From Pedobacter arcticus A12 (GTDB taxonomy: Bacteria > Bacteroidota > Bacteroidia > Sphingobacteriales > Sphingobacteriaceae): a stretch of 64,000 nucleotides of DNA. The stretch lies in NCBI RefSeq assembly GCF_000302595.1, contig NZ_JH947125.1, forward strand, positions 642,299 through 706,298. The letters are read 5' to 3'. A model generated the notes under the pieces. The model saw only the letters and a list, made by a program, of their open reading frames with translations. It searched no databases and was not told the DNA's origin. Both the position numbers and the translations under genes were made by a program. Numbering within the stretch: position 1 is the stretch's first letter; each line of letters opens with the position of its first letter. Shown piece after piece: positions 1 to 64,000 of this stretch.

Positions 1-228
1 GATTATAAGCATTACACTTCTCTCAATCTGTTAGCTGCGGTATTTGATATTCCAACCCCAAAAGATGATATCGACGGCAGTATGGTTGGCGATGTTTATT
101 GGAATCAAAAAGACACGAAACGGATTAAGAATTACTGCGAAAAAGACGTAGTAACTACCGCCCGACTTTTGCAGAAGTTTAAAGGCTTACCTGCACTTAC
201 CGAAGAACAAATTACTTATGCTGATTAG
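1..228 (+). CDS. PolB-like 3'-5' exonuclease, C-terminal part
   Basis: The reading frame is open from the left edge to a TAG at 226-228, giving the last 75 residues of a protein whose start lies outside the window. The segment carries YCEKD followed by VVTTARLLQKF. This fits the Exo III motif (Y-x3-D) of DEDDy exonucleases and resembles the predicted 3'-5' exonucleases related to the PolB proofreading domain. Such enzymes remove nucleotides from DNA 3' ends using two metal ions. The Exo I and II motifs would be upstream and cannot be checked. The call rests on one motif and overall look, so the family is likely and the exact substrate unknown. Confidence 0.7.
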   Translation, partial: DYKHYTSLNLLAAVFDIPTPKDDIDGSMVGDVYWNQKDTKRIKNYCEKDVVTTARLLQKFKGLPALTEEQITYAD

Positions 229-309
229 GTTCGATTAAGTGAAAAGTTCAAAGTCAAAAGTAAAAAGGCTTGTATAGTTGATTAGTGATTTGAAAAAAAT
301 GGTCGTTTT

Positions 310-2031
310 ATGATTGATAAGGTGCTAGTAGTTGAAAGTTTGAGCATTAGCTTTAAGACCGAGAGCGGACTGGTTAAGGTTGTTGATGGGATAAATTTCC
401 AGTTAAAAAAAGGAGAAATTATTGGTTTGGTTGGCGAGTCGGGCTCTGGGAAATCGGTAAGTTCTTTGGCATTGATGCGTTTGTTACCGCCAAATGCGAT
501 AGTAGCCGGCGAGGTTTTATTTAACGATATTAATTTATTGGCATTGCCAGAAAATGAAATGCAGGCTTTCAGAGGAAACCGCATTGGAATGATTTTTCAG
601 GAACCGATGACTTCCTTAAACCCAGTGATTAAATGCGGAAAGCAAATTACCGAGAGCATTATTCTACACCAAAAAGTTGATGAAAACACTGCCAAAGAGC
701 GCACCATCCAACTTTTTGAAGAAGTAAAACTGCCAGAACCTGCTTATACATTCAACAAATTTCCGCATGAACTTTCTGGCGGACAAAAGCAACGCGTAAT
801 GATTGCGATGGCTTTAGCTTGCAATCCCGACGTGTTAATTGCCGATGAACCAACAACTGCTTTAGACGTAACAGTACAGAAAAGTATTTTGGAATTGTTG
901 CTGAAGCTGAAAGCAGAGCGTAATATGAGTTTGATTTTTATTTCGCATGATTTAGCAGTAATTGGTGAGATAGCTGATCAAATTTTGGTGATGCGCAACG
1001 GTAAAATTGTAGAACAGGGAAATATTGCCCAAGTATTTTTAAATCCACAGCATCCCTACACTAAAGGTTTATTGGCTTGTCGCCCAGCGCCTAATTTGCA
1101 GTTGAGTAGGTTGCCGACTATTAGCGATTTTGTTTCAGCAGGTTTAACGGTTGCCGAACTTAACGATAAGTACCAGTTGAAGCCCGAAACTATTGCCATT
1201 AAAAGGGCACAGCTTTACAAACAGCAACCTTTATTAAAGGTGGAAGAATTGAATACGTGGTTCTTAAAAAAAGGAAGTTTATTTTCTGCAAAAAAAGAAT
1301 ACACCAAAGCCGTGAACGGTGTTAGTTTTGAGGTTTATCCCGGAGAAACATTTGGTTTAGTTGGCGAATCTGGCTGTGGCAAAACAACCTTAAGCAGAAC
1401 CATATTAAAACTGATAGAACCCACATCGGGAAAAATTGTATTTGATAACGAGGATATTTCTGTATTGGATGCAAAGCAGATGCGCCCTCTGAGGAAAGAT
1501 ATCCAGATTATTTTCCAGGATCCTTATTCCTCGTTAAACCCGGTTAAAACCATCGGTTATGCTTTAATGGAGCCATTAATTGTCCATAACGTTTTAAAAT
1601 CGAGCAAAGAGCGTAAAGCTTATATTTTAGAATTATTAGAAAAAGTTGGCTTAACCGCAGTGCACTATAACCGTTATCCGCATGAGTTGTCTGGCGGGCA
1701 AAGACAGCGGATTGTAATTGCCAGAGCTTTAGCTTTAAAACCAAAATTGATTATCTGTGATGAAGCAGTTTCGGCATTAGATGTTTCGGTACAGGCGCAA
1801 GTTTTGAATTTACTGAAAGATCTACAGGCGGAATTTAACCTTACTTATATTTTTATTTCGCATGATATGGCGGTGGTAAAGCATATTGCCGATAGAATGA
1901 TGGTGATGAACCAAGGTGAAATTGAAGAAATCGGCTATCCCGAAGAGCTATACAACCATCCAAAAAAAGCATATACACAAGCTTTGATCAATGCAATTCC
2001 GAAAGGGATTTTGGCTAAGGTAGAAAGTTAA
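310..2031 (+). CDS. Double-ATPase ABC transporter protein, peptide/nickel type
   Basis: A 573-residue cytoplasmic protein with two complete ABC ATPase halves. Half one has Walker A GESGSGKS at 42-49, signature LSGGQKQR and Walker B VLIADEPTTALD. Half two has Walker A GESGCGKT, LSGGQRQR and LIICDEAVSALD. Both halves end with oligopeptide-transporter-type C-terminal segments (NPQHPYTKGLL and NHPKKAYTQALI). This is the fused DppD-DppF/YejF/GsiA architecture, which powers import of dipeptides, oligopeptides or similar solutes. No permease or binding-protein gene is adjacent, so the partner subunits must be elsewhere. ATG 310 opens just before the first beta strand, as expected. It lies 81 nt after the exonuclease stop. 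Confidence 0.92.
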   Translation: MIDKVLVVESLSISFKTESGLVKVVDGINFQLKKGEIIGLVGESGSGKSVSSLALMRLLPPNAIVAGEVLFNDINLLALPENEMQAFRGNRIGMIFQEPMTSLNPVIKCGKQITESIILHQKVDENTAKERTIQLFEEVKLPEPAYTFNKFPHELSGGQKQRVMIAMALACNPDVLIADEPTTALDVTVQKSILELLLKLKAERNMSLIFISHDLAVIGEIADQILVMRNGKIVEQGNIAQVFLNPQHPYTKGLLACRPAPNLQLSRLPTISDFVSAGLTVAELNDKYQLKPETIAIKRAQLYKQQPLLKVEELNTWFLKKGSLFSAKKEYTKAVNGVSFEVYPGETFGLVGESGCGKTTLSRTILKLIEPTSGKIVFDNEDISVLDAKQMRPLRKDIQIIFQDPYSSLNPVKTIGYALMEPLIVHNVLKSSKERKAYILELLEKVGLTAVHYNRYPHELSGGQRQRIVIARALALKPKLIICDEAVSALDVSVQAQVLNLLKDLQAEFNLTYIFISHDMAVVKHIADRMMVMNQGEIEEIGYPEELYNHPKKAYTQALINAIPKGILAKVES

Positions 2032-2062
2032 ACGGCAAGATTTTTGTTTGTTTGATAGCATT

Positions 2063-2731
2063 ATGGCAAACTTTAAAGTAAAAATTACAGAAGTAACTCC
2101 TTTAGTAACAAATGTTTTCAGAATAAGAACCGAGAAGCCAGCTGGCTATAATTTTAGTCCCGGGCAAGCAACCGAAGTTTCTTTACAATATGAGGGCTGG
2201 GAGAAAGAAAAACGACCGTTTACTTTTACCTGTTTACCAAAAGATAACTTTTTGGAGTTTACTATTAAAACTTACGAAGATCACCAAGGCGTGACGAAAA
2301 GAATTTCCACTATTGCACCTGGCGACGAGTTCGAAATTGGAGATGCTTGGGGAACCATAAATTATAAAGGTGAAGGTGTATTTATTGCAGGTGGTGCCGG
2401 TGTAACGCCCTTTCTTTCTATTCTAAGAGATTTACATCAAAAAGGAGCATTAGGTTATAATCAATTGATTTGCTCTAATAAATTTGAAGATGAAATCATC
2501 TGTTATGACGAACTGAAAAGTATGCTAGGCGATCGGTTCATTAATACCATTACCAAACAAAATGAACCCGAGTTACACATCGGTAGAATTGATAAAGAAT
2601 ACCTGCAAGCTCATATCAAAGATTTTAACCAACAATTTTACGTTTGCGGTCCACAAGGTTTTACCAAAACTATTTTGGGCATCCTAAAAGAATCGGGAGC
2701 AAATGCTGAAGGTTTGGTTTTTGAGCAATAG
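2063..2731 (+). CDS. Flavin-dependent oxidoreductase, ferredoxin reductase fold
   Basis: A 222-residue cytoplasmic protein of the ferredoxin-NADP reductase superfamily. The N-terminal barrel has RPFTFT, matching the RxYS/T-type motif that binds flavin. The C-terminal half has GGAGVTPFLSILRDL, the nucleotide-binding start of the NAD(P) domain, and CGPQGF near the end, typical of this fold. It probably passes electrons from NAD(P)H through flavin to an unknown acceptor; no iron-sulfur domain is present. An in-frame TTG at 2048 would add five residues, but ATG 2063 gives the usual family N-terminus (MANFKVKITEV). It follows the ABC gene by 31 nt and precedes a terminator, so the two may share a transcript. 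Confidence 0.85.
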   Translation: MANFKVKITEVTPLVTNVFRIRTEKPAGYNFSPGQATEVSLQYEGWEKEKRPFTFTCLPKDNFLEFTIKTYEDHQGVTKRISTIAPGDEFEIGDAWGTINYKGEGVFIAGGAGVTPFLSILRDLHQKGALGYNQLICSNKFEDEIICYDELKSMLGDRFINTITKQNEPELHIGRIDKEYLQAHIKDFNQQFYVCGPQGFTKTILGILKESGANAEGLVFEQ

Positions 2732-2761
2732 TATTCAATCTTAGTTAAAAAAAATATAGAT

Positions 2762-2787
2762 AGAGGAGCTGAGAAGCTCCTTTTTTT
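2762..2787 (+). terminator. Rho-independent terminator
   Basis: A stem with core GGAGCT and AGCTCC around a GAGA loop is followed by seven T. It lies 31 nt after the flavin reductase stop and should end the ABC-reductase transcript. Confidence 0.85.
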
Positions 2788-2873
2788 GTTTTATAAAATG
2801 TCAGATGGATTTAGACCGATTGATTCTGGTTGAAGTTAACCCACCAGTTTCAATTTTCATTGTAGCTAGTATT

Positions 2874-2990
2874 TTGCGTTAGGGATAGCAGTGGATACCG
2901 GCAATGTGGCTAAAGCCTTGTGTAGTATGAACGTATAGCCCGCCCCGTTTGAGCCCCGGGCGAAAGCAATTGGGGAACGCCCAAATTTTA
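2874..2990 (+). repeat. Intergenic repeat, GGATACCGG family, copy 1
   Basis: Positions 2874-2901 match 39730-39757 (opposite strand) at 23 of 28 bases, sharing the core GGATACCGG. The rest of the element is GC-rich compared with its surroundings and holds short complementary pieces (GCCCGCCCCG, GCCCCGGGCG). It fills most of the 405-nt gap between the flavin reductase and the MG2 protein; no gene is visible in that gap. It has no coding potential and is of unknown nature, possibly a dispersed non-autonomous element. Confidence 0.55.
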
Positions 2991-3136
2991 AGCGAAAAAT
3001 AAGAAGCGCTAAAATTTTTTGTTTACTGTATTTTAGTAAAGAAACCGTAGGAAAATGTTAAAAAAACCTAAAAATTGCAGATTATTTGCCACAAAGCTAT
3101 TTAAAAAGCTAAATTTAAAACTCCGAATACATATTT

Positions 3137-5851
3137 ATGATCAAATTAAGAATAGCCCGATATATATTACTGTTTTGTGTTTTAAGCACCTTTAAAAATT
3201 CAGTGTATGCCCAAAATATTCCCCTGGCTGAAGTTGCGCAGAAAAAAGCAAAAATAGCGGCGGAAAACCCGATAGAAAAAGTTTACCTACATTTTGATAA
3301 GCCATACTACGCTGTAGGCGATACGGTTTGGTTTAAAGGTTACGTAACGATGGGTTTAAACATCCCGTCGCCGGTTAGTAAAATTTTATATGTTGAGTTG
3401 ATTAGCGATAGGGATTCTTTAGTGAAAAGTTTGAAGATACCTGTAGAAAGTAGTGTTGCCACGGGAAGTTTTGTATTGCCTTATCCGGATTTTAAGGAGG
3501 GGAATTACCATGTTAGAGCCTTCACAAAATGGATGCTGAACAGAGATGCCGATTATTTTTTCTCGAAAAACATTTATGTGGGGAGTGCACTTAGTAAAGA
3601 ACTAATTACAAACATTAGTTTTAACGGAAGTATTGATGATAAAGGGCAGAGAGTAAAAACCAAAATTGTTTATAAAGATTCGGACGGCAAACCTTTGGCA
3701 AATAAAAAAGTAAATTGGGAAGTAAATGCAGATTTTAATAGGGTTGCCCGCGGTAAAGAAACTACGGATGCAAACGGGGTTATTAATTTAGATTTTGGCA
3801 GTAGCAATAAAGTTGCACTGAATAGTGGGGTTTTAAGCACTTCTGTAGAGGTTGGAGATCGGAAAGTGCTGAACAAAAATTTCAATCTTAAAACTGCAAT
3901 TACAGAAAATGATATTCAGTTTTTTCCAGAAGGCGGTTACTTATTAAACGGTATAACAACAAAAGTTGGATTTAAAGCCATAAGCTCAAACGGTTTAGGT
4001 GTTGATGTTAAAGGTACTTTGGTTGATAAAATCGGGACAGAGGTTGCAACTTTTAAGGCGCAGCATTTAGGGATGGGAAGTTTTAGTTTTACACCAAAAT
4101 TAGGTGAAGTTTATACCGCACAGATTACTTTTGCCAATGGCGACAGAAAAAATGTTGCGTTACCCGCAGTTACCGATGAAGGAGTTGGGTTAAGCATTCT
4201 CCAAAAAGCCGATAGCGTATATGTTAATATCAATGCCACCGAAAGTTTTCTGCAAAAAAACAAAAATCAGGCGTTTTACATTGTAGCACAAAACGGCAAT
4301 GCCCTATTTTATGCGGCACAAAGTATTTTTAGGTTACGAAATTATACCATTGTTTTACCGGTAGATAATTTGCCGAATGGTTTATTACAGATTGCTATTC
4401 TAAAGCCAGATTACAAGCCTTATTCAGAACGTTTGGTGTTTGTCAAACGAAAAGATTTTGTAAAAATTAACTTAAAACCAGATCTTCCATCGTATAAAGG
4501 TCGCCAAAAAATCAAGTTCAATTTAGAACGCGTTGGAGGTTTAGATGCTGATCATGGAAACTATTCGGTTTCGGTTATCAACGCTACAAAAGTTCCGTAT
4601 GATGAAAATAAAGAAATCACCATTTATAGTAATCTGTTGCTGAGTTCTTATATTTTAGGCTACATAGAACAACCTAACTATTATTTTAACGATAAAAACC
4701 CTAACCGTTTAGCGGATTTAGATAATTTGTTGATTACCCAAGGTTACAGCAGTTTTGCCTACGCAGATATTGCTGCAGACAAATTACCGGTTTTAAAAGT
4801 TTTGCCAGAGCAGGGGATAGATGTTACAGGAACCATTAGAAGAATGAACGGTATGCCTTGGGAAAACGCCCGTTTATTGTTTCAGATTCCAGATAAACAT
4901 TATAGTATAACCGCAAATACCGATAAAGAAGGTCGTTTCGCTTTCAAAAATCTGATATTCAAAGATTCGTCAGATGTGGTTGTCAATGCCCGAAACAACG
5001 TAAATTCTAAAGATATCCGCATTATGGTTGATGGAGAAACTTACCCGGCCTTAATCAGAAACATCAATACTCCGGATAACGTGTTGAATATGGACAGTTT
5101 TATGAATACTTATTTGGCAAATAGTAAAATAGAACGTCGTAGCGCTTTTATGTTGCAAGAAGTGGTGGTGAAAAGTGAGCCAGTGGTTAAAAAACCTAGT
5201 CACACCGATCATAGTGCATTAAGCGGGCTAAGTATGCAGGCAGATAGAGAAGTTTCTGGCGACCAATTTGACGGCTGTAATGTGTTAACCAATTGTTTAA
5301 GCATTGCTGGGCTTACTTATATTGATTACCAGCTTTATTTATCTAAAACCTATAACCAAGGAAACAAAACGCCTATTGAAATTTATGTTGACGGAATGCC
5401 GGTAGACGTGAATTACCTTTTAAGCATCGACCCAAAGGGAATTGCTTCCATAGAAGTTTTTAACAACGATGGACTTTCTGGTATTAACCAGCGTAGCAAC
5501 ACTTTAGGCGTTGTTGTGGTGAATATGAAAGAGGTTAAAAAAGTTAAAATCAGCAAAGATCAGCTTAAAGAATTGTTTCCGCCAAACAACGTAGTAACTA
5601 TTAAGCCAAAAGGCTATAGTCCAGAGCGCAGTTTTTATGTGCCAAAATATGCTGGTCCAAAAACAACCTTACAAGCGCAAGATTACCGTACCACCATTTA
5701 CTGGAACCCAATAGTTTTAACAGATAAAGACGGAAAAGGGAGTTTTGAGTTTTACAATAGTGACGATAAAGGACCTTATAAAGTAGTGTTAGAAGGTGTG
5801 GATGCAAATGGAAATATTGCTCGTTCTGTGTATGAGTATAAGTTGAATTAA
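3137..5851 (+). CDS. Secreted MG2-domain protein with TonB-plug-like C-terminal part
   Basis: A 904-residue exported protein. Residues 1-25 are a signal peptide ending VYAQ. The region from about 40 to 150 (KVYLHFDKPYYAVGDTVWFKGYV) is an MG2-type macroglobulin beta domain, followed by more beta-rich sandwich domains and a carboxypeptidase-regulatory-like segment near 570-620 (IDVTGTIRRMNGMPWENARLLF). Near 750-810, IYVDGMPVDVNYLLSIDPKG and ASIEVFNNDG resemble the plug domain of TonB-dependent receptors, yet no 22-strand barrel follows. Families with this layout occur in Bacteroidota and are believed to work at the outer membrane; the function is unknown. It is a single gene with repeats on both sides. 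The start is chosen because the signal peptide begins there. Confidence 0.75.
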   Translation: MIKLRIARYILLFCVLSTFKNSVYAQNIPLAEVAQKKAKIAAENPIEKVYLHFDKPYYAVGDTVWFKGYVTMGLNIPSPVSKILYVELISDRDSLVKSLKIPVESSVATGSFVLPYPDFKEGNYHVRAFTKWMLNRDADYFFSKNIYVGSALSKELITNISFNGSIDDKGQRVKTKIVYKDSDGKPLANKKVNWEVNADFNRVARGKETTDANGVINLDFGSSNKVALNSGVLSTSVEVGDRKVLNKNFNLKTAITENDIQFFPEGGYLLNGITTKVGFKAISSNGLGVDVKGTLVDKIGTEVATFKAQHLGMGSFSFTPKLGEVYTAQITFANGDRKNVALPAVTDEGVGLSILQKADSVYVNINATESFLQKNKNQAFYIVAQNGNALFYAAQSIFRLRNYTIVLPVDNLPNGLLQIAILKPDYKPYSERLVFVKRKDFVKINLKPDLPSYKGRQKIKFNLERVGGLDADHGNYSVSVINATKVPYDENKEITIYSNLLLSSYILGYIEQPNYYFNDKNPNRLADLDNLLITQGYSSFAYADIAADKLPVLKVLPEQGIDVTGTIRRMNGMPWENARLLFQIPDKHYSITANTDKEGRFAFKNLIFKDSSDVVVNARNNVNSKDIRIMVDGETYPALIRNINTPDNVLNMDSFMNTYLANSKIERRSAFMLQEVVVKSEPVVKKPSHTDHSALSGLSMQADREVSGDQFDGCNVLTNCLSIAGLTYIDYQLYLSKTYNQGNKTPIEIYVDGMPVDVNYLLSIDPKGIASIEVFNNDGLSGINQRSNTLGVVVVNMKEVKKVKISKDQLKELFPPNNVVTIKPKGYSPERSFYVPKYAGPKTTLQAQDYRTTIYWNPIVLTDKDGKGSFEFYNSDDKGPYKVVLEGVDANGNIARSVYEYKLN

Positions 5852-5899
5852 GGTTGAATGAGAGAATATGGAAGGAATGATGTCGTGGAATTTCAATTT

Positions 5900-5960
5900 C
5901 GTCATCTCGACGATAGGAGAGATCTCTAAGTTCTTCTGCACTACCTTGGTTCAACCAAGA
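5900..5960 (+). repeat. Short intergenic repeat with palindromes
   Basis: The 314-nt gap between the MG2 protein and trhO has no gene. At 5900-5927 it contains CGTCATCTCGACGATAGGAG followed by AGATCTC, a sequence type I recognise from many Bacteroidota intergenic regions (a recollection, not a search). At 5945-5959 follows a perfect palindrome, CTTGGTT-C-AACCAAG. Function is unknown; it may be a dispersed non-coding repeat or a transcript-end structure. Confidence 0.45.
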
Positions 5961-6096
5961 AACAAACGGATTAGGCGTTCATAATTGTCTTGCAACTCTT
6001 TTAATACTTCGTTCGAAAGAACTCGAGGTATAGCATATTCTTTTTTTAGTTTTCGGCTTTGTGCATTTAGCTTTTATTTTAATGATGAAAATCAAA

Positions 6097-6126
6097 TTTC
6101 ACGAAAAATTATTTTTAATATCTTTG
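6097..6126 (+). promoter_or_regulatory. Promoter of trhO
   Basis: TATCTTTG at 6119-6126 matches the Bacteroidota -7 consensus TAnnTTTG. TTTC lies 18 nt upstream as a -33 element. Transcription would start near 6133, about 33 nt before trhO. Confidence 0.65.
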
Positions 6127-6165
6127 CGTTTCATTTAACACTGTTTACACCAGTATCAATGAATT

Positions 6166-7113
6166 ATGAGAAAGCATTACCAAACACTTCTATATTATTG
6201 CTATAGCCACATCCAGGATGCGGAGCAATACACCGCAAATCATTTAAAATTTTGTAAATCTGTTGGTTTAACCGGGCGTATTATTATTGCCGATGAAGGT
6301 TTAAACGGAACAGTATCCGGAACGGCTGAAGCCTGCAAAGCTTACATGAATTATATTTATGCCGATGGCAGATTCAATGCAACTGAGTTTAAGATTGATG
6401 AAGTTGACAAACCTAGTTTTATAAAGATCCACTGCCGTTATAAATCCGAAATTGTGTATTCTGGTTTAAAAGATCCATCATATATTGATCCTACAAAACA
6501 AACCGGGAAGCATTTGGAACCCAAAGAATTTGCCGAGATGAAAGACCGCGATGATGTGGTTATTTTAGATGTTCGTTCTAATTACGAACACAAAATGGGC
6601 AAATTTAAAAATGCAGTCACCTTAGATATTGATAATTTCAGAGAATTTCCTGAAATGATTAATCAATTGGCGCAATACAAAGACAAAAAAATTCTGACTT
6701 ACTGCACCGGTGGAATTAAATGTGAAAAAGCGTCAGCCTTACTATTGAAAGAAGGTTTCAAAGATGTTTACCAGTTACACGGAGGCATTGTTAAATACGG
6801 TAAAGAAGCCGAAGGGAAAGATTTTGAAGGCAAATGTTATGTTTTTGACAACCGATTAGCCGTTGATGTAAATACGGTAAATCCGGTGGTGATCTCTACA
6901 TGTGGTAATTGCGGAACAACTACGCAGAAAATGATCAACTGTGCTAATCCAGAATGCAATATCCATTTCACACAATGTGATGCTTGTGGAACTAAATTAG
7001 ATGGTGCTTGTTCTATAGCCTGTCAAACTCATCCACGCAAACGTCCGTATGATGGAACTGGTTATTACGTAAAAATTCCACAACCAGTGGTTGCAAAAAC
7101 TAAGTTTAACTAG
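6166..7113 (+). CDS. trhO: tRNA uridine(34) hydroxylase
   Basis: A 315-residue cytoplasmic protein of the UPF0176/YceA family. TrhO enzymes hydroxylate U34 of certain tRNAs to ho5U, using molecular oxygen. The N-terminal part is acylphosphatase-like (IIADEGLNGTVSGT), followed by a rhodanese domain from about 125 with DVRSNYEHKMGKF and the active loop YCTGGIKCEKA; the catalytic Cys is residue 180 and a second Cys is 186, as in the family. The C-terminal region is Cys-rich (CGNCGTTT, CANPEC, CDACGTKLDGAC) and probably binds a metal. It is a single gene with its own promoter at 6097-6126. Confidence 0.92.
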   Translation: MRKHYQTLLYYCYSHIQDAEQYTANHLKFCKSVGLTGRIIIADEGLNGTVSGTAEACKAYMNYIYADGRFNATEFKIDEVDKPSFIKIHCRYKSEIVYSGLKDPSYIDPTKQTGKHLEPKEFAEMKDRDDVVILDVRSNYEHKMGKFKNAVTLDIDNFREFPEMINQLAQYKDKKILTYCTGGIKCEKASALLLKEGFKDVYQLHGGIVKYGKEAEGKDFEGKCYVFDNRLAVDVNTVNPVVISTCGNCGTTTQKMINCANPECNIHFTQCDACGTKLDGACSIACQTHPRKRPYDGTGYYVKIPQPVVAKTKFN

Positions 7114-7439
7114 TTTTTTATGCCAGTCATTAATAAAATAAAGCTGTAATGGTAGGGTGATGCCGACCACAAGAAATATTGCTCACCGGGAAATTAAACA
7201 AGATTTATGGTGGTACGATTATAACACTGGTCAACAAGATAAGGTCAAAAACATCACAGGTCTAGGACCTCCGCGTTCTCTGTGGTGAAAAATTATCAGA
7301 GTGCATAAGTCGTTTACGTCATTTTTGAGGCTTACGATCATAACGCCTACAATAAAGTAAACTAAAACTCCTTGTTTTAAATGACTTCGCTGTTTGACAC
7401 ATTTCGAGCTTTAAGCTTTTTGCTTTAAGCTTGAAGACT
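7114..7439. other. Gene-free gap
   Basis: This 326-nt stretch between two converging genes (trhO and the EEP-fold protein) shows no reading frame with protein-like content and no clear terminator. Near the right end GCTTTAAGC occurs twice, separated by five T; these may form a weak hairpin but not a convincing one. Confidence 0.5.
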
Positions 7440-8273
7440 TTACTTAAGCTTTATTTTAACCAAAACAGGGAAATGATCTGATGGGTATTTTCCTTGAAAT
7501 GTATCACTCAAGATTCCCCATTTAGAAACGCTGAATTGAGGCGTCACAAAAACGTGGTCTATAATTTTATTACCTGTTATCAGTTTTCCATATTCTTGAT
7601 AAGAGTTGTTATTGGCATAGGGAAAATCAACCATCCCATAAGTATCTTTTAGTTGGTTGCTAGTCGCTATAATTCTGTATGGCTCACTATCATGGTCGCC
7701 ATTAAAATCACCCATTAAAATAACCGGTTTGTTTCTTGCTATTTCTTTGATTCGCTCCAACATTAGTTTACTGCTCTCTCGTCTCGCTATTTGCCCTTCA
7801 TGATCGTAGTGAATGCAGAAAACGTAAAAAGTTTTTCTCGATTTTTTATCTTTCAAGTAAATCCATGACGATATACGGTTACAGCATCGCCCGTCCCAAC
7901 CTATAGATGGTTTTTCTGGTGTTTCGGAAAGCCAGAAATCTCCTTTATCAAGTAGGTCAAACCTTTCTGTTTTATAAAATATAGATGAGTGTTCTCCAGC
8001 GTCGCCTCCGTCTCTTCCTTTTCCATATACCGAGTAATAAGGTAAAGCGGTTTTGATATCCTGCAGTTGGTTAGCAAAACCTTCTTGCGTTCCCAGGATG
8101 TCAAAATCGTAAAAACGAATTAAATCCGCTACTAACGGCGCTCGCTGTTGCCATAAATTGCCAACATCTCCACTGGTTTGTAATCGAATATTAAAAGTGC
8201 CGACTGTCAGTTCCTGAGCGTATATCTGATAGCTGAAAAGTAAAAGAAACAAAGCGGTGCATGATTTTTTCAT
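7440..8273 (-). CDS. Secreted endonuclease/exonuclease/phosphatase family protein
   Basis: A 277-residue protein with signal peptide 1-19 (MKKSCTALFLLLFSYQIYAQ). The EEP (DNase I-like) fold motifs are in order: GTFNIR near the start, GTQEG (metal-binding Glu), IHYDHEGQIARRESS, VILMGDFNGD (catalytic Asp-Asn), and the final SDHFPV (catalytic Asp-His). Members hydrolyse phosphodiester or phosphomonoester bonds with Mg2+. Periplasmic members in Bacteroidota are often labelled endonuclease or sphingomyelinase-like; the substrate cannot be read from sequence. It is transcribed alone and converges with trhO. Confidence 0.88.
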   Translation of the reverse strand: MKKSCTALFLLLFSYQIYAQELTVGTFNIRLQTSGDVGNLWQQRAPLVADLIRFYDFDILGTQEGFANQLQDIKTALPYYSVYGKGRDGGDAGEHSSIFYKTERFDLLDKGDFWLSETPEKPSIGWDGRCCNRISSWIYLKDKKSRKTFYVFCIHYDHEGQIARRESSKLMLERIKEIARNKPVILMGDFNGDHDSEPYRIIATSNQLKDTYGMVDFPYANNNSYQEYGKLITGNKIIDHVFVTPQFSVSKWGILSDTFQGKYPSDHFPVLVKIKLK

Positions 8274-8506
8274 TTGAGTAGGTTTTAGTAATTAAAGGTA
8301 GCAACTAATCTAAAATTGGTTGATAAATCTTTTAAAATATTACTTTAGGTTTTGTCGTTCAATAAAAACTGCAATTTAATACCTGTTGGATATCAGCGTT
8401 CTAAGCATTACTGAGAAAAAACTGTATCGCTTAGGCTAGAATTGTCGTAAGAAACTATAACTCGGCAAACTCTTTGCTAAACTCTTTAATGTAAAATCAA
8501 AAAATC

Positions 8507-9280
8507 ATGAAAAACTATATTTTAGTATTATCAATATTCGCACTTTCTGTAGGTGTAACAGCTTGCAAATCCACCCAAAACATCGCTGATAATGCCCATA
8601 ACAGTAAAAACTCGCTAGATTGGCAAGGTGTTTATACTGGCGTTACTCCATGCGCAGACTGTGAGGGGATTCAGACCATCTTACGAATTGATACCAATAA
8701 CAATTATCAGCTAGAAACCTCTTATCTTGGCAAGGTTACTAAGCCGTTTATCGAGAAAGGAACTTTCAGCTGGGACAAGAGTGGGGGCAGAATCAAACTT
8801 GATAACTCTGTAGAAGCGACTTCTCCAAGCTATTATTTAGTTGGAGAAAACCAGTTGATACAGTTGAATTCAGACGGGAAACCAGTGATGAGCGAATTAG
8901 CGAGCAAATACATCTTGAAAAAGGAGAACAACGCTATCGTAGAAAAGTACTGGAAATTAGTAGAACTTAACGGAAGACCAGTTACCCCGCCAGCAGAAGG
9001 CGAGCGAGAAGCTCATCTAATGTTGAAAACCTTAGATAATAGAATAACTGGAAATGGCGGTTGTAATGGGTTCGGTGGAACTTATGAAATATTACCGGGC
9101 AACAGAATTCGCTTTTCTCAGATTTTATCTACGATGATGGCTTGTCCAAATCTTAAAGATGAGCAAGAATTATTTAAAGTGTTAGAAACAGTAGATAATT
9201 ACAGCTATAGTAATGATACGATGACCTTGAACAAAGCGAGAATGGCTCCGTTAGCTAAATTTGTGGCTGTATATTTTTAA
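8507..9280 (+). CDS. NlpE-META fusion lipoprotein
   Basis: A 257-residue lipoprotein; the signal peptide ends at GVTAC, so Cys20 would be lipidated. Residues about 40-135 match the copper-resistance NlpE N-terminal domain, including the CADC pair in YTGVTPCADCEGIQT and the typical LETSYLGK. Residues about 145-257 form a META/HslJ domain (EKYWKLVELNGRPV, GNGGCNGFGGTYEI, MMACPNLKDEQ). NlpE senses envelope stress in enteric bacteria and HslJ is linked to heat and novobiocin resistance there. In Bacteroidota the fused form probably acts in envelope stress or copper handling, which is inferred only. A terminator follows. Confidence 0.88.
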   Translation: MKNYILVLSIFALSVGVTACKSTQNIADNAHNSKNSLDWQGVYTGVTPCADCEGIQTILRIDTNNNYQLETSYLGKVTKPFIEKGTFSWDKSGGRIKLDNSVEATSPSYYLVGENQLIQLNSDGKPVMSELASKYILKKENNAIVEKYWKLVELNGRPVTPPAEGEREAHLMLKTLDNRITGNGGCNGFGGTYEILPGNRIRFSQILSTMMACPNLKDEQELFKVLETVDNYSYSNDTMTLNKARMAPLAKFVAVYF

Positions 9281-9306
9281 ACAAATAATAAGGATATAAT
9301 ATTTAT

Positions 9307-9340
9307 AAAGCTCTTGCGGATTTAATCTGCAGGAGCTTTT
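9307..9340 (+). terminator. Terminator of the NlpE-META gene
   Basis: A long stem AAAGCTC ... GAGCTTT with further pairing inside (TGC/GCA, GATT/AATC) is followed by a short T run. It ends the upstream gene and separates it from the complex I promoter. Confidence 0.8.
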
Positions 9341-9516
9341 TAGATTCTATAGCTTTTTTTAGAAATTAAGTCGTATTCGTATACTTCTTAAGCACAGTAT
9401 GAAGCTGATTCAAAAACAGGGGAAAGAGCCTGCCGATTCGCTTGCATCATTTCCACGCTCAAAATACGCCAGTTTCAGTCCTTAAAAATAAATGTCTAGT
9501 AAATTAGTAGATATTC

Positions 9517-9546
9517 TTTAACTTGCGCCCAAATTAATTAGCTTTG
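9517..9546 (+). promoter_or_regulatory. Promoter of the nuoH-N operon
   Basis: TAGCTTTG at 9539-9546 fits TAnnTTTG, with TTTA 18 nt upstream. Transcription would begin near 9553, about 17 nt before the TTG start of nuoH. This indicates that nuoH heads its own transcript rather than continuing from nuoG. Confidence 0.6.
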
Positions 9547-9569
9547 CAACGAAAAAACAGCAATAGGGA

Positions 9570-10637
9570 TTGAATTTTTACCTCTTATACTTCTTAGTCG
9601 CGTTTACCATTTTTGGTTTTATTGCGGTGTTTTCGCTTTTTAGTGTTTACGCGGAAAGGAAGGTTTCTGCCTTTATGCAGGATCGATTAGGTCCGATGGA
9701 AGTGGGGAAATACGGTTGGCTACAAACCGCTGCCGATATCCTTAAACTCATTCAAAAAGAATATATTTTGCCAGCACTGGCAGATAAAGTGCTTTTTACC
9801 ATCGCTCCAGTTATTATTTTCGTTGCCGTTTATCTGGGTTTTGTTGCTTTACCCTGGGCACCGGGATTAGTTCCGGCAACAATGAACTTAGGGGTTTTCT
9901 ATGTTTTTGCTATTATCTCTATCGAAGCATTGGGTATTTTAATGGCGGGTTGGGGTTCTAACAATAAATACAGTTTATTGGGCGCAGTGCGCTCGGTAGC
10001 ACAAATGGTTTCTTACGAGATTCCGATTGGTTTTGCTATCATTTCTGCGGTAATGATTTCCCAAACTTTAGATTTACAAATCATCAACTATAACCAAGGG
10101 ATTTTGGCCATAGACGCCGTTAAGTTTCTAGGTTTTGTAGACGTAACAAAAATAGGCGGAATTTTAGCTTGGAATGTTTTTCAAGCACCTCACTTGTTGG
10201 TGGCTTACGTTATTTATTTCATCGCTTCCTTAGCGGAGTGTAACCGAGCGCCATTTGATTTGCCCGAAGCAGAATCGGAATTAATCGGTGGTTTCCACAC
10301 AGAATACACAGGTTTGCGCTTCGCATTTATATTTTTGGCCGAATACGCCATGATGTTTTTGGTAGCGATGTTAGGCGTTACTTTGTTTTTAGGAGGATGG
10401 AATACCCCACTTCCAAATGTTGGCTCTTTACAATTAGCAACTTACACCACCGGAGTTTTCTGGGGGATATTTTGGATTATGACGAAGTGTTTAACGGTAG
10501 TGGGCATTCAAATGTGGATCAGGTGGACGTTGCCTCGTTTAAGAGTGGATCAACTGATGACACTTTGTTGGAAAATATTAACACCATTAGCATTTTTATG
10601 TTTGGTGATTTCAGGGTTGTGGAAATTATTGCTTTAA
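9570..10637 (+). CDS. nuoH: NADH-quinone oxidoreductase subunit H
   Basis: A 355-residue inner-membrane protein with about eight helices. Family motifs include YAERKVSAFMQDRLGP near 25-40, GWGSNNKYSLLGAVRSVAQM, SYEIPIGFA, and the quinone-site loop CNRAPFDLPEAESELIGGFH plus TEYTG. NuoH joins the hydrophilic arm of complex I to the membrane arm and lines the quinone channel. The start is TTG 9570; no ATG exists before the first helix. It is unusually the first gene here: nuoA-G are absent upstream, and a repeat element separates it from nuoI. Confidence 0.95.
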   Translation: MNFYLLYFLVAFTIFGFIAVFSLFSVYAERKVSAFMQDRLGPMEVGKYGWLQTAADILKLIQKEYILPALADKVLFTIAPVIIFVAVYLGFVALPWAPGLVPATMNLGVFYVFAIISIEALGILMAGWGSNNKYSLLGAVRSVAQMVSYEIPIGFAIISAVMISQTLDLQIINYNQGILAIDAVKFLGFVDVTKIGGILAWNVFQAPHLLVAYVIYFIASLAECNRAPFDLPEAESELIGGFHTEYTGLRFAFIFLAEYAMMFLVAMLGVTLFLGGWNTPLPNVGSLQLATYTTGVFWGIFWIMTKCLTVVGIQMWIRWTLPRLRVDQLMTLCWKILTPLAFLCLVISGLWKLLL

Positions 10638-10684
10638 ATTGAATTGTTTATAAATAAACTTATTGGGTTAACGATTGAAACGGC

Positions 10685-10775
10685 ATCCTTTTTTGCCTTG
10701 CTGAGCACTGTCACTCTGAGCATTGTCACTCTGAGCGGAGTCGAAGAGGGAGTAAAGGAATAAGGCAAAAAAGAT
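10685..10775 (+). repeat. Hairpin-flanked repeat between nuoH and nuoI
   Basis: Outer arms CCTTTTTTGCCTT (10687-10699) and AAGGCAAAAAAG (10762-10773) are complementary over 12 bp. Inside lie two 15-bp tandem units, CTGAGCACTGTCACT (10701-10715) and CTGAGCATTGTCACT (10716-10730), then CTGAGCGGAGTCGAAGAG. The last motif recurs at 47492-47510 (TCTGAGCGAAGTCGAAGAA). It is a non-coding intergenic element placed inside the complex I operon. Confidence 0.65.
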
Positions 10776-10818
10776 ATAGTGGAAAACGTGTTAAAACCCC
10801 CATATAAAAAATAACAGA

Positions 10819-11403
10819 TTGATTAAAACTGCTTATAACGGATTAAAAACTGCATGGAAGGGATTAGCTCTTACCATCAAGCATTTTTTTGACGCAAGGG
10901 AAAGCAAAAAAGTTGTCAACGTTAAGGAGGCTAATTATTTTGATCAACAAAACGGAATTGCTACGGTTCAATATCCGCATCAAGAGTTACCGATTCCAGA
11001 AGTTGGACGGTACCAGTTGGATGTAGTAATTGACGATTGTATCGTTTGTGATTTGTGTGCGAAGATTTGTCCCGTAGATTGTATTGAAATTGAAAGTATA
11101 AAAGGGACAGAGGTCATCGGTAAAACTTCTGATGGTTCAGTCAAGCGTTTATATGCGCCAAAGTTTGATATCGACATGGCTAAGTGTATGTTCTGCGGTT
11201 TATGTACGACAGTTTGCCCAACAGAATGCATCACCATGACTAACGAGTACGACCGAAGTTTTACTTTGGTAACCGACTTAACGTATCATTTTGCAGATAT
11301 GACAGAGGAAGAAGCTGAATTGAGACGAGAAGAATTAGAAACACAATTAACAGAGCGAAAAGCAGCAAAAGAAGCCGCAATGAAAAAAACGGAAGAAAAA
11401 TAG
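10819..11403 (+). CDS. nuoI: NADH-quinone oxidoreductase subunit I (2x 4Fe-4S)
   Basis: A 194-residue peripheral subunit that carries the two 4Fe-4S clusters (N6a, N6b) passing electrons toward the quinone-proximal cluster N2. The two ferredoxin motifs are CIVCDLCAKICPVDC near 75-89 and CMFCGLCTTVCPTEC near 119-133, both with all eight ligands. The start is TTG 10819, giving LIKTAYNGLKTAWKGL, an amphipathic helix typical of the family. The C-terminus from about 165 is a charged helix (EEEAELRREELE). It is separated from nuoH by a repeat and from nuoJ by another. Confidence 0.95.
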   Translation: MIKTAYNGLKTAWKGLALTIKHFFDARESKKVVNVKEANYFDQQNGIATVQYPHQELPIPEVGRYQLDVVIDDCIVCDLCAKICPVDCIEIESIKGTEVIGKTSDGSVKRLYAPKFDIDMAKCMFCGLCTTVCPTECITMTNEYDRSFTLVTDLTYHFADMTEEEAELRREELETQLTERKAAKEAAMKKTEEK

Positions 11404-11438
11404 ATCTAACGACGGTTAGGCATAAGCACTACCGAACG

Positions 11439-11557
11439 TTCACCTTCTATTCGCCCTTGGCCTTTGCGGTAAAGGTGAAGAAGTAAAAGCACTGCCATTC
11501 ATAGCAAATGGCGCAGGCGAGAGTTTTTTGTTTACTTTTTTTCGGAAAAAAAGTAAA
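11439..11557 (+). repeat. Palindromic element between nuoI and nuoJ
   Basis: TTCACCTT (11439-11446) pairs with AAGGTGAA (11472-11479). A second, perfect 12-bp hairpin TTTACTTTTTTT-CGG-AAAAAAAGTAAA spans 11531-11557. The second hairpin has a T run in its left arm and ends on the A of the ATG at 11557. The element interrupts an otherwise tightly packed operon and could attenuate transcription or simply be an inserted repeat. Confidence 0.6.
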
Positions 11558-11625
11558 TGCCAATGCCCGGCATGAGGGCAGGAAAGACTGTGCGGAAACG
11601 CCTAAAGTTTAGAAAAGAAAAAGAC

Positions 11626-12174
11626 GTGGTTGAACAAATCATATTTTACATTTTAACAGCAATCGCAATCGGTAGCGCAGCTTACGTTGTACTTAGTCAA
11701 CAGCTGATACGCTCTGTTTTTATGTTTTTTGTAACGCTTTTTGCCGTTGCTGGATTATACGTTTTTGCTCTAGCAGATTTTGTGGCTTTAACGCAGATCG
11801 TAATTTATGTGGGCGGCGTATTGGTCTTATTGTTATTTGCATTTTTATTATCGAGCAAAGATGCCTTAGATACAATTTCAGAAATTCCTTCAGGTTTGCT
11901 TTCTGCAAACCGATTACCAGCCGTTTTAATTTCACTCGCTTTTTTTGGTTTGTTGACTTATACTTTTTTTAATATCGACTTTCAAAATCTGAACTGGATT
12001 ACATCGGCACAAGCCAGCGGAAACGTAAAATCTGTAACAGACGATACCATTAGAAATATAGGTGTAAACTTAATGAGCAGATATTTGTTGCCTTTAGAAA
12101 TGATTTCAATTTTATTGATGATGGCTTTGATTGGTGCAACCCAAATTGCAAGAAAGGAGCCGAAAGCTTTATGA
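11626..12174 (+). CDS. nuoJ: NADH-quinone oxidoreductase subunit J
   Basis: An inner-membrane subunit of about 182 residues with five predicted helices: YILTAIAIGSAAYVVL, FMFFVTLFAVAGLYVF, IVIYVGGVLVLLLFAFLL, VLISLAFFGLLTYTFF and MISILLMMALIGATQI. The VIYVGGVLVLLLFA segment contains the pi-bulge helix typical of NuoJ. The chosen start is GTG 11626 (VEQIIFYIL), which matches the usual family N-terminus. In-frame ATGs at 11557, 11563 and 11572 would add up to 23 basic residues encoded by repeat-derived sequence, so they are less likely. The end overlaps nuoK by four bases (ATGA). Confidence 0.9.
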   Translation: MVEQIIFYILTAIAIGSAAYVVLSQQLIRSVFMFFVTLFAVAGLYVFALADFVALTQIVIYVGGVLVLLLFAFLLSSKDALDTISEIPSGLLSANRLPAVLISLAFFGLLTYTFFNIDFQNLNWITSAQASGNVKSVTDDTIRNIGVNLMSRYLLPLEMISILLMMALIGATQIARKEPKAL

Positions 12175-12476
12175 TCCCGCTTCAACACTTCTTGCTAATC
12201 GGTGCAGTTTTATTTTCTTTGGGCTTGTTCGCAGTGATTACTCGTAAAAATGCCATTCAAATTTTAATGGGAATTGAACTGATGATCAACGCTTCCATTT
12301 TAAACATGGTTGCTTTTGGTAAATACGATAAAATCGACAACACCGGACAAATATTTGGGCTGTTCATTATCATATTGGCGGCAGCATCGGTTGCGGTTGC
12401 TTTGGTGATTATCATGAATCTTTACAAGAGGACGCAAACAATCGATCCAAATCAAACTAAGAGTTTAAGAGGCTAA
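12171..12476 (+). CDS. nuoK: NADH-quinone oxidoreductase subunit K
   Basis: A 101-residue subunit with three membrane helices, homologous to MrpC of antiporters. It has the conserved glutamate in IQILMGIELMINASIL on helix 2, and a second acidic-site helix follows. It forms part of the proton path next to nuoJ and nuoL. A good ribosome site (AAAGGAG, nine bases before ATG) lies in the end of nuoJ. It overlaps nuoJ by four bases and nuoL by one (TAATG), which points to translational coupling. Confidence 0.95.
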   Translation: MIPLQHFLLIGAVLFSLGLFAVITRKNAIQILMGIELMINASILNMVAFGKYDKIDNTGQIFGLFIIILAAASVAVALVIIMNLYKRTQTIDPNQTKSLRG

Positions 12477-14521
12477 TGGACAGTGTTTTTACAAATTATC
12501 AGATTTTATGTTTTGCTTTAACGGCTATCACAGCACCGTTTTTAGCATTCGTATTTTCATTGATTTTTAAAAAACTGGCCGGAGCATTTGGGATAGTTAG
12601 CATTACAGTTTCTCTAGTTTTCTCTGCTATTCTATTTTTTAGTATTTGGCAAAAGCAGACATTCCATTTCTCTTTTTCGTGGATAAAGCTAGGTAACGTA
12701 AGTGTCAACATTGGTATTCTACTCAATGATTTAAGCGTAATCATGTTGCTCTTGGTTTCCTTCGTTGCGCTTTTGGTTCATATTTATTCGGTAGAGTATA
12801 TCCGTAAAGAAGCATTAAGGTATCGCTACTTCGCTTACCTCAGTTTATTCTGTTTTGCCATGCTCTGCGTGGTGATAGCCGATAATTTGTTTATCCTTTA
12901 CGCTTTTTGGGAGTTGGTAGGTTTTGCGTCTTACTTACTAATTGGCTTTTGGTTCACAAAAAAGAAAGCGGTTCAGGCCAATAAAAAAGCATTTATCATG
13001 AACAGGGTAGGAGACGTTGGTTTCCTTATCGGATTAATGATTTTACTTTCGCAGTTCCATACTTTAGATATTGAAACGATTTTCGGTGCAAAAGGAATTA
13101 TTCATTCTTCGTTTATCCATAACGGAAATTGGGTTAGTCCGTTCGCATCCATCCCAGATTATTGGCTAACTATTGCCGGTTTCTGTTTTTTACTGGGCGC
13201 TTGTGCAAAATCAGCGCAATTCCCATTACATTCTTGGTTACCCGACGCCATGCAGGGACCAACCGCAGTTTCTTCTTTAATCCATGCGGCAACGATGGTT
13301 GCAGCCGGCGTTTTTTTACTGTTAAGAGTGTCGCCTTTATTTAACGACGTTGTTTTAACAACAATGGCTTCCATCGGTTTACTTACTGCATTTATGGCGG
13401 CGACTATCGCGTTAACGCAAAATGATATCAAAAAGGTCTTGGCTTTTTCAACCATTTCTCAATTAGGATTTATGGTTTTGGCGGTGGGCGTTAAAGATAA
13501 TGCAGCTGCAATTTTTCATTTATCAACACATGCTTTTTTTAAATGTCTGTTGTTTTTAGCTGCCGGTATGGTGATCCACCAATTGCATCATGTAAAAGAC
13601 GATACAAAAACAAAGTTCGACGAGCAAGATATGCGTAATATGGGCGGTTTGGCCAGGTTTATGCCGATTACTACGGTAGTTTTTATTATTGCGGCCTTAT
13701 CATTATCAGGCTTACCGTTTACCTCAGGTTATTTATCAAAAGACGCTATTTTAATCAGTGTTTTTGAATGGGCAAGCGAACGTGGTGGAGTTTATTGGTT
13801 ATTCCCTGTCGTTATTTCCATAACATCGTGGCTAACTACTTTTTACATTTTTAGGGTAATTTTTAAAACGTTTTTTGGCGACTTCAAACTTCCCGCTCTG
13901 ATAAATAAAAAGGAAAAAGAACTTCACCTTCACGATCCCAATCTTTGGATGAAGATCCCGACAATCATTTTAGCAGTGTTCTGTTTTGGTTTTTTCTTTG
14001 CCTTAAATCCTTTTAGTTTAGAAGGTTCGTGGCTGCACCATGCTTTTAATTTAGAACCTCATGCCGGAGGCTTGTTGCATCTTTTTGTACCTATTTATAT
14101 CAATGCGTTAAGTTTAGTCTTAATCGCGTCGGCATATTTCATCTACGCAAAAAATAAAATTGTTTTTACCAATCATAAAAGCTGGTATTATCAATTTTCG
14201 TATCATCAATGGTATTTCAATGTGTTGTACGATAAAAAATTGGTCGGTTTAATTTTGTGGAAAGCAAAAATCACTTTTTGGTTTGATAAACATATTATCG
14301 ACGGTATCGTTCATCTATCGGCGAAAGCCATTTTGGTGCTGGCAGAAATTGTTGATTGGGTGGATACGCATATTGTTGACGCGTTTGTAAATGGTTTAGC
14401 AAATATCGTAAGTAGTTGGAGTGTCTGGTTCAAATCGGTACAGAACGGAAAGCTGCAACACTATTTTATATGGATGTTGTTTATATTTTTAAGTTTCATA
14501 ATTTATAAAGTTATTATCTGA
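12476..14521 (+). CDS. nuoL: NADH-quinone oxidoreductase subunit L
   Basis: A 681-residue antiporter-like subunit at the distal end of the membrane arm, one of the three proton-pumping units. Typical motifs are FWELVGFASYLLIGFWF (essential Glu on helix 5), SAQFPLHSWLPDAMQGPTAV (Lys-containing discontinuous helix 7), HAATMVAAGVFLL and the STHAFFKCLLFLAAG helix. The C-terminal quarter has the long lateral helix and an extra transmembrane end. It is longer than the E. coli protein, with the added length mainly in the C-terminal part. It overlaps nuoM by one base (TGATG). Confidence 0.95.
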   Translation: MDSVFTNYQILCFALTAITAPFLAFVFSLIFKKLAGAFGIVSITVSLVFSAILFFSIWQKQTFHFSFSWIKLGNVSVNIGILLNDLSVIMLLLVSFVALLVHIYSVEYIRKEALRYRYFAYLSLFCFAMLCVVIADNLFILYAFWELVGFASYLLIGFWFTKKKAVQANKKAFIMNRVGDVGFLIGLMILLSQFHTLDIETIFGAKGIIHSSFIHNGNWVSPFASIPDYWLTIAGFCFLLGACAKSAQFPLHSWLPDAMQGPTAVSSLIHAATMVAAGVFLLLRVSPLFNDVVLTTMASIGLLTAFMAATIALTQNDIKKVLAFSTISQLGFMVLAVGVKDNAAAIFHLSTHAFFKCLLFLAAGMVIHQLHHVKDDTKTKFDEQDMRNMGGLARFMPITTVVFIIAALSLSGLPFTSGYLSKDAILISVFEWASERGGVYWLFPVVISITSWLTTFYIFRVIFKTFFGDFKLPALINKKEKELHLHDPNLWMKIPTIILAVFCFGFFFALNPFSLEGSWLHHAFNLEPHAGGLLHLFVPIYINALSLVLIASAYFIYAKNKIVFTNHKSWYYQFSYHQWYFNVLYDKKLVGLILWKAKITFWFDKHIIDGIVHLSAKAILVLAEIVDWVDTHIVDAFVNGLANIVSSWSVWFKSVQNGKLQHYFIWMLFIFLSFIIYKVII

Positions 14522-16116
14522 TGGGTTTATTATCAGTCCTTATATTTTTGCCTTTAGTTTTTGGAATCCTGATTCTAGCGATGCCGAAAAGTTTGAACGC
14601 TTGGTTCAAATACATTTCACTTGCAGTTTCTTTGGTGCAATTGGCCATTGCCAGTTATATGTATTACCATTTTAAAACCGGAGATGCTTTTGCAGGAGTC
14701 AACCAGCTTTCGCAATACCAATGGCTGGAGAACTTAAATTGGATACGATTAGATGTTGGGCAATTTGGTGTTTTACAAATCGATTATCTGTTAGGCGTTG
14801 ATGGCTTTTCCATTGGTTTAATCTGGCTTTCTGCTTTGGTGATGTTAGTCGCAACGCTTTCATCTTGGGAAATCAAAACTAATCTAAAAGGTTATTTCGC
14901 TTTGTTTTTATTGCTGAATACTGCAATTGTTGGTGTGTTCTGTGCGCTTGATTTATTCCTTTTCTATATTTTTTATGAGCTGATGCTTTTGCCACTTTAT
15001 TTCTTAATCGGGATGTGGGGAGGCGTGAGACGGGAATACGCATCTATCAAATTCTTCCTTTACACCTTATTTGGTTCGGTGTTTATGCTTTTGGTGATAG
15101 CCGGATTATACCTTTCGGTAATAGATCCAGTTACAGGGAATCATACTTTTAATATGGTTTACGCCATGAATCCCGCTAATTACATCGATGGTTCTATCTT
15201 CAATTCACTCTCGAATGCGGAGATATTCGGCTTCCCAGCCAGAACAGTTGGCTTTATCGTCGTGTTTATCGCTTTTGCGATTAAAGTCCCTGTTTTTCCG
15301 TTTCATACTTGGCTGCCCGATGCCCACGTAGAAGCACCAACACCAATTTCTTTGATTCTTGCGGGGATATTATTGAAAGTTGGGGGTTACGGAATCATCC
15401 GGATTGCTTATGGGATTTTTCCGGAAGCAGCCATGTCGCTTTCTTTTTGGATGGGATTGTTGGGTGTAATCTCTATTATTTACGGCGCAATGGCCGCCTT
15501 GGCACAACGAGATTTAAAACGCTTGGTGGCATATTCTTCTGTTTCGCACATGGGTTTTGTATTGTTGGGGATTGCTTCCCTAACTTCCGAAGGATTAAAT
15601 GGCGCTATGATGCAGATGATCTCTCACGGATTCCTTTCGGTGATGTTGTTTTTTATTGTGGGCGTAATTTATACCCGTGTTCATGATCGTGATATTTATA
15701 ATTTTAGAGGATTGGCCAACAAAATGCCCGTATTCACTGGTTTTGTAATGATTGCGTTTTTCGCATCTTTAGGTTTACCCGGGTTTTCGGCTTTCATTGC
15801 AGAAGCGTTTACATTAATCGGTGCTTTTTCTTCCCAAACTTTAAACGGTTTGCTTCCACGCTGGATGGCTATGTTTGGTACATTGGGGATCTTATTAGGC
15901 GCAGGTTATTTACTGTGGACGTTACAACGGATGTTTTTCGGGAAGTTTAGGGTAAAGAAAGAAGAATGGAAATTGGCTTTAACCGATGTGAATGCGAGAG
16001 AAATTATGGTGTTGGTTCCGCTTGCTGCGATGGCTTTAGTTTTAGGAATAATGCCTTCTATCGCTTTTAACGTAATGAGCAGTTCTGTAAATCAGTTTTT
16101 GTTGATGTTTAAATAA
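14521..16116 (+). CDS. nuoM: NADH-quinone oxidoreductase subunit M
   Basis: A 531-residue antiporter-like subunit of the membrane arm with about 14 helices. The key signatures are FYELMLLPLYFLIGMWGG (essential Glu), KVPVFPFHTWLPDAHVEAPT (Lys and the HTWLPDAH block) and SHGFLSVMLFF. It translocates one of the protons per NADH. It starts at the ATG overlapping the nuoL stop and is followed after two bases by nuoN, so nuoK to nuoN form a compact coupled block. Confidence 0.95.
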   Translation: MGLLSVLIFLPLVFGILILAMPKSLNAWFKYISLAVSLVQLAIASYMYYHFKTGDAFAGVNQLSQYQWLENLNWIRLDVGQFGVLQIDYLLGVDGFSIGLIWLSALVMLVATLSSWEIKTNLKGYFALFLLLNTAIVGVFCALDLFLFYIFYELMLLPLYFLIGMWGGVRREYASIKFFLYTLFGSVFMLLVIAGLYLSVIDPVTGNHTFNMVYAMNPANYIDGSIFNSLSNAEIFGFPARTVGFIVVFIAFAIKVPVFPFHTWLPDAHVEAPTPISLILAGILLKVGGYGIIRIAYGIFPEAAMSLSFWMGLLGVISIIYGAMAALAQRDLKRLVAYSSVSHMGFVLLGIASLTSEGLNGAMMQMISHGFLSVMLFFIVGVIYTRVHDRDIYNFRGLANKMPVFTGFVMIAFFASLGLPGFSAFIAEAFTLIGAFSSQTLNGLLPRWMAMFGTLGILLGAGYLLWTLQRMFFGKFRVKKEEWKLALTDVNAREIMVLVPLAAMALVLGIMPSIAFNVMSSSVNQFLLMFK

Positions 16117-16118
16117 TT

Positions 16119-17591
16119 ATGCAAGATTTACCAAACATTCAACAAACCACAACAGATATCATAAACTCGCTAGCTTATTTAGGTAGCGAATGGATAATTA
16201 TTGTCGGTTTTTTGGTTATTATCCTTACGGATCTGTTTGTAGAGAAGAGTAAAATGTTTGTCGCTGGGCTAGCCATGCTGACTTTACTAACCAGTGGTGC
16301 GTTTTTGGTTCATGATTTAATCAATTTCCAAAATTCAGAATTACTGTTCAACGGTATGTTCGTTTTCTCAAAATCAGCCATTCAGTTTAAATTGTTGATT
16401 GTTGCAGTTTCATTGTTCTCGTTGGTGTTCTTTTATCAGGATCACCGATTAACAAAACATCCAAAAGGAATCAATGATTTAATCTCCATATTCTTGGCGA
16501 GTATTTTGGGAATGTTCTTGCTGGTATCTTCGGCAAATTTGTTAATGCTTTTTCTTTCTATTGAGATGATTTCCCTGGCTTCCTATTTAATGGTGAGTTA
16601 TAATGCCTACCAAAAAAAGGAAGCAGAAGCCGGAATGAAATATGTTTTGTTCGGCGCAGTTGCATCAGCAATTATGCTTTATGGTATCAGCTTAATTTAC
16701 GGTTTTACAGGAACCATCAATTTATACGGAGATGCATTGATAATCGGCTTATCGCAGATTGGTATCGGCGCATCTGCTTTGGCAATCATTTTGGTTTTAG
16801 CTGGGATAAGTTTTAAGCTGTCAGCAGTTCCTTTTCATTTTTGGACACCAGACGCCTATCAGGTGGCGCCAACTTCAGTGGTATCCTTTTTATCAGCTGC
16901 ACCAAAGATTGCCGTTTTCGGATTTCTTTATTATTTGTTGCCCTACTTCCAAATCGGCGATACGATAAATCAATTTATTCTTTTCGCAGCGGCCACTTCT
17001 ATGATTCTTGGTAACATAGCTGCCGTTTTTCAGGACGATGCCAAACGGATGATGGCCTATTCTGCAATCGGGCATACCGGATTTGTACTGATGCTTTTTG
17101 TGATGCCACAAGCGCTGATTTTAAATGCGGTATTGTTTTACTTAGCGATATATAGTATTGCTAACATAGGCGTATTTATGTCATTGAGCTATATTGAAAA
17201 TAATTATGCAGTTGTTAATATATCTGGCTTCAAGGGTTTGGGTAAAAACATTCCAGCTATGGGAGTTTGCTTAGTGATCTTGATGGTTTCCTTAACAGGG
17301 ATACCACCAACAGCAGGTTTTATTGCAAAGTTCCTGGTGTTTTCAAGCTTAATCAGTTTTAACAGCGCTAGTATATATATAACATTCCTTTTAGTAATCG
17401 CCGTCTTAACAACCGTAGTATCTTTATTCTACTACCTTAAAATTCCGTTGAATTTCTTCCTTAAAAAATCTGTTGGGGATTTACCTATCGCAAGAAATAG
17501 TAGTGTTTTAGTAGCATTGGCAATTCTTCTTACATTTTTAACGGTGTTGTTTGGGGTTTTTCCTAGTCTGTTGAATGCGCTTATAGGCTGA
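16119..17591 (+). CDS. nuoN: NADH-quinone oxidoreductase subunit N
   Basis: A 490-residue antiporter-like subunit between NuoM and NuoK/J. Signatures include LFLSIEMISLASYLMVSY (essential Glu), the LSAVPFHFWTPDAYQVAPTSVV block and AKRMMAYSAIGHTGFVLM. Length and helix number fit the family. It is the last gene of the operon; 84 nt separate it from an unrelated nucleotidyltransferase gene that has its own promoter-like site. No convincing terminator was found after it. Confidence 0.95.
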   Translation: MQDLPNIQQTTTDIINSLAYLGSEWIIIVGFLVIILTDLFVEKSKMFVAGLAMLTLLTSGAFLVHDLINFQNSELLFNGMFVFSKSAIQFKLLIVAVSLFSLVFFYQDHRLTKHPKGINDLISIFLASILGMFLLVSSANLLMLFLSIEMISLASYLMVSYNAYQKKEAEAGMKYVLFGAVASAIMLYGISLIYGFTGTINLYGDALIIGLSQIGIGASALAIILVLAGISFKLSAVPFHFWTPDAYQVAPTSVVSFLSAAPKIAVFGFLYYLLPYFQIGDTINQFILFAAATSMILGNIAAVFQDDAKRMMAYSAIGHTGFVLMLFVMPQALILNAVLFYLAIYSIANIGVFMSLSYIENNYAVVNISGFKGLGKNIPAMGVCLVILMVSLTGIPPTAGFIAKFLVFSSLISFNSASIYITFLLVIAVLTTVVSLFYYLKIPLNFFLKKSVGDLPIARNSSVLVALAILLTFLTVLFGVFPSLLNALIG

Positions 17592-17650
17592 GCACTCCTC
17601 GTCATTATGGCTTTTTAAATTACCAGCAAAACTTTGGCTGTTTAATTTAT

Positions 17651-17658
17651 TATATTTG
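17651..17658 (+). promoter_or_regulatory. Promoter -7 element of the nucleotidyltransferase gene
   Basis: TATATTTG fits TAnnTTTG. A TTTG lies 14 nt upstream (17633-17636), shorter than the usual spacing. An unusually strong ribosome site, AGGAGG (17665-17670), follows six bases before ATG 17676, implying a very short leader. Confidence 0.4.
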
Positions 17659-17675
17659 TTTGAGAGGAGGCTATT

Positions 17676-17969
17676 ATGTACAGCAAAAATCAGATTCTTG
17701 AAATTTTAAAAGAAAACAAGTCTAAATTAATTCAAAAATATTCCGTTTCTGAACTAGGTATATTTGGTTCGTTTGCTCGAGGAGACTTTAACGAACAAAG
17801 CGATATTGATATTTTGGTGGACTTCAACGGAGAAATTGATGGCTATAATTATATTAGACTAGCTCATGAGTTTGAAGATTTGTTCAAACAAAAAATTGAT
17901 ATGGTATCGAGGAGGAGCATAAAGCCTCAATACCTTCCATTCGTTGAAAAAAATCTTATCCATGTCTGA
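17676..17969 (+). CDS. MNT-type nucleotidyltransferase, MntA-like
   Basis: A 97-residue protein of the minimal nucleotidyltransferase family (DNA polymerase beta fold). The catalytic block is complete: GSFARGDFNEQSDIDILVDF, with Gly31-Ser32 and the metal-binding Asp43 and Asp45. Members such as MntA transfer AMP to a partner HEPN ribonuclease toxin and so neutralise it. No HEPN gene lies next to it: downstream is the secreted peptidase-like gene. It may therefore be an orphan, act on an unlinked HEPN protein, or be a remnant of a module. The strong AGGAGG ribosome site is unlike most neighbours and may point to horizontal transfer. Confidence 0.85.
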   Translation: MYSKNQILEILKENKSKLIQKYSVSELGIFGSFARGDFNEQSDIDILVDFNGEIDGYNYIRLAHEFEDLFKQKIDMVSRRSIKPQYLPFVEKNLIHV

Positions 17970-17999
17970 GAGCTGTATGCCACTTTAAAAACCTTACGA

Positions 18000-19361
18000 A
18001 TGAGAATATTGTTTTCAATCTGTTGCATATTTATTTCACTTTTGTCCTTCGGACAAGCACCTCATCTCAAGGGAACAATATACTTAGACATTCCGAAAGG
18101 GCTGGTGACTTGTGAATTTAAATTCACAAATACATCAATGAAAGACTCTTATACAGTCTTATTAAATAGCGGATTTAACCTTAAATATTTTAAAAAAGAT
18201 GACACTGTGCTCTCTACTATAACTAAAGACAATTCAGGATTAAAAGAATATGACTTGTATTTAAGGGAGGGCGATTCCGTGGCATTGAAATCAATAGAAG
18301 GGGTAAGCATCTTTTATACAGGAGCTTTCCCAACTTATACAACAGATAGTGTAACCAGCGATGACATGGGAGTGATCGCAATAAAAAATAATATTTTAAG
18401 AGCCACCGTACAATCAGTTTTTATACCGGAATTAGTAGATAGGATTACAAAAAAACACATAACGAGTTATACATATGATATAGTAGTAAATTGTAGCAGA
18501 AAAGAAACTGTTTACCTAAACGGTTCAGCACCCCAGACAGGTAAAGTTTTACACCTTGTAAACACTTCACCACTTGATTTTTTAATTTATGCGGGCAATT
18601 ACAATATTCAGCATCATGATAATTTGTACCTATTGAATACAAATCTTGAGAAACAATACATCGATGTTTTAGCAAAAACAACAGAACAGATCAGCCGATA
18701 TTATTCAAAGAACATAGGTATTGCTTACGACGCTAATGTAGTCTTCCCTCAAATTTTTTCAATTGGGCCTAAAAATCAATATGTGAAATGGGCATTTACC
18801 GTCACGCCAACCATTGTGATGGACGTGAATGAATTAAACACTAAAATTGATTTAAAATCAAAAGCTATTAGTGATCCAAACACTTTTCGGATAATTGCCC
18901 ACGAAATGGCACATAAATATTTTATGCAGCAATTAAATGCCATTGGCACAAGGAATCTTTGGAGATTTTACCATGAAACCTTAGCAGAGTATTTAGCACT
19001 TAAAGCAGTGGAGAATTTACTCTCTGAAACTATTTATCAAGAACAATTAACCAAGTACATTTTTACAGAAAAGAACAAGAAAAGTATCTTTCCCACTTTT
19101 GATGAAATTGAAAAATCTGAAAAGGATTTGACTAACGCATCATACAATTACTACCCACTCTTCATAATTGGCTTTGAAAAAATGTTTGGCATAGACAATA
19201 CATTTAAACTTTTACGACAATTAGTTCTGGACAAAGACCAGTTTACATTTGACACTGCGTATTTCAAAAAAAGAATTTTAAAAATAGGGATCTCAGAACA
19301 AGACTTTGAAAAATATCAGGTGGCATATTTGAACTCACCAAACTGCAACATACAGTTTTGA
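18000..19361 (+). CDS. Secreted gluzincin-like metallopeptidase
   Basis: A 453-residue exported protein with signal peptide 1-18 (ISLLSFGQ). The zinc site is HEMAH at residues 301-305, with a candidate third ligand Glu326 in FYHETLAEYLAL, aligning with the NEG-type glutamate of M1 aminopeptidases; the spacing is HExxH-x20-E rather than the classic x18. The N-terminal half (about 20-270) is beta-rich and resembles the substrate-facing domain of M1-like proteins only loosely. It probably cleaves peptides in the periplasm or outside the cell. It begins 31 nt after the nucleotidyltransferase stop, so the two may be co-transcribed. Confidence 0.7.
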   Translation: MRILFSICCIFISLLSFGQAPHLKGTIYLDIPKGLVTCEFKFTNTSMKDSYTVLLNSGFNLKYFKKDDTVLSTITKDNSGLKEYDLYLREGDSVALKSIEGVSIFYTGAFPTYTTDSVTSDDMGVIAIKNNILRATVQSVFIPELVDRITKKHITSYTYDIVVNCSRKETVYLNGSAPQTGKVLHLVNTSPLDFLIYAGNYNIQHHDNLYLLNTNLEKQYIDVLAKTTEQISRYYSKNIGIAYDANVVFPQIFSIGPKNQYVKWAFTVTPTIVMDVNELNTKIDLKSKAISDPNTFRIIAHEMAHKYFMQQLNAIGTRNLWRFYHETLAEYLALKAVENLLSETIYQEQLTKYIFTEKNKKSIFPTFDEIEKSEKDLTNASYNYYPLFIIGFEKMFGIDNTFKLLRQLVLDKDQFTFDTAYFKKRILKIGISEQDFEKYQVAYLNSPNCNIQF

Positions 19362-19560
19362 CGAAAAGGAAAACGGCACACACAGGCTCTTACAAAAATG
19401 GCGGGGATGATACCCTAAAACCCATCAACATATTAGATATTAAAGGATCTGCTGGAAATCAATCCAATCAATCAAACAACATTCGTAATCTTTCCAGAGC
19501 CATTAATTTCCCTTAAGTAATTGGCTGTGAATAAAATATTTTTATTTTTCTTTCTAACTG
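19362..19560. other. Gene-free gap before the ribosomal operon
   Basis: Nothing recognisable was seen between the peptidase stop and the rplC promoter: no open frame of note and no clear terminator. Confidence 0.5.
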
Positions 19561-19591
19561 TTTGATTATTAATAAGACTTTCCTATCTTTG
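19561..19591 (+). promoter_or_regulatory. Main promoter of the ribosomal protein operon
   Basis: TTTG (19561-19564), a 19-nt spacer and TATCTTTG (19584-19591) match the Bacteroidota promoter consensus exactly. The transcript would start near 19598 and carry a leader of about 70 nt before rplC. Confidence 0.85.
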
Positions 19592-19666
19592 CCGTCCCTT
19601 TTGGGGATATTATGTCCACCTTGAACGAAGCCCTACTGCTTCGATGGGTGTTAATTAAATTAAGAA
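19592..19666 (+). promoter_or_regulatory. Leader of the rplC operon, possible autoregulatory structure
   Basis: A perfect 6-bp hairpin CGAAGC-CCTACT-GCTTCG sits at 19626-19643, preceded by a small CCC-TTTT-GGGG hairpin. The CCC of the loop can alternatively pair with a GGG just after the stem. Ribosomal operons are often controlled by such leaders (L4 in E. coli S10); a role here is inferred. Confidence 0.4.
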
Positions 19667-20284
19667 ATGTCAGGAATTATTGGAAAAAAAGTAGGAATGA
19701 CCAGCATTTTCGACGCAGACGGTAAAAACATACCATGTACTGTGATTGAAGCTGGCCCTTGTGTAGTAACACAAGTGAGAACCATCGAGAATGATGGCTA
19801 CGCTGCGGTGCAGTTAGCTTACGATGAGAAAAAAGAGAAGAACACTTCTGCTCCCCTAAAAGGTCATTTTGCAAAGGCTGGAACTACTCCAAAACGTAAA
19901 GTTGTGGAATTCAAGTACTTTACAGAAGAAAAAACTTTAGGTGAAGTTGTAGATGTTAATCTTTTTTTAGAAGGAGACTACGTTGATGTAGTGGGTACTT
20001 CTAAAGGTAAAGGATTTCAGGGTGTTGTGAAACGCCACGGATTTAGCGGTGTGGGTATGCAAACTCACGGTCAGCATAACCGTTTAAGAGCTCCAGGTTC
20101 ATTAGGTGCAGCATCATACCCAGCGAGAGTATTCAAGGGAATGAGGATGGCCGGCAGAATGGGTGGCGACAGAGTGAAAGTTCAGAATCTTCAAGTTGTT
20201 AAAGTATTTGCAGAGCAAAATTTATTAGTAGTGAGTGGGTCAATTCCAGGAGCTAAAGGTTCGTACGTATTAATCGAGAAGTAA
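19667..20284 (+). CDS. rplC: 50S ribosomal protein L3
   Basis: A 205-residue protein that nucleates 50S assembly and reaches the peptidyl transferase centre. It starts [15 protein letters not shown] and has the family block [33 protein letters not shown] split over residues about 110-145, containing the Gln that is methylated in E. coli. It is the first gene of the operon here; rpsJ (S10), which normally precedes it, is missing. It lies two bases before rplD. Confidence 0.98.
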
Positions 20285-20285
20285 G

Positions 20286-20915
20286 ATGGAAGTTAAAGTA
20301 TTAAACGTCTCAGGTAAAGAAACAGGTGCCAAGGTGCAACTTTCTGAGGAAATCTTCGGTTTTGAGCCAAACGATCACGCTATTTATTTAGATGTAAAGC
20401 AGTACCTAGCAAATCAGCGTCAAGGAACTCACAAGTCAAAGCAACGTAACGAGATTGCAGGTTCTACACGTAAATTGTACAAACAAAAAGGAACTGGTGG
20501 TGCAAGAGCAGGAAGTATTAAATCTCCATTATTTAATGGTGGTGGTAGAGTTTTCGGCCCGCAGCCCCGTGACTATAGCTTTAAGTTGAACAAAAAACTT
20601 AAAGAAGTTGCTCGTAAATCAGCCTTAGCTTATAAAGCTAAAGATAACAGTGTTATTGTATTAGAAGATTTCAACTTCGATACCCCACAGACTAAGAATT
20701 TTGTAAGCTTATTAAGCGCATTAAATTTCTCAGAAGAAAAAACCTTATTGGTTCTTGCAGAAGGAAATGAAAATGTTTACTTAGCAAGCAGAAACATACA
20801 AAAGGTAAAAGTTATCACTGCTGATCAGTTAAATACATATGATGTATTGAACGCAGTAAAATTAGTATTCACTACCGGTTCGGTAAAAACATTGGAGGAG
20901 GCATTTGCCAAGTAA
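20286..20915 (+). CDS. rplD: 50S ribosomal protein L4
   Basis: A 209-residue 50S protein lining the exit tunnel. The extended loop is present around 45-95 ([42 protein letters not shown]). In E. coli L4 represses its own operon through the leader and RNase E; whether that applies here is unknown. It ends one base before the ATG of rplW. Confidence 0.98.
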
Positions 20916-20916
20916 T

Positions 20917-21207
20917 ATGGATATTTTAAAAAAACCTGTATTAACAGAAAAAGCTACTATGTTGACCGAAAAACTGAACCGTTATACTTTTCAGTGCGAT
21001 CACAGAGCTAACAAGTTGCAGATTGCATCTGCCATTGAAGCCATGTATGGTGTAAATGTAGAGTCAGTAAATACAATGGTTGTTGTAGGGAAATTAAAAA
21101 CCCGCTCAACTAAGGCTGGCATGGTATCAGGTAGGGCTGCTAAAATCAAAAAAGCAGTGATTACTTTAAAAGAAGGTGAAATTATTGACTTTTATAGCAA
21201 TATTTAA
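20917..21207 (+). CDS. rplW: 50S ribosomal protein L23
   Basis: A 96-residue 50S protein at the tunnel exit, docking site for trigger factor and SRP. Features are KKPVLTEKATMLTEKLNRYTF and the NKLQIASAIEAMYGV helix. ATG 20917 is preferred over an in-frame TTG at 20905 that would overlap the rplD stop. It lies inside the S10-type gene order. Confidence 0.97.
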   Translation: MDILKKPVLTEKATMLTEKLNRYTFQCDHRANKLQIASAIEAMYGVNVESVNTMVVVGKLKTRSTKAGMVSGRAAKIKKAVITLKEGEIIDFYSNI

Positions 21208-21214
21208 TTGAATT

Positions 21215-22039
21215 ATGGGCTTAAGAAAATTTAAACCAGTAACCCCTGGAACTCGTTTTAGAGTAGGAAATGATTTCTCTGAAATCACAACTCGTACTCC
21301 AGAAAAGTCGCTTGTTTTTAAACAAAGCAAATCAGGTGGTCGTAACAATACTGGTAAAATGACTATGCGTTATCTCGGTGGGGGACACAAGCAATTGTAC
21401 CGATTGATAGATTTTAAACGCGATAAAAAAGATATCCCTGCAACAGTAGCAACAGTAGAGTACGATCCAAACCGTACCGCCCATATTGCACTGTTAAATT
21501 ACGCCGATGGTGAGAAAAGATATATTATCTGTCCAGAAGGTTTACAAGTTGGAGCAAAAGTAATTGCTGGTAACGATGTAGCACCTGAATTGGGTAACAC
21601 TATTCCATTAGCTAAAATTCCTTTGGGTTCTATTATTCACAATATAGAATTAAACCCAGGAAGAGGCGGTCAAATTGCAAGAAGCGCTGGATCTTACGCA
21701 CAATTAGCGGCAAGAGATGGTAAATATGCAACTATTAAGATGCCTTCTGGTGAAACACGTATGATTTTGGTGACCTGTGTAGCAACTATCGGTGCTGTAT
21801 CTAATTCATCTCATGCAAATGAGGTTTTGGGTAAAGCTGGTAGAAAGCGCTGGTTAGGTCGTCGTCCAAGAGTAAGAGGTGTTGCGATGAACCCAGTCGA
21901 TCACCCAATGGGTGGTGGTGAAGGTAGATCATCAGGTGGTCACCCACGCTCAAGAAATGGCTTATTATCTAAAGGTTTCAAAACTCGCGATAAGAAGAAG
22001 AACTCAAATCGTTTAATCATATCTAGGAGGAAGAAATAA
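21215..22039 (+). CDS. rplB: 50S ribosomal protein L2
   Basis: A 274-residue protein needed for subunit joining and the peptidyl transferase centre. The conserved C-terminal region contains [20 protein letters not shown], including the His implicated in catalysis support, followed by [18 protein letters not shown]. Its stop overlaps the rpsS start by one base. Confidence 0.98.
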
Positions 22040-22305
22040 TGGCTCGTTCGATTAAAAAAGGACCTTATATAGATCATAACGTAGAGAAAAAAGTCTCTAC
22101 AATGAATGATGCAGGTAAAAAGACCGTAATTAAAACATGGTCAAGAAGATCAATGATTTCTCCGGATTTCGTAGGTCACACTTTCGCAGTACACAACGGT
22201 AATAAGTTTATTCCTGTTTATGTAACTGAAAACATGGTTGGTCACAAACTCGGAGAATTTGCTCCAACCAGAACATTTAGAGGACACGCTGATAAGAAAA
22301 GATAA
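22039..22305 (+). CDS. rpsS: 30S ribosomal protein S19
   Basis: An 88-residue 30S head protein that contacts S13 and the A-site finger. It shows [38 protein letters not shown] and [13 protein letters not shown]. Its ATG overlaps the rplB stop (TAATG), indicating coupling; a GGAGG-like ribosome site lies in the end of rplB. Confidence 0.98.
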
Positions 22306-22311
22306 TAAGCA

Positions 22312-22674
22312 ATGGAAGCAGTAGCAAAATTAAATAATTGCCCCACTTCACCTCGTAAAATGAGACTGGTAGTTGACTTGATCAGAGGCGAAGGTGTTGA
22401 AAAGGCACTTTACATATTAAAATACACCAATAAAGAAGCAGCAATAAGAGTTGAGAAACTATTATTATCTGCCATCAAAAATTGGGAATCAAAAAATGAG
22501 GGTCAACGCCCTGAAGACGCACAACTTTTTGTGAAAACAATTATGGTTGATGGTGGTCGTCAATTAAAGCGTTTAAGACCAGCACCTCAGGGTCGTGGAT
22601 ACAGAATTCGCAAGCGTTCTAACCATGTAACTTTGGTTGTAGATAGTAAGAATGTTGAACCTCAAACTAATTAA
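22312..22674 (+). CDS. rplV: 50S ribosomal protein L22
   Basis: A 120-residue protein whose beta hairpin lines the exit tunnel near the macrolide site. Motifs are [19 protein letters not shown] at the start and the hairpin [20 protein letters not shown] near the end. Six bases separate it from both neighbours. Confidence 0.97.
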
Positions 22675-22680
22675 GCAGAA

Positions 22681-23478
22681 ATGGGACAAAAAGCTAATCC
22701 AATAGGACTAAGGTTAGGTATCATCAGAGGATGGGATTCTAACTGGTATGGCGGTAACAAATACGCTGATAAATTAGTAGAGGACGAAAAAATTCGTAAA
22801 TACCTATCTGCTCGTATAGCAAAAGGTGGTGTTTCAAAGGTTGTTATCGAAAGAACTTTAAAGCGCATCACGGTAACTATACACACAGCCCGTCCGGGAA
22901 TTGTAATCGGTAAAGGTGGTTCAGAGGTTGATAAGATCAAAGAAGAGTTAAAGAAATTGACTAAGAAGGATGTACAGATCAACATTTTTGAAATCAAAAG
23001 ACCAGAACTTGATGCACAGTTAGTTGCAGACGGTGTTGCAAAACAATTAGAAGCTAGAATTTCTTTCCGTAGAGCAATGAAAACTTCAATTGCTGCAACC
23101 ATGAGAATGGGTGCTGAAGGGATTAAAATCATGTGTTCAGGAAGATTAGGTGGAGCAGAGATGGCTCGTAGCGAACAATATAAAGATGGAAGAACTCCAT
23201 TGCATACTTTGAGAGCTGATATAGACTATGCTTTAGGCGAAGCTTTAACTACTTATGGTAAAATAGGTATTAAGGTTTGGATTTGTAAAGGCGAAGTTTA
23301 TGGTAAGAGAGATCTTTCTCCTAACATAGGTGCTAACACTGGCAAAGGTGGTAAACCAGAAGGTGGATTCGGATCACGCGATAACCGCGGCGGTGGCGAT
23401 AGAAAACCTAACAACCGTGGTGGAAACAACAGAGGTGGTGGACCAGGTGCAGGTGGTGCCGGAAGAGGAAAGAGATAA
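22681..23478 (+). CDS. rpsC: 30S ribosomal protein S3 with Arg/Gly-rich tail
   Basis: A 265-residue 30S protein at the mRNA entry. It has [18 protein letters not shown], the KH domain loop [20 protein letters not shown], and the C-terminal domain with [19 protein letters not shown] and [15 protein letters not shown]. After about residue 219 a tail of some 45 residues follows, rich in Gly, Arg and Asn ([20 protein letters not shown] and more). E. coli S3 is about 233 residues, so this is an extension that probably binds RNA flexibly. Confidence 0.97.
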
Positions 23479-23519
23479 TTATTAAAAAACTATCGTTATA
23501 ACGATTTAAAGACAAAGTA

Positions 23520-23942
23520 ATGTTACAGCCAAAAAGAACGAAGTTCAGAAAGATGCAAAAAGGCAGAATGAAAGGCTTAGCCTCTCGTGGTGCTGAGTTG
23601 TCTTTCGGTTCATTCGGAATAAAATCATTAGAAGAAGCCTGGATCACCAGTCGTCAGATAGAAGCTGCCCGTATTGCCGTAACACGTTTTATGAAACGTG
23701 AAGGGCAAGTATGGATTCGTATCTTCCCAGACAAGCCAGTTACCAAAAAACCTGCAGAGGTACGTATGGGTAAGGGTAAGGGAGCTCCAGAATACTGGGT
23801 TGCCGTTGTAAGACCAGGAAGAATCCTTTTCGAAGCAGAAGGTGTGCCTTTCGAAGTTGCTAAAGAAGCAATGCGTTTAGCAGCACAGAAATTACCAGTT
23901 CAAACAAAATTTGTAGTACGTAGAGATTACGTAGAAGCATAA
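23520..23942 (+). CDS. rplP: 50S ribosomal protein L16
   Basis: A 140-residue protein next to the A-site tRNA elbow. It has [19 protein letters not shown], then [19 protein letters not shown] and the loop [20 protein letters not shown] whose Arg is hydroxylated in E. coli. A 41-nt spacer from rpsC is longer than most in this operon. Confidence 0.98.
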
Positions 23943-24013
23943 CATCAGTTTTTAGTTTTTTTTGTTGGCCGTTACCTAACAAAGACAACTTTAACTATTA
24001 ACTAACAACAAAA

Positions 24014-24229
24014 ATGAAATACTCAGAAATCAAAGACCTGTCAAACGAAGAAATCGTTACCAGGATTCAAGAGGAGAAAGCAGGTTTAACCAAGTTAAAG
24101 TTTGCTCACGCAGTTTCTGCTATAGAAAATCCTACAAGAATTAACAAGGCGAGAAAAGATATCGCTCGTTTCAATACCGAATTAACTCAGCGCAAGGCGG
24201 CTAAGGCAGTTTCTGAAAGTAATTCATAA
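24014..24229 (+). CDS. rpmC: 50S ribosomal protein L29
   Basis: A 71-residue helical protein at the tunnel exit beside L23, with the family start [20 protein letters not shown] and the helix [20 protein letters not shown]. The 71-nt gap before it is A/T-rich and holds no evident structure. Confidence 0.96.
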
Positions 24230-24243
24230 TTTTTAAAGTCGAA

Positions 24244-24498
24244 ATGGAAAGAAAATTAAGAAAAACAAGAACTGGGTTGGTGATGAGCAACAAAATGGAT
24301 AAGTCCATAGTTGTAGCGGTAGAGCGGAAAGTGAAACACCCAATTTATGGTAAGTTCGTAAAAACGACTACCACATTTATGGCTCATGACGAGAAAAATG
24401 ATTGCGGTATCGGTGATACCGTTCTGATCATGGAGACACGTCCGCTGAGTAAGAATAAGAACTGGAGATTAGTTGAAATTTTAGAAAGGGCTAAATAA
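24244..24498 (+). CDS. rpsQ: 30S ribosomal protein S17
   Basis: An 84-residue OB-fold primary binding protein of the 30S subunit. It shows [40 protein letters not shown] and [20 protein letters not shown], all as in the family. Two bases separate it from rplN. Confidence 0.97.
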
Positions 24499-24499
24499 C

Positions 24500-24868
24500 A
24501 TGGTACAACAGGAATCACGATTAACCGTAGCCGACAATTCTGGTGCTAAACAAGTTTTAGTAATTAGAGTGTTAGGTGGTACCGGTAAAAGATATGCTTC
24601 AATAGGAGACAAGGTGGTTGTAACTGTAAAAAGTGCAATTCCATCTGGAAACATAAAAAAAGGAACAATATCAAAGGCCGTAGTTGTAAGAACTAAAAAA
24701 GAGATCAGAAGAAAAGACGGTTCTTATATCCGTTTCGACGACAATGCAGCTGTTTTGTTAAACGCTCAAGACGAGCCAAGAGGAACCCGTATTTTCGGCC
24801 CTGTTGCAAGAGAGTTGCGTGAGAAACAATTCATGAAAATTGTATCATTAGCACCGGAAGTTTTGTAA
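24500..24868 (+). CDS. rplN: 50S ribosomal protein L14
   Basis: A 122-residue 50S protein at the subunit interface. Signature blocks are [37 protein letters not shown] and [20 protein letters not shown]. One base separates it from rplX, in the standard spc order. Confidence 0.98.
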
Positions 24869-24869
24869 T

Positions 24870-25205
24870 ATGGAAAAGAAAAAGAATGTTAAACTAAACA
24901 TCCGTAAAGGTGATTTAGTTAAGATAATAGCAGGAGACTCAAAAGGGCAGCAAGGTAAAGTATTAGAAGTAATTACTAAAACTAGCCGTGTTTTGGTTGA
25001 AGGAACCAATATGGTTTCTAAACACACAAAACCAAACGCAGCTAACCCTAACGGTGGTATTATTAAAATGGAAGCCCCACTTCATATTTCTAACGTAATG
25101 TTGGTTGATCCTAAAACAGGCGAAGCTACACGTATTGGTAGAAAAAAGAACGAGGATGGCAAATTAATTAGAATAGCTAAAAAATCTGGGGAGGAAATTA
25201 AGTAA
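24870..25205 (+). CDS. rplX: 50S ribosomal protein L24
   Basis: A 111-residue early assembly protein with the KOW motif [20 protein letters not shown] and the [14 protein letters not shown] segment. The stop overlaps the rplE ATG by one base (TAATG). Confidence 0.97.
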
Positions 25206-25774
25206 TGGCTTACGCACCAAGATTAAAAAACAAATACAAAGAGGAGATTGTTAGCGCTTTGAAGGAAAAATTCCAATACAAAAGCGTTATGCAAGTACCT
25301 AAGTTACAGAAAATAGCAATCAACCAAGGTGTTGGTGCTGGTGTAACTGACAAAAAGATTGTAGAATCTGCAATTTTAGAATTAACTACCATTACTGGTC
25401 AGCAGGCAATTGTAGCGAAGTCAAAAAAGGATATTTCTAATTTTAAATTACGTAAAGGTATGCCGGTAGGTGTACGTGTAACTTTACGTGATAGCCAGAT
25501 GTATGAATTCTTAGACCGCTTAATTTCTGTAGCTCTTCCTCGTATCCGTGATTTCAAAGGAATCAATGATAAAGGTTTTGACGGACATGGTAACTACACG
25601 TTAGGTATATCAGAACAAATTATCTTTCCTGAAATCAACATTGATAAAATCAATAAGATCCAAGGTATGGATATTACTTTTGTTACCAGTGCAGGTACAG
25701 ATTTAGAAGCGTTAGAATTGTTAAAGCAATTCGGTTTACCATTTAAAAATCATAACATAGTTCACAATGGCTAA
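25205..25774 (+). CDS. rplE: 50S ribosomal protein L5
   Basis: A 189-residue protein that binds 5S rRNA and contacts the P-site tRNA. It shows [40 protein letters not shown] and [20 protein letters not shown]. Its end overlaps the start of rpsN by eight bases. Confidence 0.98.
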
Positions 25775-26036
25775 AGAAGGAATAAAAGCTCGCGAAGTTA
25801 AACGCCAGAGAATGGTGGAAAAATATGCTGAGAAAAGACAAGCACTAAAAGCTGCTGGCGATTTCGAAGGTTTAGATAAACTACCAAAAAACTCTTCTCC
25901 AGTACGTTTACACAACAGATGTAAATTAACTGGTCGTCCAAGAGGTTACATGCGCCAGTTTGGTATATCACGTGTAACTTTCCGTGAGATGGCATTAGCA
26001 GGCAAAATCCCAGGGATTAGAAAAGCCAGCTGGTAA
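25767..26036 (+). CDS. rpsN: 30S ribosomal protein S14, zinc-free type
   Basis: An 89-residue 30S head protein of the long, zinc-independent form: the end has [20 protein letters not shown] and [20 protein letters not shown] with one Cys, not the CxxC pairs of the short zinc form. It overlaps rplE. A perfect inverted repeat follows before rpsH. Confidence 0.97.
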
Positions 26037-26050
26037 TTAAAAAGAATCAT

Positions 26051-26089
26051 AAAGAATTTTTTGTACCTTTGCGGTCCGAAAAATTCTTT
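26051..26089 (+). promoter_or_regulatory. Inverted repeat enclosing a -7 promoter box, between rpsN and rpsH
   Basis: AAAGAATTTTT (26051-26061) and AAAAATTCTTT (26079-26089) are perfectly complementary over 11 bp. The loop holds TACCTTTG (26064-26071), a full match to TAnnTTTG. No good -33 box is seen at the expected place. It may be an internal promoter, an attenuator hairpin, or both. Confidence 0.5.
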
Positions 26090-26105
26090 TTTATATAACA
26101 ATAAA

Positions 26106-26504
26106 ATGTATACAGATCCAATAGCAGATTATCTTACAAGAGTAAGGAATGCCATCAAGGCCAACCATAGGGTTGTTGAAATTCCTGCATCAAACCTCAA
26201 AAAGGAAATTACAAAAGTACTTTTTGATAAGGGTTACATCACGAATTATAAGTTCGAGGATAATGATGTTCAAGGCACTATTAAAGTAGCTTTAAAGTAT
26301 CATCCAATAACTAAAATTCCGGCTATTCGCAGTATTGCGAGAGCAAGTAGACCTGGTTTGAGAAAATATGCAGGTATGGGCAATATGCCTAGAGTATTAA
26401 ATGGTTTAGGAATCGCCATCATGTCAACTTCTAAAGGTGTAATGACCGATAAAGAAGCGAAACAATTGAATATCGGCGGCGAGGTTTTATGTTACGTTTA
26501 CTAA
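26106..26504 (+). CDS. rpsH: 30S ribosomal protein S8
   Basis: A 132-residue 30S central-domain protein; S8 represses the spc operon in E. coli. It shows MYTDPIADYLTRVRNAIKAN, the block RASRPGLRKYAGMGNMPRVL and GIAIMSTSKGVMTDKEAKQL. ATG 26106 gives the normal start; an upstream in-frame start at 26061 would read through the hairpin sequence and is rejected. Confidence 0.97.
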   Translation: MYTDPIADYLTRVRNAIKANHRVVEIPASNLKKEITKVLFDKGYITNYKFEDNDVQGTIKVALKYHPITKIPAIRSIARASRPGLRKYAGMGNMPRVLNGLGIAIMSTSKGVMTDKEAKQLNIGGEVLCYVY

Positions 26505-26520
26505 TTAGGAGGAGAAAGAT

Positions 26521-27078
26521 ATGTCAAGAGTAGGTAAATCCCCAATTTCAATCCCTAATGGTGTAACAGTAACCGTTTCTAAAGAAAATTTAGTAACAGT
26601 TAAAGGCCCTAAAGGAGAATTAACGCAACAAGTAGATTCAGATATTATTATCGATCAAGAAGATGGTAATATTGTAGTTAAACGTCCAACTGAGCAAAAG
26701 CGTCACAAAGCATTACATGGTTTGTACAGAGCGTTACTTAACAACATGGTTGTTGGTGTAACAGAAGGATATAAATTACAGCAAGAATTAGTAGGTGTTG
26801 GTTACAGAGCATCAAATCAAGGTAATACCTTAGATTTAGTGTTAGGTTATTCTCACCATATTGTTTTTGCACTTCCTCCAGAAATTAAAGTTGCTACAAC
26901 TTCAGAAAAAGGAAAGAATCCAACAATCATTTTAGAATCTATAGATAAGCAATTGCTAGGTCAAGTTGCAGCTAAGATTCGTTCATTAAGAGCTCCAGAA
27001 CCTTACAAAGGTAAAGGTATCAAGTTTGTTGGTGAGCAGTTGAGAAGAAAAGCAGGTAAGTCAGCATCTAAAAAATAA
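26521..27078 (+). CDS. rplF: 50S ribosomal protein L6
   Basis: A 185-residue protein near the sarcin-ricin loop, made of two similar domains. It starts [20 protein letters not shown] and ends with the conserved [21 protein letters not shown] strong AGGAGGAG ribosome site precedes the start by about seven bases. Confidence 0.98.
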
Positions 27079-27083
27079 TTGTC

Positions 27084-27440
27084 ATGGCAGGAAAAATTAA
27101 GCTATCCCGTAGGGAAAGAATAAAAAAGGGTATCAGAAAAAGAATTACTGGTTCTCCAGAGCGTCCACGTTTATCTGTATTCAGAAGTAACAAAGGGATA
27201 TACGCTCAAATAATTGATGACAATGATGGCAAAACATTAGTTGCTGCTTCGTCTTCAGAAAAAGATTTCAGTGCAAACGGAAACAAAATTGACCAGTCTA
27301 AAGAGGTTGGTAAAAAAGTTGCCGAAAAAGCTATCGCAGCTGGAATTAAAGAAGTTGTTTTTGATAGAAATGGTTACTTGTACCATGGCAGAGTTAAGTC
27401 TTTGGCTGAAGGTGCTCGTGAGGGTGGTTTAATCTTTTAA
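27084..27440 (+). CDS. rplR: 50S ribosomal protein L18
   Basis: A 118-residue 5S rRNA-binding protein with [37 protein letters not shown] and [20 protein letters not shown]. It lies in the standard place between rplF and rpsE. Confidence 0.97.
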
Positions 27441-27453
27441 TTGAGGTAGAGAA

Positions 27454-27972
27454 ATGTCAACTATAAATATAAAAAGAGTAAAAGCAAACGAGATTGAATT
27501 AAAAGATCGTTTGGTTAGCATCCAACGTGTTGCTAAAGTTACCAAAGGTGGACGTACATTCAGTTTCTCTGCTATCGTTGTGGTAGGAGATGAAAACGGT
27601 GTTGTAGGTTACGGTTTGGGTAAAGCAAAAGAAGTTACCGAGGCAATTGCTAAGGGAATTGATGATGCTAAGAAGAATTTAGTAAAAGTGCCAATTATTA
27701 ACGACACTATCCCACATGAGCAGATCGGTAAATTTTCAGGAGGTTTTGTTTTCTTAAAACCCGCTGCAAATGGTACTGGAGTTATTGCTGGTGGTGCGAT
27801 GAGAGCGGTGTTAGAGTCTGCAGGCGTACATAACGTACTTGCAAAATCTAAAGGCTCCTCAAATCCTCACAACGTGGTTAAGGCAACTATTTCTGCATTG
27901 TCTCAGTTAAGAGATGCGGCAACGGTAGCTCAACAAAGAGGTGTTTCATTAAGTAAAGTTTTTAACGGTTAA
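27454..27972 (+). CDS. rpsE: 30S ribosomal protein S5
   Basis: A 172-residue 30S protein for decoding accuracy and mRNA entry. It shows [40 protein letters not shown] and the [19 protein letters not shown] loop. Four bases separate it from rpmD. Confidence 0.98.
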
Positions 27973-27976
27973 GAAG

Positions 27977-28156
27977 ATGGCTAAGATAAAAATCACCCAG
28001 ATTAAGAGCGTTATTGATAGAAGCGAACGCCAAAAAAGAACTATGCAAGCTTTAGGTTTGAGAAAAATCAGCAGTAGCGTAGTAGTAGAAGCTAACCCGG
28101 CAATTATTGGAATGGTTAGAGCAGTAAATCATTTGGTAGCCATAGAAAAAGTATAA
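27977..28156 (+). CDS. rpmD: 50S ribosomal protein L30
   Basis: A 59-residue protein beginning MAKIKITQIKSVIDRSERQK and continuing with RTMQALGLRKISSSV; it ends NHLVAIEKV. Length and motif fit bacterial L30, which sits on the 50S surface near 5S rRNA. Its place between rpsE and rplO is the standard spc order. Confidence 0.97.
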   Translation: MAKIKITQIKSVIDRSERQKRTMQALGLRKISSSVVVEANPAIIGMVRAVNHLVAIEKV

Positions 28157-28161
28157 TTACC

Positions 28162-28608
28162 ATGAATTTAAGTAATTTAAAACCTGCAGAAGGTTCAACA
28201 AAAAATAGAAAAAGAATTGGTAGAGGTACTGGTTCTGGACGTGGTGGAACATCTACACGTGGTCACAAAGGAGCCGGATCTCGTTCTGGTTATAAATCTA
28301 AAGTGGGTTTCGAAGGTGGTCAAATGCCATTGCAACGTCGCGTACCTAAGGTAGGATTTAAAAATCCAAACAGAATTGAGTACGTTGGTGTTAACCTTGA
28401 TGTTTTACAAGGTTTAGCAGAAAAATTTGATTTGAAAACGATTTCTTTTGATACGTTGAAAGAACATGGTTTAATTTCTAAAAATGATTTAGTTAAAATC
28501 ATGGGAAGAGGTGAAATCAAAGTTAAGTTAGACGTTAAAGCACACGCATTTACTGTTACAGCACAGAAAGCTATTGAGGCTTTAGGTGGTACAGTAGAAA
28601 AAATATAA
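28162..28608 (+). CDS. rplO: 50S ribosomal protein L15
   Basis: A 148-residue late assembly protein. The Gly/Arg-rich N-terminal extension is present (KRIGRGTGSGRGGTSTRGHK, GAGSRSGYKSKVGFEGGQMP) and the C-terminal globular part ends VTAQKAIEALGGTVEKI. It precedes secY by nine bases. Confidence 0.98.
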   Translation: MNLSNLKPAEGSTKNRKRIGRGTGSGRGGTSTRGHKGAGSRSGYKSKVGFEGGQMPLQRRVPKVGFKNPNRIEYVGVNLDVLQGLAEKFDLKTISFDTLKEHGLISKNDLVKIMGRGEIKVKLDVKAHAFTVTAQKAIEALGGTVEKI

Positions 28609-28617
28609 CCTTAGTTA

Positions 28618-29958
28618 ATGAAGAAGCTGTTCACAACATTATCCAATATTTGGAAAATTGAAGAGTTAAGAGTGCGTATATTATACACGCTCTTAATTCT
28701 TTTGGTATATAGAATTGGTTCGTTTATCGTTTTGCCAGGAGTAGATCCTGCATCTTTAGATAACCAGCAGGCTAAAGACGGACTTTTAGGTTTGTTGAAC
28801 ATGTTTGCCGGTGGTTCTTTCTCAAGAGCTTCAATTTTTGCGTTAGGAGTAATGCCTTATATTTCGGCATCTATTGTTGTGCAACTTTTAGGTATCGCTG
28901 TTCCTTATTTCCAAAAAATGCAGAAAGAAGGAGAGAGTGGTCGTAAAAAAATCACTCAGATTACACGATACTTAACTATCGGTATTACCGCGTTACAAGC
29001 AATTGGCTACGTTAAGTCGCAGATTGCTCCAGATGCTAGGTTAATATCAGAACCATTGTTCACGATATCGTCAATGATTATTTTAACTGCCGGAACCATG
29101 TTTGTAATGTGGATGGGAGAGAAAATCACTGATAAAGGTATCGGTAACGGTATTTCTATATTGATCATGGTGGGTATCATCGCACAACTTCCTTATGGTA
29201 TTGGTGCTGAATTTATGAGCAGACAAAACGGTCAAGGTGGTTTAATAGCTTTCTTTATTGAGTTCGTAGCTTTATTTGCAGTAGTAGTATTTACGGTATT
29301 AGTAATACAGGGAACTCGAAAGGTGCCTGTTCAGTACGCAAAGAAAATTGTTGGAAACAAACAATACGGTGGAGTTAGACAGTATATCCCTTTAAAGCTT
29401 AACGCTGCAGGGGTTATGCCAATCATTTTTGCGCAAGCAATTATGTTTATACCTTCAACTATAGCACAGTTTTTTCCAGCGGCTCAGTCTTCGTTTTTAG
29501 CATCGCTTAGTGATTATACTTCGTTTGCATATAACTTTACGTTTGCTATCTTGATTATCCTTTTCACCTTCTTTTATACAGCAATTACCATCAACCCAAA
29601 TCAGATGGCGGATGATATGAAGAAGAATGGAGGATTTGTTCCAGGTATTAAGCCAGGTAAAGCAACAGCAGATTTTATTGATGCTATTATTTCTAGGATT
29701 ACATTTCCTGGTTCTATATTCTTAGCAATCATCGCCATATTGCCAGCGTTTGCAATCATTGCAGGTGTAAACTCACAGTTTGCACACTTCTTTGGCGGTA
29801 CATCATTGTTGATTTTGGTTGCGGTTGTTTTAGATACATTGCAACAAGTTGAAAGTCATTTATTAATGCGTCATTATGATGGGTTAATGAAGACCGGTAG
29901 AATTAGCGGACGTACAGGTACGGCAGCAGCAATGGGAACTTCAGAAGCGGTAATCTAA
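28618..29958 (+). CDS. secY: Preprotein translocase subunit SecY
   Basis: A 446-residue channel subunit of the Sec translocon with ten membrane helices. It has the plug-region sequence LLNMFAGGSFSRASIFALGV, then MPYISASIVVQLL, GIGNGISILIMVGI and the cytoplasmic loop QGTRKVPVQYAKKIVGNKQY. The exported proteins of this window would pass through it. It is followed by map after eight bases. Confidence 0.98.
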   Translation: MKKLFTTLSNIWKIEELRVRILYTLLILLVYRIGSFIVLPGVDPASLDNQQAKDGLLGLLNMFAGGSFSRASIFALGVMPYISASIVVQLLGIAVPYFQKMQKEGESGRKKITQITRYLTIGITALQAIGYVKSQIAPDARLISEPLFTISSMIILTAGTMFVMWMGEKITDKGIGNGISILIMVGIIAQLPYGIGAEFMSRQNGQGGLIAFFIEFVALFAVVVFTVLVIQGTRKVPVQYAKKIVGNKQYGGVRQYIPLKLNAAGVMPIIFAQAIMFIPSTIAQFFPAAQSSFLASLSDYTSFAYNFTFAILIILFTFFYTAITINPNQMADDMKKNGGFVPGIKPGKATADFIDAIISRITFPGSIFLAIIAILPAFAIIAGVNSQFAHFFGGTSLLILVAVVLDTLQQVESHLLMRHYDGLMKTGRISGRTGTAAAMGTSEAVI

Positions 29959-29966
29959 AGCAAATA

Positions 29967-30749
29967 ATGTCTAAGATAATTCTTAAATCAGCAGAAGAAA
30001 TTGAATTGATAAGGATTAGTTCACAGCTTGTGGCTAAGACTCATGCTGAGGTAGTGAAGGTTATTGGAGAAGGTGTAACGACCAAACATTTAAATAAAGT
30101 TGCTGAAGAGTTTATTAGAGATAATGGTGCTATTCCAGCTTTCTTAAATTACAACGGATTTCCTTATACATTGTGCATTTCATTGAATGACCAAGTAGTA
30201 CATGGTTTTCCTAGTGATTATGAATTGAGAAGTGGAGATATTGTTTCGGTAGATTGTGGAGTGATCAAAGATAAATATTTTGGGGATTCGGCTTATACAT
30301 TTATGATAGGCGAAGTTGCGGAGGAAACAAAGCAACTTTTAAAAGTTACCCAAGAGTGTTTGGATTTGGCGATTGAACAAGCTGTTGTTGGCAATAGGAT
30401 TGGTGATATAGGCTATGCTTGCCAAGTACATGCAGAGAAGCATGGTTACGGCGTAGTGAAAGAATTGGTAGGTCATGGTGTAGGGAAAATGTTACATGAG
30501 AAACCAGAAGTTCCAAATTACGGACGACGTGGATCAGGAACAAAGTTAACTGAAGGAATGGTGATTGCGATCGAGCCGATGATTAATGCAGGAAGAGCCG
30601 GAGTAAAGTTTTGGGATGATGGATGGACGGTGTCTACAGTAGATAAAAAGCCATCTGCACATTTCGAACATACTGTTGCAATTAAGAAGGGAAAAGCAGA
30701 CATTTTGTCGACTTTTAGCTTCATCGAAGAAGTTTTAAATAAAAAATAG
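29967..30749 (+). CDS. map: Methionine aminopeptidase type I
   Basis: A 260-residue cytosolic metalloenzyme that removes the initiator methionine. The pita-bread-fold ligands are visible: DQVVHGFP, SVDCGVIKDKYFGDSAYTF (two Asp), GHGVGKMLHEKPEVPNYG (His), GMVIAIEPMIN (Glu) and AHFEHTVAI (Glu). Its place between secY and infA is common in bacteria. Confidence 0.97.
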   Translation: MSKIILKSAEEIELIRISSQLVAKTHAEVVKVIGEGVTTKHLNKVAEEFIRDNGAIPAFLNYNGFPYTLCISLNDQVVHGFPSDYELRSGDIVSVDCGVIKDKYFGDSAYTFMIGEVAEETKQLLKVTQECLDLAIEQAVVGNRIGDIGYACQVHAEKHGYGVVKELVGHGVGKMLHEKPEVPNYGRRGSGTKLTEGMVIAIEPMINAGRAGVKFWDDGWTVSTVDKKPSAHFEHTVAIKKGKADILSTFSFIEEVLNKK

Positions 30750-30768
30750 GAATTTAAATATTTTTACT

Positions 30769-30776
30769 TAATTTTG
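30769..30776 (+). promoter_or_regulatory. Possible internal promoter upstream of infA
   Basis: TAATTTTG fits TAnnTTTG and is followed by GCGTCCCGC and TTTGGGCGG, which can form a short GC hairpin. No good -33 box is seen. It would let infA and the downstream alpha-operon genes be transcribed separately. Confidence 0.4.
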
Positions 30777-30820
30777 CGTCCCGCTTTGGGCGGTGCTAAA
30801 GCAGTAAAAATCAAAGAAAT

Positions 30821-31039
30821 ATGGCTAAACAATCCTCTATAGAGCAAGACGGGATAATTAAAGAAGCATTATCTAATGCAATGTTTCGTGTTGAACTAGA
30901 GAATGGTCATGAGATTATCGCACATATCTCGGGTAAAATGAGGATGCACTACATCAAAATTTTACCAGGTGACCGTGTGAAATTGGAGATGTCTCCGTAT
31001 GATCTTACAAAAGGTAGAATAACTTATAGGTATAAATAA
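30821..31039 (+). CDS. infA: Translation initiation factor IF-1
   Basis: A 72-residue OB-fold factor that blocks the A site during initiation. It shows [40 protein letters not shown] and [20 protein letters not shown]. Rather than standing apart as in E. coli, it lies in the ribosomal operon, as in many bacteria. Confidence 0.98.
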
Positions 31040-31040
31040 A

Positions 31041-31157
31041 ATGAAAGTTAGAGCATCCATTAAAAAGCGCAGCGTTGATTGCAAGATTGTCCGTAGAAAC
31101 GGAAAGCTTTATGTAATCAATAAAAAGAACCCTAAGTTCAAACAGCGTCAAGGTTAA
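31041..31157 (+). CDS. rpmJ: 50S ribosomal protein L36, zinc-free form
   Basis: A 38-residue protein, [20 protein letters not shown] followed by [18 protein letters not shown], matching bacterial L36 end to end. Of the four zinc ligands of the C+ form (Cys11, Cys14, Cys27, His32/33) only Cys14 remains; the others are Ser11, Asn27 and Phe33. It should therefore fold without zinc. It lies one base after the infA stop. Confidence 0.95.
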
Positions 31158-31181
31158 TTATTAAACTATCAACAAAATTAA

Positions 31182-31559
31182 ATGGCAAGGATAGCAGGTA
31201 TTGATTTACCAAAAAACAAAAGAGGAGAGATCGGCCTTACTTACATCTTCGGTATAGGAAGAAGCACAGCGCAATCTATTTTAGAGCAAGCTGGTATTAG
31301 CGTAGATAAAAAAGTTCAAGATTGGACCGATGAAGAATTAACAGCGATCCGTAACATTATCAATGAAGGCGTCAAAGTAGAGGGTCAACTTCGCTCTGAG
31401 GTTCAGTTAAACATCAAACGTTTAATGGATATTGGTTGTTACAGAGGACTACGCCACAGGAAAGGTTTGCCACTACGTGGACAACGAACCAAAAACAATT
31501 CTCGTACCCGTAAAGGAAAGAGAAAAACTGTTGCGAACAAGAAAAAGGCTACTAAATAA
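31182..31559 (+). CDS. rpsM: 30S ribosomal protein S13
   Basis: A 125-residue 30S head protein that bridges to L5 and contacts P-site tRNA. It starts [20 protein letters not shown], has the helix-turn region [19 protein letters not shown] and ends with the basic tail [20 protein letters not shown]. Confidence 0.98.
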
Positions 31560-31575
31560 TAATTGATAGTAAGAA

Positions 31576-31965
31576 ATGGCTAAGTCAAAAAAAGTTACTA
31601 AAAAGCGTTTAGTTGTAGTTGAGCCTATAGGGCAAGCTCACATTAACGCTACATTTAATAACATCATTATCACGCTAACCAACAACCAAGGGCAAACAAT
31701 TTCTTGGTCATCAGCTGGAAAGCAAGGATTTAAAGGTTCTAAAAAGAACACTCCGTACGCAGCTTCACAGGCAGCGATTGATTGCGGTAAAGTAGCTCAT
31801 GATTTGGGTTTACGTAAAGTTGAAGTTTTTGTTAAAGGTCCAGGGTCTGGTCGCGAGTCGGCTATCCGTACTTTACAAAATTCAGGATTGGAAGTAACGA
31901 CTATTAAAGACATTACTCCACTTCCACACAACGGATGTCGTCCACCAAAAAGAAGAAGAGTTTAA
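31576..31965 (+). CDS. rpsK: 30S ribosomal protein S11
   Basis: A 129-residue platform protein. It shows [58 protein letters not shown] and the end [15 protein letters not shown]. It follows rpsM in alpha-operon order. Confidence 0.98.
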
Positions 31966-32028
31966 TTATTTATTTTAAAGATAAGATTCTCCCAGTTTAA
32001 GTTGGGGTGATACTTTAAGACACACAAA

Positions 32029-32637
32029 ATGGCAAGATATACAGGACCAAAGTCCAAAATCGCCCGTAAATTCAGAGAGCCAATTTTCGGTCCTGATAAG
32101 GCATTAGATAGAAAAAATTACCCTCCTGGACAGCATGGCGCTTCTAAAAGAAGAGGAAAGCAGTCTGAATATTCAGTTCAGTTGATGGAGAAACAAAAAG
32201 TAAAATACACTTATGGTGTGTTAGAAAAGCAGTTCTCTAATTTGTTCAAAAAAGCTTCTGCAAAAGGAGGAATTACAGGAACAAACTTATTACAATTGTT
32301 AGAAGCTAGATTAGACAACGCAGTTTACCGTTTAGGTATTGCGCCAACAAGATCAGCTGCTCGTCAATTGGTTTCCCACAGACACATTACGGTAAATGGT
32401 TCAGTAGTTAACATTCCTTCTTACACTTTGAAAGCAGGTGATGTTGTTGCAGTGAGAGAGAAATCTCAAGCTTTAGAAACTATTACTACATCAGTTGCTG
32501 GTCGCACAATTAACAAATACGGTTGGTTAGAGTGGGATGCAAAAGCATTGTCTGGTAAATTTATATCATACCCAGAACGTGAAAGTATTCCTGAGAACAT
32601 TAAGGAAAACTTAATCGTCGAGTTGTACTCTAAATAA
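32029..32637 (+). CDS. rpsD: 30S ribosomal protein S4
   Basis: A 202-residue primary 16S rRNA-binding protein and, in E. coli, repressor of the alpha operon. It starts [20 protein letters not shown] and has the S4 RNA-binding domain [20 protein letters not shown] with [14 protein letters not shown]. The 63-nt leader holds CCCA ... TGGG, which could form a weak hairpin. Confidence 0.98.
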
Positions 32638-32727
32638 TGATGAAAATTGATTGCTGATTCTTGTGCAAACGAGAATTAGCAATTTTTATTTATCCAAAAA
32701 TTAAACGATTAACATAAGGCAATATAA

Positions 32728-33720
32728 ATGACAATTTTAGCATTTCAGAGACCCGATAAGGTAATTATGCAGAAATCTACGGATTTCGATGGTACGTTTG
32801 AATTTCGTCCGTTGGAACCTGGATTTGGTGTTACAATAGGTAATTCACTTAGGAGAATTTTACTTTCTTCACTAGAAGGTTTTGCAATTACTTCTGTTCG
32901 TTTTTCAGGTGTTTCTCACGAGTTCTCTACTATCAAAGGTGTAGCAGAGGATGTTGTAGACATTATCTTAAACTTAAAGCAAGTACGTTTTAAGAAAGTA
33001 GGTGATTCTGGTGATACCGAAAAAATATTTGTAATTATCAACGGACAAGAGTCTTTTAAGGCTGGCGATATTAGCAAATTCTCTAATAACTTCGAGGTTT
33101 TAAACCCTGATTTTGTGATTTGTAACATGGAAGATTCTGTTACTTTAGAAATAGAATTGACTATTAATAAAGGAAGAGGATATGTTGCTGCTGAAGAGAA
33201 CAAAAATGCAGATGCACCAGTTGGTGTAATCGCAATAGATTCTATCTACACGCCAATCAAAAATGTTAAATACACGATTGAGAACTTTAGAGTTGAGCAA
33301 AAGACCGATTACGAAAAATTGGTTTTAGATATCACTACTGACGGTTCAATCCATCCAGAAGAAGCATTAAAAGAAGCTGCGAAGATTTTAATCCAGCACT
33401 TTATGTTATTCTCTGATGAGAATTTAGTATTAGAATCTCAAGCTAAAGAAGAAACTAAAGAAGTTGACGAAGAAGTTTTACATATGCGTAAAATCTTGAA
33501 AACTGAATTGGTTGATTTGGATTTATCTGTAAGAGCATTAAATTGCTTAAAAGCTGCAGACATTAGATCGTTAGCTGAATTGGTTTCTTATGATGTTGCT
33601 GATATGTTGAAATTCAGAAACTTTGGTAAAAAATCATTAACAGAGATTCAGGAACTAGTTAAATCAAAAGGTTTATCTTTTGGTATGAACTTGTCTAAGT
33701 TCAAGTTAGACGAAGAATAG
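32728..33720 (+). CDS. rpoA: RNA polymerase subunit alpha
   Basis: A 330-residue subunit. The N-terminal domain (about 1-235) has [20 protein letters not shown], the dimerisation and beta-binding core; the C-terminal domain (about 260-325) has [20 protein letters not shown] and [20 protein letters not shown], which binds UP-element DNA and activators. The linker is acidic (EETKEVDEE). It lies between rpsD and rplQ. Confidence 0.98.
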
Positions 33721-33782
33721 TCCCTTAATTCCTTAATGGGGAGAAGGACTATGTAATAAGTATAAATGACGCATAATTCCCG

Positions 33783-33804
33783 GTTCGCCAATGGTGGCTT
33801 GAAC
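33783..33804 (+). promoter_or_regulatory. Hairpin in the rpoA-rplQ spacer
   Basis: GTTC-GCCA, loop ATGG, TGGC-TT-GAAC forms a hairpin with a two-base bulge in a 110-nt spacer, the longest in the second half of the operon. It could be an L17-related control site or an RNA-processing signal; this is inferred from position only. Confidence 0.35.
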
Positions 33805-33830
33805 TGACGGTATGCGCAAATAAATAGAAA

Positions 33831-34388
33831 ATGAGACACGGAAAGAAATTTAATCACTTAGGTCGTAAAACGGCTCACAGAAAAGCAATGTTGGCTAACA
33901 TGGCTTCATCTTTAATTGAGCACAAGCGTATTACAACTACTTTAGCTAAAGCTAAAGCGTTAAGAGTGTATGTTGAGCCAATCATAACAAAATCAAAAAA
34001 CGATACTACGCATTCTCGTCGTACTGTTTTCGCTTATTTGCAAAACAAAGAGGTTGTTACAACCTTATTCCGTGAAGTAGCAGAAAAGGTTGCTAACCGC
34101 CCAGGTGGTTATACCCGGATCGTTAAATTAGGAAATCGTTTAGGTGATAATGCTGAAATGGCATTCATTGAATTGGTAGATTTTAACGAGACTTACAACA
34201 ACGAAGCTAAAGTTGAGAAAAAAACAACACGTAGAAGAGGTGCTAAAGCTAAAAAAGACGCTCCTGCAACAGAAGCAAAAGCTGAAGAAGCAGTTGTAGT
34301 TGAGGATGCTCCAGAAGCGAAAGTAGAGAAAGCTCCAGCAAAAGAAGAGAAAACTGATTCTTCAGAAGAAGGAAAATCAGCAGAATAA
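33831..34388 (+). CDS. rplQ: 50S ribosomal protein L17 with acidic Ala/Lys/Glu tail
   Basis: A 185-residue protein; the first 120 residues are normal L17 ([60 protein letters not shown]). From about 122 a low-complexity tail of some 60 residues follows: first basic ([13 protein letters not shown]), then rich in Ala and Glu. E. coli L17 has 127 residues. It is the last gene of the operon, with a terminator 18 nt downstream. Confidence 0.97.
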
Positions 34389-34405
34389 TTCAAGTTTTAA
34401 TTTAA

Positions 34406-34441
34406 GAAAGCCTTCAACATTCATTTGTTGGAGGCTTTTTT
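34406..34441 (+). terminator. Terminator of the ribosomal operon
   Basis: AAGCCTTCAACA and TGTTGGAGGCTT form a 12-bp stem with one G-T pair, a six-base loop and a run of six T. It marks the end of the rplC-rplQ transcript. Confidence 0.92.
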
Positions 34442-34524
34442 GATTTTTGTTTATTTTATTCAGTATGTTTTAGTGTAGGAGGTTTATTTTTTAAAATGAT
34501 TGTTTTCATTTTAATGTACACCGT

Positions 34525-34532
34525 TAATTTTG
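34525..34532 (+). promoter_or_regulatory. Promoter -7 element of the sensor kinase gene
   Basis: TAATTTTG fits TAnnTTTG, 28 nt before ATG 34561. TTTC at 34504-34507 is a possible -33 box 17 nt upstream. Upstream of it AAAATGA ... TCATTTT (34494-34513) forms a small inverted repeat. Confidence 0.5.
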
Positions 34533-34560
34533 TTATCTTAACATTTCTTTTTGGGTTAAT

Positions 34561-36534
34561 ATGTTATCGATAGTTAAAAATAGATTTCTTTTTTTGCTAA
34601 AATATGCGTTTTTAGTATTTTTTGTTCCGCTTAACGGTAGTGCTTTTCAAAAAACAACTGTTAAAGATTCTCTTAAACTACACACTTCTCTTGATATTTT
34701 AACAGCTATCAGCGCTCAGAACGTGGATAGTATTGTACGGTTCGCGGATGGCCTGATTCATGACCATAATAAGAATGCAGATGCAAAATCTTTATTACGG
34801 ATAAATAGGACGACTGGTGCTTTACTGTTAAGATACGGTTATTTGCAACTTGCAGAAAAATATTATGAGGATGCGGTAGCAATTAGCCGAAAACTTAATG
34901 ATAAACCTGCAGAAGCGGAGAACACAAATTCCTTGGGTGTTTTATGGGCTAAAAAGGGTGATTATGTAAAAGCGGAAGCTTCGTTTTTAAAAGCTTTGTT
35001 AATTGCCAAACAGGAAGATAATCCTGAGTTGATGACAGCCTCTTACCTTAAATTATCTACATTGAGAATACGGCAAAACAGAGTGGATGCTGCTTATATT
35101 TTTTGTTTGAAGGCAGATTCTGTAAACAAAAAGTATCAATCTCATTTCTTTGAGGTTGACTTAATGAGCAATAAAGCCGTAGTTTACGCGATAAGAGGTA
35201 ACCTAAAAAAGGCACTCGGTTTTTTTAAGAAAAGTTATGAGGTAGCAGTTAATGAAGGGGCAAAAGTAGAGCAGGTACTAGGTTTACAGAATATTGGTTT
35301 AATTTATAAAGAGGAAAAGGATTACAAGAGGGCACTAGCGTATTTAAATCAAGGATTAACACTTGCGAAAAAGAGCGGGTTAAGAGACGAGGAGTTAAGA
35401 CTTAGTATTAATATTCCTGTTATATTGGTTGAGAAAAATGAACTCCAACTTGCAGAGGATGAGTTTTTGGAATTATTAACTAGATCAAAAGAAGCTGGTT
35501 TAGAAGATTTAGTTTTGGAGGTTTATGGTCACTTGATCAGTTTGGCTAAAACACAGGCCAATTATAAAAAGGCGTTTGAATACCTCGGCAGTTCCAAAAG
35601 CATCGAAGACAAGCAAATAAACGAGCAAAAGCAAAGCGCATTTCGCCAGGCCAGCGTTATGTTAGGGCTTTATACTGCAAACAAAAGAATAATAGAGAAT
35701 CAAAACCTACTTTTTCAGAAGAATAGGGAACAGAATATTCTTTTCGGGATATTGGTTTTTGTGGTAATTCTATTGAGCTTTGTAGTATTTATTTTGTTCC
35801 GCTTAAGAAAGCTTAATACTAAACTTAATGTTAAACGAGTGCAATTGGTAGAAAGTAATCATGTCAAAGACAAGCTTTTTTCAATTATAGGTCATGATCT
35901 TCGGGGAAACCAAAGTACTACTTTAGGTATTTTGAATTTGATAAAAGATGGAGAGCTTGATGATGCGGAATTAGAATTATATCTGGGAATGTTGGTTAAA
36001 CAGTCTCAATCAGCATTAACTACATTAGATGATTTGTTGCTTTGGGGGAAAGCAGAAATTAAGGGAGAAGCGCCTCAAAGAACAGTTTTTGAGATTTTAC
36101 CCGTGATTCAAAACGCTTTAGATCTAAATTCAGAGGCTATCCATGAAAAGAAGTTAAACGTACAGAATTACAAACTCGATGGCTTACAAGTTTTTAGTTG
36201 TAGTAATCATTTTTCTTTTATTATTAGAAACTTAGTGGCAAATGCTATAAAATTTACACCAATGGCAGGTAATATTAAGCTGTTTGCAGAACATCACGGA
36301 AAAGACTTTTGGAAGATTTGTGTTGCTGACGATGGTATAGGTTTGACCGAAAAAGAATTAATCAGTATTTTTTCTCCAGGTAACAGCAGTAAAAACGGAA
36401 CGAATAATGAAGTGGGTACTGGATTAGGACTGGTTTTATGCAAAGAATTTGTTGAAATAAACGATGGACAAATTTGGGCAGAACGAAATGCTGAGGGTGG
36501 AACTACAATTTGTTTTATGTGTAAAAAAGGTTAG
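34561..36534 (+). CDS. TPR sensor histidine kinase
   Basis: A 657-residue membrane kinase. After an N-terminal signal or anchor, residues about 75-370 are tetratricopeptide repeats in the periplasm (LQLAEKYYEDAVAISRKLND, KPAEAENTNSLGVL and similar units). A membrane helix follows (ILFGILVFVVILLSFVVFIL). The cytoplasmic kinase has the phosphoacceptor His445 in IGHDLRGNQ, the N box RNLVANAIKFTP and the ATP loops VADDGIGL and GTGLGLVLCKEF. TPR kinases of this type are common in Bacteroidota; the ligand is unknown. No response regulator is adjacent. Its TAG stop lies in an inverted repeat that ends gcvP from the other side. Confidence 0.9.
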   Translation: MLSIVKNRFLFLLKYAFLVFFVPLNGSAFQKTTVKDSLKLHTSLDILTAISAQNVDSIVRFADGLIHDHNKNADAKSLLRINRTTGALLLRYGYLQLAEKYYEDAVAISRKLNDKPAEAENTNSLGVLWAKKGDYVKAEASFLKALLIAKQEDNPELMTASYLKLSTLRIRQNRVDAAYIFCLKADSVNKKYQSHFFEVDLMSNKAVVYAIRGNLKKALGFFKKSYEVAVNEGAKVEQVLGLQNIGLIYKEEKDYKRALAYLNQGLTLAKKSGLRDEELRLSINIPVILVEKNELQLAEDEFLELLTRSKEAGLEDLVLEVYGHLISLAKTQANYKKAFEYLGSSKSIEDKQINEQKQSAFRQASVMLGLYTANKRIIENQNLLFQKNREQNILFGILVFVVILLSFVVFILFRLRKLNTKLNVKRVQLVESNHVKDKLFSIIGHDLRGNQSTTLGILNLIKDGELDDAELELYLGMLVKQSQSALTTLDDLLLWGKAEIKGEAPQRTVFEILPVIQNALDLNSEAIHEKKLNVQNYKLDGLQVFSCSNHFSFIIRNLVANAIKFTPMAGNIKLFAEHHGKDFWKICVADDGIGLTEKELISIFSPGNSSKNGTNNEVGTGLGLVLCKEFVEINDGQIWAERNAEGGTTICFMCKKG

Positions 36535-36564
36535 TCTTCCATGGAGAGCGCCATGGAAGACTAA
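36531..36564 (-). terminator. Terminator of gcvP, overlapping the kinase stop codon
   Basis: TTAGTCTTCCATGG and CCATGGAAGACTAA are perfectly complementary over 14 bp around a six-base loop. On the minus strand the stem is followed by CCTTTTTT, so it terminates gcvP. On the plus strand no T run follows. The left arm contains the TAG of the convergent kinase gene. Confidence 0.8.
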
Positions 36565-36571
36565 CAAATAG

Positions 36572-39457
36572 TTAAACTAAAACGTCAAACTCGTACTCTT
36601 CAATCGGCGGACAGCTACAAATAAGTGTTCTATCGCCATAAGTGTCGTTCACTCTCCCAACAGAAGGCCAAAACTTATTTAGCGCAACATATGGCAAAGG
36701 AAAAGCTGCTTTTTGGCGAGTATAAGGTTTATCCCAGTCGTTATCAGTAATTACTGCGACAGTATGAGGTGCATTTTTTAAGGGATTGTCAATTTTGTCT
36801 GATAAGCCCGATTCGACATCAGCAATTTCATTTCTGATGGCAATCATCGCATCGCAAAAACGGTCGAGTTCGTGTTTTGGTTCCGATTCTGTAGGTTCAA
36901 CCATTAAAGTCCCTGCAACAGGGAAAGAAACCGTTGGTGCATGAAAGCCATAGTCCATCAAACGTTTGGCAATATCAGTAACTTCAATTCCAAAAGTTTT
37001 AAAACTGCGACAATCCAAAATCATCTCATGGGCGCAATGTCCGTTTGCTCCAGCGTATAAGACAGGATAATGAGACTCCAATCTCGCTTTGATGTAGTTA
37101 GCGTTTAAAATAGCATATTTAGTGGCATTAGTTAAGCCTTTTGCACCCATCATCGCAATATATGCGTGAGAAATCAATAGGATAGATGCAGAACCCCAGG
37201 GCGCTGCAGAAACTGCTGAAATAGATTTTTCGTTGCCCATATCCACTACCGAATGGCCTGGCAGGTAAGGAACAAGATGAGCAGCAGCTCCAATTGGACC
37301 CATCCCAGGGCCACCACCACCGTGTGGAATACAGAAAGTCTTGTGCAAATTTAAATGACAAACATCTGCACCGATACTGGCTGGAGAAGTTAATCCGACT
37401 TGTGCATTCATATTGGCACCATCCATATAAACCTGACCACCATGTTGGTGGATAATCTCACATATTTCGATGATTGATTCTTCAAAAACACCATGTGTAG
37501 ATGGGTAAGTAACCATTAAACAGCTCAAATTAGCCGAATGTTCCTCAGCTTTGGCTCTTAAATCCGCAACATCGATATTCCCTTTTTCATCGCATTTAGT
37601 GACGATGATTTTCATCCCGGCCATGGCTGCAGAAGCAGGATTTGTTCCGTGTGCTGATGAAGGAATCAACGCGATATTTCTGTTGAAATCGCCTCTATCC
37701 TGATGATAAGCTCTGATGACCATTAGTCCAGCGTATTCGCCCTGAGCACCTGCGTTTGGCTGTAAACTCATTGCAGCAAAACCTGTTATTTCACTCAGCC
37801 AATCGTTAAGTTCGGCTATTATCTGCATATAGCCACCGGTTTGGTGAACGGGTGCAAATGGATGCAAGCCACCAAACTCTGGCCAGGTAACAGGAATCAT
37901 TTCTGTAGTTGCATTTAGCTTCATGGTACATGAACCCAATGCAATCATAGAGTGGCAAAGCGACAAATCTTTAGCTTCTAAAGATTTGATATAACGCAAC
38001 ATTTCATGTTCCGAATGGTGCTTGTTGAAAACCGGATGTGTTAAAAAAGAAGAGGTACGTTGTAATTCGGTAGGAATAACGCTTTCTACGTTTTTAGCCA
38101 AGCTTTCTAAATCTATATCGTGTAAAGTTTTAGCTTTTACTTTTCCAAAAACTTTAACAATCGTTTCTATATCGTGTAAACGGGTGGTTTCGTCTAAAGA
38201 AATGGTGATAAATTCCCCGTCAAAATTTAAGTTGAATTCGTTGTTTAACGATTCGGAATGAAGTGGGTTTGTTAAATCGCCCACAGCATATTTCAAAGTG
38301 TCGAAATAGTTTTCGTTTAGTTGTTTATAACCAAACTCAGCCAAGGCAGTACTTAACAAAACCGTTAGTCCATGAATTCTTTCGGCAATAGCTTTAATCC
38401 CTTTCGCACCATGGTAAGTGGCATACATCCCCGCCATAATGGCAAGTAATGCTTGTGCAGTACAAATATTTGAGGTGGCCTTATCTCTACGGATATGTTG
38501 CTCGCGGGTTTGTAAGGCCATACGCAAAGCATAATTTTCATGCTTGTCAATGGTCACGCCAATTATTCTGCCTGGCATACTTCGCTTGTATTCTTCTTTT
38601 GTAGCAAAATAAGCAGCATGCGGACCGCCAAATCCCATGGGAATACCGAAACGCTGCGTTGTACCCACAACAATATCAGCACCCCATTCTCCCGGAGGAG
38701 TTAAAAGTGCCAAGCTCATCAAGTCGGCAACAACAGTAAGCTTTATGTTCTTTTGATGTGCTATATCGGCAAAAGCCTTGTAATTATAAACCTCGCCATG
38801 TCCAGCTGGGTATTGTACTAAAGCACCAAATAAATCATCAGTTAATGCCACAGTCTTATGGTTGCCGATGATCAATTTAATTCCGTAAGGTTGCGCTCTA
38901 GTTTTTAAAATATCTATGGTTTGAGGAAAAACCTCTTCTGAAACGAAGTACGATTTTGCTTCGGCATTTTTACGTAGGCTGTATTGCATAAACATAGCTT
39001 CCGCGGCAGCTGTCCCTTCATCTAAAAGCGAAGCATTTGCAATCTGCATTCCCGTTAAATCCAGAACCATAGTCTGGAAGTTTAGCAAAGCTTGCAAACG
39101 TCCCTGTGAAATTTCTGCTTGGTAAGGAGTATATTGAGTGTACCATCCCGGGTTTTCTAAAATATTTCTTTGGATAACCGCAGGCACAATCACATCATAA
39201 TATCCCTGCCCAATATAACTTTTGAAAACTTTGTTTTTTGAAGCCGTTTGGCGGAGTTTATTTAAATATTCGTACTCACTTTTAGCGGCTGGCAAAGCCA
39301 TTGGTTTTTTCAACCGGATGTTTTTTGGTACCGTTTGATCAATCAACTCCGCTAAACTAGCTACACCAATAATTTTCAGCATCGATTCCGTATCTTGCTC
39401 ATTTGGTGCAATATGTCGAGTTTCAAATTGCTCTTTGTACGCTACGTTCAATTTCAT
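36572..39457 (-). CDS. gcvP: Glycine dehydrogenase (decarboxylating), P protein
   Basis: A 961-residue cytosolic PLP enzyme of the glycine cleavage system. It decarboxylates glycine and passes the aminomethyl group to lipoyl GcvH. It is the long one-chain type: the N-terminal half resembles GcvPA ([38 protein letters not shown]) and the C-terminal half GcvPB, with the PLP lysine in [20 protein letters not shown] (Lys706) and [10 protein letters not shown]. gcvT and gcvH are not in the window. It is a single gene, converging with the sensor kinase. Confidence 0.97.
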
Positions 39458-39534
39458 TTTTGAGAGGGTATTATTTATGTTTTAAACAGGATTAACGTTT
39501 TTAATATCTAACCGATAATTGCCAGATGGATGTG

Positions 39535-39542
39535 CAAAAGTA
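39535..39542 (-). promoter_or_regulatory. Possible promoter of gcvP
   Basis: On the minus strand this reads TACTTTTG, a match to TAnnTTTG, about 78 nt before the gcvP start. No clear -33 box is visible. The leader shows no glycine-riboswitch-like structure that I can recognise. Confidence 0.4.
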
Positions 39543-39656
39543 AAAAAATTTATGCGCTTGTTAATCAGATTAGCAACACGAATATTGTAAAGTTTTTAAC
39601 AGTTGAAATGTGTTGTGAAGAAGGTTTTCTGAGGGGATATTTTTTGCTTGTAAGAT

Positions 39657-39868
39657 GGCTTATTTGGGGATAATCCGTCAGCTGGCGGATCGGTTTTTCG
39701 CTCCTACGTTCCAAGACATTATGCCCAGGCCGGTATCCGCTACAATTCCTTACGCAACCTTATATTAAGGAAATCTTAGCAATCGTAAAAGGTTTCTTTT
39801 GGAATAAAAGGTTCATACGCCACTTTATGTCTCTCTGCCGGTTGGCGGAGAGATCGATATAAGGAAAG
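39657..39868 (-). repeat. Intergenic repeat, GGATACCGG family, copy 2
   Basis: The segment 39730-39757, read on the minus strand, matches 2874-2901 at 23 of 28 bases. Around it are near-palindromes TCCGTCAGCTGGCGGA (39667-39682) and TCTCTCTGCCGGTTGGCGGA followed by GAGA (near 39830-39855). The element occupies half of the 428-nt gap between gcvP and selD, which has no gene. It is probably a composite of dispersed non-coding repeats. Confidence 0.5.
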
Positions 39869-39885
39869 GCATAAAACGGAAATAA

Positions 39886-40929
39886 TTAGCTTACCTCAAT
39901 CCAGCTTCCTTCTTTTTTCGCTCTTAATTCTCCGAAGGAAACCCAGCTTTCCGCTAAAATTTTGTTTTCTTTTAACAAAGCTTCAAACTCGGCAGTGTGG
40001 TTGGGGTCAACTGCTACCAATAAACCACCGCTTGTTTGCGGATCAGCGAGAATGTGTTTTTGCCTTTCGGTAATTTCACCGATTTTATGTCCATAACTTG
40101 CCCAGTTTCGGTTAGTACCACCTGGAATAGATTTCTGATCTAAGTATTCGTCGATTTCTTTTAACCGAGGTACTTTTTCAAATTCAATAACTGCTTGTAA
40201 ATTGCTACCTTCACACATTTCCGATAAATGCCCTAACAGGCCAAAGCCTGTTACGTCTGTCATCGCGGTAACGTAATCTAATTTGCCAATTAACTCTCCA
40301 ATAGAATTTAACTTAGCCATAGAGGTAGGAGCGATATTTTGATGTACTGCTTTTAAAATGCCTTTCTTTTGTGCGGTAGTTAATATTCCTACACCCAAGG
40401 CTTTTGTTAAATAAAGTTTACAACCAGCTTTTGCAGTGGAGTTTTGCTTTAGATTTTTAATGTCGACAATCCCGTTTACCGCCAGACCAAAAACAGGTTC
40501 GGGGCAATCGATACTATGTCCGCCGGCCAGTGTAATTCCAGCTTCTGCGCAAACAGATCTTGCGCCCTCTAAAACTTTTTGCGCAACTTCTGGTGCTAAT
40601 TTATCAATAGGCCAACCTAAAATTGCGATGGCCAAAACGGGTTTTCCGCCCATGGCATAAACATCAGAAATTGCATTTGCCGAAGCAATTCGACCAAAAT
40701 CATAAGCATCATCAACAATGGGCATAAAAAAATCTGTGGTAGAAATTAATGCCGTTCCATTTCCTAAATCATAAGCTGCTGCATCATCCCGAGTATCGTT
40801 ACCCACCAGTAAATTTTTATTTGCTTCGTATTTTACGGAGCTGTATAAAATTTTGTCCAAAACAGCAGGTGAAATTTTACATCCACAGCCTGCACCATGA
40901 GAATATTGGGTGAGTTTTATGTCTTCCAT
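39886..40929 (-). CDS. selD: Selenide, water dikinase
   Basis: A 347-residue enzyme that makes selenophosphate from selenide and ATP. The catalytic loop is [10 protein letters not shown] with Cys15 and Lys18, equal to Cys17 and Lys20 of E. coli SelD, so it is a Cys form, not a selenoprotein. Further motifs: [20 protein letters not shown], the GHSIDCPEP segment and [15 protein letters not shown]. No selA, selB, selC or mnmH lies in the window, so whether it serves selenocysteine or 2-selenouridine cannot be told. It is a single gene. Confidence 0.97.
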
Positions 40930-41056
40930 TTTATGTTTTGACTTTGTATTGTTTCTAAGTTGTGTTTGTACTTATCCCAATTCCGGTAACTGGTAAATAA
41001 ATGTGAGCGCTCTCGCATTCTCGACATAACGGGCTGTAGGCAATTATGCACTAATC

Positions 41057-41986
41057 TTAGCCGTGTTTAGCTAAAAAATCCTGGTAAGCCAACGCAATCC
41101 CTTCTTTTAAATCAATTTTGTGTTTCCAGCCAGTGGCGTGTATTTTGCTTACATCCATCAATTTACGCGGAGTGCCGTCTGGCTTTGTGCCGTCAAAAAC
41201 CAGTTCGCCTTTAAAACCAATAATATCTTTAATCATCAAGGCTAAATCCTTAATGGTCAAATCTTCTCCGGTACCTACATTAATCAAATTAGGCTCGTTG
41301 TAATTTTGCATTAAATAATAACAAGCATCCGCTAAATCATCTGCAAATAAGAATTCTCTCATCGGGCTTCCGCTTCCCCAAACGGTAACGTTAGCATCGT
41401 TATTTTGTTTTGCTTCGTGAAACTTGCGAATCAATGCGGGTAAAACGTGAGAATTTTGTGGATGGTAATTGTCATTATAGCCGTATAAATTGGTCGGCAT
41501 TGCCGATATATAATTACAACCGTATTGTGCCCGGTAGGCATCGCACATTTTGATACCGGTAATTTTGGCTATGGCGTAAGGTTCGTTAGTTTCTTCCAAT
41601 AAACCCGTTAACAGATATTCTTCTTTTAAAGGTTGTGGAGCCATTTTTGGATAGATACAGCTGGAACCTAAAAACATCAGTTTTTTAACATTATTGAGGT
41701 AAGCATTATGGATAATATTGTTTTGAATCTGCAAATTATCGTATAAAAATTCGGCCCGATAGGTATTGTTTGCTATAATTCCGCCCACTTTTGCCGCAGC
41801 TAAAAAAACGTAATCAAGTTTTTCGGAAGCAAAGAAATCGGCTACTGCTACTTGGTTTCTTAAATCTAGGTCTTTAGAAGTACGTGTGATGATATTGGTA
41901 TAACCTTCTTTTTCTAATTTTCTTAAAATTGCTGAACCAACCATTCCACGGTGACCGGCGATGTAAATTTTTGATAATTTTTCCAA
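41057..41986 (-). CDS. fcl: GDP-L-fucose synthase
   Basis: A 309-residue short-chain dehydrogenase that converts GDP-4-keto-6-deoxymannose to GDP-L-fucose by epimerisation and NADPH reduction. It shows the nucleotide loop [12 protein letters not shown], the catalytic set SSCIYP and YAIAKITG (Tyr-x3-Lys), and [20 protein letters not shown]. Its usual partner gmd is not adjacent. The product feeds surface polysaccharide synthesis. Confidence 0.93.
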
Positions 41987-42102
41987 AACGATGAGCTAAT
42001 AATGTGCCCAAAGATAAAATTATTGGGTCGCTTTAAAACCTTTAAAATTAATTTTTGTGGATAGTACTATGTAAATCTTATTTTTGAAGAAAATTTAAAG
42101 AA

Positions 42103-42750
42103 TTGGCGAAGAGAAAATTACAGCGTTTTGCGGAGATCGGCACATTTGACAACGTTAAACAGTTAGAAGAAGGAAAAGAGTTTAAAGGAAACTGGTCGAA
42201 GAACTTTTTCAAGAACGATAATCCCTTGATTTTGGAGTTAGCCTGTGGAAAGGGCGAGTATAGTGTGAATTTAGCGAAAAAATTTCCGGATAAAAACTTT
42301 GTAGGCATCGATTACAAAGGAAATCGTTTATGGGTTGGTGCTAAAATGGCGATTGATGAAGGTATTCAAAATGTAGGCTTCTTGCGCATTCAAATCCAGA
42401 ATATTCTTGATTATTTTGCAGAAGGTGAAGTTGAAGAAATCTGGCTTACTTTTCCAGATCCGCAAGCACAAAGTCCGTTAGAGCGTAAACGTTTAACCAA
42501 TCCTATGTTCTTAGGTAAATACAAAACTGCCTTACAAGAGAAAGGGATAATGCATTTAAAAACAGATAACGACGGCTTTTTTGAATACACCTTAGAGAAA
42601 CTTGCAGAATTGAAAATCCCTACCATGCAACAAACTACAAATGTTTACAGGGATTTCCCCGGTGATGAGATTTTGTCGATAAAAACACATTACGAGCGGA
42701 TTTACTTAAAAAAGGATAAAAATATCAATTACGTGAAGTTTGCTTTTTAG
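42103..42750 (+). CDS. trmB: tRNA (guanine-N7-)-methyltransferase
   Basis: A 215-residue SAM-dependent enzyme making m7G46 in tRNA. It has the SAM loop LELACGKGEYSVNLAKKFPD, GIDYKGNRLWVGAKMA and the family motif WLTFPDPQAQ...RKRLTNPMFL. The start is TTG 42103, since no ATG is in frame before the conserved KLQRFAE; the N-terminus is short compared with E. coli (239 residues). It runs divergently from fcl, 116 nt away. Confidence 0.93.
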   Translation: MAKRKLQRFAEIGTFDNVKQLEEGKEFKGNWSKNFFKNDNPLILELACGKGEYSVNLAKKFPDKNFVGIDYKGNRLWVGAKMAIDEGIQNVGFLRIQIQNILDYFAEGEVEEIWLTFPDPQAQSPLERKRLTNPMFLGKYKTALQEKGIMHLKTDNDGFFEYTLEKLAELKIPTMQQTTNVYRDFPGDEILSIKTHYERIYLKKDKNINYVKFAF

Positions 42751-42884
42751 TATTGGGTATTAAGTAGCAAGTATGAAGTGGTGAGTAGGAAGTAGTGAGA
42801 TAGAGTGTTCATTAGAAAATAATTTTTACCACACAGCAAATCAGCTTTAAGCCTTTAGCTTTTTACGCTTTCAACATTAAAAAA

Positions 42885-43226
42885 ATGGATAGAGCTTCTT
42901 TTTATGATCAGGTTTACCAAGTGGTTCGCTTAATTCCGAAAGGGAGAGTGACGTCTTTTGGTGCTATTGCCAGTTATCTTGGCACTAAAGGCTCTTCGCG
43001 GATGGTGGGCTATGCCATGAACGGAGCCGGTGTAGTTATTCCTGCAGTTCCGGCGCACCGAGTGGTCAACAGAAACGGTTTGCTAACAGGTAAATTCCAT
43101 TTTGAAACATTAACAAAAATGGAAGAATTATTAGCTTTAGAAGGTGTTAAAGTTGTGGATGATAAAGTAGTTGATTTTAAAAAACTTTATTGGAATCCGG
43201 CCGAAGAGCTGGATTTAGAAAGATAG
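42885..43226 (+). CDS. Alkyltransferase-like (ATL) DNA-binding protein
   Basis: A 113-residue protein with the O6-alkylguanine-DNA alkyltransferase C-terminal fold: VYQVVRLIPKGRVTSFGAIA, the arginine finger SSRMVGYAMNG and the active loop. The active-site PCHR is changed to PAHR (Ala57), so it cannot accept an alkyl group. ATL proteins bind O6-alkylguanine, flip it out and hand the lesion to nucleotide excision repair. It lacks the N-terminal domain of Ada/Ogt. It is a single gene behind trmB with a 134-nt gap. Confidence 0.93.
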   Translation: MDRASFYDQVYQVVRLIPKGRVTSFGAIASYLGTKGSSRMVGYAMNGAGVVIPAVPAHRVVNRNGLLTGKFHFETLTKMEELLALEGVKVVDDKVVDFKKLYWNPAEELDLER

Positions 43227-43235
43227 TTTGCCAGT

Positions 43236-43793
43236 TTAGAACCACGTTCCAACGCCAAAACCAACAGATTTTAATTTAGGTTTTCCGCCACTCACCAAAA
43301 AGCCATCAAATTCTTGATACTGGTAAAGCGCTTGAAGAAAGTATTTTGATTTTCTTTTTGTGGTAAGCATAATCCCAGTAGCCACCTCGTAGTTAAAGCC
43401 TTTACTATAACCTCTAAATATGCGTGGGGCATAGCCAACTGCGCCTTTTGCAAAATAATTTAACTCGTCAGTGGTTATGGGTTTCGCCAAAAAATGAACG
43501 TTTCCTGTAAAGTTTAAAGTCTCGAACCGAGAGCCAGCAGAACCAGCAGGTCTAAAGGTTGCGTTTTCTAAACCTATCCCAAACCCGGTTTTAGGATTTG
43601 CCACTCCAATTACAAGTTTTACATGCAGCGAGTTTGTTTTTTGATCTAAACTGCTTTCATTAATCCCAAAAACGTAATTAACGTTGGCCTGACTAAATAG
43701 ATTGAATTTTTTGTTCGAAGATGCCTGATGTTGTGCTTTTGCAACAAAAAAACATAAAAATAAGAAAGCAAATGCAGCTAAAAATTGTTTCAT
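43236..43793 (-). CDS. Secreted or outer-membrane protein, unknown
   Basis: A 185-residue protein with signal peptide MKQFLAAFAFLFLCFFVAKAQ (start ATG 43793). An upstream in-frame ATG at 43871 would add 26 residues without signal character and is rejected. The mature part is beta-rich with alternating patterns and ends in an aromatic residue (FGVGTWF), typical of small outer-membrane barrels. I do not recognise a named family. It converges with the ATL gene, only nine bases apart. Confidence 0.75.
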   Translation of the reverse strand: MKQFLAAFAFLFLCFFVAKAQHQASSNKKFNLFSQANVNYVFGINESSLDQKTNSLHVKLVIGVANPKTGFGIGLENATFRPAGSAGSRFETLNFTGNVHFLAKPITTDELNYFAKGAVGYAPRIFRGYSKGFNYEVATGIMLTTKRKSKYFLQALYQYQEFDGFLVSGGKPKLKSVGFGVGTWF

Positions 43794-43889
43794 TGATATC
43801 GTGATATTTTTTAATTTCAAATATAGCCAAATGCTGTCAGCAAAAGCTTTTAAGCCGAAAATTCTGTTCAATAATCGGGTTTTTTACAT

Positions 43890-43897
43890 TATGTTTG
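43890..43897 (+). promoter_or_regulatory. Promoter -7 element of the polyprenyl synthase gene
   Basis: TATGTTTG fits TAnnTTTG, about 30 nt before ATG 43928. The -33 region is poor. Confidence 0.5.
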
Positions 43898-43927
43898 CAA
43901 ACCAAATGAAGTGACTATTATTAGATA

Positions 43928-44899
43928 ATGCTGAAGTTAGATCACATAAAGATACCCATAGCTGCAGAGCTTGATGCTTTTGAAGAAAAGTTCAAGGTTT
44001 CTATGCAAAGTAGTGTGCCATTGCTAGATCGTATTACGCATTATATCGTAAAAAGAAAAGGGAAGCAAATGCGGCCTATGTTTGTGTTTTTCTCAGCGGG
44101 TTTGTGCGGTGGAATAACGGAATCAACACATCGTGGGGCGGCGCTTGTAGAACTTTTACACACTGCAACGTTGGTACACGATGACGTAGTAGATAACTCT
44201 TTCGAGCGTCGCGGTTTTTTCTCTGTAAATGCACTTTGGAAAAACAAGATCGCAGTTTTGGTAGGCGATTATCTGCTTGCCAAAGGTTTACAGCTTTCGG
44301 TTGATAACCAAGAATTTACAATTTTGAAAATTGTTTCAGATGCGGTTCAGCAGATGAGCGAGGGCGAACTTTTGCAGATTGAAAAAGTACGCCGGATGGA
44401 TATTAGCGAGGAGATTTACTACGAGGTTATCCGTCAGAAAACAGCTTCTTTGATTTCATCATGTTGTGCGGCGGGTGCGGCTTCATCAGGTGCTACGCCA
44501 GAAGTGGTAGAGATGATGAAAAACTTTGGCGAGAAAATTGGCATAGCTTTTCAGATAAAAGATGATTTATTCGACTTTGGGGTAGATGATGTTGGGAAGC
44601 CTAAAGGGATAGATATCAAGGAAAAGAAAGTTACCCTCCCCTTAATTTACGCTTTAAATAAAGCATCTAAAGCTGATAAAAAGCAGATGATCAACCTGGT
44701 GAAGAACCATAATGATGATGAAGCTAAGATTAACCAGATCATTGATTTTGTGAGAGAAAGTGGTGGTTTGACTTACGCAGAGGAGCAAATGTTTTTATAC
44801 CAACAACAAGCTTTTGAAATCTTATATAAATTCCCCAAATCTGAGTTTAGATCCGGTTTGGAAAACCTAGTGAAATTTACCACAGAAAGAAAAAAATAA
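43928..44899 (+). CDS. Long-chain polyprenyl diphosphate synthase
   Basis: A 323-residue trans-prenyltransferase that extends farnesyl or geranylgeranyl diphosphate with isopentenyl units. The first Asp-rich motif is HDDVVDNSFERRG (Asp85, 86, 89) and the second IKDDLFDFG. The residue before the first motif is small (LV), which fits long products such as the side chain of menaquinone, the usual quinone of Bacteroidota; the exact chain length is not known. The quinone is what the complex I encoded in this window would reduce. It abuts the terC-like gene directly. Confidence 0.92.
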   Translation: MLKLDHIKIPIAAELDAFEEKFKVSMQSSVPLLDRITHYIVKRKGKQMRPMFVFFSAGLCGGITESTHRGAALVELLHTATLVHDDVVDNSFERRGFFSVNALWKNKIAVLVGDYLLAKGLQLSVDNQEFTILKIVSDAVQQMSEGELLQIEKVRRMDISEEIYYEVIRQKTASLISSCCAAGAASSGATPEVVEMMKNFGEKIGIAFQIKDDLFDFGVDDVGKPKGIDIKEKKVTLPLIYALNKASKADKKQMINLVKNHNDDEAKINQIIDFVRESGGLTYAEEQMFLYQQQAFEILYKFPKSEFRSGLENLVKFTTERKK

Positions 44900-45946
44900 A
44901 TGAGTCACGAATTAATTTTTTTTGGCGCTTTTGCACTGTTTATTGTGCTCATGCTAGCGCTTGATTTAGGCGTTTTTCATAAAGACGATAAACCTGTTAG
45001 TTTTAAACAGGCAGCAACGATGAGTGCGATCTGGATTTCTTTCGCAATCGGGTTTTATTTTTTCTTGAAAACAGAAGGGCAGGAATTACATAATATAAAG
45101 GATCAGGCTCATTTAGAACAAATTGTTACTGACCATCAACATAACATTAGTGTTAATTCAGCTAATTTTCACGAAAACCTTAATAGATATAACGATAACT
45201 TAAGCTTAGAATTTATCACTGGATATGTGATAGAATATGCGCTTTCCGTAGATAATATTTTTGTGATGGTATTGATTTTTTCTGCCTTTGGGGTTGATGA
45301 AAAGTATTATCACCGCGTGTTATTTTGGGGTATTTTAGGTGCAGTGATTATGCGCTTTATCTTTATTTTTCTTGGTGCAACGCTCATTAGCCAGTTCGGT
45401 TGGATATTGTACATTTTCGGTGCATTCTTGATTTATAGTGGCGTAATGATGTTTTTGGCTAAAGACGAGGAGGAAAAAATAGATCCAGACAAACATCCGG
45501 TGGTTAAGTTTGCATCCAAATTTTTTCCGATACATCCAGAATATGTGGGTCATGATTTTTTTTATCGTAACAAAGGAAAACTTTTTATAACACCACTTTT
45601 TGTAGTGCTTCTAGTAATCGAATTTAGCGATGTTATTTTTGCTGTAGATTCAATCCCAGCTATTTTTGCAGTTACCAAAGATCCTTATATTGTTTTCTTT
45701 TCAAACATATTCGCCATTTTAGGTTTGCGTTCTATGTTTTTTTTATTGGTTAACGTAATCCACAAATTCCATTACCTAAAAGCTGGTTTGGCGGTATTGC
45801 TTATATTTATTGGCGTTAAAATGCTTGCCCATCATTGGTTAGAGCAATGGGGTTTTACCACCATCCACTCTTTATTTATTATTCTCGCAATTTTAACGGT
45901 TAGTGTGGTTGCGTCTTTGGTGTTCCCGAAAAGGGTTGCAGGATAA
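44900..45946 (+). CDS. TerC family integral membrane protein
   Basis: A 348-residue inner-membrane protein with about nine helices. The conserved acidic helices are present: LALDLGVFHKDD at the start, EYALSVDNIFVMVLIF and EFSDVIFAVDSIPAIFAVTK. TerC/Alx proteins are linked to tellurite resistance and, in recent work on several bacteria, to manganese export. It begins right after the stop of the polyprenyl synthase gene, so the two are co-transcribed. A hydrophilic loop near 70-105 is longer than in short members. Confidence 0.92.
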   Translation: MSHELIFFGAFALFIVLMLALDLGVFHKDDKPVSFKQAATMSAIWISFAIGFYFFLKTEGQELHNIKDQAHLEQIVTDHQHNISVNSANFHENLNRYNDNLSLEFITGYVIEYALSVDNIFVMVLIFSAFGVDEKYYHRVLFWGILGAVIMRFIFIFLGATLISQFGWILYIFGAFLIYSGVMMFLAKDEEEKIDPDKHPVVKFASKFFPIHPEYVGHDFFYRNKGKLFITPLFVVLLVIEFSDVIFAVDSIPAIFAVTKDPYIVFFSNIFAILGLRSMFFLLVNVIHKFHYLKAGLAVLLIFIGVKMLAHHWLEQWGFTTIHSLFIILAILTVSVVASLVFPKRVAG

Positions 45947-46021
45947 AAGTAAACTAGCCCGTTTTAGATTAATATTTCAACAAATATTCCCTAATTCCGA
46001 TGCTTGCATTACTTTAGAAAC

Positions 46022-46684
46022 ATGGAACTCTATCATCAATTAATACAAACAGTTTCTGAGCTTAATGCAGAAACCATAGCTAAAGAACGTAAAGATAATC
46101 TGCAATCTTTGATCAACTTTGTTCAGTATAAAGTTGATCATCACCAAGAAATTCGTTTAAATTTTATCTGTACTCACAACTCAAGGCGAAGTCATTTATC
46201 ACAGGTTTGGGCGCAAACTTTGGCTCATCATTTTAACATAAGTAATGTATTTTGCTATTCGGGCGGAACAGAAGCAACGGCAGTTTTTCCACAGGTTGTA
46301 ACTGCGCTAAAAACTGCTGGATTTCAAATCAATAAGCTCTCAGAAGAATCAAATCCAGTTTATGGCATAAAGTACGATGCAGATGAACATCCAATTATCG
46401 CGTTTTCTAAAAAGTACGATGCGGATTTCAACCCTTCAACTGGCTTCGCCGCCATACTTACTTGTACGGAAGCCGATGGTGCCTGTCCTTTTATAGTAGG
46501 TGCCGAGCAAAGAATTGCACTTCCTTTTGAAGATCCAAAAGCATTTGATCATACGGCACAAAAGACCGAAAAATATGAAGAAAGAAGTTTGCAAATTGCA
46601 ACAGAACTGTTTTATGTTTTCTCTAAAATAAGCCACGGCAAATTAAGAGCTTGGGATTTTATACGGTTAGCAGACCAGGATTAA
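46022..46684 (+). CDS. Low-molecular-weight tyrosine phosphatase/arsenate reductase-like protein
   Basis: A 220-residue protein with the P-loop ICTHNSRRSHLSQVWAQ (Cys50, C-x5-R with Arg56), as in low-molecular-weight protein tyrosine phosphatases and ArsC-type arsenate reductases. TCTEADGACPFIVGAEQRIALPF near 150 resembles arsenate-reductase-like proteins of Bacteroidota, and Cys residues there could be redox partners. Its function could be phosphatase or arsenate reduction; no ars genes are near. ATG 46022 is preferred over an in-frame TTG at 46004. Confidence 0.8.
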   Translation: MELYHQLIQTVSELNAETIAKERKDNLQSLINFVQYKVDHHQEIRLNFICTHNSRRSHLSQVWAQTLAHHFNISNVFCYSGGTEATAVFPQVVTALKTAGFQINKLSEESNPVYGIKYDADEHPIIAFSKKYDADFNPSTGFAAILTCTEADGACPFIVGAEQRIALPFEDPKAFDHTAQKTEKYEERSLQIATELFYVFSKISHGKLRAWDFIRLADQD

Positions 46685-46797
46685 TTTTATCGTTAAAAAA
46701 TTCTTTTTGGTTAAAGCGAAAATATTACCCTACCGAAAGTTTAGGTTAACCTGTCCAGTCTAATAATCAAAACTGACAAACCAAGTAAATTTAAATA

Positions 46798-47301
46798 ATG
46801 GCTAAATTTTCGTTCAGAACTGCATTCTTAATAATCGTATTTGTACAATTCTCTTGTAGTTTTTACGACGAAGCTAGGGACGAACAAACACATGGAAGCC
46901 CTTATTTGACTGTAACTAGGGTTGTAGATGGTGATACGTTTTGGGCGGATAATGGAACCGAAAAAGGTGTAAAAATTCGATTAATTGGCGTAGATGCACC
47001 AGAATCAAGAAAGACCGGTAGAAAGGAAATAGGTTATTACGGCAAGGAAGCAAAGGAGTATCTCAAAAAATTGCTCAATGGTAAAAGCGTGAAATTGATT
47101 AGTGATGTTGATTCGCTAGACCGTTATGGGCGTACGCTTGCTTACGTTTATTTGGAAGATGGAACTTTTGTAAATGCCGAGCTGGTTAAAAATGGATATG
47201 CAACGGTTATGACTATTCCTCCAAATGTGCGTTACGCCGATTTATTTGTTGAGCTACAAAAGCAAGCGAGGCAACAGGACAAGGGGCTTTGGGCTAGGTA
47301 A
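46798..47301 (+). CDS. Staphylococcal-nuclease-like lipoprotein
   Basis: A 167-residue exported nuclease with a probable lipidated Cys at FVQFSC (residue 20). The SNase fold is seen in VTRVVDGDTFWADNG, IRLIGVDAPESRK, IGYYGKEAKEYLKKLL and DRYGRTLAYVYLEDG, with the catalytic Arg and acidic residues. It likely degrades DNA or RNA at the cell surface using Ca2+. It is a single gene. Confidence 0.88.
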   Translation: MAKFSFRTAFLIIVFVQFSCSFYDEARDEQTHGSPYLTVTRVVDGDTFWADNGTEKGVKIRLIGVDAPESRKTGRKEIGYYGKEAKEYLKKLLNGKSVKLISDVDSLDRYGRTLAYVYLEDGTFVNAELVKNGYATVMTIPPNVRYADLFVELQKQARQQDKGLWAR

Positions 47302-47490
47302 TCATTCGTTTATAAGCTGGGTTCATTTTGTGGATAAGTATCCTAAGTTTTCGCAGATCTTCGGTCGAAGTGAGTAAAGTAATGAACTGGCCAAGTTCAA
47401 GGTTTAACGTTTAATATAATATCTTCTAAAGTAATCCTCTTTGCGTTAGCTAGCTGGAATATGGCTTTTTTTAAGCCAGTTCTTTCTTGC

Positions 47491-47564
47491 TTCTGAGCGA
47501 AGTCGAAGAATCTGCAAAAAAAACCGAAGCGATAGCGGCGTATGGAAGATAGCGTTTGAACGCT
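47491..47564 (+). repeat. Intergenic repeat with TCTGAGCGAAGTCGAAGAA
   Basis: TCTGAGCGAAGTCGAAGAA (47492-47510) is closely related to the end of the repeat in the nuoH-nuoI spacer (CTGAGCGGAGTCGAAGAG). An AGCGTT-TG-AACGCT hairpin follows at 47551-47564. The rest of the 333-nt gap before the GH13 gene holds no recognisable gene. Confidence 0.5.
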
Positions 47565-47634
47565 CAAATTATTTAAGCAAAACCTACAATTATGGCAAAG
47601 ATTTAGCATACAAGTTTTTGTAAAAAGTAATTTA

Positions 47635-49449
47635 ATGAAGGCTAAGATTGATAATGAAATAAATATGGGTGGCATGGGTGCCATTTTACATGATAAAGGT
47701 GTATTTTTTAGAGTTTGGGCTCCTAATGCAAAGCAGGTTTTTGTAATGGGCGACTTTAATAATTGGACACCAAATGAGCTGGAATTAGCACACGAAGATA
47801 GCGGCTACTACGCCAGAAATGTGGATACGGCAAAGGCTGGTAGTGAATATAAGTTTGTAATTATTACGCAAAACGACGATGAATTAGCTAAAAACGATCC
47901 CTATGCAAAGGAAATGACCAATTCAAACGGCAATTCTGTGGTATATGATAACGATGCGTTTGATTGGGAAGATGATGCGTCTTTTATGCCTTATTGGAAT
48001 GAAGCCGTAATTTACGAATTACATTTGGGGACTTTTAATGCTACAGAAGAAGGTAAACCCGGCGATTTTTATTCACTAATTGAAAAGCTGGGTTACTTAA
48101 AAGAATTGGGGATTAACGTAATTGAGATTATGCCTCCATATGAGTTTCCGGGCGGTTTCTCTTGGGGATACAATCCTTCTTACCCGTTTGCTATTGAAAC
48201 CGAATATGGTGGGCCAGATGCTTTAAAGCAATTGGTGAAAGCGGCGCATAAAATGGGTATTGCAATTATGTTAGATGCAGTGTACAATCATTTTGGTCCG
48301 TCTGATTTAGACTTATGGCAGTTTGATGGTTGGAGTGAAAACGATAAAGGTGGTATTTATTTTTACAACGATTGGCGATCAAATACGCCATGGGGTGATA
48401 CCCGACCTGATTTTGGCAGAGAAGAAGTACGCAATTACATTCAGGACAACGCTAGAATGTGGTTAGAAGATTTCCATGTTGACGGCTTGCGTATGGATAT
48501 GATCCCATACATCAGAAACGTAAATGCGGACGAGAATCCGGGAGGAGTGTTAGAAGAAGGATTAACACTTTTACGCGATATTAACCGAGAGATTACTGAG
48601 AAATATCCCTATAAATTAACAGTTGCAGAAGATTTACATAAGCTAAGCTGGGTTACAGATAGGGTTGGAGAGGGTGAAGGTTTAGGGTTTGGTAGCCAAT
48701 GGGATGCTGCGTTTGTACACCCTGTACGCCAGCTACTAACTACACAGCATGATGAAGATAGGGATATGAATGAAGCTACTGAAGCTTTGTTGAACCAATA
48801 TAGTGGCGATTATTTTAGACGTGTGGTTTACACAGAATCTCATGATGAAGTGGCTAACGGAAGTGCTCGAGTTGCAGAAGAAATTGCTTTTGGCGACGTT
48901 AATAATTGGTATTCTAAGAAACGGGCATCCTTAGGGATGGCAATGGTTTTAACCGCTCCGGGAATTCCGATGATTTTTCAAGGTCAGGAGCTACTGGAAG
49001 ATAAATGGTTTTCTGATACAGATCCAATTGATTGGAGCAGGTTAAAGAAATTTAAAGGCTATTTCAATCTGCATAAAGATTTGATCACGCTAAGACGAAA
49101 TCTTACTGGTTTTACTGCTGGTTTAACAGGGCAACATATTCAGATTATTAGAACTGATAACGAGCAAAAAATTATTGCATACCAACGTTGGAAAGAAGGT
49201 GGTGCAAAAGATACTACATTGGTTGTATTAAATTTTTCTGACGGTGATAAAGCGGTTTACAGAATTGGATTTCCCGCTCCGGGTATGTGGAAAGTTAGGT
49301 TTAACTCTGACTGGGAAGGCTATAATGCTGAGTTTGGCAACTATCAATCATATGATGTTGAAGCTATATCCGACGCGTGTGATGGTTTTGAGCATAGCGC
49401 CGAAATTTCTATTGCACCTTATACAGCTTTGATTTTATCGCAGGATTAA
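47635..49449 (+). CDS. GH13 alpha-glucan enzyme, branching-enzyme-like
   Basis: A 604-residue cytosolic GH13 protein. Residues about 10-100 form a CBM48-like beta domain (GVFFRVWAPNAKQVFVMGDF). The catalytic barrel has LDAVYNHFG, the nucleophile Asp288 in DGLRMDM, the acid Glu332 in TVAEDL, and Asp404 in YTESHDEVANG. The C-terminal domain ends IAPYTALILSQD. This fits 1,4-alpha-glucan branching enzymes, but the sequence also resembles maltooligosyltrehalose trehalohydrolases (YNHFGP); the choice stays open. No other glycogen gene is adjacent. A fragment resembling its 3' end occurs at 53375-53419. Confidence 0.85.
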   Translation: MKAKIDNEINMGGMGAILHDKGVFFRVWAPNAKQVFVMGDFNNWTPNELELAHEDSGYYARNVDTAKAGSEYKFVIITQNDDELAKNDPYAKEMTNSNGNSVVYDNDAFDWEDDASFMPYWNEAVIYELHLGTFNATEEGKPGDFYSLIEKLGYLKELGINVIEIMPPYEFPGGFSWGYNPSYPFAIETEYGGPDALKQLVKAAHKMGIAIMLDAVYNHFGPSDLDLWQFDGWSENDKGGIYFYNDWRSNTPWGDTRPDFGREEVRNYIQDNARMWLEDFHVDGLRMDMIPYIRNVNADENPGGVLEEGLTLLRDINREITEKYPYKLTVAEDLHKLSWVTDRVGEGEGLGFGSQWDAAFVHPVRQLLTTQHDEDRDMNEATEALLNQYSGDYFRRVVYTESHDEVANGSARVAEEIAFGDVNNWYSKKRASLGMAMVLTAPGIPMIFQGQELLEDKWFSDTDPIDWSRLKKFKGYFNLHKDLITLRRNLTGFTAGLTGQHIQIIRTDNEQKIIAYQRWKEGGAKDTTLVVLNFSDGDKAVYRIGFPAPGMWKVRFNSDWEGYNAEFGNYQSYDVEAISDACDGFEHSAEISIAPYTALILSQD

Positions 49450-49574
49450 ATTTTAAATATATTGGCAAATTTTTTTGTGTAAACTTACCGTAGGTGTGCT
49501 AGTAGCCTTAAATTTTGGTCTAAAAACGGGTTAGCATATAACATGTGACATTATTCTAAATCAGTTCTTAACTT

Positions 49575-49622
49575 AATTTGTCAGGATTCAGCTTTAATAT
49601 TAAAGCTGAATCCTAACAAATT
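49575..49622. terminator. Long palindrome between convergent genes
   Basis: AGGATTCAGCTTTAAT (49583-49598) is followed directly by its exact complement, and pairing extends after one mismatch to 49575 and 49622. The resulting hairpin of over 20 bp lies between the convergent GH13 and GH18 genes and probably ends both transcripts, though no long T run follows on either strand. Confidence 0.65.
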
Positions 49623-49664
49623 CCACTCACACATTTTGTGTGGTACAAAAACTGGTCAAAATAT

Positions 49665-50627
49665 TTACTTCTTTGCCTCTTCGTAAATAGCCCGTAACAA
49701 GGACATTGGGTTTGAGTAGGGCACATCTTGGGTTAGCTCCCAAATCATAATTCCTTTGTAGCCGGCTTCTTTAAAATATCTCACTTTCTCTCTCATCACT
49801 TCAGCGCTGTTAAAAGAAAAACCATCGTAAATCGAGATGACTTGGTTGCCAGCTAATTTGTCTGCAAATTGGTAATATTTTTGGGTACGCCTGTCTGCGT
49901 GGCGGCCATAAAAAGGAACCCCAATTAATAAGCGGTTATTGGGATAGTTTGATTTTGTATAATTCTCCAATCTTTCTTTAACTGTGTAAAGCGGTGCGTG
50001 TAATCCTTCTTTATTAAGTGTACTGTATAACATAACGCTAACATCTTCAACTAAGCCAGATATATCCGTGGCTTGTTGACCCGAAGATCCACCCAAAGCT
50101 GCAGTCAAAATAGAGTTTTTAGGCATTTGGCCCTTAATGCTAGTAAGTAACGCAATTAAGTTTTCGGTGGAAACCTTTTTTGCTGGTTTAGACTTCCAAT
50201 CTGTTTCCCAATCCATATCTATTCCATCAAACTTATATTTCTTCGCAAAAGCGACCAGTTCTTTCACAAACAGTTCTCTTTTTTCTGGATTGTCACCCAT
50301 TACATGCATATTGGCAACCAAACCCCCGCCTCCAACAACAAGCAGTATTTTCTGATTTTTATTCATCTTCGAGCGTACCAATTCGTAATTTTTGATGTAG
50401 GCGTCACTCACAGTAAAACGACCTTCACTATCCGGAGAAAGTCCGAAGAAGAAAATTCTATCGAGGTATTTGATGAATTCTAAATCAGTTGTTGGTTTAA
50501 CCCAAGAAGAGTTTAGATAACCGGTCACTAAAAATGGATCTTTTGCAGGTTTTACGGGGTTTGTAGCTTGTAAGCTTTGGGTTGATAATAGCGCAAAAAA
50601 GAGCACTAACGCTTTGAATTTTTTCAT
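49665..50627 (-). CDS. Secreted GH18 glycosidase
   Basis: A 320-residue protein with signal peptide 1-21 (LLSTQSLQA). The GH18 signature is KFDGIDMDWETDW with the catalytic Glu141, and the barrel strands ILLVVGGGGLV, ILTAALGGSS and GIMIWELTQDV fit. GH18 members are chitinases, endo-N-acetylglucosaminidases or inactive binders; the active Glu is kept here. No SusCD pair lies beside it. The substrate is likely chitin-like or N-glycan, but not fixed. Confidence 0.9.
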   Translation of the reverse strand: MKKFKALVLFFALLSTQSLQATNPVKPAKDPFLVTGYLNSSWVKPTTDLEFIKYLDRIFFFGLSPDSEGRFTVSDAYIKNYELVRSKMNKNQKILLVVGGGGLVANMHVMGDNPEKRELFVKELVAFAKKYKFDGIDMDWETDWKSKPAKKVSTENLIALLTSIKGQMPKNSILTAALGGSSGQQATDISGLVEDVSVMLYSTLNKEGLHAPLYTVKERLENYTKSNYPNNRLLIGVPFYGRHADRRTQKYYQFADKLAGNQVISIYDGFSFNSAEVMREKVRYFKEAGYKGIMIWELTQDVPYSNPMSLLRAIYEEAKK

Positions 50628-50889
50628 GATTATAAATTGATTTGTTTTTTATCGAATGAAATTGTTTTAGAGAAATACCCATTTAAAAAATAGAGAGAGA
50701 AAAATTCTTGTAAATAGCTTTGCGTAGCTATAAAAAATCTTTACTTTCGGTAACGTAAACATAGCTATTTAATTTAAGTTTTCACAGGGATATCTATAAG
50801 TAATACATAGGTGTAATTTTGGAAAACTTTGCTTTTATCTTGCATGTATTACTTTGGGTATTTTTTGTAAACTTAAATAGTTATTATAA

Positions 50890-53235
50890 ATGTTGAAAAG
50901 ATTGAAACAGATCACTTTGTTTATCGCGACTTTAATTGTCGTAGCAGATGCTTATTCACAAACAGGTATAGATCGACAAAAGCAATACCTTAATGACTTT
51001 GAGAAAATCGCAATTCCGCAAAGAATACAAGCCAATACACGCCGTACAACATGGCAGGATAGTACATGGAAAGATTGGTTAAATCGTAGTGGCGAATTGC
51101 CACCAGATTTTTCGCAGATGAAATCTATTCCGTTTTTACCAGACCCGTTGATGCAGGTCAAAGACGGTAAAGATCAAAAGATTACCACGAAAGCAGACTG
51201 GGAGGTTAAAAGGGTATGGATAAAGGAGCAATACCAAAAATATATATCTGGTGTACAACCGCCTGCACCGAAAGACTTTAAAACTAGAGTGCTATCGGAT
51301 AGGGTGGAGGATGGTACACGAATTCAAATGATTGAAACCAGTTTTGGACCAGGTTACAAAGCTAAAATTACTTTTGAACTGATGATCCCTGCTGGGAAAG
51401 GTCCTTTTCCAGTATATATGACGCAGTGGAATCATCGCAATTGGGCACAGCTTGCGGTAAGGCGTGGTTACATAGGCTGTGTATATGCTGCAGCTGACAC
51501 CAAGGATGATACCCAAGCGTATCAAATACTCTATCCAGAATATGATTTTAGCATGTTGATGCGAAGAGCTTGGGGCGCTTCACGTGTTGTAGATTACCTC
51601 ATCACACAAAAGGAAGTTAAAAAAGAACAAATTGCTATTACAGGACACTCCAGAAACGGGAAGCAGGCCTTATGGGCGGCTGCTTTTGATGACAGGTTTG
51701 CGGCAGCTATTCCCGTTAGTTCAAGTACAGGTGGCGATTCGCCATGGCGATTTGGAGATCCACAATACGCCAGCGAAACCATAGATTTAGTAACTGGTGC
51801 CAATAGCCATTGGTTTATTCCACAATTACGCTTTTTCTTCGGTCATGAAGATAAACTACCTGTTGATCAAAACTCGCTGGCAGCACTTGTAGCACCAAGA
51901 CCGCTGTTGTTGCACTATTCTTTGGTTGAAGCTGGCTTAAACTCTTGGGCAATAGAACAAAATTATTATTCCGCTAAAAAAGTTTATGATTTTTTAGGTG
52001 CCCGTGATAAAATCGGTGTGTTTAACCGCTACGGTAACCACTTTGTTGCTGCGAGGGATATCGAGTACGGAATCGATTTTTTAGATATTCAATTTAATAG
52101 AAATACCAAGAAATGGCATAACAATCTATATTATGAATACGATTATGCGGAATGGGAGAAAAAACATGCGTCGGACAAAATAGTTGCTGGAAAAATTAAG
52201 CCGATTATACTTAAGGATAAATATAAAAGTATTCAAGCGTTTGAGGAAGATAAGAAGCAGATAGCCGAGAACCTCCAATGGATTTTGGGTAAAGAGCCAT
52301 CAGGTGTTAAACCAACGCCGATGGTGGAAACCGTTGACTCTCGTAGGGATTGGTTGAATTCCGTAATCCAATTGCCCAATGTTCCAGGTTCAAAACTTAA
52401 TTATTTTGGGGCATACACTTCTATGGGAGACAATTTAAACGGTTTTCTTTATTATCCTGTGGATAAATCGGGTAAAATGAAACTACAGCCAAACGGCAAG
52501 TTGCCAGTTATTGTTTATTCTCATCAATACGCACATTCTACTGGTTTTGCAAAAGGATATACGAAAAACGGAGGAAATGGCACAGGTTTGTTGTTTAAAG
52601 AGCTTATTAGTAGAGGATTTGCTGTTTTAGCTATAGATATGTACGGTTTTGGCGCCCGCATAGAAGAAGCAAAAGATTTTTATGATAGGTATCCGGAATG
52701 GTCTAAGATGGGGAAATATGTTCAAGACGTGAAAAGCAGTATCGATGGTTTAGAAACGCTCGATTATATAGATAAAAGTAAAATATATCTTTTGGGGAAT
52801 ACTTTGGGTGGTAGCGTTTCTCTCATAACCGCTGCATTAGATTCCAGGGTAGCAGGAGTAGCTGCAGTAGCTGCTTTTTCTCCATGGCGGACATCCGATG
52901 ATCAATTTGAGAGTATAAGAACTTATTCCAATCTACATGGAAGTATGCCACGTTTAGGTTTTTTTGCCGAGAATCCAAAAAACACACCAGTAGATTTTGG
53001 GGAAATTATTTCAGCAATTGCGCCTCGTCCTTTACTGATTATAGCTCCAGAACTAGATCGTTATACCGATATCCCAGCCCTTAAGTCTGCGATGACGCCA
53101 GTGTTTAATGTTTATGATCTTTATAAGCAAAAAGCAAATTTAATGGTGGAGTATCCACGTGAGATTAATCGTATGACAGATAGTATGACTAAAGAAGTAG
53201 GTGAGTTTTACAGCAAACTTTTGACTACCCATTAA
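50890..53235 (+). CDS. Secreted two-domain alpha/beta hydrolase, CE15-like
   Basis: A 781-residue exported protein with signal peptide 1-23 (ADAYSQ). Residues about 120-420 are an alpha/beta hydrolase with ITGHSRNGKQALWAAAF, where Ser254 is the nucleophile; GxSRNGK is characteristic of CE15 glucuronoyl esterases, which cut esters of glucuronic acid. Residues about 520-780 form a second hydrolase domain (LLGNTLGGSVSLITAA) in which the GxSxGG nucleophile Ser is replaced by Thr638, so this domain may be inactive or altered. No operator of the adjacent lyase regulon precedes it. It ends in its own terminator. Confidence 0.8.
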   Translation: MLKRLKQITLFIATLIVVADAYSQTGIDRQKQYLNDFEKIAIPQRIQANTRRTTWQDSTWKDWLNRSGELPPDFSQMKSIPFLPDPLMQVKDGKDQKITTKADWEVKRVWIKEQYQKYISGVQPPAPKDFKTRVLSDRVEDGTRIQMIETSFGPGYKAKITFELMIPAGKGPFPVYMTQWNHRNWAQLAVRRGYIGCVYAAADTKDDTQAYQILYPEYDFSMLMRRAWGASRVVDYLITQKEVKKEQIAITGHSRNGKQALWAAAFDDRFAAAIPVSSSTGGDSPWRFGDPQYASETIDLVTGANSHWFIPQLRFFFGHEDKLPVDQNSLAALVAPRPLLLHYSLVEAGLNSWAIEQNYYSAKKVYDFLGARDKIGVFNRYGNHFVAARDIEYGIDFLDIQFNRNTKKWHNNLYYEYDYAEWEKKHASDKIVAGKIKPIILKDKYKSIQAFEEDKKQIAENLQWILGKEPSGVKPTPMVETVDSRRDWLNSVIQLPNVPGSKLNYFGAYTSMGDNLNGFLYYPVDKSGKMKLQPNGKLPVIVYSHQYAHSTGFAKGYTKNGGNGTGLLFKELISRGFAVLAIDMYGFGARIEEAKDFYDRYPEWSKMGKYVQDVKSSIDGLETLDYIDKSKIYLLGNTLGGSVSLITAALDSRVAGVAAVAAFSPWRTSDDQFESIRTYSNLHGSMPRLGFFAENPKNTPVDFGEIISAIAPRPLLIIAPELDRYTDIPALKSAMTPVFNVYDLYKQKANLMVEYPREINRMTDSMTKEVGEFYSKLLTTH

Positions 53236-53246
53236 TTTTTAAATAA

Positions 53247-53292
53247 ATCCGAATAGCTGGTTTTTCGCTGGCTGTACGGATTTTGTCTTTTT
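53247..53292 (+). terminator. Terminator of the esterase gene
   Basis: ATCCG and AGC pair with GCT and CGGAT across an interrupted stem, followed by TTTTGTCTTTTT. It lies 12 nt after the stop at 53235. Confidence 0.65.
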
Positions 53293-53316
53293 AAGGATTA
53301 AGATCTAATGTGCTTT

Positions 53317-53349
53317 GTTCATTGTTTTTTTTAGTTGAAAACAATGAAC
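53317..53349. repeat. Perfect 12-bp inverted repeat
   Basis: GTTCATTGTTTT (53317-53328) and AAAACAATGAAC (53338-53349) are exact complements with a nine-base spacer. It lies between the esterase terminator and the GH13-like remnant; role unknown, possibly a second terminator or the edge of a rearranged segment. Confidence 0.6.
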
Positions 53350-53374
53350 TTTATTGCAAGCCTTTTGGTTTTTT

Positions 53375-53419
53375 GAAATTTTAGCACCTTATACGGCTTT
53401 AATTTTATCGTAGGATTAA
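53375..53419 (+). pseudogene. Remnant of a GH13 gene 3' end
   Basis: Positions 53384-53419 match the last 36 bases of the GH13 gene (49414-49449) at 33 of 36. The reading frame gives APYTALILS, then TAG in place of the CAG codon, then Asp and the original TAA. One codon is missing upstream. The flanks no longer match, so this is a decayed fragment of a GH13 gene, either of the neighbour by duplication or of a lost paralogue. It lies in the 495-nt gap between the esterase and susC genes. Confidence 0.65.
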
Positions 53420-53652
53420 GTTTGTTTTTTTTGTTAGTTAAAAGGAAATTTCAAGTTAAAATGAAGCTACTTTTTTTGTTTAAGTTGAATCTGTTTATCG
53501 AATAAATGTTACGCTTACGAAAATAATTTCTGTATTCCCCATTTTAGATTAACATCAAATCTTCTCTTTTTCTTTGCATATTAATCTAATAGTATGCCTC
53601 TAGGTTATTTAAATAGCTATTGCTACGCTTCCAATAAAAAAAACGTAAAACC

Positions 53653-53684
53653 TTTGATTTATAATATTTAATACCATATTTTTG
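53653..53684 (+). promoter_or_regulatory. Promoter of susCD
   Basis: TTTG (53653-53656), a 20-nt spacer and TATTTTTG (53677-53684) fit the Bacteroidota consensus. The last three bases of the -7 box are the first three of an operator palindrome. Confidence 0.75.
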
Positions 53685-53708
53685 GTAAACCAATTATTGG
53701 TAAACCAA
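53682..53708 (+). promoter_or_regulatory. Tandem operators TTGGTAAACCAA at susCD
   Basis: Two identical copies, 53682-53693 and 53697-53708, are 15 bp apart centre to centre. The first overlaps the -7 box, the second covers the expected transcription start. Bound repressor would block RNA polymerase. The same pair occurs at 62216-62242 and a variant set at 62544-62598. Confidence 0.75.
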
Positions 53709-53730
53709 TTATTTACTAAAATTATTTTTT

Positions 53731-56700
53731 ATGAAGTCAATGTACAGCATATGTTTGTTGTGGGCAGCGTTCTTTGTTTTTGGAACAATTTCCGCACAAG
53801 CGCAGACGTTAATTAGCGGGATAGTAAAAGATATAAGCGGGGAATCCTTACCCGGCGTATCTGTTGCCGTTAAAGGGAAACCCGGTGGAACCGTTACGGG
53901 AGCCGATGGCAGTTTTAAAATTAATGCGATGTTAAAGGATGTACTAGAAGTAAAATATCTAGGATTCGAAACCAAGCAAATTACCGTAACAAATAGTTCT
54001 TTGTTAAACATTACGCTAAGTCAATCAAGTAGCGCTTTAGATGAAGTAGTGGTTATCGGTTACGGAACCCAGCGAAAATCGTCGCTAACCGGAGCGGTGG
54101 CAAAACTTAATAATGATAATCTTAACCAAATTCCAGTTTCTAGAGCAGACCAAGCATTGGCTGGTAAATTAGCTGGTGTACAGGTTATCAATACAGATGC
54201 TACAGCTGGTGCAGCGCCAGTAATCAAAGTTAGAGGGTCGGCGTCAATTACTGCGGGAACAACACCTTTGTATGTTGTAGATGGTTACCCTATACCAGGC
54301 GATCTTTCAACCATCGATATGAATAATGTAGAAAGCATAGAGGTGTTAAAAGATGCGGCATCTGCAGCAATTTACGGGTCTAGAGGTGCTAACGGGGTAG
54401 TGTTGGTTACCACGAAAACTGGTAAAGCTGGCGATACAAAATTTAGCTTTAATAACAGTACAGGTACTAAAAGTGTTTACCGCAAATTAGACTTTCTTAC
54501 CTTGACCGAATGGGCTAACCATGTTAAAGAGGTAAACAACGGTGTTTTGAGCCCAGAGATTATTGCGGCTCAAAAATATGACGTTGAAACAGACCCGCAG
54601 GATATCGCTTTCCAAACTGGTTTTTTTCAAAACACCCAGTTTAGCGTAAGTGGCGGAAGCGATAAAGTAAAGTTTTATGTTTCTGGAGAAGGTTTGTATG
54701 ATAAAGGCGTAATCAGAACTAATGATTACAAGCGTTACGGCGGACAAGTAAATCTTAATATTACACCAAATAAGAAATGGGAAATTGGGGTTAATTTAAC
54801 ACCATCATATACCATACAAAGAGCACCAACTTTTAAAATACATGATGTTATCCGCTCTGTTGCCCTTTGGTTGCCATTATATGCAACACAAACTATTGCC
54901 GACGGAACAGGAATTCCCTTAGGATATATCGTTCATCAAAGAGATTTTGATCCTTCAACAAATACCAAGTATACTGGTGTAAATCTGTCGGCAACTGCAA
55001 ATAATACGGGGTATACAAATTTGGAAGGTGTTTCAAATATGATTTATATAACAAAAACCTTAGCCAATGCTAATGTGAAATATAACATTACAAAAGACTT
55101 ATCTGTAAAAGTTTCTGGTGGCGTTTATTTCAGCAATGCTAAGAACGAGTTTTTTCAAAAATCTTGGGCAACAAAAGACCCGTTAATACAAGGTATTACA
55201 GCAGCAAGGGCGTCAACTAAAGCAACTTTGGCTAATAACCAAAGTGTTGATTGGCTTTCAGAAAATCTGTTAAACTACAATAAAACTATTGGCAAAAGCA
55301 ACTTTAATGCTATTGCAGGCTTTACAGCACAATCTAACTTAGCTAGTTACAGTAATTCTGCAGCGACTAATTTTTTAACGGATAATATTCCAACACTAAA
55401 TGCAGGTACTTTAAACGCGGTAAGTTCATCCAAAGAAAGAAACAATTTAGCATCGGCACTTTTTAGGGTGAATTATAGCTATGATGATAAATACTTGGCC
55501 TCTTTTGCTTCTCGCTGGGACGGAAGTTCTCGTTTTGGTGCTGGTAACCGTTGGGGGTTTTTCCCTTCTGCGTCTTTAGGTTGGAGGGTTAGCCAAGAAG
55601 ATTTTTGGTCGCCAGATAATTTTGTTAACGATTTAAAAGTTAGGGCAAGTTATGGCGCAACCGGAAACAATAATATTGGTAATTACAGAGCTTTTGCCAA
55701 TGTAAACACCGTTGGTGCTATTTTAGATGGCAGCGGAACCACCTTGGGTTTCAATTCTGATTTATACGATAACCCTAATTTAGGTTGGGAGAAAAACTAT
55801 AGTTTTAACGGAGGCGTAGATTTTGGGTTTCTTAAAAACAAGTTCACTTTATCAATTGATGCTTATAAATCAACTACTAAAGATTTATTGCTTTACCTAG
55901 CTATTCCTTCCGTTACCGGTAGTACAGGTGTTTGGGGAAATACTGGAGAGGTACAGAACCAAGGTTTAGAATATGAGCTTACTGCAAATATTCTCAGCCA
56001 AAAGAACTTCAGATGGAACGTTTCTACCAACGGATCTACTAATAAAAATACCGTCAAAGATTTAGGAAACAGTAATCTTTTAATTAATGTAGGTGATCCA
56101 AAAAGACCAAATTATTTTTTGAGTCAGGTGGGCAGTCCTTTAGTTCAGTTTTATGGTTTTGAGTATGAAAGTGATATTCCTGTGAGCGGAAACTTCTGGC
56201 CGATTAATGTACATTCTGATAAAGCTATTGTAAAGGATAGAGATAATAATGGTGTAATTAACGATTTGGACCGTGTAGTTTTGGGTCAGCCAACTCCAAA
56301 GTTTATTTGGGGATTAACCAACAGTTTCGAAATTAAAAGATTTGATGTAAGCTTTGTGCTTCAAGGGTCACATGGTGCAAGTGTTTTTAACGCCGATCCA
56401 AACTATTACGAAACGCAATTTGCAGCAACAGGAACCAACGCGTACCTAAATTTGGCTCCTGCTTTAAGGGCGAAAGTGAAGTATAAAACGGAAACTAGTT
56501 ACGCTATTGAAGATGCATCTTACATCGCATTAAGAAGTTTAAATGTTGGGTATAAGATCCCTGCTAAGTTCTTAGGTAAAAACAATAGTAACTATTTACG
56601 CGTTTACGCATCTGCCTATAATTTATGGTACCATTTCGCAAGTGGTTATAGCAGCTATAACCCAGAAGGTATAAATGAATATACTGATGATCCTTTGAGA

Positions 56701-56769
56701 AATGGTTACCAGAGAGGTGCAGCTCCAATAACAAGGAACATCACTTTCGGAATTAACGCTAATTTTTAA
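53731..56769 (+). CDS. SusC/RagA-type TonB-linked outer-membrane transporter
   Basis: A 1012-residue outer-membrane porin for oligosaccharide import. Signal peptide 1-25 (ISAQAQ). Residues about 27-105 are the carboxypeptidase-like regulatory domain (LISGIVKDISGESLPGVSVA). The plug (about 110-230) has DEVVVIGYGTQRKSSLTGAV and DAASAAIYGSRGANGVVLVT, a hallmark of SusC. The rest is a 22-strand barrel ending ITFGINANF with terminal Phe. It is paired with susD, 15 nt downstream, and sits at the head of the lyase locus under the tandem operators. The substrate is inferred from the lyases to be a uronic-acid polysaccharide. Confidence 0.95.
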   Translation: MKSMYSICLLWAAFFVFGTISAQAQTLISGIVKDISGESLPGVSVAVKGKPGGTVTGADGSFKINAMLKDVLEVKYLGFETKQITVTNSSLLNITLSQSSSALDEVVVIGYGTQRKSSLTGAVAKLNNDNLNQIPVSRADQALAGKLAGVQVINTDATAGAAPVIKVRGSASITAGTTPLYVVDGYPIPGDLSTIDMNNVESIEVLKDAASAAIYGSRGANGVVLVTTKTGKAGDTKFSFNNSTGTKSVYRKLDFLTLTEWANHVKEVNNGVLSPEIIAAQKYDVETDPQDIAFQTGFFQNTQFSVSGGSDKVKFYVSGEGLYDKGVIRTNDYKRYGGQVNLNITPNKKWEIGVNLTPSYTIQRAPTFKIHDVIRSVALWLPLYATQTIADGTGIPLGYIVHQRDFDPSTNTKYTGVNLSATANNTGYTNLEGVSNMIYITKTLANANVKYNITKDLSVKVSGGVYFSNAKNEFFQKSWATKDPLIQGITAARASTKATLANNQSVDWLSENLLNYNKTIGKSNFNAIAGFTAQSNLASYSNSAATNFLTDNIPTLNAGTLNAVSSSKERNNLASALFRVNYSYDDKYLASFASRWDGSSRFGAGNRWGFFPSASLGWRVSQEDFWSPDNFVNDLKVRASYGATGNNNIGNYRAFANVNTVGAILDGSGTTLGFNSDLYDNPNLGWEKNYSFNGGVDFGFLKNKFTLSIDAYKSTTKDLLLYLAIPSVTGSTGVWGNTGEVQNQGLEYELTANILSQKNFRWNVSTNGSTNKNTVKDLGNSNLLINVGDPKRPNYFLSQVGSPLVQFYGFEYESDIPVSGNFWPINVHSDKAIVKDRDNNGVINDLDRVVLGQPTPKFIWGLTNSFEIKRFDVSFVLQGSHGASVFNADPNYYETQFAATGTNAYLNLAPALRAKVKYKTETSYAIEDASYIALRSLNVGYKIPAKFLGKNNSNYLRVYASAYNLWYHFASGYSSYNPEGINEYTDDPLRNGYQRGAAPITRNITFGINANF

Positions 56770-56784
56770 ATAAAACTCAATCAC

Positions 56785-58188
56785 ATGAAAAAAATTATCA
56801 TAGCACTTCTGGCGGTTTCTAGCTTAGCCAGTTGCGAAAAGTTTTTAGATCAAAAGCCTATTTCATCATTAACAGAAAATACATTTTACAGAAACACCGA
56901 CGAGGTTGAAACTGGAGTTATTGCATGTTATGATGGTTTGCAAAAAGTTTACGATGCCGAATACCAGCTTACGGAAATTAGAGCCGACAATACTTCTGGA
57001 TATTCTTTAGAAGGAGACTGGGGCTCCATTAAATTTTTTAGAGAATCACCTGCCAATTTCTTTCTCCTAGATTTTTGGCAACGCTCTTACAATACCATTG
57101 CCCGTTGTAACTTGGTTTTAAAGTACCTGGATAATGTTACAGATCCTGTTAAAAAGAGTGCTTTTGAAGGTGAGGTGAAATTTATACGTTCTTTAATGTA
57201 TTTCAATTTGGTGAGACTTTATGGTGATGTACCTTTAATTACCAAATCTATTGCGTTTGACGATCAGGCAAGCTTTGTAAAAACCACCAAAGAAGCAATT
57301 TACACACAAATTAAAATTGATTTGTTGCTAGCAGTAAGTAATTTAAATGTGAACGCTTCGGCTACTGTTCCATCTGCAAGAGCAAATAAGCAAGCTGCAG
57401 AAGCGTTACTAGCTAAAGTTTACATCACTTTGAAAGATTTTGGAAGCGCAAAGCCATTGTTGGAGGCAATTGTAGGAACAAACTTAAAAGGAATTGCGCC
57501 CTATGGTTTAAATTCTTCATACGCTGCAATATTTAGTACCGCAACAGAAATGAGCAAAGAAATAATTTTTGCAGTGCGTTATAAAGCAAGTTCAAGTAGC
57601 GAAGGAAATTCTTTTTCTTATGAATATAGCAATAGCGGAAACGCCAGAAATGTAAAAGCTTCTGCCGAATACCAAGCATTGTTTGAATCTGGAGATGTTA
57701 GAAAAGCAGTAACATTTACTACCACGGGCGCTAATATTGGGCTGGCTGCTAAATTTATTGATGCAGCAGCTCCGCAAAGAGATGCCGGAAATGATTTCCC
57801 GGTTATCCGATTTGCAGATGTTTTATTAATGTATGCAGAGGTGTTAAATGAACTTGGTACCGTACCAACTGTAACCACACTTGCACCCTTAAACGAAGTG
57901 AGGACAAGAGCAAACGTTGCTAATTACCTTCCTGCCGTGGTTACCACTAAAGAGCAAGCTCGAGATTTGATTTATAAGGAAAGACAATTGGAGTTTGGCT
58001 TTGAAAACCAACGCTGGTATGATTTGCAACGTATGGATCAGACCAAAGCAATTGCAACTTTAAACGCATATCTAACGGCAACTGGCAATAGCATCACCGT
58101 TAAACCATATCAGTTTGTTTATCCATTACCACAAACAGAAATTAATATAAGCAAAGGCAAACTGGTTCAAAACCCGGATTATCTTTAG
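56785..58188 (+). CDS. SusD/RagB-type glycan-binding lipoprotein
   Basis: A 467-residue surface lipoprotein that forms the lid of the SusC transporter. The signal ends at SSLASC (Cys17). The start EKFLDQKPISSLTENTFYRN is typical, followed by TPR-like helices (FIRSLMYFNLVRLYGDVPLI) and the C-terminal block LIYKERQLEFGFENQRWYDL, diagnostic of RagB/SusD. It binds the polysaccharide fragments before uptake. It lies 15 nt after susC, with a terminator behind. Confidence 0.95.
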   Translation: MKKIIIALLAVSSLASCEKFLDQKPISSLTENTFYRNTDEVETGVIACYDGLQKVYDAEYQLTEIRADNTSGYSLEGDWGSIKFFRESPANFFLLDFWQRSYNTIARCNLVLKYLDNVTDPVKKSAFEGEVKFIRSLMYFNLVRLYGDVPLITKSIAFDDQASFVKTTKEAIYTQIKIDLLLAVSNLNVNASATVPSARANKQAAEALLAKVYITLKDFGSAKPLLEAIVGTNLKGIAPYGLNSSYAAIFSTATEMSKEIIFAVRYKASSSSEGNSFSYEYSNSGNARNVKASAEYQALFESGDVRKAVTFTTTGANIGLAAKFIDAAAPQRDAGNDFPVIRFADVLLMYAEVLNELGTVPTVTTLAPLNEVRTRANVANYLPAVVTTKEQARDLIYKERQLEFGFENQRWYDLQRMDQTKAIATLNAYLTATGNSITVKPYQFVYPLPQTEINISKGKLVQNPDYL

Positions 58189-58211
58189 TACAACTATTTA
58201 ATTTGTTTGAT

Positions 58212-58247
58212 AAAAGCAGTTTCAGCAGAAGTTGAAACTGCTTTTTT
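58212..58247 (+). terminator. Terminator of susCD
   Basis: AAAAGCAGTTTCA and TGAAACTGCTTTT are exact complements (13 bp) around an eight-base loop, followed by more T. It marks the end of the susCD transcript. Confidence 0.92.
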
Positions 58248-58296
58248 GTTTATAATCAACATACCTACACTAAGTTTGAGGTGTTCGTCCAAAAGT

Positions 58297-58668
58297 TCAA
58301 TTTTTAATTTCCTTGATAAAAGTTTCAGAATTGTCCGTAAACCCATTTGTGATATACATGTTTCCAAGTACGACGCTATCTTTCTCAACTTTTAAAATTG
58401 GGTGTTGCGTTTCTTCTGTCGAATTGGGTAATCTTATGAAAAGATTTCCTCCATTAATTCGGTATAAATATTCTTCATATCCATAGTGTTTTCTTACCAA
58501 ATTTTTACCGTTTATAAAGTCTAATGTGTCCGCTTTATCAAGGCTAATCCACAGCCCGGCTCTGTAATGTGTGTTGTAAAAATCATTCGCCCTGTCGTTT
58601 TCTTTTTTGCATGAAAAAACACAAATCATAAAGGTTAGTAAAATAAAAGTAATCAGAGTTTTCTTCAT
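58297..58668 (-). CDS. Small lipoprotein of unknown function
   Basis: A 123-residue lipoprotein with signal MKKTLITFILLTFMICVFSC (Cys20). The mature part has no family that I recognise; it looks beta-rich and calycin- or lipocalin-like in length (ADTLDFINGKN, YLYRINGGNLFIRLPNS). It is opposite in direction to susCD and lies between susD and the PL6 gene. It shows no operator palindrome upstream, so it may not belong to the regulon. Confidence 0.7.
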   Translation of the reverse strand: MKKTLITFILLTFMICVFSCKKENDRANDFYNTHYRAGLWISLDKADTLDFINGKNLVRKHYGYEEYLYRINGGNLFIRLPNSTEETQHPILKVEKDSVVLGNMYITNGFTDNSETFIKEIKN

Positions 58669-58892
58669 GTGAATAATGATTAGGTTGATAATCTGAATAC
58701 GTTAAATTTGTATTCTTTGCTACACGCAGCAAAGTGGTGATTAAAGGTTAATCCCTAATAGGTAAAACGTTCTATGTACGCACTTGATTTCTGCACTAAT
58801 TCTTGCTATGTCGCGGTGTGAATTGTTTGATAAAAGCACCATCTTTCGATAATTTAACAACAGTTTTAGAAGTTAAACGCTACGGCTTTTTA

Positions 58893-58924
58893 ACAAAAAA
58901 GGGAAACTTTTTACAGCTTCCCTT
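58893..58924 (-). terminator. Terminator of the PL6 gene
   Basis: On the minus strand AAGGGAAGCT and AGTTTCCCTT form a 10-bp stem with one G-T pair, then TTTTTT. It lies 24 nt after the PL6 stop. Confidence 0.85.
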
Positions 58925-58947
58925 CAATTTTGCACTAAAATAAAAAC

Positions 58948-61900
58948 TTATTGCTTCATTATTTTATGCACCATTGTTCTTTTGCCATTTTGGAATAAAT
59001 GCAAGTAATAAATGCCGGTTGTCAAACCTGTTAAATCAAATTGATAGCTGTTTGTAGCGCTCGCTTTTTGAACTTTTATTACCGAACCTAGACTGTTTGT
59101 CAGCGTCCATTTATCATTTGAGGTTAAATTCTCTTTAAGTTCTATATTGACAATTGAGGTAGTTGGATTTGGGTAAACGCTTGCAGAAAATGATTTCTTT
59201 ATCGCAACAATGGGAGAATATCCAAAAGAGCCATCTGTATCAACTATTTTTAAGCGATAGTAATTATTGCCGGTAGCAGCATTTTGATGGATATAGGAAT
59301 AATTAACCAAACTGTTGCTCTCTTGTTGTACATCAACTTTACCAATTTTTAAAAAATTAGAATTTTCCTTTTTCCACTCCACCTCATAGTGATTAAAGTT
59401 AAGCTGAGTACTTACCTGCCATACAATCTTCATGTCGTTAAGTTGCGGATAAGCATTAAAACTGATCAATTTAACCGGTAAAACTCCCTCATAGTTGTAG
59501 CTGTACGAAAAGCCTTCAGCATTTGGACCTGTATAGGTTTCTGTTAAAGCGCTTGTATTTATGGTTTTTGCACCGCTATATTCATACGCACCAATATCCT
59601 TTAATCCGGTTCTGGTCTGTTGCTCAAAATCTCCGTTTACATAAGTGAAAACACCTGTTGCCGCATCTATTGCGGGGCTGTTATCTGCTAAACGGAAAAT
59701 TTGTGCGGCTGGGTTTAATTCACAATCTGGCCCTGTACATGCTGGTTTAATTAATTTAGGATTAGTGTTGTTTATTTCCGTATTACTTGCAGAAATTCCA
59801 ATACTGGCTGTGGCTGTTGGGTACATCATGTTGTTTGCAAAACTTACTCCTGCTAACGAAGTGCCGCTGTAAGATTTAACAAGAGGGCTTGTATTGCCTA
59901 CCACTATATTATTTGCCAATAAAACATTTACAGGCGCTTTAGGGTAACTACCTCCATTGTCAAAACCTATTTCAATATTGGATTTGTTGTTCACTAAAGT
60001 GTTAAAACTTATCTCCACATTTTCCGGAATATTGTGGCTAGAGTTGCTGGTGGTGGAGTTTAAAACATCTCCATTGGTAATAACAAGAGCTGCATCCCAT
60101 TTTTCGCCAGTTAATCCTTCAAAATAATTATTGAAAACTTTATGATCTAGGCCGTAAACCCGGATTCCGCCACAGCCAATTGTACTTGTTACTCCATTAT
60201 TTGTAAATGTACCCGTTTTGCCTTCCCCAAAAAAGTAGTTTCCTTCAGCAGTATTTCGTACACCTTGTCTAAAAGATAAAGTCCCTAAACATCTTCTAAA
60301 AGTATTGAAACGGACAATATTATCGCATGATTTTATGGAAACAATTTCTGGATCGCCGTCACAATCTTCAAATAAATTATGCTCAATTACGGTGTAACCG
60401 CTACTTCTGGTCAAAGTACTAACGCCCACACGAATGCTTTCCTTTTCATTGGCAACCCTTGGACCATTGTTTTTAAAAATATTATAGCTAATGGTGTCAT
60501 GCTGAGACTGATGGTCTATGTTTCCATCTAAAACAATGAATTTACCTGCTTCTGTTTTGCCGTCGAATATATTATAATCAATTTTATTATGCCCAGATTT
60601 TAGCGGTTCTGTACTGCCAAAGGTATCACCAATGTAAATCCAATTACAGGAAGCATTTTCCACAATATTAAATTTATTTCTGGTAATGCGTACATGTGTA
60701 CTGTTCTGAAACTTAATTCCAGTACCAATATTTGCACTTTGGAAAGAAAAACCCTGAATAGTTACATAACTAATGCTCTGTAAAACCAATGCTGTAGCTC
60801 CGTTTAAAATAGCACCGCCTTCATTTTTAGCTTTAATAACAATCGGTTTCAGCATACAGCCACCTCTGTCAATTGTTAAACTACTAAGGTTATAAGTGCC
60901 ATCCTCCACAACAATAACGTCTCCTGGATTCATTGATGCTAAAGCATTTTTAAACTCAGTAACGGTGGAAACGTTCCTTGTTACAGAAGGCGTATTATTG
61001 ATCGCTATATCTGCACCAATATTTACATCGCCATTTACGGTAAGGGTTTTTGAGGTCTGGTTGCCAGATAAATCTCCCGTCCAGTTGTTAAATTGGTAAC
61101 ATGCCTCGTAATTGATTTTGGCCGTTACCACAGTACCTTGATAATATTTGCCACCGGTTGGCGCTGGTGTTAGAGTAATGGAGCCGTTTGCAGGCTGTGT
61201 GATGTTTACATCAAAAGCAGCGGGCGGGTTTAGCGGATCAATACTTACGGTTGCACCAAATGCTGTGTTGGCTGAAAGCGTAAAAGTTTTTATGAGTTCG
61301 GTTCCTGATAAATCGCCTGTCCATCCCTCATTTTGGTAACCCGCCGGTAAAGTTAAAGTTGCAGTAACTTCATCGTTTAAATTATAACTGCTTTTTACTG
61401 GCGACAGAGAAATAGTTCCAAAAGCTGGTTGTGTCACCGTAATTGTTCTGGCTGTTGAAGAAGCTCCAAAATCAATACCTGTTATTGCGGTAGTGCCAAC
61501 ATACAAATCATCAATGTAAGTTTCTGTTGTGCCCGTAGAAGTGTCATCACCATGGTTAATTCTAATAGCGTGAAATTCTTTTCTGTCAGCAACTCTAGTT
61601 CCGCTTAATGTTGGCGTATAGGACTCTCTTAAACCAAAAGCAGTTGTACTTCCACCTGATACTGTGGGTTTAACCACCCCATCTAACGCAACGTAGTACT
61701 TCTCTGTCGCAAAATCTACTTTTACAGAAACTCTTACCCAAGTATTAGAAGTCCAAGTACCAATTTGGACAGCACTTGAACCGTTATAGGCTCTAATTTT
61801 ATTATCCGTGGTAAAATCTATTACAAATATTCTTTTGGCACTTGCTCCAAATAGGTCATAAGCATTTATAGCAAATCCTTTTGTGGTATAAGCAACTGGT

Positions 61901-62199
61901 TTTACCCATAAATCGGTGTAAAATTCGGTGTGTAGTCCAGGTATACTTCCAGAATAACCGATGTAATTAGCTAAAAGAGCAGTGCCAGACGCACTAAATT
62001 TAGCAGATTGAGTACCTGATTTTGAAAACGTATTTGAGACACTGCCATTACCTGTAGTTACCGTCCAGCTATTTTGGCTAGCCAAATTTCCAATAATATA
62101 GGAAGTAATTTCAAAGGAGGTATTTATTGCTGTTTGACTTCTGGCACCTAGCATAAAAAATATTACGCAGGCTAGCGATAATAGTAGATTTTTTTTCAT
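58948..62199 (-). CDS. Multidomain PL6 polysaccharide lyase with T9SS tail
   Basis: A 1083-residue secreted protein. Signal peptide 1-21; residues about 22-245 are a jelly-roll module (concanavalin-like); two copies of a bacterial beta repeat follow (TVTQPAFGTISLSP and NITQPANGSITLTP, each ending in NEGWTGDLSG/FNNWTGDLSG-type segments). From about 400 to 870 is a right-handed beta-helix of family PL6. The catalytic pair is Lys623 (EIVSIKS) and Arg644 (LSFRQG), 21 residues apart as Lys250 and Arg271 in chondroitinase B. The residue after Arg is Gln where PL6 usually has His. The last 75 residues are a T9SS sorting domain (SVYPNPTTSIVNIEL). It likely cleaves alginate outside the cell. Tandem operators lie just upstream. 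Confidence 0.9.
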   Translation of the reverse strand: MKKNLLLSLACVIFFMLGARSQTAINTSFEITSYIIGNLASQNSWTVTTGNGSVSNTFSKSGTQSAKFSASGTALLANYIGYSGSIPGLHTEFYTDLWVKPVAYTTKGFAINAYDLFGASAKRIFVIDFTTDNKIRAYNGSSAVQIGTWTSNTWVRVSVKVDFATEKYYVALDGVVKPTVSGGSTTAFGLRESYTPTLSGTRVADRKEFHAIRINHGDDTSTGTTETYIDDLYVGTTAITGIDFGASSTARTITVTQPAFGTISLSPVKSSYNLNDEVTATLTLPAGYQNEGWTGDLSGTELIKTFTLSANTAFGATVSIDPLNPPAAFDVNITQPANGSITLTPAPTGGKYYQGTVVTAKINYEACYQFNNWTGDLSGNQTSKTLTVNGDVNIGADIAINNTPSVTRNVSTVTEFKNALASMNPGDVIVVEDGTYNLSSLTIDRGGCMLKPIVIKAKNEGGAILNGATALVLQSISYVTIQGFSFQSANIGTGIKFQNSTHVRITRNKFNIVENASCNWIYIGDTFGSTEPLKSGHNKIDYNIFDGKTEAGKFIVLDGNIDHQSQHDTISYNIFKNNGPRVANEKESIRVGVSTLTRSSGYTVIEHNLFEDCDGDPEIVSIKSCDNIVRFNTFRRCLGTLSFRQGVRNTAEGNYFFGEGKTGTFTNNGVTSTIGCGGIRVYGLDHKVFNNYFEGLTGEKWDAALVITNGDVLNSTTSNSSHNIPENVEISFNTLVNNKSNIEIGFDNGGSYPKAPVNVLLANNIVVGNTSPLVKSYSGTSLAGVSFANNMMYPTATASIGISASNTEINNTNPKLIKPACTGPDCELNPAAQIFRLADNSPAIDAATGVFTYVNGDFEQQTRTGLKDIGAYEYSGAKTINTSALTETYTGPNAEGFSYSYNYEGVLPVKLISFNAYPQLNDMKIVWQVSTQLNFNHYEVEWKKENSNFLKIGKVDVQQESNSLVNYSYIHQNAATGNNYYRLKIVDTDGSFGYSPIVAIKKSFSASVYPNPTTSIVNIELKENLTSNDKWTLTNSLGSVIKVQKASATNSYQFDLTGLTTGIYYLHLFQNGKRTMVHKIMKQ

Positions 62200-62215
62200 T
62201 TAACACGTTGTTTAA

Positions 62216-62242
62216 TTGGTTTACCAAAAATTGGTTTACCAA
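62216..62242 (-). promoter_or_regulatory. Tandem operators of the PL6 gene
   Basis: On the minus strand two TTGGTAAACCAA copies (62231-62242 and 62216-62227) are 15 bp apart, exactly as at susC. The -7 box reads TCTTTTTG (one mismatch to TAnnTTTG) and runs into the first operator. The rest of the 420-nt gap to the next gene holds only the divergent promoter. Confidence 0.75.
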
Positions 62243-62542
62243 AAAGACGCATTTATCTTGATATTTTAAAGAAATTAGGAAACTAAATTTTTGGTAACTA
62301 AGACGTTAGCGGGGTTAATCAATTTGAAAGAGCTTCCAGTTAAGTTTAAAAAGTCAGATTTATTGACACGTCACGTGTTTTTATAGCTAAAAAACTGACT
62401 TTAAAACTCTTTTGACCGCTTTTTAGGTAGCGTTTAATATTCTCCTCTATACATTTAAGAATATACCCTATGCTGAGTTAGTGCTTAGCGTAAATTGGTG
62501 TGCACCAAACGTTTTTCTTGTAAAAAGATTTAAACGAATTTA

Positions 62543-62598
62543 TTTGGTTAACCAGATTATATCATTACATTTGGTTAACCAATAAAATGGTTGACCAA
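62543..62598 (+). promoter_or_regulatory. Promoter and operators of the jelly-roll lyase gene
   Basis: TTTG (62543-62546), a 19-nt spacer and TACATTTG (62566-62573) are a perfect promoter. Operators: TTGGTTAACCAG (62544-62555) over the -33 box, the perfect palindrome TTGGTTAACCAA (62571-62582) over the -7 box, and ATGGTTGACCAA (62587-62598) over the transcription start. Confidence 0.75.
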
Positions 62599-62619
62599 TT
62601 TAAATTTTCTTACACCGCA

Positions 62620-63516
62620 ATGAAAACAACAATACCTGTTTTGGTTATGCTATTAATTAGTAGCCTTTCGTGTAGTAAAAAAACAAGCAAGGAGGATTAT
62701 GTTTCTCCTATTGTTAAAGTTGAAAATCCAATTGTTCCAGTTGAACCAGAAAAAACTAGCGGAGTTACGTTATCTGCTGACGGGCTCACCAATACTTATA
62801 CTTTAATAAATAAATATTTTGGTGGCACTGGCGATGTTATAGAAACCCCAGATTGTGCACATTCTCCGGGTGCGCCACATATTACTCAGATTTATGATGA
62901 GCTTTTGAAAAAGTATGTTTTTGCTTTTCAAATTCATGTAAGTCCTGATAATGATCGCTGTTTGCCTGCTACTGATAGGCAACGTAACGAGATCAAGACT
63001 TATGATAAATCTCCAGACTCGCTATTGGCATCCTTAAATGAAACGGTTAGATACAGTTGGAAATTTAAACTTGATAAAGATTTTAAACCTTCTCCAAACT
63101 TTACCCATATCCATCAAATAAAAGCTTTAGACGGCGATGATGATTTGCCTTTGATCACCTTTACAGCAAGGTATAAATCATCTGGTAATAAATTGGAGGT
63201 TATCCATACTGGCGGAACAGGAACGACCTCTTTAAAATATATAGCCAGTGTGCCACTTTCTGATTTTATGGGAGAATGGGTTGAAGTAAAAGAGGAAGTT
63301 AGTTTTTCTTTCGATGGAAAATATCAGGTTTTGATTAAGCGAATTTCTGACGGGAAAACACTTTTAGATTTAACCGTTAACAATATAGATCTATGGCGTG
63401 ACGCTACAACCTTATGCCGTCCAAAATGGGGGATATATAGGAGTTTATTGTCTCCAGAATATATACGAGATGAACAAATTAGGTTCAACGATTTTAACAT
63501 AACTGAAATTAAATAG
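62620..63516 (+). CDS. Jelly-roll polysaccharide lyase-like lipoprotein
   Basis: About 298 residues with a lipoprotein signal (VLVMLLISSLSC). The mature domain has RNEIKT, THIHQIKALDG and RPKWGIYRSL with conserved YIRDEQIRFNDFNI at the end; these are the spacing and look of jelly-roll lyases, close to the heparin-lyase-I-like group (PF14099), where His and Tyr act on uronic acids. A PL7 or PL20 assignment cannot be excluded. An in-frame ATG at 62587 would place the start inside the operator, so ATG 62620 is chosen. It probably degrades oligouronates at the cell surface together with the PL6 protein. Confidence 0.75.
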   Translation: MKTTIPVLVMLLISSLSCSKKTSKEDYVSPIVKVENPIVPVEPEKTSGVTLSADGLTNTYTLINKYFGGTGDVIETPDCAHSPGAPHITQIYDELLKKYVFAFQIHVSPDNDRCLPATDRQRNEIKTYDKSPDSLLASLNETVRYSWKFKLDKDFKPSPNFTHIHQIKALDGDDDLPLITFTARYKSSGNKLEVIHTGGTGTTSLKYIASVPLSDFMGEWVEVKEEVSFSFDGKYQVLIKRISDGKTLLDLTVNNIDLWRDATTLCRPKWGIYRSLLSPEYIRDEQIRFNDFNITEIK

Positions 63517-63521
63517 ATAAT

Positions 63522-64000
63522 ATGATCAAGCAAACTTTATTAGGTATCTGCCTTTTGGCTTCAACATCAGTTTTAGCACAAACTAGTCCTTTCAATTATG
63601 GTTTTGGGGATGCTAAGGCTTCATTCGCTCCAAATCCTGGTGCTTCTTCCACCAAGTTTTTGCTTAGGATAATGGGGTCGGTAAAAACAATTAAACCAGT
63701 TGTTAGGATACGTACTGCTTCAGACGGTTCGGGCGAGTTTAATTTGGTAACCGATGGAGCAAGTTTTATAAACGGTGCAGGATTAGAAGTAATTGCGGGA
63801 ACTACCACCAGCAAGCTTTCTATGTATGACTTGGAAATGAAAAAAACTACCAAAACGAGTTTCGATATCAAATTTGATGAAAGTAAGACTGGACAATGGA
63901 TTTTTGCTAATGGCAACTCTGCAAGTGAGGAGGATGTTTTCCAAGGAAACTCAAGTGTCAAAGAAACCAATACCGAGATTTTTGCGGGCTTACGTTGGGT
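63522..64000 (+). CDS. Secreted protein of unknown function, 5' part
   Basis: An open frame from ATG 63522 to the right edge (159 residues seen). The signal peptide is MIKQTLLGICLLASTSVLAQ. The following part is beta-rich and low in charge (YGFGDAKASFAPNPGASSTK, GEFNLVTDGASFINGAGLEV), like jelly-roll modules at the N-terminus of T9SS-exported enzymes; the catalytic part would be beyond the edge. It starts five bases after the lyase gene and is likely co-transcribed, so a role in the same polysaccharide pathway is expected. Confidence 0.8.
   Translation, partial: MIKQTLLGICLLASTSVLAQTSPFNYGFGDAKASFAPNPGASSTKFLLRIMGSVKTIKPVVRIRTASDGSGEFNLVTDGASFINGAGLEVIAGTTTSKLSMYDLEMKKTTKTSFDIKFDESKTGQWIFANGNSASEEDVFQGNSSVKETNTEIFAGLRW

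Follow-up and report, generated by a model that had tools for sequence, protein, structure and literature searches.

Toward the right end of the window (the whole 64,000-nt stretch of Pedobacter arcticus A12 DNA that was analyzed), short palindromes stand in pairs or triplets ahead of a susC gene and two polysaccharide lyase genes. Which protein might recognize these sites, and how far does its control extend? The original prediction had assigned them to one regulon under a uronate-sensing GntR/FadR-group repressor. Judging from sequence comparisons, we now consider it highly likely that an autoregulated GntR/FCD (FadR-group) repressor, whose gene (C1:711463-712203) belongs to the same alginate locus, uses these palindromes as its operators, with a uronate intermediate as the putative inducer.

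Predicted operator sites in the window and the genome

Scanning the window located seven palindromes (Table 1), all at the coordinates originally given, and the 15-bp centre spacing reported for both the susC and PL6 pairs was likewise correct. Exact copies of TTGGTWWACCAA begin at 53682, 53697, 62216, 62231, and 62571, the last of which had been classed as a variant. The sites at 62544 and 62587 carry one and two mismatches, respectively. The five exact copies compare with 0.10 expected, and the nine matches to TGGTNNACCA with 0.65 expected; in neither case did any of 100 shuffles reach the observed number. Two of these nine matches, at 23349 and 23436, are not part of the finding. A scoring matrix built from relatives gives the seven sites 14.7-21.7 bits. 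Because no other window score exceeds 13.1 bits, the esterase, GH18, and small lipoprotein genes can be said to lack sites, as had been proposed. The shuffle counts, together with a genome-wide control, ruled out chance occurrence in AT-rich DNA.

Table 1. Predicted promoter elements, operators, and genes of the alginate locus within the window
Feature	Position	Strand	Evidence or remark
TTTG, candidate -33 box, susC1 promoter	53653..53656	+	20 bp upstream of TATTTTTG
TATTTTTG, candidate -7 box (TAnnTTTG), susC1 promoter	53677..53684	+	last 3 bases are the first 3 of operator 1
susC1 operator 1, TTGGTAAACCAA (predicted)	53682..53693	.	exact match, matrix score
susC1 operator 2 (predicted)	53697..53708	.	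15 bp downstream of operator 1
SusC-like TonB-dependent receptor, regulon gene (predicted)	53731..56769	+	Plug, CarbopepD_reg_2
SusD-like protein, probable operon with SusC-like receptor	56785..58188	+	SusD_RagB
PL6-type lyase with T9SS tail, regulon gene (predicted)	58948..62199	-	Chondroitinas_B, Por_Secre_tail
PL6 operator proximal to gene (predicted)	62216..62227	.	exact match, matrix score
PL6 operator covering -7 box (predicted)	62231..62242	.	exact match, matrix score
TCTTTTTG, imperfect -7 box of PL6 promoter	62240..62247	-	sequence; one mismatch
TTTG, candidate -33 box, PF14099 lyase promoter	62543..62546	+	overlaps operator 62544-62555
Operator on -33 box, PF14099 lyase, TTGGTTAACCAG (predicted)	62544..62555	.	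match, matrix score
TACATTTG, candidate -7 box, PF14099 lyase	62566..62573	+	19 bp after TTTG; overlaps operator 62571-62582
Operator on -7 box, PF14099 lyase, TTGGTTAACCAA (predicted)	62571..62582	.	match, matrix score
Downstream operator, PF14099 lyase, ATGGTTGACCAA (predicted)	62587..62598	.	16 bp past operator 62571-62582
PF14099 polysaccharide lyase, regulon gene (predicted)	62620..63516	+	Pfam match
Gene after PF14099 lyase, likely same operon	63522..63998, runs past window end	+	271 aa, without Pfam match

Tandem pairs occur at five places in the genome, all within this PUL, versus none in the control, which agrees with the original view of one regulon serving genes for a uronate polymer. 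A whole-genome scan with the palindrome, which had been proposed at the outset, did not return many hits at unrelated genes: of its 14 exact hits, nine fall between genes of this PUL. A wide regulon is unsupported, because the remaining five all lie within ORFs. Nor does the uronate pathway fall wholly within the regulon, since the stretches examined around two KDPG aldolase genes, one adjoining a KDG-kinase-like gene (named by eye), contain no site.

Besides the regulator gene, this alginate PUL holds PL6, PL7, PL17, KdgF-like, MFS, and SDR genes. All five of the likely transcription units in it have sites, and a matrix scan finds 11 of them across the five promoter regions, two or three per region. 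The original count of three promoters was too low because the window edge cuts off the rest of the locus. The fifth array stands upstream of a second susC gene (susC2), which an HTCS gene directly precedes. For the PF14099 lyase, ATG 62620 is the preferred start because the mechanically assigned start at 62587 falls within a predicted operator.

A GntR/FCD regulator in the same locus

The gene for a GntR+FCD protein lies 5.2 kb beyond the right end of the window, inside the alginate locus rather than elsewhere as first supposed, and begins 17 bp downstream of its own tandem pair. The protein carries an N-terminal GntR wHTH domain (PF00392, 66.1 bits) and a C-terminal FCD domain (PF07729, 86.4 bits), and it matches the FadR group in sequence and in fold, including FCD matches in the PDB. 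The group assignment made originally was thus sound. An identity as UxuR or ExuR, whose sites the palindromes had been said to resemble, was not borne out by the NCBIfam models, for which the scores are 83.4 against a cut-off of 442 and 76.2 against 396. The best NCBIfam match is NanR, whose score of 130.2 is also below its threshold of 260.

Among 51 aligned sequences, R43, R53, and R57 are invariant, as are D154, H158, H203, and H225 of the FCD domain. We take the three arginines to be aligned with the DNA-contact arginines of FadR. A structure model of the regulator has a mean pLDDT of 79.7 and a loose linker. Because of this linker, the full-length model superposes poorly on known structures, with TM values of 0.39-0.50 (by query length) among the 50 matches listed, and therefore only the domain assignment was used from the model.

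Conservation of regulator and sites

Across 201 genomes of the family, 16 have both the regulator and a 15/16-bp tandem, two have only gntR, two have only the tandem, and 181 have neither (Fisher p 1e-19, with genomes counted as independent and relatedness uncorrected). Both genomes with gntR only carry a 27-bp pair, and both tandem-only cases fall in ORFs. Genes were read at the listed tandems, except at G121:C3:613036 and a few others. In three other genomes the tandem precedes a PL6 relative on a contig other than that of the regulator, and a further tandem, 650 kb away, lies ahead of a susC2 relative.

Among 81 regulator loci from Bacteroidota, TGGTNNACCA is found at most 400 bp upstream of the regulator in 75. 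The absence of an upstream site from the other six counts against the proposed control system; three of these have a susC2 array instead, and the remaining three (L075, L083, and L089) are unexplained. Site spacing is mostly 15-16 bp (about 1.5 turns), as in Pedobacter, versus 13 bp in a group of nine genomes with a flavobacterium-like alginate operon. The nine have 44-47% identical regulators, and the palindrome lies upstream in eight of them; the order gntR-MFS-SDR is kept in all nine, and susC-susD stands ahead of gntR in seven. The centre is frequently CG, CA, or TG in orthologous operators, so the AT centre, originally offered as an argument against LacI, carries little weight.

Overlap of candidate promoters and operators

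Promoter overlap was assessed in 121 regions, six of which have no site, leaving 115; the set excludes the regulator's own gntR promoter, seven arrays whose nearest gene is unlabelled, and two with no gene in reach. In 81 of the 115, a TAnnTTTG -7 box and the operator share three bases, which end the box and begin the operator; the opposite strand shows this in 15 of 115. A TTTG lies 17-20 bp upstream of this fused box in 60 of the 81 regions and 7-10 bp upstream in none. Single sites fused in this way number two elsewhere in the genome versus three in the control; one (C3:914687) is within an ORF, and the other (C6:74482) is ~50 bp upstream of an ORF judged sulfatase-like by eye.

Bacteroidota alginate PULs may share a fused promoter-operator, in which the -7 TAnnTTTG and sometimes the -33 TTTG begin a palindrome and a second palindrome, set off by about a half turn, seals the other face. 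We regard this generalization as possible but somewhat short of probable. Where the -33 TTTG is also in an operator, a site spacing of 27 bp would result. Neither promoter nor operator could then drift without harm to the other, which would account for the persistence of the layout across distant families and at genes with nothing else in common. If this is true, the layout alone could predict alginate regulons from raw sequence.

Several observations count against repressor sites that overlap promoters. Only 15 of 37 regions from the Saprospiraceae/Cytophagales group have the fused box, the -7 box of the PL6 promoter is imperfect, and the -33 box of gntR is TTTT. RNA-seq of Flavobacterium johnsoniae, in the portion of the report consulted, did not recover the -33 motif (PMC7366714). 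TAnnTTTG promoters have been predicted in a Flavobacterium alginate cluster, and the available sections of that paper make no mention of operator overlap (PMC4306948). A literature search with six motif strings returned nothing on the topic, judging by titles and the beginnings of abstracts.

Proposed mechanism and alternatives

In most arrays a predicted operator overlaps the Bacteroidota -7 box in the arrangement TTTG-N19/20-TAnnTTTGGTNNACCAA, with a second operator 15-16 bp further on. This spacing is ~1.5 helical turns, and we therefore propose that two dimers sit on nearly opposite faces of the DNA. When alginate is absent, bound dimers would occupy the -7 box together with the start region and so deny RNA polymerase access. 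The repressed units would be susC1/D1, PL6, the PF14099 lyase operon, gntR-PL17-kdgF-esterase-PL6-MFS-SDR, and susC2/D2-PL6-PL7. A uronate intermediate of alginate oligomer breakdown, perhaps KDG or a near product, would bind the FCD domain; the dimers would then leave, and the locus, gntR included, would be induced. The HTCS protein of the locus could also control susC2, a point that counts against this scheme.

It is very improbable that the sites instead bind the regulator at C4:264690, which is encoded far from the locus. Apart from the PUL regulator, the genome yielded no FCD protein but this one, and FadR-group sites may have a 2-nt centre, as the accessible part of one study notes for UxuR (PMC4494728). 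However, the region upstream of C4:264690 carries a different palindrome, ATTATGTTATACATAAT, the 3.4-kb stretch around that gene has no TGGTNNACCA, and across genomes the sites track the PUL regulator. We give equally little credence to a role for the locus HTCS or for a LacI/CRP-type protein. The HTCS gene does sit just ahead of susC2, but susC2 arrays also occur in 10 Pedobacter-type loci where an SDR gene precedes the array, and the same arrays are found at four other promoters of this locus and ahead of gntR in the 75 loci noted above.

Slightly more improbable still is the idea that the palindrome pairs work at the RNA level, as hairpins in 5' leaders, and not as DNA sites. Of three leaders tested, that of the PF14099 lyase folds well (z -3.96, equalled by none of 200 shuffles), whereas the other two, at z -1.04 and z -1.52, do not stand out. 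The palindromes also stay intact as units although the spacing between them varies among 13, 15, 16, and 27 bp.

Comparison with known systems

The regulator AusR of the Zobellia galactanivorans alginate system was reportedly described by Dudek et al. 2020 (NAR, doi 10.1093/nar/gkaa533). According to the portions available of three papers, AusR is a GntR-family repressor of most alginate genes in that system, and intermediates relieve its repression (PMC7874173, PMC8286568, PMC8073546). Its operators occur in single, double, or triple copies in the accessible text (PMC7874173). As far as these sources go, the P. arcticus regulator resembles AusR in belonging to the GntR family and in being encoded within an alginate PUL, and one to three operator copies at PUL promoters are matched here by two or three predicted copies. 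The bacterial family differs, as does the presence of PF14099, SASA, and HTCS genes in the Pedobacter locus.

Escherichia coli NanR, the best-scoring NCBIfam relative, is also a FadR-group FCD repressor, and in the sections consulted it occupies adjacent repeats as three dimers, offset by about half a turn. Its sites differ from those here in being direct GGTATA repeats, and its ligand is N-acetylneuraminate (PMC8012715). The FadR-group operator consensus, as given in the available part of the source, is palindromic TKGT/ACMA with 2-3 nt separating GT and AC (PMC4494728), and TGGTNNACCA fits it. UxuR and ExuR share the FadR group, and UxuR sites as described there share the 2-nt centre, whereas the present regulator is far below both NCBIfam cut-offs and is located in an alginate lyase locus. 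This is very probably a control system of an already known kind, with predicted sites that are unusually clear in layout and a putative repressor encoded in the same cluster.

To our knowledge, an operator has been defined for few of the regulators that control polysaccharide loci in Bacteroidota. In the present case the regulator, the operator, the spacing rule, and the promoter overlap are readable from the DNA and hold across several families, and therefore alginate regulons, including unlinked PL6 genes, could be listed directly. An AusR-like circuit, known from a marine flavobacterium, would thereby be extended to Sphingobacteriaceae and their relatives.

Predicted Operators and Regulator of the Alginate Locus

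The original prediction held that palindromes at three promoters of the window form a single regulon, and all seven of its sites are present where it placed them. The exact palindrome TTGGTWWACCAA occurs five times in the window and TGGTNNACCA nine times, against 0.10 and 0.65 expected from shuffled sequences. When a matrix was trained, with the P. arcticus genome excluded, on 70 sites preceding the regulator gene (gntR) in related species, it recovered the same seven sites, and nothing else in the window scored above 13.1 bits. In keeping with one regulon, the proposed scan of the 4.23-Mb genome with the exact palindrome gave 14 matches (reversed control, six), of which nine are intergenic and all lie within C1:695980-723556 (C1 is contig 1), while each of the remaining five is located within an ORF. 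Tandems, defined here as TGGTNNACCA twice with a gap of 3-9 bp, were found at five places in the genome, every one in the alginate locus, with none in the control.

Features of the alginate locus and further sites (bare positions refer to the window, C1:642299-706298; borders of likely units are drawn from gene spacing; L numbers are DNA stretches read)
Feature	Position	Remarks
Likely unit 1: susC1-susD1	53682, 53697	Array
Likely unit 2: PL6	62216, 62231	Array
Likely unit 3: PF14099 lyase and following genes through acetylesterase (SASA)	62544, 62571, 62587	Array
Likely unit 4: gntR-PL17-KdgF-like cupin-esterase-PL6-MFS-SDR	C1:711418/711434	Array beyond window edge (tandem scan)
Likely unit 5: susC2-susD2 with PL6, PL7, GH2, PF05426, GH88, PL6	C1:723530/723545	Array beyond window edge (tandem scan)
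gntR	C1:711463-712203	
HTCS gene	C1:719260-723339 (L016:6261-10340)	Between SDR and susC2
Palindrome TTGGTGTGCACCAA	62495-62508	4-nt gap instead of 2; upstream of PF14099 promoter array
Second FCD regulator	C4 near 264690	Palindrome ATTATGTTATACATAAT in upstream region (L128:1055-1071)
Lone fused site TATCTTTGGTAAACCA	C6:74482 (L178:1501)	About 50 bp ahead of an ORF, sulfatase-like by eye

The acetylesterases suggest that a substrate of the locus is acetylated (bacterial) alginate. The HTCS gene follows SDR in the related locus L049 and adjoins susC2 in another relative (genome G040, L171); in 10 Pedobacter-type loci, SDR rather than HTCS precedes the susC2 array. Control of susC2 may involve both HTCS and GntR.

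A regulator of the GntR/FadR group had been predicted, and the gene for such a protein (246 aa, GntR+FCD) was found behind the array at C1:711418, with its ATG 17 bp past the array's end. In NCBIfam it scores highest against NanR, LldR, PdhR, UxuR, and ExuR, and because every score is far below cut-off, the protein belongs to the FadR group but is none of these. An alignment of 51 sequences shows no variation at R43, R53, and R57, which we take to align with the DNA-contact arginines of FadR, or at D154, H158, H203, and H225, presumably the FCD metal site. Structures of FCD regulators in the PDB were matched by an AlphaFold model (mean pLDDT 79.7) of the 85% identical relative from L049. The one further FCD protein found in the genome has a different palindrome upstream, perhaps marking a second regulon, and no TGGTNNACCA occurs around its gene. 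Two regulator copies are present in Arcticibacter svalbardensis (L074), each with its own tandem pair, and in a Ferruginibacter MAG (L086), each with a palindrome upstream.

Conservation of Regulator and Sites

Among 201 family genomes, P. arcticus included, 18 carry the regulator (E 1e-40 or better), 18 carry a tandem with 15/16-bp spacing, and 16 carry both. The two regulator-only genomes have a 27-bp site pair instead; the two with only a tandem have it within ORFs, at about the control frequency (3/201 genomes). Paired sites lie close upstream in 17 of the 18 relatives' regulator loci read in the family. The regulator of L042 is without such a pair, and a different contig of the L042 genome carries a tandem next to a PL6 gene. 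Tandems precede PL6 relatives on contigs separate from gntR (G026, G105, G110) or 5 kb from it (G006); in G108 one precedes a relative of susC2 at a distance of about 650 kb.

Across the phylum, 81 loci were read (the best 80 of 183 relatives plus P. arcticus), representing Pedobacter, Sphingobacterium, Niastella, Saprospiraceae, Fulvivirga, and others. In 75 of these, TGGTNNACCA is located no more than 400 bp upstream of the regulator, and among 66 successive site pairs the spacing is 15 bp in 27 and 16 bp in 25. The six loci without such a site are L075, L083, L089, and three from Niastella (L084, L085, L087) that have an array ahead of susC2, with gntR seemingly in the susC2 operon (gene order read for L084). 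The palindrome centre is AA, TT, or TA in many Pedobacter sites and often CA, TG, or CG elsewhere.

In a separate draw of 395 genomes from the phylum, 12 besides P. arcticus yielded a regulator match (E 1e-50 or better), and in 11 of these the palindrome precedes that match by no more than 250 bp. Nine of the 12 form group f4, whose gene order resembles that of flavobacterial alginate operons: MFS and SDR follow gntR in all nine, and susC-susD precede it in seven. Paired sites occur in seven f4 genomes (six at susC, one at PL17), spaced 13 bp apart in all eight pairs.

Fusion of Predicted Operator and Promoter

Bacteroidota promoters carry TTTG near -33 and TAnnTTTG near -7; for Flavobacterium johnsoniae, no -33 element was found (available text of PMC7366714). 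TAnnTTTG ends with the three bases that begin TTGGTNNACCAA, and we call promoters in which the two overlap in this way fused. The loci gave 121 promoter regions, 115 of them with a site. In 77 of the 115, the distance from TAnnTTTG to the first operator is exactly the same, compared with six at the next-best offset and 15 in the opposite-strand control. Counting any site of a cluster, and including related species that are not independent, 81/115 regions are fused versus 15/115 on the opposite strand: 53/61 of Sphingobacteriaceae type, 3/6 of Chitinophagaceae type (L084-L090), 15/37 in Saprospiraceae/Cytophagales, 7/7 in f4, and 3/4 in P. arcticus. The P. arcticus gntR promoter, outside this count, is also fused (TATATTTG), and therefore four of its five promoters, unrelated to one another, share the fusion. 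The lone fused site on contig 6 may be due to chance.

In 60 of the 81 fused regions the -7 box is preceded by TTTG at 17-20 bp (19 bp in 36), and in none at the control distance of 7-10 bp. In the 27-bp site pairs, which include the PF14099 promoter of the window and comprise eight loci (some the same species from two collections) with four distinct sequences, both promoter boxes are inside operators in every case. Neither the three pairs spaced 30 bp apart nor a 26-bp pair has both boxes inside operators.

Proposed Mechanism and Comparison with Known Systems

Judging from this anatomy, dimers on the predicted operators would blanket the -7 box and start region, and the site over gntR would permit autoregulation. 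Because sites 15-16 bp apart are separated by 1.4-1.5 turns, neighbouring dimers would sit on nearly opposite sides of the DNA, much as NanR dimers occupy adjacent repeats about half a turn apart (available text of PMC8012715). No earlier description of the spacing rule, the phylum-wide conservation, or the promoter fusion was found in the available portions of the literature searched. On sequence grounds, the predicted control of the P. arcticus alginate locus is of a kind already known from AusR of Zobellia. According to the available text of PMC7874173 and PMC8286568, this GntR protein represses an alginate PUL and binds operators in one to three copies, and intermediates release it.
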